Shown here in pieces: positions 1-26,291 of a stretch of 26,291 nt of DNA (position 1 is the first letter of the stretch; the number at the start of each line of letters is the position of its first letter). The DNA is from a virus, in IMG/VR virus record IMGVR_UViG_3300018036_000055, positions 1 through 26,291 of that record; one strand, 5' to 3'. Made by a program: the position numbers and the translations under genes. Below the pieces are notes generated by a model, which was not told the origin of the DNA, did no database searches, and saw only the letters and a list, made by a program, of their open reading frames with translations.

Positions 1-285
1 AAAAGATCGAACCCGCATCATAATCTGTATTGGTCAATCTTGCGCAGCGTTTGTAGGTCAACAGGCAAATGGCCTACAGAACGCCAGTTACACAACGAAT
101 TGAAATTTGCGTGTGGTTACTGGTCAAATCACTATTCCAGCATTTCTGGTACGTTTCTACGGCTTCCAGATAGCATTTCTTTTGATGAAATGACCCAAGA
201 AGATTTTAACCAATACTTTGAAATGGCAATGGCAAAACTAGCCGAAGCAGTAGGATACGACCCGACCCATGAGCAATTTAGCTAA
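1..285 (+). CDS. DUF1367-like phage protein, 3' part (start off the left edge)
   Basis: The reading frame is open from base 1, so the gene starts upstream; 94 residues are visible. The first ATG at 40 falls inside the conserved run and is unlikely to be the real start. The segment has the layout I associate with DUF1367 phage proteins: RSNPHHNLYWSIL near the start (family pattern R-N-x-x-F/H-H-x-x-F/Y), a central LKFACGYW stretch, then PDSISFDEMTQEDFNQYF, matching the family's P-x-S-I-x-F-x-x-M-x-x-x-E-F signature. These proteins sit in phage replication/recombination modules and their biochemical role is unknown to me. It overlaps the next gene by 17 bases, which suggests co-transcription with the HNH nuclease. 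Family assignment is from motif memory, with moderate confidence. Confidence 0.6.
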   Translation, partial: KRSNPHHNLYWSILRSVCRSTGKWPTERQLHNELKFACGYWSNHYSSISGTFLRLPDSISFDEMTQEDFNQYFEMAMAKLAEAVGYDPTHEQFS

Positions 286-607
286 AAAACCACCTTTAGG
301 ACTAAAAAACAAATCCAGAAAGAAAGATGATGCGTATTTACAGAAAGTGCGTGAAAAACCTTGCTGCGTTTGCAAAAGGTTTGGCGAAGTACAGCATTCA
401 CCGACCACCGCCCACCACCCTATCCATGATCGCCACGGAACTAGAAAACGACCTGACCAAGATGCGATACCGCTTTGTGAGGGCCATCACCAAGGTTTGT
501 GGGATAATACGAAAATAGCGATACACAAAGAACCAAAGCTATGGCGTGAAACCTATGGCCCTGATTGGTCTTATTCGCCCCAATCTGTCCAAGAAACCTT
601 TACATAA
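269..607 (+). CDS. HNH-type nuclease, Ref/DUF968-like
   Basis: A 112-residue protein with a lysine/arginine-rich N-terminus (residues 1-30) and the zinc and catalytic pattern of Ref-like HNH nucleases: CxxC at 32-35 (CCVC), the AHH triad at 48-50, D64 followed by IPLCEGHH at 67-74, and H86. In phage P1, Ref is a RecA-dependent nuclease, and DUF968-like relatives are common in lambdoid recombination regions. That role is known for the family, not shown here. The start ATG at 269 lies inside the end of the preceding gene, as expected for translational coupling. Its 3' end overlaps the 3' end of the oppositely oriented rusA by 37 bases. The neighbouring resolvase supports a recombination or DNA-processing role. 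Confidence 0.75.
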   Translation: MSNLAKKPPLGLKNKSRKKDDAYLQKVREKPCCVCKRFGEVQHSPTTAHHPIHDRHGTRKRPDQDAIPLCEGHHQGLWDNTKIAIHKEPKLWRETYGPDWSYSPQSVQETFT

Positions 608-1008
608 AGAACTGGCCCCCTGTCGGGGTGGCAATAGGTCTTGCGCACTCGTAGGTTTATTACTTGTGCGTCAGACTTAAATAGCGTTCCTTGTAGCCCG
701 TCTAAGGCTATCTTCGCTATGTTATCAACGTCTGGCCTACCAGTGTGGCTAATTGCGCCGTATTCGGCTTCTAAGCGTTTAACCTTCGACCATGATTTAG
801 GTATGTCCATAAACGCGATTATTTCCACCGACACTGGCCTATCTGTCTGATCGATGTTGTGCTTTGCCATTTCTGCCCATGCCGCTGCATGAATGCGCTG
901 CTCATATTCTTTGGTTTTCTGTGGGGTATAGGTATGACCGACACGGGTAAAGCGTGGCCTAGCCTTACCAATGGGTTGCCCAGATACTTCTATTTCGACT
1001 TCATACAT
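571..1008 (-). CDS. rusA: RusA-family Holliday junction resolvase
   Basis: Predicted to cut four-way DNA junctions during phage recombination and before packaging. ATG at 1008 is chosen (145 residues); a TTG six bases upstream would only add two residues. The N-terminal strand carries GQPIGKARPRF (about 10-20), the RusA DNA-binding loop. The central block RPDVDN followed by K and D (about 92-103) and a further aspartate near 113 match the D-x-D-N...D catalytic acidic cluster of RusA (D70, D72, D91 in the E. coli enzyme). Length fits the family (about 120-150). It is the only minus-strand gene in the left module. It is transcribed away from the control region at about 1035-1110 and converges on the HNH gene. 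The ribosome binding site is weak. Confidence 0.9.
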   Translation of the reverse strand: MYEVEIEVSGQPIGKARPRFTRVGHTYTPQKTKEYEQRIHAAAWAEMAKHNIDQTDRPVSVEIIAFMDIPKSWSKVKRLEAEYGAISHTGRPDVDNIAKIALDGLQGTLFKSDAQVINLRVRKTYCHPDRGPVLYVKVSWTDWGE

Positions 1009-1034
1009 GGGCAAACTTTAGCGAAAATTTAAAC

Positions 1035-1091
1035 AAAGTGCATTTATTTTCTATTATTCGCACTTATTTTACATATTGGCACTTGCACTTT
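1035..1091. promoter_or_regulatory. Cluster of GCACTT boxes in the divergent control region (possible operator)
   Basis: The hexamer GCACTT occurs at 1060-1065, 1079-1084 and 1085-1090, the last two in direct tandem, and once inverted (AAGTGC, 1036-1041). The outer copies extend to a perfect 8-base inverted pair, AAAGTGCA (1035-1042) and TGCACTTT (1084-1091). The tandem pair overlaps the -35 box of the + promoter and lies between the boxes of the minus promoter, where a bound repressor would block both. The binding protein is unknown; the two HTH-like proteins encoded downstream are candidates. Confidence 0.45.
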
Positions 1092-1095
1092 ACAA
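1066..1095 (-). promoter_or_regulatory. Candidate sigma70-type promoter for rusA
   Basis: On the minus strand a TTGTAA box (1095-1090) and a TAAAAT box (1071-1066) are separated by 18 bases, about 60 bases upstream of the rusA start. The -10 matches 5 of 6 consensus positions and the -35 only 4 of 6, in an AT-rich region, so chance is a real alternative. Its -35 box lies immediately beside the -35 of the opposite promoter. Confidence 0.35.
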
Positions 1096-1110
1096 ATATG
1101 CCCCTATACT
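1083..1110 (+). promoter_or_regulatory. Candidate sigma70-type promoter for the + strand small-gene operon
   Basis: TTGCAC (1083-1088), a 16-base spacer, and TATACT (1105-1110). The predicted transcription start is about 1117, so the ATG at 1117 would be leaderless. The ATG at 1138, preceded by AGAAAGGA (1123-1130), is therefore the better start for the first gene. This is the strongest promoter-like match I found in the window. Confidence 0.6.
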
Positions 1111-1137
1111 TAACATATGTTCAGAAAGGAAAACAAA

Positions 1138-1482
1138 ATGAAAATCATCGTACAACACGCAGACCACAATCGTGAAACTGGCAAAGTCACAGGCTATACA
1201 GATGTAGCAGAAGTGAATGCATCACATTTTGATGATGTAAATGCAGCACTTGAATATGCTTATCGTTACACAAACAACGTAATGGGTTCTTGGTCTATCA
1301 AGAAAGAATTTTTGCCAATGCGTGATGGAACGCAAGGTATAAATGGTGATTACAACGAAAACGTAACTGTTTTGCGCCATCGCCCAGATGGTATGGGTCA
1401 AAGATCGTCAATGATGGGTGATCGCATGATTGTAAACGGGCAAACCTACGAAGTTGCATTCGCTGGTTTTAAAGCAGTTTAA
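1138..1482 (+). CDS. Conserved-looking phage protein of unknown function (114 aa)
   Basis: First gene of the + operon. I choose ATG 1138 because AGAAAGGA sits seven bases upstream and the promoter would start transcription near 1117, which rules out the in-frame ATG there. The protein begins with a beta-like stretch (MKIIVQHADH) and has a central aromatic region, ALEYAYRYTNNVMGSW (about 40-55). Its C-terminal half contains a GDRMIVNGQTYEVAFAGF segment (about 93-110) that reads like a small beta-barrel edge. The Asn/Tyr/Met-rich composition looks soluble and cytoplasmic. No catalytic motif or membrane segment is visible. First position after the promoter suggests early, strong expression. I do not recognise a named family. 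Confidence 0.75.
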   Translation: MKIIVQHADHNRETGKVTGYTDVAEVNASHFDDVNAALEYAYRYTNNVMGSWSIKKEFLPMRDGTQGINGDYNENVTVLRHRPDGMGQRSSMMGDRMIVNGQTYEVAFAGFKAV

Positions 1483-1486
1483 TCAA

Positions 1487-1502
1487 AGGGGCTTCGGCCC
1501 CT
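1487..1502 (+). terminator. TTCG-tetraloop hairpin between small early genes
   Basis: A 6-bp perfect stem closes a cTTCGg tetraloop (GGGGC 1488-1492, TTCG, GCCCC 1497-1501, plus an A-T pair), five bases after the stop codon. The following bases CTCTTAATAG lack a T-run, so it may act as an mRNA 3' stabiliser or partial attenuator, not a full terminator, because genes in the same direction continue at once. Confidence 0.55.
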
Positions 1503-1521
1503 CTTAATAGGAAAATTACAA

Positions 1522-1722
1522 ATGACACGTAACGACAAAATACAAAAATCAAATCGCATCGCTAAAAACATCATGGCTAAAAAACCAGATATGTCGCCAG
1601 ATTTTGCAAAGGCTTGTGCGGCATACATGGTTCTGACCAACCAGTACAAACTTTCTCAGGTTCGTATGCCAGTATTTTTGGCGGGACAACGCGGTTACGA
1701 CAAGTTTGTAGCTCAATTTTAA
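1522..1722 (+). CDS. Small basic protein of unknown function (66 aa)
   Basis: Lysine-rich 66-residue protein with two predicted helices: a very basic N-terminal one (about residues 4-21, many K/R) and AKACAAYMVLTNQYKLSQ (about 29-46). It ends in a short aromatic tail. The ribosome site AGGAAAA precedes the ATG. The gene is flanked on both sides by near-identical TTCG hairpins, so its mRNA would be bracketed by two very stable structures. The basic charge would suit nucleic-acid contact, but no specific fold is recognisable. Confidence 0.65.
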   Translation: MTRNDKIQKSNRIAKNIMAKKPDMSPDFAKACAAYMVLTNQYKLSQVRMPVFLAGQRGYDKFVAQF

Positions 1723-1727
1723 TAATC

Positions 1728-1741
1728 GGGGCTTCGGCCCC
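1728..1741 (+). terminator. Second TTCG-tetraloop hairpin, same sequence as the one at 1487-1502
   Basis: GGGGC (1728-1732), TTCG, GCCCC (1737-1741), five bases after the stop codon, the same distance as the first copy. It is followed by CCTAACCTTAGAGGG, which supplies the next ribosome site, with no T-run. The core is the same as the first copy and the one after the capsid gene. Confidence 0.55.
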
Positions 1742-1763
1742 CCTAACCTTAGAGGGTAAACAA

Positions 1764-2111
1764 ATGAAACTATATACCGACAAAAATGGAAATTGGGTAG
1801 GCACACAAGCTGAAGCAAAAAAGCAGTTTGGCGAAATCTACCAAGTAGAAGTGCCAACCGACAAAGCTGCACTTTTAGATTACCTAAATCAGCGCCAAGT
1901 CATTCATGGCAAACCACCTTACGACACGCACTCAGAATATGAATGCGACACGTACCAGCCACAAACCACGGCACATAGCATAATCACTAAGCCGCACCCT
2001 TGGCAGACGATTAGAGAATGCGCCGAAAAGGCTTCTCTAAAAGACTTAGGTGTAGCTGTATCGGTCATTATGAACCGTATCGATGAAGCCGCTGAAAGGT
2101 ACGAACAATGA
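1764..2111 (+). CDS. Unknown small protein (115 aa)
   Basis: ATG 1764 is preceded by AGAGGG at 1751-1756; the open frame extends upstream to 1614, but that part overlaps the previous gene and carries no ribosome site. The N-terminus, MKLYTDKNGNWVGTQAEAKK, reads like a short domain in which a residue or tag is checked against a sequence position, as seen in several phage proteins of unknown role. The middle is rich in His, Tyr and Thr. The C-terminal half (about 70-115) is helical (ECAEKASLKDLGVAVSVIMN). It overlaps the next gene by ATGA. Function unknown. Confidence 0.65.
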   Translation: MKLYTDKNGNWVGTQAEAKKQFGEIYQVEVPTDKAALLDYLNQRQVIHGKPPYDTHSEYECDTYQPQTTAHSIITKPHPWQTIRECAEKASLKDLGVAVSVIMNRIDEAAERYEQ

Positions 2112-2395
2112 CTGTTTATAATAAACAGGTGGGCTGCGTGGCTTGTGGCAAAGCCGCGCCAAAGGCAACAGAAGCATATTTTACGCACAACAAGCCATAT
2201 CAGGGTAACTTAAAAGTTATTCGTGATAGCAGTGTGCATTATCCAGATGGGCGCGTTCACTACGATTTAGTCTTGTGGGATGGTCAAAGCTACAAACTCA
2301 AATATCACAAGTTTTGTAGCCAAACATGCGCGGTTCAATATGCTAATCTAATAGCACCATTTCCAAGCATTTTAGAAGAACAGGAACAGGACTAA
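2108..2395 (+). CDS. Zinc-ribbon-like small protein (95 aa)
   Basis: Two cysteine pairs, C10-x2-C13 and C70-x3-C74, with H67 nearby, are spaced as in treble-clef or zinc-ribbon domains. A beta-rich linker lies between them (about 35-66, alternating hydrophobics and a VHYDLVLWDG stretch). The C-terminus is acidic (EEQEQD). The start overlaps the previous stop (ATGA at 2108) and its own stop overlaps the next start (TAATG), so it is translationally coupled on both sides. Metal binding is inferred from cysteine spacing. The partner and role are unknown; phage proteins of this kind often bind nucleic acid or host polymerase. Confidence 0.7.
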   Translation: MTVYNKQVGCVACGKAAPKATEAYFTHNKPYQGNLKVIRDSSVHYPDGRVHYDLVLWDGQSYKLKYHKFCSQTCAVQYANLIAPFPSILEEQEQD

Positions 2396-2679
2396 TGGGA
2401 TTTTTCACACACGGGCGCAAATCGCATCATGCAGATACCACCGTAACCCTAAAAGGTTTTGATCGTGATGGTATCTGTGAAGTAGAAATAAACATCGTCA
2501 TCGAAGGTACGTTAGATTACGACGATCATAGCTTTGAACTAGACACGGTTTACCTTCAGGAAGTACGCGCAAAAACAAAAGACAATGCACCATTCGCACT
2601 GCCGAAGCGCATTTATAAAAAGCTAACCAGCGGCAAGTATGACGAACAATTCCACGAAGTAGCATGGGGTACAGCATAA
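2395..2679 (+). CDS. Unknown beta-rich protein (94 aa)
   Basis: It follows the zinc-ribbon-like gene by TAATG overlap. Residues 15-60 alternate charged and hydrophobic positions (TVTLKGFDRDGICEVEINIV) typical of a small beta-sandwich. Residues 65-94 contain FALPKRIYKKL, a likely helix. There is no signal peptide or membrane segment. The operon position suggests a host-takeover or accessory role, but I cannot name a family. Confidence 0.65.
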   Translation: MGFFTHGRKSHHADTTVTLKGFDRDGICEVEINIVIEGTLDYDDHSFELDTVYLQEVRAKTKDNAPFALPKRIYKKLTSGKYDEQFHEVAWGTA

Positions 2680-2888
2680 TGGATCAAATCGAAACACAAA
2701 CAAAGGCCATTAAAGCATGGTTAGAGGCTGGCAATAGCATCACAGGTATGGTTGCATTAGATAAATTCGGCTGCTGGTCACTACCACGCAGAATTTGCGA
2801 CCTAAAAGAAACAGGCTTTCCGATTGATAGCCAATACATCAAAACCGATAGCGGCAAACGCATCAAAGAATATTGGATGGTAAAATGA
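2679..2888 (+). CDS. HTH_39-like helix-turn-helix protein (69 aa)
   Basis: A predicted small winged-helix DNA-binding protein. ATG 2679 overlaps the preceding stop as TAATG and is preferred to the in-frame ATG at 2664. The sequence follows the HTH_39 layout: a helix TQTKAIKAWLEAG (about 6-18), then SITGMVALDKFGCWSLPRRI (about 20-39) holding the turn and recognition helix, then DLKETGFPID and a basic wing (KTDSGKRIKEYW). Family members occur widely in phages and are thought to bind DNA; the target is unknown. Its stop overlaps the next start (ATGA). It is a candidate regulator of the divergent control region. Confidence 0.75.
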   Translation: MDQIETQTKAIKAWLEAGNSITGMVALDKFGCWSLPRRICDLKETGFPIDSQYIKTDSGKRIKEYWMVK

Positions 2889-3004
2889 GCATCAAAGAAA
2901 TCTGGCAAATAGCTAAAACAATCACAATAGGTGACATTATTGGTGTAATCGCACTATTCGTAATACTGTATGGTGGTCTGTTGCTGGCGCTAGTCTATCA
3001 ATGA
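2885..3004 (+). CDS. 39-residue single-helix membrane microprotein
   Basis: Translation of 2885-3004 gives a 39-residue peptide. Residues 1-15 form a charged amphipathic start (MSIKEIWQIAKTITIGD) and about 17-37 form one uninterrupted hydrophobic segment (IIGVIALFVILYGGLLLALV). The start overlaps the upstream stop by ATGA and its stop overlaps the downstream start by ATGA, so both junctions show translational coupling. Without this gene the two flanking genes would be separated by an unexplained 112-base gap in an otherwise gapless operon. It is too short for routine gene callers. One-helix phage microproteins often act on host membranes (exclusion, inhibition of host enzymes, lysis timing), but its role is unknown. 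Confidence 0.75.
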   Translation: MSIKEIWQIAKTITIGDIIGVIALFVILYGGLLLALVYQ

Positions 3005-3327
3005 ACTATCTGGAAACGTGGCAAGAAATTAAAGCTAGGCATGTTCGTGAAAAAGTCGAACTGGTTAGTTCTCTTGCCACCGACTACACCATCACACAAG
3101 CCTCATCGATTTTGCAGATGGATTACAAAACGCTAGTTAGATTTTGCGACTTTTACGGCATAATCTTTAAGCAATCACAGAAGCAGAATAATCGTGTGGG
3201 CTGCGCTAAAGTATCGGGCAATAGCAAGAAAGGTAAAACCAACAAAACGAAAAAATGGTTACTTCCACAGCCCACCAGTGCAATTTATCAAAACACAAAG
3301 CGAGAACAAGATGAAAATGCTCAATAG
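3001..3327 (+). CDS. Putative DNA-binding protein with HTH-like core and basic tail (108 aa)
   Basis: Residues about 19-57 (VELVSSLATDYTITQASSIL, then QMDYKTLVRFCDFYGIIFK) have the spacing of a helix-turn-helix in which ITQASSIL plays the first helix and YKTLVRFCDFYG the recognition helix, as in phage replication or transposase-like HTH modules. Residues 58-100 are strongly basic and low in hydrophobics, probably a disordered nucleic-acid-binding tail. The start overlaps the microprotein stop. Its end overlaps the GIY-YIG start by 17 bases. The HTH is inferred from pattern only. Confidence 0.65.
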   Translation: MNYLETWQEIKARHVREKVELVSSLATDYTITQASSILQMDYKTLVRFCDFYGIIFKQSQKQNNRVGCAKVSGNSKKGKTNKTKKWLLPQPTSAIYQNTKREQDENAQ

Positions 3328-3793
3328 GTTTGAAATAAATGTTAGAGATTATGGAACGATGCAAAATTTCTGCGAACATTACAAATTAGAAATGGGCAGA
3401 TGGCACCGTAACTGGTTTGTTTATGTGATGTGCTTAGACGCAAGCATGGATGGGGAAAAAATAATACCTCTGTATGTTGGGAAAACATCTAACATAAAAA
3501 CACGTATTACCCAGCATCAAAGCAAGGCTTGGTTTAAGTATGTTGATTTTATATTAATAGAGGAATTTCCAGAACACAGAGTAGCACAACATCTTGAAAG
3601 TGATTTAATTGAAAAAACACGACCAGTTTTTAACCTTCAAGTATCCAAACGGAAAAAAGCAAAGAAACATCTGCCCAAACTAGCGGCGGTTCATAATGTA
3701 GCTGCGCTGATGTATGAGCCATCATTCAATGGTGATGATATGTATGATTGGGTCACACAAGAATTACCACTTATTCAACCGATGGGATTATAA
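3311..3793 (+). CDS. GIY-YIG nuclease domain protein (160 aa)
   Basis: A predicted single-domain nuclease. I take ATG 3311; the open frame runs upstream to 3194 but only over the previous gene. The GIY-equivalent strand is FVYVM (36-40), the YIG-equivalent is LYVGKT (54-59), the catalytic arginine is R65, H69 follows, and the metal-binding glutamate is E96 in ESDLIEK, with N108 in PVFNLQ. All core positions of the GIY-YIG fold are present, so the enzyme should be active. A long insertion between the first two strands (CLDASMDGEK) and a basic segment (113-120) are unusual. No separate target-recognition domain is present. It could be a homing-like selfish nuclease, a repair enzyme or a host-DNA degrader. 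Confidence 0.85.
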   Translation: MKMLNRFEINVRDYGTMQNFCEHYKLEMGRWHRNWFVYVMCLDASMDGEKIIPLYVGKTSNIKTRITQHQSKAWFKYVDFILIEEFPEHRVAQHLESDLIEKTRPVFNLQVSKRKKAKKHLPKLAAVHNVAALMYEPSFNGDDMYDWVTQELPLIQPMGL

Positions 3794-3797
3794 TGTT

Positions 3798-4028
3798 ATG
3801 GAATACTTTTTCGCACTCTATCTCGAATATTCTATTCAAGGCCGCGACATAAAAACTTATTTAATTTTGCCCAGCGCCGAAGCGTGTCAAATCGCCATTC
3901 GAGACAATGAAAATATGTACCAATACTTCTTTGCAGATGGTGAAGTTAATATGTGGTGCTTAGAAACTGGTGTTATGTCGCGTAGTATTCGACCTGTTCT
4001 TAGGCCGTTAACCAAGAGTAAATCTTGA
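3798..4028 (+). CDS. Unknown small protein at the end of the + operon (76 aa)
   Basis: ATG 3798 lies four bases after the GIY-YIG stop. The overlapping ATG at 3793 opens only a 19-codon frame. The protein starts MEYFFALYLEYSIQGRDIKT, with residues 1-10 hydrophobic and aromatic. It contains a YLILPSAEACQIAIRDNENMYQYFF region that reads as strand-helix-strand, then a C-terminal basic tail (RPVLRPLTKSKS). Its last 29 bases overlap the 3' end of the oppositely transcribed endolysin gene, with no terminator-like hairpin at the junction. No family recognised. Confidence 0.65.
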   Translation: MEYFFALYLEYSIQGRDIKTYLILPSAEACQIAIRDNENMYQYFFADGEVNMWCLETGVMSRSIRPVLRPLTKSKS

Positions 4029-4638
4029 ACGTCTGTTCTTTGCGGTCTGCCATTCCCTTTGTTCCACCGTTTACAATACGGCTTACTTTCTCAATCACTT
4101 CGTCATTTACGCCTTGATCGCAAATGGGCCATAGCTTCTTTTTATCGAAGAACCACATAGCACTTTCGAACGCAAAGTCTGTCGCTACGCGGGTTGGGTC
4201 TTGCAAGATTTCAGGAATGCGCATGTCGGCTGCTAACTGTCTATAGTTTGTTCGACCCGTACACATGATCCAGCCGCGACCCTTAAACAAATACCCGTCA
4301 CCGTCAAACACGTTTCCAAGCGCACCGCCCTTGCTTCTATGCTTATCCATGTAAACGTAATTAGCTATCTTTTCAGGATTACGTGCATATGGTTCCGCAT
4401 CTTCTACAGTTGGGAAATAGCGACGAAAAACCTTGTGCAATCCACCAGCGGAATAATTTAGGTTTTCTTGATCGTACCGAAAATAACCGCTTTCGTGTGA
4501 TGCTTGGCCCAGCAAGTGCGCTGCCCGTTCTGGTGATAGTTTATAATGCTTGGCAACCCCACGGGCTGTATTAGGCCCAAACTGACCGTCTGCCGTACAC
4601 CCACAACGCGCCTGAAGCGCTTTCATTGCATCTGACAT
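4000..4638 (-). CDS. Endolysin, glycoside hydrolase family 19 (chitinase-like)
   Basis: Predicted to cut the glycan backbone of the host peptidoglycan at the end of infection. Residues 5-30 (LQARCGCTADGQFGPNTARG) resemble the repeat of a peptidoglycan-binding domain fused directly to the lysozyme-like core. The GH19 signature GQASHESGYF (44-53) supplies the catalytic glutamate E49. YLFKGRGWIMCTGRTNY (116-132) is the substrate-cleft segment (family pattern F-x-G-R-G-x-x-Q-x-T-G-R-x-N-Y), and VSRIVNGG (185-192) closes the fold. There is no signal peptide or signal-anchor, so export must depend on a holin. The start overlaps the stop of the upstream holin candidate (TAATG). The length of 212 fits single-domain phage GH19 endolysins. 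Confidence 0.92.
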   Translation of the reverse strand: MSDAMKALQARCGCTADGQFGPNTARGVAKHYKLSPERAAHLLGQASHESGYFRYDQENLNYSAGGLHKVFRRYFPTVEDAEPYARNPEKIANYVYMDKHRSKGGALGNVFDGDGYLFKGRGWIMCTGRTNYRQLAADMRIPEILQDPTRVATDFAFESAMWFFDKKKLWPICDQGVNDEVIEKVSRIVNGGTKGMADRKEQTFKIYSWLTA

Positions 4639-5030
4639 TACTTGTTACCCCCGAAAAATTTAGTAGCTGATCGAACACCGAAACTGGCGGCCACGATTAC
4701 ACCCAAAGTATATTGATACCAGCTAGGCATACTTTCAAGCGCTGCGAACCCGTTTGTTACAGCCTGTTCTGCCCATGCGAATGGTAAAAAACAAAGAATA
4801 AGCGGCACAGAAAACAAAATTGTTAGCCATTCATCTTTCCAGCTATTCTGTGACCCTTGGGCCATTAGCTTTTCCCATTCGGCTTCAGAAGTAGCTGCGG
4901 ATTTCATAATTGTGGCTTTGGCTTCTGCCTCTACCAGTTTCAGGTTAGCCGCTGCCGCTTGTGCATCAGCTTTGCCCTTCAGCCATCCACCAGCTAATTC
5001 AGTTAATGGGCCTATCAGCGCTTGTAGCAT
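4638..5030 (-). CDS. Holin-type membrane protein (130 aa)
   Basis: ATG 5030 has GGGGA seven bases upstream; the alternative TTG at 5057 would overlap the preceding gene further. Residues 1-60 are an alanine- and glutamate-rich amphipathic helix or coiled coil (KADAQAAAANLKLVEAEAKA). WKDEWLTILFSVPLILCFLPF (about 64-84) is the first membrane segment and YQYTLGVIVAASFGV (about 104-118) the second, with an amphipathic helix between and a basic end. This resembles the 3TM/GTA-type holins in layout. It lies directly upstream of the endolysin, where the pore that releases it is expected. The EF-hand gene upstream overlaps it by 32 bases. Confidence 0.7.
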   Translation of the reverse strand: MLQALIGPLTELAGGWLKGKADAQAAAANLKLVEAEAKATIMKSAATSEAEWEKLMAQGSQNSWKDEWLTILFSVPLILCFLPFAWAEQAVTNGFAALESMPSWYQYTLGVIVAASFGVRSATKFFGGNK

Positions 5031-5331
5031 TTTTATTCCCCATAGCGTTAAATCCAAAATATGCGGCTACCACGCCACTAGCGCCAATGACGTAAACACT
5101 AGCAATGTCGGTAATTAGTTCTGCCGCCCGTTCTAAGCCTACCCACGTAGCCATAACGATAATTAGAGGGTACAAGAGCATTCCAGCGGTACAAGCTACT
5201 GTAAGCCGCCTTTCTGTGTCCCTCTTAGCGTCTTGATCTTCCATGCGTCTGCGTCGATCTTCTAACATGATTTCCCATTCTTCGGGGTCAATCTTGTTAT
5301 TTCCGTTTAGATCGTAAGTTTCTTTGTTCAT
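4999..5331 (-). CDS. EF-hand two-helix membrane protein (110 aa)
   Basis: The N-terminus carries a canonical EF-hand loop at residues 7-18 (DLNGNNKIDPEE): calcium ligands at positions 1, 3, 5, 9 and 12 are D7, N9, N11, D15, E18, with Gly at loop position 4 relative to the usual 6, and Ile at position 8. It is followed by a charged helix (EIMLEDRRRRMEDQDAKRD, about 20-38). Two hydrophobic helices follow: about 49-68 (AGMLLYPLIIVMATWVGL) and about 74-95 (ITDIASVYVIGASGVVAAYF). The ribosome site AAGG precedes ATG 5331. This domain order recurs in marine phages near lysis genes, as I recall. Calcium binding is inferred from the loop. Confidence 0.8.
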   Translation of the reverse strand: MNKETYDLNGNNKIDPEEWEIMLEDRRRRMEDQDAKRDTERRLTVACTAGMLLYPLIIVMATWVGLERAAELITDIASVYVIGASGVVAAYFGFNAMGNKNATSADRPIN

Positions 5332-5425
5332 GGGCGTACCTTTCCCCGATCTTTCTGGTGCGTGTAATTATAAGTAATTTTCCATCTTCATCATAGAAAA
5401 AATACTTACTGCCCCTTTTTACCAT
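5297..5425 (-). CDS. Possible small protein bridging two lysis-region genes (42 aa)
   Basis: A 42-codon frame (44 if ATG 5431 is used) spans the 74-base gap between two membrane-protein genes and overlaps both in other frames. It overlaps the upstream gene by 20 bases and the downstream one by 35. The product has SKYFFYDEDGKLLIITRTRK (about 6-25), a beta-hairpin-like motif, and a basic end. The sequence looks protein-like and would fill one of the few gaps on this strand. The ribosome binding site is poor and the double overlap is unusual, so this could be a chance frame. Confidence 0.4.
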   Translation of the reverse strand: MVKRGSKYFFYDEDGKLLIITRTRKIGERYAHEQRNLRSKRK

Positions 5426-5663
5426 AACCATTTAATGCCGAACCTGTCAAAAGTGCGCCAAATGCCAGATGAAACATGCCGCCCCCTTGTAACGTGAACG
5501 GCTGGTGATGCTGCCAAACCTGTTTAAACTTTTCTATGTTAAGATAGGCCAAATCATCAATAAGTGGCCTATTTATTCCTATCCAGCTAGGAACAACCAC
5601 GAAATCAAAGAAGCAAATAAAAGCGTAGACGTAGGCAAGAATAGCTTTCCATTCATCACGCAT
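5406..5663 (-). CDS. Two-helix holin-like membrane protein (85 aa)
   Basis: Starts MRDEWKAILAYVYAFICFFD, with one membrane helix at about 7-27, then a polar loop (about 28-54). A second, glycine-rich helix follows, GGGMFHLAFGALLTGSALNG (about 60-79), and the protein ends GYGKKGQ. The pattern (MRDEW start, then T-L-Q-G-G-G-x-F-H-L-A-F-G-A before helix two) is one I associate with holin-like proteins of marine podo- and siphoviruses. It sits with other membrane genes upstream of the endolysin, which supports pore formation or holin control. It starts four bases after the 54-residue gene's stop. Confidence 0.7.
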   Translation of the reverse strand: MRDEWKAILAYVYAFICFFDFVVVPSWIGINRPLIDDLAYLNIEKFKQVWQHHQPFTLQGGGMFHLAFGALLTGSALNGYGKKGQ

Positions 5664-5667
5664 TCAA

Positions 5668-5832
5668 TCAATTCCGATCAACGGCAAAGCATGTGACCGC
5701 TTGGCTGGCGTTCTTTACCATGACTTCGGCCTTTACCTTGGCGCGATTACAGTGCGCTTCAGTACCGAATGCGCCTAGCTGGTAATATTCAAACTTGCCA
5801 TCGAAGAAACTAAGCCAAACCAATATAAACAT
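5668..5832 (-). CDS. Short secreted-type protein with two cysteines (54 aa)
   Basis: Translated by hand from the interval between two longer genes, which would otherwise be a 168-base gap. The ATG at 5832 overlaps the upstream stop (TGATG), the usual coupling seen on this strand. The product starts with a hydrophobic stretch (MFILVWLSFFDG, 1-12) and then reads KFEYYQLGAFGTEAHC with C28, followed by an alanine/lysine-rich helix and C48 near the end. A hydrophobic start with two cysteines would suit an exported, disulfide-bonded protein. I do not know the function. The open frame, spacing and marine-phage look make it likely real. Confidence 0.7.
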   Translation of the reverse strand: MFILVWLSFFDGKFEYYQLGAFGTEAHCNRAKVKAEVMVKNASQAVTCFAVDRN

Positions 5833-6308
5833 CACCAATCACCGCGCCCACGACCGATGGCCCAGATAATAAAACCTAGCACCCCGCCACCAACCGCAAA
5901 CAAAGTTAAACCAATAACCCAATTCACTAGGTTATCGATAAATTCTTGTTTTTTGTATGCTTCTTCTTTTCTACGTCTGCGCTGTTCTGCTTCTATGCGT
6001 AGTATTTCATCCCAAGCGCTAGGCCCGTACACGAAAGAAATATGATCCTTAATTTCGTTTCGCATTTCGTCCATTTTGCGCCGTTGGTTCCAAATCAACA
6101 AGGCTTCTTCTTCATCAGAACCTTTAAAGGTCTTTTCCCACCAAGGCGGGTTTTTCTGGCGTTCTTCTAGTCTATTGAAGTCGGAAAAGGCTTGGCCCCA
6201 CGTTGCAATCGTGTTGCCCATTTCTTGGATGTCTTTACCCGTGGAAATAGCTGCTTTAAGCGTTTTATACGCCCCTGTCGCTAATGCTACGCAGCTAACG
6301 GGATCCAT
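5832..6308 (-). CDS. Membrane-anchored protein of unknown function, lysis region (158 aa)
   Basis: Residues 1-30 are hydrophobic to amphipathic (MDPVSCVALATGAYKTLKAA), suggesting membrane association. The middle is charged: NPPWWEKTFKG (53-63), a helical acidic/basic stretch, and YGPSAWDEILRIEAEQRRRR (94-113), probably coiled. A single clear membrane helix lies at about 128-151 (WVIGLTLFAVGGGVLGFIIW), followed by a short RGRGDW tail. The layout recurs in marine phages near lysis or tail genes, as I recall, without an assigned function. Options include a spanin-like or holin-regulating role, or a structural protein at the inner membrane. It lies between two other membrane proteins. Confidence 0.65.
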   Translation of the reverse strand: MDPVSCVALATGAYKTLKAAISTGKDIQEMGNTIATWGQAFSDFNRLEERQKNPPWWEKTFKGSDEEEALLIWNQRRKMDEMRNEIKDHISFVYGPSAWDEILRIEAEQRRRRKEEAYKKQEFIDNLVNWVIGLTLFAVGGGVLGFIIWAIGRGRGDW

Positions 6309-6310
6309 CG

Positions 6311-6562
6311 CTACCGCTTTTCGATAAACTCGCGTATATGCTTCAGGTTTTCATCGATACGACCCAACATAATTGCGTGGTCATTTACTCGACTTTCTAG
6401 TGCCTGAATGTCGGTATCATTCCGCATGATGTTTTTGGTGTTTGTGTCGATAGTATTTTGCGCATCAGCTATTAGCCAACCCAAAATAAAGGTTTGGGCC
6501 ACTATCCCAACTAGAAAGCTAATCGGAATTGTCTTGGACAAGTGCCAATTTTCGTTTGCCAT
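6311..6562 (-). CDS. One-helix protein with coiled-coil tail (83 aa), i-spanin-like layout
   Basis: ATG 6562 is preferred over ATG 6586 because GAGG sits eight bases upstream and it gives MANENWHLSKTIPISFLVGI as a start. A membrane helix covers about 11-33 (IPISFLVGIVAQTFILGWL). The rest (35-83) is a heptad-like helix rich in N, D, E, R and I/L (NTIDTNTKNIMRNDTDIQAL and onward to IREFIEKR). A short cytoplasmic start, one anchor and a long helical outer segment match the layout of Rz-type inner-membrane spanins. No outer-membrane lipoprotein partner (lipobox) was found embedded or next to it, so the spanin idea is only a layout match. Confidence 0.6.
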   Translation of the reverse strand: MANENWHLSKTIPISFLVGIVAQTFILGWLIADAQNTIDTNTKNIMRNDTDIQALESRVNDHAIMLGRIDENLKHIREFIEKR

Positions 6563-6572
6563 ATTCTGCGCC

Positions 6573-6899
6573 TCAAGTGATGTCATCGACTATTTGCACC
6601 CTAATATAACCGTTATTTGGAAAAGTCTCAATCGTGCCATCTGTATTTGTAATTTCAAACTCTGCCTCATAAGCGCCAACGGTAGCGGTATCGGCGGCTT
6701 GCCATGCGTATGAAACTTGTCCAGCATCAACATCATAAATGGTTGCGGCTGCGTCTACTACGGCTGTTGTACCGCCTAATTCACGCATGTGAAAACGCAC
6801 TGTCGAACCAGATAATTCTATTAGTGTACCAGCACCATCTTTTAGTGTGGCAAGTATTGCTGGTGATGTATCATTCTGTTTTATGTAAAATGTAGCCAT
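6573..6899 (-). CDS. Ig-like baseplate/tail protein, BppU N-terminal-like (108 aa)
   Basis: The whole protein fits the BppU N-terminal domain: FYIKQNDTSPAI (4-15), LSGSTVRFHMRE (29-40), a GQVSYAW strand (about 60-66), GAYEAEFEITNTDGTIETFP (about 75-94), then GYIRVQIVDDI. This beta-sandwich sits in the upper baseplate of lactococcal phages and occurs as a stand-alone unit in many others. It probably links a fibre or adhesin to the tail tip. The gene begins one base after the stop of the large repeat protein, suggesting the two are made together and may bind each other. Confidence 0.75.
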   Translation of the reverse strand: MATFYIKQNDTSPAILATLKDGAGTLIELSGSTVRFHMRELGGTTAVVDAAATIYDVDAGQVSYAWQAADTATVGAYEAEFEITNTDGTIETFPNNGYIRVQIVDDIT

Positions 6900-6900
6900 A

Positions 6901-8133
6901 TTAACTTGCCTTGTTGTGTGTCACAATTTCCACGATATTAGCAGATATGTCATCAATTTGCACATATCTTAGGAAAGCCGCACCAAATGGAATTGTCGGG
7001 ACTACTGGCGCACCTGTCACAATGTCATCAGGGACTAAATTACGTGTCGTATCCATTACAACCGCTGGAACAATAGGCGCACCAGTTTCACAGTCATCAG
7101 CGCCAAGAATATGTTTTTCGTCTAAATCTGGCGAACCTAAATCTGGCGCACCAGCTTCTAAGGCTGGCGGTTCAAATGTCTGATCTTGGTTGATTGTTGT
7201 ATCACCAACGCTAGGAATACCCGCATTGATATTGTCAGCAACCAACACAGAAATAATTGTTGCGTCAACGCTTTCGACTACAGGATTACCCGTTGCAATA
7301 CTTACAGCCGTAAAGGTTTCTTCTTCTGACATAGAAACCGCTGGTACACTTGGCGCACCCGTCACGATATTTTCCGCAACAAAGGTTTCTTCTTCTGCCA
7401 TGTTTGCATTTGATACGCTTGGCGTTCCTGTCGCAATAGAATTGGGCGAGAAAATATGTATCTGCGCTATTGTGGTACTTGGAACGCTTGGCGAACCTGT
7501 CACAATGCTATCTGCCGCTAGAATATCAACTTGTTCGATAACTGGTGAACCGACAGATGGTGAACCTGTTACGATGCTATCAGCGGTAAATGTTTCATCT
7601 TCTGACATTGCCACAGATGGAACACTTGGCGCACCAGTAACAATGTTGTCTGCCGTTAGCGTTTCATCTTCTGACATGGAAACAGAAGGTACAGATGGTG
7701 AACCAGTAGCTATGGCAGTAGCAGTCAACGCATGTGTTTGGCCTATTGTTGTAGATGCTACACTTGGCGCACCAGTAGCGATTGCCGTAGCTGTTAGGCT
7801 ATGTTCTTGATCTATTTCTGGACTTGCTAGGCTTGGCGAACCAGTAACAAACCCTGTTCCAGTTAACGCATGTTCTTGATTGATCTGTGGGCTGCCTAAT
7901 ACGGGTTCCCCAGCGGCAAAATCAGCAGTTGTGAAGGTTTCACGTTCTGCCATGTTACAGTTGTTAACAACAGGATTGCCCGTTGCAATAGCTGTAGCCG
8001 TTAGAGCGTGTTCCTGATTAATTGCTGGCGAACCTACCGCTGGTGCGCCCGTTGCTATATTGGATGCACCAAGTTCATAAACAACGCCATCATCACCAAG
8101 TGATGCGGCAGATAATGGTGCAAATCCTAGCAT
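6901..8133 (-). CDS. Tandem 23-residue repeat protein, probable tail adhesin or fibre (410 aa)
   Basis: After a 24-residue leader, residues 25-392 are sixteen consecutive units of exactly 23 residues with no insertions or deletions. The core is [AS]-I-[AV]-T-G-[AS]-P-S-V-P/A-S-x-x-[IM]-x-x-x-x-x-[LF]-T-A-[TD]. Two linker types alternate irregularly: INQEHALTA and MSEDETFTA. The last units diverge, and the C-terminal 18 residues are unique. A strict short period with conserved Gly-x-Pro and spaced hydrophobics suggests a beta-solenoid or elongated rod. The place among fibre, chaperone and Ig-like genes suggests a tail spike or host-binding rod. Repeats like this can change copy number by recombination. 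Start ATG 8133 has GAGG upstream. Confidence 0.75.
   Translation of the reverse strand: MLGFAPLSAASLGDDGVVYELGASNIATGAPAVGSPAINQEHALTATAIATGNPVVNNCNMAERETFTTADFAAGEPVLGSPQINQEHALTGTGFVTGSPSLASPEIDQEHSLTATAIATGAPSVASTTIGQTHALTATAIATGSPSVPSVSMSEDETLTADNIVTGAPSVPSVAMSEDETFTADSIVTGSPSVGSPVIEQVDILAADSIVTGSPSVPSTTIAQIHIFSPNSIATGTPSVSNANMAEEETFVAENIVTGAPSVPAVSMSEEETFTAVSIATGNPVVESVDATIISVLVADNINAGIPSVGDTTINQDQTFEPPALEAGAPDLGSPDLDEKHILGADDCETGAPIVPAVVMDTTRNLVPDDIVTGAPVVPTIPFGAAFLRYVQIDDISANIVEIVTHNKAS
6958..8061 (-). repeat. Tandem 69-bp coding repeat, 16 units
   Basis: Sixteen in-frame 69-base units (1104 bases) encode the 23-residue repeats of the adhesin gene. At the DNA level units are diverged but share short blocks around the TGxPSV codons, seen on the + strand as repeats of the type CTTGGCGCACC and GATGGTGAACC. 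Units near the centre are most alike and end units least, as expected from repeat expansion in the middle. Confidence 0.85.
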
Positions 8134-8143
8134 GGTTTACCTC

Positions 8144-8632
8144 TTACGGTTTAGTGGGCCAATCGGCATCTTCTAGGTAGGGCCAGTTGTCGTGCGCAGT
8201 AATGTCACGCAAAGCCTGACGATACGCCGTTTGCTCAGCCGTCATGGTTAGATCAGATGATGCCCACCAATCAGTTTCAGCGATAAGGCGGTCACGTTCT
8301 TTGCGATTATATTCAGCTTGTCGATTGTCTAGCGTAAGTTGATAAGCAGCCTCTTGTTCAGCCTTAGTGCCTAACTCTGGATCATCGCTGAACATGTCAC
8401 GGGCTACATACTTTTCGACCCAGTTGCCATTTGCGTCTTGCTCTACCCCGTCACGAACTGATGTTTGGTATGCTGTTGTCGTAGCCGCTGGACTGCGAAA
8501 AACAGGATCAACATTCAGTGCATCAAATGTAAACTCATTCCACACTTTCGGCAAAGACATGTTTGGGTTTTCTGCTTTTAACTGGGACTTTGTTTTTAGA
8601 TCGCCAGTTGTTCGATCACGATATTCAGCCAT
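8144..8632 (-). CDS. Phage tail fibre assembly chaperone-like protein (162 aa)
   Basis: The C-terminal part (about 108-162) has the signature of Phage_tail_APC-type proteins: RKERDRLIAETDWWASSD (109-126), then YRQALRDI (about 137-144) and a WP-x-K-P end. The N-terminus (MAEYRDRTTGDLKTKSQLKA) and the central stretch are charged and variable. Such proteins lie next to tail fibre genes and assist fibre folding or trimerisation, as known from the family. It sits between the large fibre gene and the repeat protein. The same C-terminal pattern recurs in a second gene at 12582-12962, so the phage carries two related chaperone-like proteins, one at each end of the fibre block. Confidence 0.75.
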   Translation of the reverse strand: MAEYRDRTTGDLKTKSQLKAENPNMSLPKVWNEFTFDALNVDPVFRSPAATTTAYQTSVRDGVEQDANGNWVEKYVARDMFSDDPELGTKAEQEAAYQLTLDNRQAEYNRKERDRLIAETDWWASSDLTMTAEQTAYRQALRDITAHDNWPYLEDADWPTKP

Positions 8633-8658
8633 TTTGATCTTCCTTTCCTGACTTTCCG

Positions 8659-10656
8659 TTATGCGGCTATTGCGTAGAAGATATATGTTGTCCCACTTGC
8701 ATTTATCTGACTGTTACTGCCATCTACTGTAAATCCAGAATTAAGCGGGTCTACATCAACACCTGTCTTAGTTTCTTGCGGGTCAGCACCATTCATTTGA
8801 AGGTAATTATCTTGACCAGAGGTTATTCCTCTATCCGTGTCAAATACATGCCAATTACCACTGCCTGTTGATTTGATCATTACCCATTTAGCACCAGCAC
8901 TAAATCCGCAATCAATGTTTTGATTTGATCCGTTGCCTGTGTAGCTTCCGACCTTGCTGATCCCGCTTAAACTAGCAAACAGAAAAGCAATGCCTTTATG
9001 AGAAGTTGTAAAACCACCCGCACCGTTACTAAGTAGCCTTATTTGCGTAGAGGTAAAATCTCTATGATAACCCTGTTGTGCTGATCCACTGTTGCTACTT
9101 AAAATTAAAGTATGTCGATCATTCTCGCTACTACTATCCCAACCAGTCAAATCTTTATGCGCCACCCACCAATTACCTGAGCCACTGCCACTGTCGCTAA
9201 TGTTTTTGTGCCAAACCATTTCTGGAACCACACCCAAATTATGCTTAATAGTTTGATCACCTGTCCCATCAACTTTCCATGTTTGAACATCGAAAAATTC
9301 AGGCGCACACCTCCACATTGCTGAAACTTGGTTGCTGTCCCGAGTTCCATCGTACCAATCTTCTTGGTAATCAAATGCGGCATTGTTTAAGGTGCTGAAT
9401 GCATTTCTGCCGTTAAATATAATATATTGTTTTTGGATTTTTCTCGCACTTACAATCCAATTTGCAAAGTTTGACTTGTCCTTATAATATGCAAAATCTA
9501 CTGGAAATCCAGAATCAAAGGCTGGATCATTAGAATTATTACCAGTGTCTACCGCAAACACTTCGCTTGCACTTGTAGGCGCAGACATTGGCCCCTTGCG
9601 TATAGCTATGTAGACGTAAACATTGCTGTTAAAATTAGCAAAATCTGACGCATCGTCAAATTCAAAACCATCAGCAACTGGGTAAACAATAATATTACCT
9701 GTGTCAGCCTCTTTCGTATTTGTATTTGGTTCTAATGCCTCTGCATTATCTGTCGTTGTCATTCCCCGCATAACATCCCAAATAGCCCAGTTAGACGTTG
9801 AATTCTTCTTTTTTATTAATACCCACTGCGGTTCAAAACCCAACGTAACCTTTTTTGGTAAAGTAGAATGATTACCAGTGTATTGACCGCACTTGATAAT
9901 GTCTTGATCACCATCAGGGCCAAACTCACCATCACCATTGTTGTGTGCAAAAAAGTAACCAACCCAGTTTGTTGTTTCTGTACTACCCGAAACTAATCTG
10001 TCTTCTGGGGTACTCATGGGGTAGCCGAAAGATATCGTGTGATCTGAATTATCTACTGCCTCAATACTATTGGTGTCGTTTGTTTCACCACTGGTTTGGT
10101 TTAATTTAAGATATTTAGATGTACCAAGTGATCTGTGCCAAACAATCCAGTTGCTGCCTTGACCCGTGCTGCCAGTTTGGTAAAAGAATGCAGCCCCTAG
10201 TTCACTTTCTAAATCGTGTGAAATTACATTTGGGTCATTGTTGTAGGTTGTCGTGAATGTCTGAACATCGAAAAATTTTGGATGCTTTCGGAAAGTCCAT
10301 GAACAATAATCCTCTACGGTACTGTTTATGTTAGTCTCTGTTGTGTTAAAACCAAAACCATTCGTATTGAACGAAAAATTCCAATAACTAATTGATGTGT
10401 CGTCGCCACCACCTTGGCTTGACGATCTGGCAGCATTAGCCCCTCGTTCTGTGTCCAGTAGTTGATGATGCCCTGTGTCTGTTCTTTTCTTTATCCAAAC
10501 CAAACCGCCTTCTGTGCTTAAGTCAATTCCATTGTTAATGGTTTTTGAACTACTGCTTCCCTTGTAAAGGTGTGTGCTAAAAACTTCACTCACATCTAGC
10601 CCAGCACCCCCAGCCGCACCCGCTGCACCACTAGCTAATTTCTTCCAATTTGCCAT
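8659..10656 (-). CDS. Receptor-binding/tail fibre protein with repeated DUF7483-type domains (665 aa)
   Basis: An anchor-like start (MANWKKLASGAAGAAGGAGL) precedes several copies of a domain seen in marine phage fibres. Each copy includes a FFDVQT or KVGSYTG/CGQYTG strand, a hydrophobic strand ending in WV-x-I/W-K, and a YLxLN-like segment. Examples are near 128 (FFDVQTFTTTYNND), 253 (CGQYTG), 450 (FFDVQTWKVDGTGD) and 560 (KVGSYTGNGSNQN), with WIVWHRSLG, WAIWDVMRG, WWVAHKDLTGW and WHVFDTDRG inside. The C-terminus is a small beta domain ending GTTYIFYAIAA. Residue numbers are approximate. The protein very likely binds the host receptor. AGAGG lies upstream of the ATG. The neighbouring 162-residue chaperone supports the fibre call. 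Confidence 0.8.
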   Translation of the reverse strand: MANWKKLASGAAGAAGGAGLDVSEVFSTHLYKGSSSSKTINNGIDLSTEGGLVWIKKRTDTGHHQLLDTERGANAARSSSQGGGDDTSISYWNFSFNTNGFGFNTTETNINSTVEDYCSWTFRKHPKFFDVQTFTTTYNNDPNVISHDLESELGAAFFYQTGSTGQGSNWIVWHRSLGTSKYLKLNQTSGETNDTNSIEAVDNSDHTISFGYPMSTPEDRLVSGSTETTNWVGYFFAHNNGDGEFGPDGDQDIIKCGQYTGNHSTLPKKVTLGFEPQWVLIKKKNSTSNWAIWDVMRGMTTTDNAEALEPNTNTKEADTGNIIVYPVADGFEFDDASDFANFNSNVYVYIAIRKGPMSAPTSASEVFAVDTGNNSNDPAFDSGFPVDFAYYKDKSNFANWIVSARKIQKQYIIFNGRNAFSTLNNAAFDYQEDWYDGTRDSNQVSAMWRCAPEFFDVQTWKVDGTGDQTIKHNLGVVPEMVWHKNISDSGSGSGNWWVAHKDLTGWDSSSENDRHTLILSSNSGSAQQGYHRDFTSTQIRLLSNGAGGFTTSHKGIAFLFASLSGISKVGSYTGNGSNQNIDCGFSAGAKWVMIKSTGSGNWHVFDTDRGITSGQDNYLQMNGADPQETKTGVDVDPLNSGFTVDGSNSQINASGTTYIFYAIAA

Positions 10657-10665
10657 TGCTACCTC

Positions 10666-12138
10666 TTATGCCGCTGCGTCTATCGCAAGCATTCCATACC
10701 ACGTAGTCCCGCCGTCCCTTGTCCAGAACACCAGTAGATCAGTTTCCCCAGAAGCGGGTGCATCAGGCGCAGTCCCGCCAGCCCAATCCACTGAGCTAGG
10801 CCATGTGACTGTGCCACCGTTGCCTGTTAGCTGTAGGACGAAGCCTGTACTCCATCCGCTGTCGGGACTTGTAAATGTAAATGTCGTGTTTCCTGACATG
10901 GTAAGGCTAAAAGCACCACCACTTGTTACATTACAAGTCGGACTTGTCCCAGATAGAGCGTCATAATCTTCACGCAAGCTAGTGTCTGTGGCATATACAC
11001 CATCATAGCTTATACGGAGCCTTTCTGCTATGTTGCCTTCACCAGAGGTGTCAACATTATTGGTTGCAGAAAGAAGTAAATCCGCTGGAGCCAATGTACT
11101 AGCGGTACGATCTACAGAAATCATAGCCATGATGCCAGCTTCGGTTTCGTTCCACCAAGCTATTCTTGCATTCTGAACACCAGTAGTAGACGCAGGTGCA
11201 ATAAACTTTAGATCGTCATCTTCTAATATCTTTGTATGATCGCCAACATGAAAGTCATTATCAACAGTCAAAACACCTGTCGTGGTATCGTTTGCATCAC
11301 TACGCAAGAACTGCGAACTATCTAGGCTATCAAGAAGCTGAGAATTTGCGGCTGTTCCTGATGTGCCTAATTTACCATCCAGCGCAGTCTGCAATCCATC
11401 AACATTACTGATAACGTGATTGTGGCTATCGTCTGCAATTACGATAGCGTTATAAGTACCACTTACATCACCGCCGAATGTCGTGCTAGTTGTTAGCGCA
11501 CTTGATGCCGCTTGCTTCGCGTCTAATGCAGTCTGCAATCCATCTACGTTTGAGATAACGTGGTTATGGCTATCGTCTGCAACGGTAACAGTTAGCGTGG
11601 CATTGCCAAGATTGGTAAACGTAGCTGAACCAGATGCATCGCCAGATAGCGTAAGCGTAGGATCGGCTGTTGCTGTTGTAGTGATCGACACGTTACCCAA
11701 GTTGGTCATTGTGCCAGAACCCGTAACCGCGCCCGTCAGCGTAATTGTCGGATCAGATGTTGCCGTCGTTGCTATAGAAACATCACCAAGATCAGTTAGC
11801 GTTCCTGACCCCGTTACTGCCCCTGTAAGCGTGACTGTTGGGCTTAAATCTTGCGCTGCCAGCGTTAAGAAAACAGATGCGTCACCTGATAGACTTATTG
11901 CCGACCCCGAATTGCTACTTTCTGTAACAGTCCGTGAAAGCGTGGTACCAGATGCAGTATAAGTACCCGTTCCAATTTCCCAGCTAGTACCATCTTCGAT
12001 AGTATAACGTACCGTGTCACCATCAGATATGCCAGCGGCGGCAAAGGTTTGATACCCATCTGCCGCCGAACCTAATGTAATAGTACCAGTGCCAGTTGTC
12101 GCCGTTGTCATCTTGGCGCGGTTTGCAAGTACAGCCAT
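10666..12138 (-). CDS. Tail fibre protein with internal repeats (490 aa)
   Basis: The N-terminus ([20 protein letters not shown] and an Ig-like stretch to about 95) resembles the tail-attachment part of phage fibres. Residues 99-188 are three 30-residue repeats of the [20 protein letters not shown] type, followed by two copies of [20 protein letters not shown] at 187-206 and 235-254, 48 residues apart. Such [11 protein letters not shown]-type repeats are a mark of trimeric phage fibre shafts. The C-terminal half (about 300-490) holds a head region with [14 protein letters not shown] and a compact beta domain rich in aromatics ([21 protein letters not shown]). GGGGG lies six bases upstream of the start. 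It probably forms the shaft and tip of a second fibre, or a partner of the DUF7483 protein. Confidence 0.8.
11575..11844 (-). repeat. Three 90-bp coding repeats in the tail fibre gene
   Basis: The 30-residue units starting [24 protein letters not shown] and [12 protein letters not shown] are consecutive in frame. They lie just before two further copies of a 20-residue [16 protein letters not shown]-type block. Exact periodicity points to tandem duplication in the fibre shaft. Confidence 0.7.
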
Positions 12139-12160
12139 AACAGCCCCCTTTCAATTACAA

Positions 12161-12532
12161 TTAAGCTGGATCAGGGATACCGATTGTAAATGAAGCAAGG
12201 GTAAATGTATTGCCTGATGTTACCGATTGTGAAGCTGACAGCGTACCAGTAGCAAGCAAGCGGCTGTTGGATGTGTCCACAATCGCATAGTGTGTTGCTG
12301 TTCCTGTTCCACTTACTGAACCATCATTAATAGCCGCTACGGTAACTTCACGACCACCACCAGATCGATCAGCGGGTGCGCCAATAGATAGTGATGTTGA
12401 ATTACCAAGGGTATATGTTGATGTTGCTTCAGCATATGATGTTGCTTCCTGCGAAGTAACGTCAATGCGGTTTCCTTCTGTGTCCAATACAGTTAGACCG
12501 TTATCAAACACTCGATCATTTAATGTTGCCAT
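12161..12532 (-). CDS. Small tail-fibre-associated protein (123 aa)
   Basis: Reads as a single beta-sandwich domain. It starts MATLNDRVFDNGLTVLDTEG, has a SQEATSYAEATSTYTLG stretch (about 28-44), continues GAPADRSGGGREVTVAAIND (about 52-71), and ends FTLASFTIGIPDPA. The GGGREVTVAAI-x-D-G-S-V-S motif and IPDPA end recur in small phage and prophage proteins encoded next to tail fibres, as I recall, without an assigned function. It lies between the chaperone-like gene and the fibre gene, where a fibre connector or capping protein would fit. GGAG sits eight bases upstream of the start. Confidence 0.7.
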   Translation of the reverse strand: MATLNDRVFDNGLTVLDTEGNRIDVTSQEATSYAEATSTYTLGNSTSLSIGAPADRSGGGREVTVAAINDGSVSGTGTATHYAIVDTSNSRLLATGTLSASQSVTSGNTFTLASFTIGIPDPA

Positions 12533-12581
12533 ATTACGAACTCCGTAGTTTTAAGCATATGCAAGCGCATCTTAACGCATT

Positions 12582-12962
12582 TTAGCTTGGTTTGCTAGGC
12601 CAAGTTGGGTTTCTTGGATCAGATGTATTTGCTGGCAAATTACGCAAGGCGGTTCTGTAAGTTTGCCATTCAATTTTTTTTGCATCCGTTAAAGGTGCAT
12701 CAGCCGATTGCGTCCAATCGCAAAGTGTTAATTCAATGTTTCGCGTGTTTCTTAATTCAACCCACGCTTCGCATAAAGGAATAAGCTTTTCAACGTCTGT
12801 TTTTGCAACCGCAATACCATCGACAATTTTATATTCTTCTGAAGTATAAGCACCTTCGATGTAACTTTCACCATCCTTTAAGTTTACAGCTAAGTCACTT
12901 GCGCTACCAATAAACAAAGACAGTATTTCACCGTTTGCATTATATATCGTGTAAGTGTTCAT
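12582..12962 (-). CDS. Second tail fibre assembly chaperone-like protein (126 aa)
   Basis: The C-terminal half has the same layout as the 162-residue protein at 8144: a charged helix (VELRNTRNIELTLCDWTQSA, about 68-87, with a DW like the DWW of the paralogue), then EWQTYRTALRNLP (about 98-110) and a WP-x-K-P end. The N-terminal half (MNTYTIYNANGEILSLFIGS) is beta-rich and differs. Known relatives fold or guide tail fibres. It begins with ATGA overlap from the end of the tip protein gene and precedes the fibre-associated genes, suggesting it serves the tip or the first fibre. Confidence 0.75.
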   Translation of the reverse strand: MNTYTIYNANGEILSLFIGSASDLAVNLKDGESYIEGAYTSEEYKIVDGIAVAKTDVEKLIPLCEAWVELRNTRNIELTLCDWTQSADAPLTDAKKIEWQTYRTALRNLPANTSDPRNPTWPSKPS

Positions 12963-15916
12963 CTCTTTAACTCTACAAATGTTATTGAGGGTGTAATAAA
13001 TCTGACCGCAGTTGCACTTGATAATGAGGTAACATCAGCTTTTAGGTAATATGTTTGTGAACCTGAAAGCGTATCAGAATACAAAACAGATTGAGTATAT
13101 GAAGCCTGACCCTGTGTTCCAGAATTGTTAAAACCCGCAATAAGACTTGTTCCACGGTATAGGTAGTAATTGAATTTACCGTACCCCGAACTTCCAGCAC
13201 CTACAGTTGCAACAAATGAAGAAGCGTTAATTTGCGCTGGCGCACCACTGCGTGAAACAGTAATGGAAGCAAGCGTGGTTTCACCTGAAGATGTATTTAA
13301 ATCTGTAAAACCTGACCCTATCGTAGCTTGTGGAAACGTGATTTGATTAGAGCCAACTTTTGCTGTTGTAATCGCAGCATTTGCAATCTTTGCGTTTGAT
13401 ACGACTAAATCATTTATCTGTGCGGCGCTGGTGATAATACCTGATGCAGCAAGCAAACCACCTGTAATGGTATTTGCCGCTATTTCATTTGCGGTAATCG
13501 TACTGCCTTGTATTTTAGCCGCTGATACTGCGTTTGCCGCTAGTTTAGGTGTAGATATTGCACCATCCGCGATTTCGGTTGCGGTAATTTCACCCGCACC
13601 AATCGATGCATCAGAAACGACAGTTTGCCAATTTGAACCATCCCAATAATAAAGTTTATTGTCTGTTGTTAGAAATACTTGTTGATTTGCAAAGTCACCT
13701 GAAGCGGGCAAAGATGAAACAGGTTCTATTACATCTAGTCCAGCATCAATAAAAATCTGGCGTACACCATTTTCAAAATCTGCATCATCCAAGTATGTTG
13801 ATGTTCCAGATACACCAGATGTAAATGCGGATGCATTGCCCGAATAATCGACCGATTTAAGGAAATAGTATCGTGTTTGATTTAATCCAAGATTAGTGCG
13901 CGTGAAACTATCACCCGCTGAAATTCCAACTTTGGTAGCGCCCGTGCTAGTATTGGTTGTATTTTCATAAATTTCAACAAAGTTTAAATCTGCATCTATT
14001 GGATTAGTCCAGTTAATCGTTATGTATTTGAAACCACCCGTGGCGCTAATCGCTGTAGGCAACGCTGGTGCTGTTGTGTCACCACCTCCAGTAAATGTAA
14101 CCGTGGAATATGCGCCCCTGATACCACTAGCCGTTACCGCACGAACTCTTAACGTGTATTGTACGCCATCAATTAATGGGCTTAGTTCTATGCTGTTGTC
14201 GGGTGAAGTTGTAGAAGCATAGTTGCTATCGGCTGTAGGCTTCCAATCAACTTCAAAGTAACTAACAAAACGGTTTGTCGGTTGATCCCACGATAGAATT
14301 ACACTGTTAATAAACGTGCCATCACCTTGCGTAGAACCGCCGCCAGACGCAGTTAAATTATTAATCGCAAGGTTAGCTGCACCTGTCGTTAAAGTGGTAT
14401 CGTTGCCCGTTATATCGCTTTCTTCTGCCGACCAACTAAACGCCGCTGATGAAGTTTCGCGCAATGTAAGCGCTACACGCAAGTCGCCTTGCTCCGAATT
14501 GTTAGAGAATTGCCAGCCTACCACTTCAAATTCTTTGGCACTCCAACCGTATCGATCAATGGTTAGCGCAATAATGTCACCCGCTTGAACCTCCAACGCT
14601 TCTAGCCCAAATTCAGCGGTTAGCGTCATTTGTTCGCGTGATCTAAACAGCGTCATTTTCGCCAAGCGCTGCGCCATTGTTGATGACGTAGTAAATGGCA
14701 ATGTTAGGTCTAATGGGCTTTCATAGCCATTATCATTCGTTATGAACGTAGAAGAACGTATTTCTGGATAATCTGCCCTGATCCAATTTTGCCCAGCATC
14801 GTTAAACGTACCACGAACAATGTTAAAATTGTCTCTACGGCTATGCTTTGTGGCTAACTGTATTGGGCTTCTTAGATCATCTAGCGTAAATGTTTTTACA
14901 GATGATGTATATTCACCGACTTTTAGCTGCCATTGACCTTGGCCCCAGAACAATGTGCCAGCGCAAGCGGTCATCATATCCGCTAAAATCTCTTGTGGCG
15001 CTTGATCCATGCTTGCAACGCCATTTATTTCATAGCGCTTTTCTGTACCACCGCCAGCTAATGTAACCAATTCATCACATGTATTAGCCGCTGCGCTAAA
15101 CATTGTGTCATTAATCGAATTGCCATCATCCAAACCATAATATTCATTATTTAAAAAATCACGAATACATAACGCTGCATTAGCAGAATAAGCGGTTGTC
15201 GATGAACGTGGATCATATACTTTTTTGCCCTGAACCTTGGCTGTAAATAGTGGGATACCTTCGGCAAATACCGTTTGGTCATATTCCATTCGCACATACA
15301 AACAAGCGACACCCTGACCTTTAAAATTAGTATCTTCATTGCCTGTTGGCGCTGAACCGCCAATATTCCATGACGGGCCATCCGTTAAAGAGCTAAGTGT
15401 CGTATATACGTTCTGATTATCTGCACCGACAAACTTTTTAACCAGAATTGTCTTATTACTATCAGCATCTAACCACTTGCTATCAGTAACAAAGCCATCA
15501 CCATCTAGCGTAACCACTTCGTCATTTACATATACATCACCAATGCTGTTAACTTCATGCCCAGCTAACGCAATAATCATGTGCAAGTATTCGTTACTGT
15601 CGCCAGTGCTTTCAAGGTAGGTAATCACCCCACCTTTGCGCACTTCGCCGTAAACAATTTGCTGCGCGGCTGTTGCTGTTCTTGTGTTGGCTAATAATCC
15701 TTGTTGCGCAAGCGCACCGAAATCTGGTTTAGGCGCAAGCGCTTTCATCACGAATGACATGACCAGCGTAGCGCCAACGGCATAGATAATGGTGGCAGTT
15801 AATGCCGAAACACCCAAAGCAGTCTGGATTGCTGGTATAACAAAATTTGGTTGACGCGGTACATTATCCCAATCGTTCCACCGCTTAACCGTCAAATCGC
15901 CTAATTTATACTTCAT
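12959..15916 (-). CDS. Tail tip / central hub protein J-like with FN3 domains (985 aa)
   Basis: The largest protein. ATG 15916 overlaps the upstream stop as ATGA; a GTG four codons earlier is less likely. Residues about 25-65 hold a hydrophobic stretch (IIYAVGATLVMSFVMKAL) as seen near the start of lambda TipJ relatives. GLLANTRTATAAQQIVYGEV (about 74-93) opens the hub core. Two fibronectin type III modules follow (about 530-620 and 625-715, with YTLRVRAVTASG and YYFLKSVDYSG). A KLYYWDGSNWQ motif and a long alanine/isoleucine helical segment (about 790-860) connect to a C-terminal beta domain. In lambda J, this protein closes the tail and contacts the receptor. Gene order after the tape measure supports it. 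Confidence 0.85.
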   Translation of the reverse strand: MKYKLGDLTVKRWNDWDNVPRQPNFVIPAIQTALGVSALTATIIYAVGATLVMSFVMKALAPKPDFGALAQQGLLANTRTATAAQQIVYGEVRKGGVITYLESTGDSNEYLHMIIALAGHEVNSIGDVYVNDEVVTLDGDGFVTDSKWLDADSNKTILVKKFVGADNQNVYTTLSSLTDGPSWNIGGSAPTGNEDTNFKGQGVACLYVRMEYDQTVFAEGIPLFTAKVQGKKVYDPRSSTTAYSANAALCIRDFLNNEYYGLDDGNSINDTMFSAAANTCDELVTLAGGGTEKRYEINGVASMDQAPQEILADMMTACAGTLFWGQGQWQLKVGEYTSSVKTFTLDDLRSPIQLATKHSRRDNFNIVRGTFNDAGQNWIRADYPEIRSSTFITNDNGYESPLDLTLPFTTSSTMAQRLAKMTLFRSREQMTLTAEFGLEALEVQAGDIIALTIDRYGWSAKEFEVVGWQFSNNSEQGDLRVALTLRETSSAAFSWSAEESDITGNDTTLTTGAANLAINNLTASGGGSTQGDGTFINSVILSWDQPTNRFVSYFEVDWKPTADSNYASTTSPDNSIELSPLIDGVQYTLRVRAVTASGIRGAYSTVTFTGGGDTTAPALPTAISATGGFKYITINWTNPIDADLNFVEIYENTTNTSTGATKVGISAGDSFTRTNLGLNQTRYYFLKSVDYSGNASAFTSGVSGTSTYLDDADFENGVRQIFIDAGLDVIEPVSSLPASGDFANQQVFLTTDNKLYYWDGSNWQTVVSDASIGAGEITATEIADGAISTPKLAANAVSAAKIQGSTITANEIAANTITGGLLAASGIITSAAQINDLVVSNAKIANAAITTAKVGSNQITFPQATIGSGFTDLNTSSGETTLASITVSRSGAPAQINASSFVATVGAGSSGYGKFNYYLYRGTSLIAGFNNSGTQGQASYTQSVLYSDTLSGSQTYYLKADVTSLSSATAVRFITPSITFVELKR

Positions 15917-16332
15917 GCTTTGACCCACGCGCCCGTTATCTGTTCAATCGGCAAAGAACCTATGCCATCATTCGATAAGAATATAGCATTTGTGCCTACA
16001 GATATACCCAATGCTTCACCAATTACCCATCTTCTAGCTTTATCAGTAGTCACCAGCGCCCCCCTTGGCGGCACGTAATCGATCCGTTTTAGCTTTTGAT
16101 CGATTGCTTCATGCAATGTATCTGCCTTAAATACCTTGCGTAATTCTTCACGCTTTAGATACAAGCCATCTTTTGTGTACTTGCCAACCCAATCATCTGC
16201 CCAACCTTCGCCATACATCGCTTTGAACGCATTGTTGGTAAACATAAAGCAATCATTTACATGCCACTGAAACGCCGTATTTCTGTGCTTTGCTATATAT
16301 TCATTCAGCGCATCGATATTAGGTTGTTTCAT
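15913..16332 (-). CDS. DUF6950-like / NlpC-P60-type tail assembly protein (139 aa)
   Basis: Corresponds in position to lambda gene K-type proteins. The motif FQWHVNDCFMF (about 21-31) places a cysteine (C28 from ATG 16332) after W-H-x-x-D/N, as in DUF6950 proteins, a cysteine-peptidase-like family common beside tail tip genes. VPPRGALVTTD (about 87-97) and a histidine-poor C-terminus follow. I do not see a clear catalytic histidine, so activity is uncertain. ATG 16332 is chosen over GTG 16338. The stop overlaps the J-like start by ATGA. A role in tail tip assembly or local cell-wall opening is inferred. Confidence 0.75.
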   Translation of the reverse strand: MKQPNIDALNEYIAKHRNTAFQWHVNDCFMFTNNAFKAMYGEGWADDWVGKYTKDGLYLKREELRKVFKADTLHEAIDQKLKRIDYVPPRGALVTTDKARRWVIGEALGISVGTNAIFLSNDGIGSLPIEQITGAWVKA

Positions 16333-16906
16333 CGCCACTTTTTGTTTCTCTACCCCATACCACCGACTTATCTTGCAATGGCGTTACCCAATCAAAAAAA
16401 GTGTCATCACCAGATAAACCTTTGGCTGTTCTTGTGGCCTTGTGGCTTTCGCTTGTGTATCTGCGCACGTTTGGGCGTTCCAGCGCAATCAATCTGCTTT
16501 CGACGGTCAGCGTAATCGTGGAATAATCGCCACTGTCGTTAATGGTCATTGTGTCCATGTAGCCGCTGAACACTTCCACAACATCAGAAATGCCGCTGAT
16601 ACCCCAATAGATCGTGCATAATCTGCCTTGGTATTCTTCTGCTAATGCGCGGGTTACTATTGTGCTATCTAAGCCATTAAGGGTTAGCGTTGTGCCTTTA
16701 GCTGATAAATCGGATGCTTCCTCTAATCCGTCGATCTGCAAAAGATTACCTGTGCCGCTGTATGTTTGGCTGTTAATGGTTTTGTCGCCGTAGCCCGTCC
16801 ACATGCGAAGATTGCCAGCATCAAAATCCAAATCTACTGCGTAAAACGCTTCAACGCTGCTATCGCTTAATGCAGTAAGTATTGAATTAGGTACTGTTCT
16901 ACTCAT
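16319..16906 (-). CDS. Tail baseplate hub protein, DUF2163/BR0599-like (195 aa)
   Basis: Starts MSRTVPNSILTALSDSSVEA, then a beta-rich region with YAVDLDFD, LRMWTGYGD (about 33-41), a GLEEASDLSAKGTTLTLNGL segment (about 60-79), and RLIALERPNVRRYT (about 137-150). The C-terminal DTFFDWVTPLQDKSVVWG (about 167-184) is the tail-end signature of the DUF2163/BR0599 pair found in gene transfer agents and siphoviruses. The protein forms part of the hub ring under the tail tube, by analogy. It overlaps both neighbours by a few bases, matching the usual order hub, NlpC-type, tip protein. Confidence 0.8.
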   Translation of the reverse strand: MSRTVPNSILTALSDSSVEAFYAVDLDFDAGNLRMWTGYGDKTINSQTYSGTGNLLQIDGLEEASDLSAKGTTLTLNGLDSTIVTRALAEEYQGRLCTIYWGISGISDVVEVFSGYMDTMTINDSGDYSTITLTVESRLIALERPNVRRYTSESHKATRTAKGLSGDDTFFDWVTPLQDKSVVWGRETKSGDETT

Positions 16907-17502
16907 AGCGCTTCCATTGCTCCAAACGTAATGCCATAGATACTAGCACTGTTTACTGTCCATGCTTGTTCATTGCTGGTTAGTCTAAATTCACCTTCGG
17001 GTGATGTTAAATCCACGTTTAAATTTGTATATGAACCCCTTAGTGCTGGCCATATTTCCAGATTAGAAGCGCTGCCAGTACCTACATAATCTTGCAACAC
17101 CTTGTGCAAACGATATTTGCCGCCTGAAACTATACCAAAATAATCACCAGCCTTTAGCGTTCTACCGCTAGTTACGACAGAAGTAATAGTACGATTACCA
17201 ACACCACCCGTGATGGTCATACCCGTTGCCGTTCCGCGTGGTGAAGTAGCGCTAGGATCATGCAAACGAAACGTACCATGTTGACCACGCAAGCTAACTA
17301 AAAAGGCTATCCACGCTTCTGCGTCTGCCCTGTTCATAGGTGGAAGTGTTACATCTGCTTCCCACGCTTCGCCGCTGTATGTGTGGGCCTGTCCAGCAAA
17401 AGTAAACGGGCTGCGCGAATATGCTACTGCATTCACCGCCCGTAACTGTATCGATGCAATGCCTATGTTTGTTGGCAACGCTAAAGGGTAACTAATAGCC
17501 AT
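16903..17502 (-). CDS. Distal tail/hub minor tail protein (199 aa)
   Basis: Contains SPFTFAGQAHTYSGEAWEAD (about 31-50) then VTLPPMNRADAEAWIAFL (about 51-68), followed by RGQHGTFRLHDPSATSPRGT, and a central LKAGDYFGIVSGGKYRLHKV (about 116-135), ending in a strand-rich LRGSYTNLN region. The pattern T-L-P-P-M-x-R-A-D-A-E-A-W recurs in minor tail proteins located between tape measure and hub genes, the place of the distal tail protein. There are no catalytic residues. Coupling is by TAATG with the tape measure and ATGA with the hub gene. The role in linking tube to hub comes from position. Confidence 0.75.
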   Translation of the reverse strand: MAISYPLALPTNIGIASIQLRAVNAVAYSRSPFTFAGQAHTYSGEAWEADVTLPPMNRADAEAWIAFLVSLRGQHGTFRLHDPSATSPRGTATGMTITGGVGNRTITSVVTSGRTLKAGDYFGIVSGGKYRLHKVLQDYVGTGSASNLEIWPALRGSYTNLNVDLTSPEGEFRLTSNEQAWTVNSASIYGITFGAMEAL

Positions 17503-19355
17503 TATGCAAACGCCCTTCCATAACCACCACCACGCCTTTTAGCATCTACCACCGCTGATTTTGCACTGTTAGCTATTTCTGGCATTAGTGATCTGATTTC
17601 TGTTCTTACTGTCTGTTGAACGCCCGTTGATACGTTAATTGTTTGGTTTACGATAACATCACCGCCACCGTTAGGCTGTAGCGTTCCATTCATAGAGGGG
17701 TAAAAGACTTCTGGCCCACGTTCACCAACCACAATGCCTTTACCCGCTTCTACTGGCCCACCATATGCACCCGCACCACCCGTAGGAACGTAGCCGCCAC
17801 CCATAGCTGGTGAATAACCGAATGCACCCATTACGGCATTAACAAGCTGTTGCACGACCAAAACGCGGTACAATTCTTTGATTACAGCTTGCGCCATAGA
17901 TTTAAATGCATCTTTTACACTGCCCGTACCATCTGCCAGCGCCATTAAACTATCTTCTAGTGATTTAGCAAATGTATTAGCAACGCTAGTATAATCGACT
18001 AATTCACCTGTTGCGATCTGGTATTGTTGCGTAGCTACCGCTGTTGCTTGGGCGTGTTGTGCTTCTGTAATCGCGCCGATTTCCCTAGCACGATTTAGCT
18101 TTTCCATGTTTTGATTGTATTCTGTCGTAGCATCGATCAGAGGCTTAAAGCGCTTTGCAAAGTTAGCCAATTCGTTTTGTTCTTTGCGTCTAGCTGATGC
18201 AGCTTGCCGTGCTGCCGATTGCCTGTCACGCTCCGCTTTTCGCCCCGCCGCCCGTGCTTTTCTTGCTGCGTCTGTGTCTTGGGTTACAGGCATATTCATT
18301 AGCGCTTCTTCACCTCGTAATGGTAAGAAGTTACTAAAGTTGCCCTCTGTCACCGCGCTTTGTAGCGCACTTGATACACCCGCTGCGCTTGTTTCCATTT
18401 TCTCCATCAATCCAAGCGCTACAGCTATCATTTCGCCCAATGAACGTGATGATCTAGCTGCATTAACTAATTCATCGGACATGTTTTCACTAGCCATGCC
18501 AGCTTTCAACACTTCTTGTGAAAACCTCAACATAGCCGCCGACATTTCTTCATCGGTAGAGGCTTCATTCATTGCCACTACCGCATCACGCAAACGTATC
18601 GCACTATCCAAACCAACGCCGAATTGATCCATCAGATTAACTAAGTTGTTAATCTCGTTAGTGTCTGTGATGCCTAAATCTCTAAATGCTTGTGCATTGT
18701 CTTGCAGCAATCGCAGCGCATCTGTTCCAAGGGTAACGGTTTTAGTAAATGTTTCAGTTAATTCTAGCCGTAGTGTTCGTGCATCTTGCAAAGTTTTGTA
18801 CAAGTCAAATTCTGCAAACGCGAATGCGCTATCACGAACATGAATAGCCAATGCGCCATATTCTGTTGTTAGATCGGCAACGCTGGTTAAGGCTTGGCGC
18901 TGCAATTCTTTAGCCCGATCAAGTTTATCGGCTAAGTCATCTAGTTTGTCAGCGGTTGTTTCGGCTGCGCCACCCATAGACGTAAAGGCTGCAATAATTG
19001 GAAAACCAATAGCTGCGATAACACCTAGAATAGGCGCTACTGTTCCAAGCGCACCACCCATAACGGCAAATCCACCAGCTAATTGTGGTAGCTGCATACC
19101 AAGAACGCGGAACATATTTGTTCCCATCGATGCTTGCACGGCAATATCGCCTAGCTGGTTTGCAGTGTTTTGGAATACAAAGCGCGATTGCGCCGACATA
19201 TTGGTGAACTTACTAAAGCGACCACCCATTTTATCAACGGCTGTTCCCGCTTGCGTGGCGCTACTAGCAATATTCTTTGTTGCGTTAGTAAATTGATCTG
19301 CACCTTGCTTTGCGCCAGTGCTATCAATGTTTAGTCTGAGTGTTGGCCCTGCCAT
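17502..19355 (-). CDS. Tape measure protein (617 aa)
   Basis: Sets tail length and is ejected with DNA. ATG 19355 is preferred (GGAGC upstream) over GTG 19364. The N-terminus (MAGPTLRLNIDSTGAKQGAD) and helices to about 95 are followed by a glycine-rich hydrophobic stretch at about 95-135 (GGFAVMGGALGTVAPILGVI and on), typical of tape measures. Long heptad-rich helices (about 140-300, 365-480) and a C-terminal hydrophobic patch complete it. The GGYVPTGGAGAYGGPVEAGK and VGERGPEVFYPS motif near 535-570 is a known tape-measure tail signature. At about 0.15 nm per residue the tail would be near 90 nm. It overlaps the GT frame by 32 bases. Confidence 0.92.
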   Translation of the reverse strand: MAGPTLRLNIDSTGAKQGADQFTNATKNIASSATQAGTAVDKMGGRFSKFTNMSAQSRFVFQNTANQLGDIAVQASMGTNMFRVLGMQLPQLAGGFAVMGGALGTVAPILGVIAAIGFPIIAAFTSMGGAAETTADKLDDLADKLDRAKELQRQALTSVADLTTEYGALAIHVRDSAFAFAEFDLYKTLQDARTLRLELTETFTKTVTLGTDALRLLQDNAQAFRDLGITDTNEINNLVNLMDQFGVGLDSAIRLRDAVVAMNEASTDEEMSAAMLRFSQEVLKAGMASENMSDELVNAARSSRSLGEMIAVALGLMEKMETSAAGVSSALQSAVTEGNFSNFLPLRGEEALMNMPVTQDTDAARKARAAGRKAERDRQSAARQAASARRKEQNELANFAKRFKPLIDATTEYNQNMEKLNRAREIGAITEAQHAQATAVATQQYQIATGELVDYTSVANTFAKSLEDSLMALADGTGSVKDAFKSMAQAVIKELYRVLVVQQLVNAVMGAFGYSPAMGGGYVPTGGAGAYGGPVEAGKGIVVGERGPEVFYPSMNGTLQPNGGGDVIVNQTINVSTGVQQTVRTEIRSLMPEIANSAKSAVVDAKRRGGGYGRAFA

Positions 19356-19644
19356 ATTCTTCACGCTCCGATCTATCTAACGCTGATACAAACCTTGCCA
19401 ATCGTTGCCGTTCTATTGGGCAGTCAATGCCAGCATGTGCGCAGTATGCCATAATTTCGCTGAAGGGTATAGGCCCGACACCATTGAAGCCTAGCGGTCT
19501 ACTGTTCCGCAACGTGTGGAATGCCGACCATGCTAAAAGGTTTCGCGGTAATGGCTTATCTTTAATATTTAGCGCACCCTTTGCAATCAAATATGCTTCG
19601 TCTTTTGGCGTATATTGGTATGACCAAAGAAGTGCGCTGATTAG
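19324..19644 (-). CDS. T part of tail chaperone GT, read by -1 frameshifting
   Basis: This frame continues gene G after a -1 shift. From C19644 it reads LISALLWSYQYTPKDEAYLI, then the conserved T-type region with LLAWSAFHTLRNSRPLGFN and PIPFSEIMAYC, ending at 19324 (106 residues after the shift; the fusion is 265 residues in all). No stop occurs between the slippery site and the region I recognise. The only internal start is a poor TTG at 19590, so independent expression is unlikely. In lambda, gpGT binds the tape measure and recruits tail tube subunits. It sits directly before the tape measure here, as expected. The 3' end overlaps the tape measure by 32 bases. Confidence 0.8.
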   Translation of the reverse strand, partial: LISALLWSYQYTPKDEAYLIAKGALNIKDKPLPRNLLAWSAFHTLRNSRPLGFNGVGPIPFSEIMAYCAHAGIDCPIERQRLARFVSALDRSEREEYGRANTQTKH

Positions 19645-20120
19645 TTTTTTTCCGTTTCCTTATCTGCTTCTGTTACGAAATTCGCTAAATCTTCAACGTA
19701 TGATGCAAAATCAATGAAGAACTGCGATATTTCATCAATCCTAACATCAGCTAATGCCATAAAATGATCTTTGTCGCATTCCATTTCTGCACCATCGTTT
19801 TGTATGTTGGTATTCCACGCAACGACACACGCATCAAACAATGCTTCGAACTGTCGCTTACCTAGTTCTTTATTTAGTTCCGCTGTTTGGCGTGTGAATT
19901 TGTCTCTATCGTCTATGTCTTGCGCGGCTTGTATTGCCTGAACCTGTCGATACAGGTCTATTTCTTCGCGTAGCTTTATTAGGTCTGGATTGATCCAACC
20001 ACCAGCGCGGCACTTAATTTCTATAAATGTTTTCTTTTTGCCTGATAGAAAGTTTAGTTCACTAGAAAATTCTCTGCGAAATATCTGATCTGACATTTTC
20101 GGCTTAGATAATTTTAGCAT
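19641..20120 (-). CDS. Tail assembly chaperone G (159 aa)
   Basis: Starts MLKLSKPKMSDQIFRREFSS with AAAGGA six bases upstream, then a compact basic region FLSGKKKTFIEIKCRAGG (about 24-41). A long helix follows (IDLYRQVQAIQAAQDIDDRD, about 54-73; LNKELGKRQFEALFDACVVAWN, about 82-103), and the protein ends in an acidic/lysine stretch TEADKETEKN. The stop follows the slippery heptamer. Position between the tail tube and tape measure, and the frameshifted continuation, match the lambda gpG/gpGT pair that coats the tape measure during tail assembly. The sequence itself is not close to lambda. Confidence 0.8.
   Translation of the reverse strand: MLKLSKPKMSDQIFRREFSSELNFLSGKKKTFIEIKCRAGGWINPDLIKLREEIDLYRQVQAIQAAQDIDDRDKFTRQTAELNKELGKRQFEALFDACVVAWNTNIQNDGAEMECDKDHFMALADVRIDEISQFFIDFASYVEDLANFVTEADKETEKN
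19644..19650 (-). other. Programmed -1 ribosomal frameshift site A AAA AAC
   Basis: On the minus strand the heptamer A AAA AAC (19650-19644) is in the correct frame and directly followed by the TAA stop of gene G (19643-19641). It fits X XXY YYZ exactly. An AAGGA sequence (19661-19657) lies six bases upstream and may act as an internal Shine-Dalgarno stimulator. The -1 frame continues open into a T-type protein. Confidence 0.8.
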
Positions 20121-20144
20121 CGGTTATCCTTTGTCGGTATGGCA

Positions 20145-20173
20145 GGGGGCAAGCTACCGACTAACCCGCCCCC
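20145..20173 (-). terminator. Hairpin ahead of the tail chaperone gene
   Basis: GGGGGC (20145-20150 on +) pairs with GCCCCC (20168-20173), a 6-bp GC stem with a 17-base loop, in the 65-base interval between the 51-residue gene and G. No T-run follows on the minus strand, so it might attenuate or stabilise RNA without stopping transcription. It lies in one of the few spaces in the late strand. Confidence 0.35.
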
Positions 20174-20185
20174 CTAAGTGCTGCA

Positions 20186-20341
20186 CTATTCTGTCGGTTT
20201 GTGCTGCTTTTGGGTTGCCAGCTTGGGTTTGTCGGCAAGGCCCAATTTCTTAGCGGCTTCTTCTGTGATCTTATCGCCCTTGCGATAGACTACAGTTTTA
20301 CCGTCTACTTCAGCGCTAAACTTAACTTGGGCTATAAACAT
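20186..20341 (-). CDS. Small lysine-rich protein after the tail tube (51 aa)
   Basis: Found by hand translation from 20341 to 20186; the start overlaps the tail-tube stop (TAATG). It begins MFIAQVKFSAEVDGKTVVYR, a strand pair, then KGDKITEEAAKKLGLADKPK, a helix typical of small phage proteins whose helix contacts a partner, and a basic polar tail. Its position between the tube and the chaperone resembles small unassigned tail genes. It is probably real, since without it a 220-base gap would exist on a strand without gaps. Confidence 0.7.
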   Translation of the reverse strand: MFIAQVKFSAEVDGKTVVYRKGDKITEEAAKKLGLADKPKLATQKQHKPTE

Positions 20342-21288
20342 TAGCTTACTGCCCGTGTTAGCTTCACTGATGCATCTTCTGTTGTTTCGTCATACATTGC
20401 GCGAATTGTTACGTCTTGCATCGCTGCTGTACCAGTGAAATCTAGGTTGCCAGCCGTAAATTTGCATGTAGGGAATGCAAGCGTATATTTAGACCCTGAA
20501 ACAGAACCTAGTGGGAATGTCAGCGCGAATTGGCTATGGTCACTGTCACGCGCTGCGTTGTAGATCGCCGCAAAGTTGCTATCGACATACATACGCGCCG
20601 TGATTTCTGCCATCAGCGCACCCTTTGTGATCCCGCCTTTAGCAAAATCGCTGCCCAGCTTGTTCTGCGCTTCACGACCTTCATATGTGAAATTGATTGT
20701 CGCGCTTTCGAATGCGTCTAGCGTATAACCCGCCATTGTAATCGTTCCAACGTCCAAGCCGCTAGATAGTGGCGTTCTTTCGGTCTGGTCTGTGTATGTC
20801 GCACCAGTGATTGCCGTTGTCGAACTATCTGATGAACCCATGCCCAGCAAATCGAATGCAAAAGTAATATCTGCGTTAGATGTTAGGGTAATCGAACCGC
20901 CTGACACTTCTACGCCCGTGTAGCGCATCATCGTATTTGTTCCACCGTCACCCGCTGCAATGGCGTTTTCTACTGTGAACGTCTGTGTGGTTTTGGCGTT
21001 CTTTAATACGTCTGTTGTCCATGTGCCTTGAAGTAGGCTTTCTAGCATATCGTCATAAGCGCCATAAACTAGCGTTCCAGACATATTGCCTGTTACATCG
21101 ATGCCGCCAATGGATGTTTCTACGGCTTCGCCTTTACCCGCTAGTGATCGATGTTCAATAATGCTTGGTGTAGCAGTCATATTGATAGGTACATCACTAT
21201 TCGTAAATGACGGTGTTGATGGTGTTGTATTAGCAGATGTTTCAGCCACAAAAGCTGATCTTAGCTGATTTGATGCAATGCCAACCAT
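20341..21288 (-). CDS. Major tail tube protein (315 aa)
   Basis: Forms stacked hexameric rings of the tail tube. The start ATG 21288 is preceded by a perfect AGGAGG eight bases upstream, the strongest ribosome site I saw, fitting a highly made protein. Motifs: VGIASNQLRSAFVAETSANT (2-21); IEHRSLAGKGEAVETSIGG (about 44-62); LVYGAYDDMLESLLQGTWTT (about 73-92) with the tube's conserved Y-D-D-L-L-E pattern; then beta-rich domains, including GYTLDAFESATINFTYEGRE, ending MYDETTEDASVKLTRAVS. It is related to Phage_tube_2-type tail tube proteins. Neighbours are the tail terminator upstream and a 51-residue protein downstream. Confidence 0.88.
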   Translation of the reverse strand: MVGIASNQLRSAFVAETSANTTPSTPSFTNSDVPINMTATPSIIEHRSLAGKGEAVETSIGGIDVTGNMSGTLVYGAYDDMLESLLQGTWTTDVLKNAKTTQTFTVENAIAAGDGGTNTMMRYTGVEVSGGSITLTSNADITFAFDLLGMGSSDSSTTAITGATYTDQTERTPLSSGLDVGTITMAGYTLDAFESATINFTYEGREAQNKLGSDFAKGGITKGALMAEITARMYVDSNFAAIYNAARDSDHSQFALTFPLGSVSGSKYTLAFPTCKFTAGNLDFTGTAAMQDVTIRAMYDETTEDASVKLTRAVS

Positions 21289-21300
21289 GTTTGTGGCCTC

Positions 21301-21735
21301 CTATTTAAATTCGTATCGCACGAATGGTGCGACGAATGTTGCGATATGAAAAGGTATATCAGAAACTTCACCAGAAATATATGGGTGCTGTTGTTCTGGC
21401 GAGAATCTAATAAATTCGTCGGTAGTAGCGATAGCACCCTTATTGTTAAGCCGTTTTTCGTGAAACAGGCTATCTAATTCTTCTGCATGTTCACGCCAAG
21501 CGTTTGTGCCTTTGCCGCCATCTGTGAATATTTGTATTTGAACAACGCCAGTGTAATCAATGCGGTTTGTCGTACCGCCGATAGAACCCTGAAACGCCTG
21601 ACCGCTACCTATGCTTAAACGTATGCTATCCGCTAAAGGTTCGAATGTGTGACCATCAAAACCGATTGGTGTACGTTCACCCCAGTATCGCAGAAGGTAA
21701 TTTTCTATAGCTTTGCGTTCTGTTGCGTAACTCAT
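21301..21735 (-). CDS. Tail terminator-like protein (144 aa)
   Basis: Caps the growing tail tube in siphoviruses (lambda gpU-like role). It starts MSYATERKAIENYLLRYWGE, with the aromatic-rich YLLRYWGERTPIGFDG segment (13-28), then LADSIRLSIGSGQAFQGSIG (about 34-53), a VVQIQIFTDGGKGTN strand region (about 64-78), and ISGEVSDIPFHIATFVAPF (about 120-138). These fit tail terminator families with a compact alpha/beta fold. Gene order terminator then tube supports it. It starts by ATGA overlap with the tail completion gene upstream. Confidence 0.75.
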   Translation of the reverse strand: MSYATERKAIENYLLRYWGERTPIGFDGHTFEPLADSIRLSIGSGQAFQGSIGGTTNRIDYTGVVQIQIFTDGGKGTNAWREHAEELDSLFHEKRLNNKGAIATTDEFIRFSPEQQHPYISGEVSDIPFHIATFVAPFVRYEFK

Positions 21736-22145
21736 AGCAATACCTCACGATGATTGACGTTTATTTCGTTTAGCGTAACCGAAACCATGCCTTCTGGCGC
21801 TTGCTTCGACCAGCCATTTTCTAGCCTGTTTCCATAAGGCAGATTATTCTGAATATAAATGCGGCTTGTGGTTTTAACGTCATAACCTTCGATTGCCGCC
21901 ATACCCTTGTTGATCGCTCCGCTGCCGCTTGCGTCTGTTGCTGGCGTTTGCTCCATGCTTGGGCTGTTTATCGAAACAATCCAGTTGCCGCGAAAACGTC
22001 CAGTATCGACAGGTGATTTAAGAACAACGCCGCGCAATGTATCCATCGCTATAACCTGTACCGCATCTTCTATTTTTTCTTGCGTTTCTAATACGGCTGT
22101 ATTTAGGCGCAATTCAAAGTCTTTGGCGTTCTGTGCATTTGTCAT
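21732..22145 (-). CDS. Tail completion / head-tail joining protein, HK97 gp10-like (137 aa)
   Basis: Contains KSPVDTGRFRGNWIVSINSP (about 43-62), the classical signature of gp10-type neck proteins (S-P-V-D-T-G-R-x-R-x-x-W), then a variable loop and IYIQNNLPYGNRLENGWS (about 96-113), then QAPEGMVSVTLNEI. The family bridges the connector and the tail in HK97-like and other siphoviruses. N-terminal residues 1-40 are an alpha-helix. It overlaps both neighbours by ATGA. Confidence 0.82.
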   Translation of the reverse strand: MTNAQNAKDFELRLNTAVLETQEKIEDAVQVIAMDTLRGVVLKSPVDTGRFRGNWIVSINSPSMEQTPATDASGSGAINKGMAAIEGYDVKTTSRIYIQNNLPYGNRLENGWSKQAPEGMVSVTLNEINVNHREVLL

Positions 22146-22516
22146 TGCTTCACCACCACCGCATACATAAGCGATACAGAACCCGCCACCGTTTGCACTT
22201 TCTTCACCGTGTAATCAATGCTGTTTACAGTTAGCTTCCAACCTTCTTTGCATTCTGTGGTGAAACCTTCCAGCAATACTAATATTTCCTTTGGGCCTAC
22301 TACATAATCAGGAAACAAATCATTCATTGGCTTTTCGGTATCAAACAACGCCCGACCCGTTATTGATGTACTTGATTGCAGATAATTACCTTCATCTACG
22401 TCATATGAAAAATCGTAGTTTGACGTATAAGTAAGCGTTGCATCGTGTATTGCGTCCGTAATCGCAGAATTAGCTGCGTCAAAAGCTGCGTCTGCAATAG
22501 CGGTTATAGTTGTCAT
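22142..22516 (-). CDS. Probable head-tail stopper protein (124 aa)
   Basis: Position between the adaptor and tail completion genes is that of the stopper, a small beta-barrel that holds packaged DNA. The N-terminus is a helix (MTTITAIADAAFDAANSAIT, 1-20) unlike a typical stopper. Residues 33-70 are beta-rich (YDFSYDVDEGNYLQSSTSIT), and the C-terminal half holds EILVLLEGFTTECKEGWKLT and VNSIDYTVKKVQTVAGSVSL, with a W-x-L-T-V-x-S-x-D-Y-T-V core I associate with stopper-type families. Identification rests on place and general fold. Confidence 0.6.
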   Translation of the reverse strand: MTTITAIADAAFDAANSAITDAIHDATLTYTSNYDFSYDVDEGNYLQSSTSITGRALFDTEKPMNDLFPDYVVGPKEILVLLEGFTTECKEGWKLTVNSIDYTVKKVQTVAGSVSLMYAVVVKQ

Positions 22517-23019
22517 GCACGTAGAACCTTAATCTGCGCACCACCAAATTCTGTGTATGGCGCTAGTAACCCTTCGATTGCCACAAAGCGCGGCACTTCA
22601 CGATAGTTTGTATATTCTGTTTCGGTTTCTACTGGCCCAGCCTTAGACTTTACCCGCTTTACTGCACCACTTGAAACTGTGCTAAATGGCGTTGCACCTT
22701 CATGGATTAGATAAGCCATTTCAGCTTGCGCATCTTTTATGTCTTGCGGCACTGTATCTGGATCAATAGGCCAATCTTTAACAAGCATTGTGCCTGTCAA
22801 TCTAGGCCATGCCATCGCCTGATAGCGATACTGTCTTTCACCCACAAAATTATAGGTACGATTTAGGTAGTCAGCGGCTTGTACTAGGTTTGCTTCATGG
22901 TCATCATCGTGTCCATGCTGCGTTAAATCTACATTTCTGGCACTCCAATAGGTCTGCCATTCTGCCAGCGTTATGTAACTGTTAGTGCTTGTGCCACCTA
23001 TTGTTGTATCTAATGCCAT
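22513..23019 (-). CDS. Head-tail adaptor protein, DnaT-like family in databases (168 aa)
   Basis: Starts MALDTTIGGTSTNSYITLAE with the G-x-x-S-N-S-Y-x-x-x-x-E motif of connector adaptors (database name DnaT-like, probably a misnomer), then WQTYWSARNVDLTQ and LVQAADYLNRTYNFVGER (about 45-62), typical helices in adaptor proteins that form the ring beneath the portal. YRYQAMAWPRLTG and DAQAEMAYLIHEG follow, and the last third ends in an Ile-Lys-rich LLAPYTEFGGAQIKVLRA. TAATG coupling with the lysine-rich gene upstream. Function in joining portal and tail comes from position and family. Confidence 0.75.
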   Translation of the reverse strand: MALDTTIGGTSTNSYITLAEWQTYWSARNVDLTQHGHDDDHEANLVQAADYLNRTYNFVGERQYRYQAMAWPRLTGTMLVKDWPIDPDTVPQDIKDAQAEMAYLIHEGATPFSTVSSGAVKRVKSKAGPVETETEYTNYREVPRFVAIEGLLAPYTEFGGAQIKVLRA

Positions 23020-23267
23020 TATTTAGCCGCCTTTTTCTTTGCCGCTGGTTTGCGTGTTGTTTTCTTCTTTGTCGGCGCTTTCCCACCTTCCCACGCTTCG
23101 TTTACATCTGGCGTTGAAGGGTCATCGGCTTTTAAGTGTCCATTAGACTTTCTTGCGCGTTTAGGTTCTGCGTCGAATAGCGTGTGCAGTTTTGCATCAA
23201 AGTCGGCTTCATTGATAATAGCGTAACCATCTTTGCCACTATCATGTTTGATTTTAACTGTTTTCAT
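23019..23267 (-). CDS. Lysine-rich small protein next to connector genes (82 aa)
   Basis: ATG 23267 (AAGG upstream) overlaps the stop of the 46-residue gene by ATGA and is preferred to the ATG at 23327. Residues 1-30 (MKTVKIKHDSGKDGYAIINE) are a short strand-loop-strand domain like small unassigned connector proteins. The rest is disordered and strongly basic, ending in KKKTTRKPAAKKKAAK-type repeats (last 17). It is the last of four consecutive basic small genes between capsid and adaptor. Binding of packaged DNA or of acidic capsid/scaffold surfaces is a reasonable inference. Confidence 0.7.
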   Translation of the reverse strand: MKTVKIKHDSGKDGYAIINEADFDAKLHTLFDAEPKRARKSNGHLKADDPSTPDVNEAWEGGKAPTKKKTTRKPAAKKKAAK

Positions 23268-23404
23268 TTCTTGGCCTTTCGCTTGCGGCTTGGGCGCTTG
23301 CCTTTTGCCACCATCAGATTTGCCCATGCATTCGGGTATTTAATACCCCTTTGGCGGCTTATACGCTTTGCCCGTTTAATCTGTGCTTTAGTCAGTTTAG
23401 CCAT
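23264..23404 (-). CDS. Very basic small protein (46 aa)
   Basis: Hand translation from ATG 23404 to TGA 23264: starts MAKLTKAQIKRAKRISRQRG (1-20), continues IKYPNAWANLMVAKG, and ends in a K/R-rich tail PSRKRKAKK. About 40 percent of its residues are K or R. It follows the 92-residue gene after five bases and overlaps the next start by ATGA. The longer frame at 23019-23327, if started at 23327, would overlap it; the coupled start at 23267 resolves this conflict. Its function is unknown. A DNA- or RNA-binding microprotein is inferred from charge alone. Confidence 0.65.
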   Translation of the reverse strand: MAKLTKAQIKRAKRISRQRGIKYPNAWANLMVAKGKRPSRKRKAKK

Positions 23405-23408
23405 GCCA

Positions 23409-23687
23409 TCACCATTTCACTTTCGCTGCCCAATATGCCGCCGACATTTTGCCTTTGGCTATATTCTTTTGATGACGCGCCAAAAATGACTTTCTTCTAG
23501 CTTTCTGCGCTGCCGATTTCGGGTTTTTACCCGCACCTTTTACGCCCTGTTGACCAAATCTAATGGTCTTAACTTTACTACCCACTTTAGCCAAAACCAC
23601 ATGCGATTTTTTCGGGTGGCTTGGTGTTCTCTTAGGCTTGTTGTAACCTGATACACCTAACTTTTTTATGCGTGGGTCTTTAGCCAT
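23409..23687 (-). CDS. Basic protein, DUF6321-like (92 aa)
   Basis: The sequence matches the DUF6321 layout I remember: MAKDPRIKKLGVSGYNKPKR (1-20), TPSHPKKSHVVLAKVGSKVK (21-40), TIRFGQQGVKGAGKN, then a basic helix ARRKSFLARHQKNIAKGKMS (about 63-82) ending AAYWAAKVKW. The family occurs in many tailed phages near head genes, without a proven function; its basic, compact nature suggests nucleic-acid or capsid contact. The start overlaps the 25-residue gene's stop (TAATG). Confidence 0.8.
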   Translation of the reverse strand: MAKDPRIKKLGVSGYNKPKRTPSHPKKSHVVLAKVGSKVKTIRFGQQGVKGAGKNPKSAAQKARRKSFLARHQKNIAKGKMSAAYWAAKVKW

Positions 23688-23764
23688 TACTTCTTTTTCT
23701 TCTTAGCCTTTTTCATCTTCTTTTTAACGACTAAGCCTTTTTTCTTCAGATACGCTCTTGGCAT
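23687..23764 (-). CDS. 25-residue lysine-rich microprotein
   Basis: Translated by hand from ATG 23764 to TAA 23687. It has 25 residues, 13 of them Lys or Arg, in the order MPRAYLKKKGLVVKKKMKKA and then five lysines. A hydrophobic GLVV patch sits in the middle. It lies right after the capsid gene and its hairpin, has GGAG nine bases upstream, and overlaps the DUF6321 start (TAATG). It may be a DNA-condensing head component, a late regulator, or only a translated leader that couples the next gene. Confidence 0.6.
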   Translation of the reverse strand: MPRAYLKKKGLVVKKKMKKAKKKKK

Positions 23765-23787
23765 TTACCTAACTCCAGTTCGTGAAA

Positions 23788-23803
23788 GGGGGCCGAAGCC
23801 CCC
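23788..23803 (-). terminator. TTCG-tetraloop hairpin after the major capsid gene
   Basis: On the minus strand GGGGGC TTCG GCCCCC, six pairs with a cTTCGg loop, begins six bases after the capsid stop and is followed by TTTCACG. It is the third copy of the same hairpin core in the window, here on the opposite strand. It might protect the abundant capsid mRNA from 3' decay or partly terminate, setting capsid excess over the genes behind it. Confidence 0.6.
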
Positions 23804-23809
23804 GATCAA

Positions 23810-24952
23810 TTAGCCCATAACGATTGCCATTGCATCGCTGTTCCATGCTTTGTAGCCCCAAACGCAACCCACTTGGATCATAGCTTTGTTGAAGCCTTTA
23901 TATACGGCTACTTCAAACACTAGACCTGATGTTGGGTCTTGAACCACTAGCACATCTTCTGCCGCGTCACCGCCTACAGGTTTTGCTGGCGCTCTCATTG
24001 CTAGTTCTAGTCCCGCTTGGTGCATCATCACGTTAGCAGTATAGCTATTACCTACTGTGATAGCTGCGTTATCCGCTGCCGCTACACGCAAACCAGTATC
24101 ACCAATAGTCAGTGAACCAGCCGCAAGCGCAGTGTTAACAACATAGTTGTTTGTGTCCCCTGCGAGTGTGATAATATCACCAGCCAAGATTGTACCAGAG
24201 CCGCCATCAACAGTAAGTGTTGTGTCACCTACCGCTGAAGATGCATCATTAAGAAGAATAGATGCGCCTGTGCCTTTAGTGTGCGAAATTACTTGCGCAC
24301 TTTCTTTTAGTGATACGCCTTGCAAGTTTAGCAATTCACCGCGACGAAGCAGATCATCACCACCAGCCGTGTTGACTTGCTGCAATGATGCAAGGTTGCG
24401 TAGGTTTGTACCCGCTGCCGTGCTTACAACCAAGCTAACTAGCCCGTCATTTACTGGCATACCATTGTCTGCCAAGATTTGACGCGCTTCTGCGACTGTG
24501 TTGAAGTTAGAAGCAAATGGGGTTGTTCCCGCTGTACCTACCGCGCGTGAAGCGTTTTTATATGCTTCTTCTGCTAGGTCAGCTTCCATTTCGTTAACAA
24601 GTGTGCGCATTGCTTGCTGGATTTGTGCGCCGTATACGGTTTCATATCCCGCGCCGCCATCCAAAAAGCGAACATCTTCACCAGTGTATGGAATTTGAAC
24701 GCCACGCTGTTCTGTGATTGTCAGCGTTTTATTTGTCAAAGTCTGATCTGTTCCTTCAGGAATAGTCATACTTGGCGAAATATCCACCGCTGTTGCGGCT
24801 GGTGTTGCGAATGAACGCACTGTTTGACCGACTGCCGCCTGTTCTGAACCAGCGTTAACTGTAGATGCTGGAATAAAACCGACCAATTCGCGGCCTACGA
24901 TATCAGCGGCCTTGTAAATGTCTGCCGCTAGATCAGTTAAGGTGTTAGCCAT
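23810..24952 (-). CDS. Major capsid protein, P22-type coat with I-domain (380 aa)
   Basis: The N-terminus (MANTLTDLAADIYKAADIVG) and layout match the P22 coat family (HK97 fold). Residues 82-100 (QRGVQIPYTGEDVRFLDGG) are the family region before the spine helix, IQQAMRTLVNEMEADLAEEA (111-130). About 226-305 is an insertion (ILLNDASSAVGDTTLTVDGG, then ITLAGDTNNYVVNTALAAGS) resembling the P22 I-domain, a small beta-barrel that stabilises the subunit. The C-terminal FEVAVYKGFNKAMIQVGCVW closes the A-domain. A strong ribosome site (AAAGGA) precedes it, and a TTCG hairpin follows it. Finding a P22 coat in a long-tailed siphovirus module is worth noting. Confidence 0.88.
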   Translation of the reverse strand: MANTLTDLAADIYKAADIVGRELVGFIPASTVNAGSEQAAVGQTVRSFATPAATAVDISPSMTIPEGTDQTLTNKTLTITEQRGVQIPYTGEDVRFLDGGAGYETVYGAQIQQAMRTLVNEMEADLAEEAYKNASRAVGTAGTTPFASNFNTVAEARQILADNGMPVNDGLVSLVVSTAAGTNLRNLASLQQVNTAGGDDLLRRGELLNLQGVSLKESAQVISHTKGTGASILLNDASSAVGDTTLTVDGGSGTILAGDIITLAGDTNNYVVNTALAAGSLTIGDTGLRVAAADNAAITVGNSYTANVMMHQAGLELAMRAPAKPVGGDAAEDVLVVQDPTSGLVFEVAVYKGFNKAMIQVGCVWGYKAWNSDAMAIVMG

Positions 24953-24975
24953 AACATTTTTCCTTTCATGCGCGG

Positions 24976-25665
24976 TTAGCCATTAACGACCTTGCCGCCA
25001 TTCTTAAAAAATAGTGACCGTTCACGTTGACCCATTTGGTTAAATTGTGTTCGCGTCACCTGTGAATTTCCAGACTTTCCGCCTGAACTCGCTGGTGGTT
25101 TGCCTCCACCTGAAACGCCAATATCCTTCACGAACATTTGTCCCGTTTCCGACGCTGCCAGTTCTTTAGCTAGGTCACTCAAAGTAGCGTAACCATCGTT
25201 CCCCGAACCAGCTAGGGGTTTGGAACCATCCACAGACATTATACGAATATTTCCGTTTTCGTCAAACCCGATACGGTTTTGCGCCATTAGCGTTAAAGGC
25301 TGTAGCCCCTGCGACACAATGTTTTCGGCTGCTAGTGATGATTTCAGTTCTGCTAATGCGTTACGTTCCAGCAAATTCATACGCTGTTGACGTTCACCAT
25401 TTAGCTTTTCTTCGTATTCTGCCCTGATTTGCGCTACGATTTCTTCGTTGTTGTTGGGTTCTACCTCAACTTTCGACGTAGCCTTTTCCAAGTCTTGCCG
25501 TAGTTTCTCTACAGTTTTTCGTCTGCGTACCGCTTCTTCTGTGGTTTCTACTAGCTTTTCTTTTACTTGGTTTAGTTCTTTTTGCAGATTAGCAATCATG
25601 TCATCATTAGCGTTTTCCACTACTTCCGCTTCTGCTTCTACTGCTTCTTTTGTTTCTTCACTCAT
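24976..25665 (-). CDS. Scaffolding protein-like (229 aa)
   Basis: Expected to direct capsid assembly and leave the head. The N-terminus is acidic and helical (MSEETKEAVEAEAEVVENAN, 1-20), with a long coiled coil to about 110 (VKEKLVETTEEAVRRRKTVE and EEIVAQIRAEYEEKLNGERQ). The middle (LSDLAKELAASETGQMFVKD) is compact, then a glycine/serine-rich linker (GGGKPPASSGGKSGNS, about 186-201) leads to a basic C-terminus, QVTRTQFNQMGQRERSLFFK, of the type that touches coat protein in scaffolds. It lies 23 bases upstream of the capsid gene, the usual order. AAAGGA precedes its start. Confidence 0.82.
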   Translation of the reverse strand: MSEETKEAVEAEAEVVENANDDMIANLQKELNQVKEKLVETTEEAVRRRKTVEKLRQDLEKATSKVEVEPNNNEEIVAQIRAEYEEKLNGERQQRMNLLERNALAELKSSLAAENIVSQGLQPLTLMAQNRIGFDENGNIRIMSVDGSKPLAGSGNDGYATLSDLAKELAASETGQMFVKDIGVSGGGKPPASSGGKSGNSQVTRTQFNQMGQRERSLFFKNGGKVVNG

Positions 25666-25720
25666 TGTCGGTTCCTTTCGCTGCGCCTGTTAAATGGGTA
25701 GGCACGTAACCCAACATCGA

Positions 25721-25891
25721 CTACAGCTTTGCTTGATCGATGTTTTCTAGGTCTTGAATTGGCGTGTTTGTATCGACCGCTTCAAGTAATTCTTCTATTA
25801 TATCTTCTGGCAAGCCACGTTTTAGCTGCATCACTTTGGGTATGCTGCCGAATTTGGCTTTATATTCTGCGAATGCTTCTGCTTCAGTCAT
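25721..25891 (-). CDS. Small acidic protein between head gene and scaffold (56 aa)
   Basis: Found by hand; ATG 25891 overlaps the upstream stop by eight bases (ATGACTGA). The product is MTEAEAFAEYKAKFGSIPKV (1-20), then MQLKRGLPEDIIEELLEAVD (21-40), and a NTPIQDLENIDQAKL end; a helical, mostly acidic peptide. Without it, 55 and 170 bases of this crowded strand would be empty. It could be a scaffold accessory or an assembly helper. The function is unknown. Confidence 0.65.
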   Translation of the reverse strand: MTEAEAFAEYKAKFGSIPKVMQLKRGLPEDIIEELLEAVDTNTPIQDLENIDQAKL

Positions 25892-26291
25892 TTTCTAACT
25901 CATTCATCTTAGCTGTAAATTTAGCCCACATATTGGGTATATTCTTCTGCGCCCATGCTCTTGCTTCTGGTTGGTTTTGAATAGCGAACATATTAGCGAA
26001 ACTTTCGATAGGCCCGTTATTTTTATCTTTCCAGTACGATTTACTGTGGCCATACATTTCATAATCTGTTCTGAAGCTGCCCCCTACAAAGCTATCAATA
26101 ATGTCTGATAGCATCGTTGCGCCATCGAATTTGAATGTTTTCTGCGTCACCGTGTATTCTCTACCCGTGCTTAATGTCTTTGTGACTTGTCGGGTTTCGC
26201 ATAATTCGTCACGCAATTCGCGTAACCTTCTGCGCTTTTCTGCCGCCGATTTTCGATAAACACCAAGCGCTGCACGATCTTTAGCCCATTC
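25884..26291 (-). CDS. Head morphogenesis protein, C-terminal part (start off the right edge)
   Basis: The frame stays open to the last base of the window, so the gene starts upstream; 135 residues are visible. The apparent start at 26216 is only a TTG. The visible part opens EWAKDRAALGVYRKSAAEKR and a charged helix (RRRLRELRDELCETRQVTKT). Then come LSDIIDSFVGGSFRTDYEMY, GHSKSYWKDKNNGPIESFAN, MFAIQNQ and an ARAWAQKNIPNMWAKFTAKM helix. The GHS-x-x-YW ... ESFANMFA pattern recalls the C-terminal domain of SPP1 gp7-type minor head proteins, in which a peptidase- or toxin-like module often follows. It lies where portal or minor capsid genes are expected. Moderate confidence only. Confidence 0.55.
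   Translation of the reverse strand, partial: EWAKDRAALGVYRKSAAEKRRRLRELRDELCETRQVTKTLSTGREYTVTQKTFKFDGATMLSDIIDSFVGGSFRTDYEMYGHSKSYWKDKNNGPIESFANMFAIQNQPEARAWAQKNIPNMWAKFTAKMNELEND

Follow-up and report, generated by a model that had tools for sequence, protein, structure and literature searches.

A minus-strand gene of the virus contig IMGVR_UViG_3300018036_000055 (26,291 bases, analysed over its whole length and called the window below) encodes a holin-like protein with two predicted transmembrane segments (TMs) and a built-in EF-hand, which falls outside every curated holin family tested. The protein belongs to a large, previously undescribed family found in phages of Roseobacter, Pelagibacter, Methylophilales and Limnohabitans, and no other part of the family's sequence is as constrained as the EF-hand loop. 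We consider a role in lysis probable. The explanation that we favour, a lysis-cassette membrane protein of the class II holin type with an N-terminal, cytosolic, Ca2+-selective EF-hand joined to a long charged helix, has in our judgement an even chance of being correct, and the same balance applies to the narrower statement that the protein is the holin proper. Gating of lysis by Ca2+ is put forward as a tentative idea only.

The predicted protein

The open reading frame (MNKETYDLNGNNKIDPEEWEIMLEDRRRRMEDQDAKRDTERRLTVACTAGMLLYPLIIVMATWVGLERAAELITDIASVYVIGASGVVAAYFGFNAMGNKNATSADRPIN) begins with an ATG preceded by a plausible ribosome-binding site (AAAGG, 7 nt upstream). It is 110 aa long. Its coordinates had been given exactly in an earlier note on this DNA, which also numbered the loop ligands correctly: D7, N9, N11, D15 and E18 occupy loop positions 1, 3, 5, 9 and 12 (Table 1). 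The layout described there, a loop leading into a charged helix and two membrane helices, was borne out by the sequence, by hydropathy and by a structure model. The AlphaFold2 model consists of two long helices (residues 16-64 and 67-104) with a moderate mean confidence of 74.8, while the loop itself is modelled with low confidence (pLDDT 55-61). Fold searches with this model against the PDB and viral models gave nothing below E=0.001, a result that says little because two-helix hairpins are uninformative.

Table 1. Positions of the EF-hand gene, its parts and the neighbouring genes in the window
Feature	Position	Strand	Basis
EF-hand / charged helix / two-TM protein, holin candidate	4999-5331	minus	ORF, 110 aa; family in viral contigs; loop conservation; PDB profile match to calmodulin
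12-residue EF-hand loop, residues 7-18 (DLNGNNKIDPEE)	5278-5313	minus	Ca2+ ligands only at the ligand positions, 42/42 diverse members
Predicted membrane segment 1, residues 43-61	5149-5205	minus	hydropathy; helix 16-64 in model
Predicted membrane segment 2, residues 72-90	5062-5118	minus	hydropathy; helix 67-104 in model
130-aa membrane protein (phrog_2524), downstream	4638-5030	minus	slot filled by GTA_holin_3TM proteins in related cassettes
GH19-type endolysin, 212 aa	4000-4638	minus	phrog_181 endolysin, E=4.4e-48; cluster of GH19-like endolysins adjoining the family
44-aa protein, no predicted TM, overlaps start of EF-hand gene	5297-5431	minus	recurs at position -1 (38 loci)
85-aa protein, one predicted TM	5406-5663	minus	hydropathy; no family match (Pfam, PHROGs)
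56-aa small protein, hydrophobic N-terminus	5668-5838	minus	recurrent cassette member
158-aa protein, one C-terminal TM	5832-6308	minus	phrog_32327, E=3.1e-10; recurrent upstream partner; DC31 homologue
91-aa one-TM protein, long hydrophilic helix-like tail, cassette member	6311-6586	minus	weak matches to spanin- and hemolysin-type PHROGs

Across the family, the charged helix (residues 19-43) carries on average about 6.5 Lys/Arg and 6.6 Asp/Glu. The basic residues are unevenly spread along the chain, with 6.5 in the N-terminal helix, 0.6 in the loop between the TMs and 2.9 in the C-terminal tail, so that the turn between the hydrophobic segments is short and nearly uncharged and the tail is basic. 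Given this charge pattern and the positive-inside rule, both the N and the C terminus are predicted to be cytosolic.

The protein is small, and its two TMs, predicted by hydropathy, correspond to a pair of long helices in the model. It thus resembles class II holins (phage 21 S type) and two-TM holins in general in its size, its two TMs, the predicted cytosolic position of both ends and its place beside endolysin and spanin genes, but they share no sequence match with the family above curated cut-offs; to our knowledge none of them carries an EF-hand, and none with one was found in the open-licence literature. Among the curated holin families of Pfam, PHROGs and NCBIfam none matched above cut-off, the best being Phage_holin_3_6 (Putative Actinobacterial Holin-X, holin superfamily III, PF07332; best E=0.0041). 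Its matches, weak and seen in 7 of 18 members, are not significant, and PF07332 has no EF-hand.

Conservation of the EF-hand loop

The window protein taken singly does not prove an EF-hand, because its matches to the Pfam EF-hand models stay below the cut-offs (EF-hand_5, E=0.0012); the proof comes from the family. One pass through IMG/VR with the window protein returned 435 loci and scans with divergent members added many more; removal of duplicates left 319 unique marine family proteins, of which 315 are N-terminally complete. A strict loop pattern was passed by 304 of the 319. Read by eye, the 15 exceptions comprise four proteins cut at a contig end, two with an overlong predicted N-terminus that places the loop outside the searched stretch, and nine with a substitution at loop position 9 (Gln in a small group, Gly in one protein), and once these are taken into account the loop is present in all 315 complete proteins. 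The freshwater branch shows the strict loop in 60 of 61 proteins, the remaining one being cut (60/60 complete), which brings the total to 375 of 375 N-terminally complete proteins (315 + 60).

An alignment of 42 diverse members, about 20-85% identical to the window protein, located this constraint precisely. All 42 have ligands at loop positions 1, 3, 5, 9 and 12 and a hydrophobic residue at position 8: position 3 is Asn or Asp, position 5 Asp, Asn or Ser, position 8 Ile, Val or Leu, and position 9 Asp, Thr, Ser or Glu, while the residues between vary freely. Averaged over the five ligand positions, the entropy is 0.79 bits; the other positions of the loop average 2.14 and the rest of the alignment about 1.5. 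Position 6 is Asn in the window protein and Gly in the other 41 members. The loop residues, whose non-conservation had been named beforehand as grounds for giving up the idea, thus proved conserved in the homologues, D7 and E18 being the only invariant columns of the alignment.

Chance seldom yields such a pattern: the strict loop arose in 58 of 200,000 shuffles of the window protein (0.03%) and in 5 of 6,224 other ORFs of the fetched loci (0.08%). Of 18 members, 16-17 are recognised by the Pfam models EF-hand_1 or EF-hand_5, and the family profile, compared with the PDB, matched calmodulin (E=4.9e-8) with an alignment across the loop and the exiting helix. These two elements are what the family shares with calmodulin and EF-hand_1/5; it differs from them in its single loop, its fusion to a membrane hairpin and its encoding by phages. 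At the level of sequence the EF-hand is therefore confirmed as genuine, and the observation is stronger than the earlier reader could know, while the interpretation offered with it is supported in part. A search of open-licence papers found no description of an EF-hand holin or of a protein of this kind.

From these features, the protein very probably binds Ca2+. Glu at position 12 of an EF-hand loop favours Ca2+ over Mg2+, and isolated EF-hand loops bind Ca2+ weakly unless paired; each chain has one loop, and pairing, which we assume, would need an oligomer.

The freshwater members bear on what the site is for. The earlier note had argued from the abundance of calcium in seawater, and this part of its case did not hold up well: every complete protein of the branch around Limnohabitans phage DC31 has the loop, which weakens a trigger specific to seawater. 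The same retention, in waters where outside Ca2+ is much lower, fits an account in which the EF-hand senses nothing and Ca2+ or Mg2+ only helps an ordinary holin to keep its fold or to stay oligomeric; a single loop joined directly to a helix could indeed be a structural cap. Such a role, compatible with holin function, sits less well with the invariant Glu at position 12, typical of Ca2+ selectivity, and with cytosolic Ca2+ before lysis, normally too low to fill the site. We regard it as possible, on the doubtful side.

Lysis genes around the EF-hand gene

The major capsid protein of the window is of the P22-coat type, which is also seen in siphophages, Rhizobium phage P106B among them. The EF-hand gene belongs to a minus-strand run (6586 to 4000) that ends with the gene of the 130-aa membrane protein and then that of the GH19-type endolysin. 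For the membrane protein gene an alternative start exists (TTG at 5057), but homologues begin at a MLQALIGP-type sequence, corresponding to the ATG at 5030, which is therefore the likelier start; read from there, the gene shares about 32 bases with the EF-hand gene. Its product has no Pfam match. An assignment to GTA_holin_3TM on sequence was rejected, because only 25 N-terminal columns align, and the assignment is kept as one of position. The EF-hand gene had been described as lying between two holin-like genes; this holds downstream, where the neighbour occupies the 3-TM holin slot, and fails directly upstream, where the 44-aa protein has no predicted TM.

Two further observations concern the surroundings. 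The 158-aa protein (phrog_32327) repeatedly accompanies the EF-hand gene, in freshwater phages as well as in marine sipho- and podophages, and looks like a conserved second member of the cassette. Beyond the run, positions 6901-8133 hold a 410-aa ORF of imperfect repeats (IVTGAPSVPSVSMSEDETFTAD type), with a 69-base DNA tandem repeat at 7553-7708.

We then counted neighbours within four genes on each side of the 319 unique (non-identical) marine members. In 184 loci this range held a 3-TM-holin-like gene, a spanin-like gene or an endolysin (of M15, GH19 or GH108 type); of the others, 72 lie amid T4-like tail genes and lack any lysis gene at this distance, 25 are of the CRP-207 type and 38 are unclassified, many of them cut short. 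The lysis-cassette setting, with an endolysin in the window's own run, extends to these 184 loci and to the freshwater loci. Matches of representative neighbours were to GTA_holin_3TM, GH108 endolysin, M15 endolysins and Rz-like spanin.

Individual cassettes show how close the association is. In CRP-810 the EF-hand gene is directly followed by GTA_holin_3TM (E=2.5e-20) and then by a GH108 endolysin. In CRP-1 it overlaps by one base the gene of an M15-type endolysin (phrog_465), after which comes a short lipoprotein laid out like a unimolecular spanin, with its TM at the C terminus. Freshwater cassettes encode the EF-hand protein, then an Rz-like spanin, then an M15 endolysin: the order in Limnohabitans phage DC31 is a one-TM coil-like protein, a 160-aa protein, the EF-hand protein, a 149-aa spanin-like protein, whose counterpart in related contigs matches Rz-like spanins, and an L-alanyl-D-glutamate peptidase. 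No recognised endolysin adjoins the EF-hand gene in loci of the CRP-207 type.

Three side observations belong here. Short lipoproteins with a C-terminal TM, again in the unimolecular spanin layout, lie after or before the endolysin in Roseobacter phages (L087 3755-4096 and L081 4784-5149), annotated as hypothetical or spanin2. A small basic protein near the capsid gene of the window (23409-23687, ending HQKNIAKGKMSAAYWAAKVKW) resembles by eye the basic protein adjoining the EF-hand gene in CRP-207-type phages. A Euryarchaeota MAG contig (PAJM01000045.1, 7270-9150; L456) carries a 158-aa-type protein, the EF-hand protein, a 3-TM-type gene and an M15 endolysin, and is probably a phage contig misplaced in that bin; as the sole match in genome contigs, with the same phage cassette, it led us to reject a cellular origin of the family.

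In about 100 loci besides the window itself, the EF-hand gene has a 3-TM-holin-like gene no more than four genes away, nearly always immediately downstream. Pairs of holin and antiholin are commonly encoded as two holin-like genes in one cassette, and the EF-hand protein could accordingly be a lysis regulator, an antiholin or holin partner, with the hole made by the adjacent 3-TM-type protein and Ca2+ switching delay or synchronisation off or on. This account has to face the 82 lysis-type loci with no such gene within four genes. It also meets difficulty in the Roseobacter phages CRP-1 and CRP-345, in which we scanned the proteins below about 180 aa (in CRP-345, those beyond the first 4.7 kb): no 3-TM-holin-like partner was seen among them, and the EF-hand protein was the only holin-like small two-TM hairpin, apart from the spanin-like lipoprotein and the doubtful, more soluble-looking gp42 of CRP-345. 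Nor did profile comparison show the two proteins to be homologous: hhalign aligned them at E=0.006 over a plausible motif, but reversed-sequence and other-family controls scored equally. With no profile match either, GTA_holin_3TM (DUF3154, PF11351) is a neighbour in the same cassette, directly downstream in those of the CRP-810 type, and not the EF-hand family itself. A purely regulatory protein of this sort seems to us rather unlikely.

The T4-like branch

In HTVC008M, Melnitz and many T4-like contigs the EF-hand gene typically lies between gp51 and the tape-measure gene, and on account of this placement a tail or virion role has to be weighed. In the cyanophage S-SM1 the slot between these two genes holds no gene, which argues that the EF-hand gene is not a core tail gene. 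The soil Stenotrophomonas phage DLP6 has, between gp51 and a tape-measure/lysozyme gene (L466 2396-2842), a two-TM protein weakly similar to the family and devoid of the EF loop, which may represent a loop-less state.

A tree of 99 members, built on a short alignment with rough support, places lysis-type members at the base and at the tips with the T4-type members nested, and its well supported branches require the T4-tail label to have changed at least four times. From these repeated changes we conclude that the EF-hand gene travels between cassettes, and we read the T4 position as that of a holin gene carried in the late operon. That the protein instead serves tail- or membrane-associated assembly or DNA entry, lying beside lysis genes by chance and using Ca2+ structurally or in adsorption, would suit the gp51/tape-measure position and the DLP6 protein in the same slot, but is improbable given the empty slot of S-SM1, the nesting of the T4-type members and the spread of lysis-type contexts, with endolysins of several types, over podophages, siphophages and freshwater phages.

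HTVC008M has annotated 'endolysin' genes and no annotated holin; among its annotated small proteins, two TMs are predicted in only two, the EF-hand protein and a 67-aa protein. For Melnitz, the outer-membrane curli pore CsgG/CsgF was proposed as a pinholin analogue timing lysis, in a text that contains neither the word 'holin' nor 'EF-hand' (PMC9004378); this is a phage that also carries a member of the EF-hand family.

Discussion

The preferred explanation, a class-II-like holin with a Ca2+ sensor, suggests the following sequence of events. Bacterial cytosolic free Ca2+ is submicromolar, so the loop would be empty while copies of the protein build up in the inner membrane. Once a first lesion formed or the membrane potential fell, periplasmic Ca2+ would enter; the loops would bind it, the acidic N-terminus would be neutralised and the charged helices could pack. 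Hole formation would in this way turn co-operative, the endolysin would be let out and the spanins would begin to act. Where a 3-TM-holin-like protein is encoded as well, the window included, the EF-hand protein might act as a Ca2+-responsive partner or antiholin, while in cassettes that lack one it would itself be the holin.

Calcium control of a phage lysis protein has a precedent in EndoT5 of phage T5, a calcium-activated M15 endolysin (PMC10487532). There, the ion is bound by the enzyme and not by a membrane protein, and the fold differs from that of the EF-hand protein.

How holins come to be triggered at a fixed time is a long-standing question, membrane-potential collapse being the well-known external trigger. 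In a holin candidate, a built-in switch that binds an ion would give this question a mutable residue pair, D7/E18. The family also offers a holin candidate for important marine phages in which none is annotated (HTVC008M, Melnitz). In its most ambitious form our proposal is of a widespread, undescribed family of Ca2+-gated holins in aquatic phages, where Ca2+ influx turns the first lesion into a co-operative, all-or-none switch; we hold this to be speculative and somewhat unlikely as a whole. If true, it would tie the lysis of abundant aquatic bacteria to calcium, and these viruses may use Ca2+ to time the opening of their hosts.
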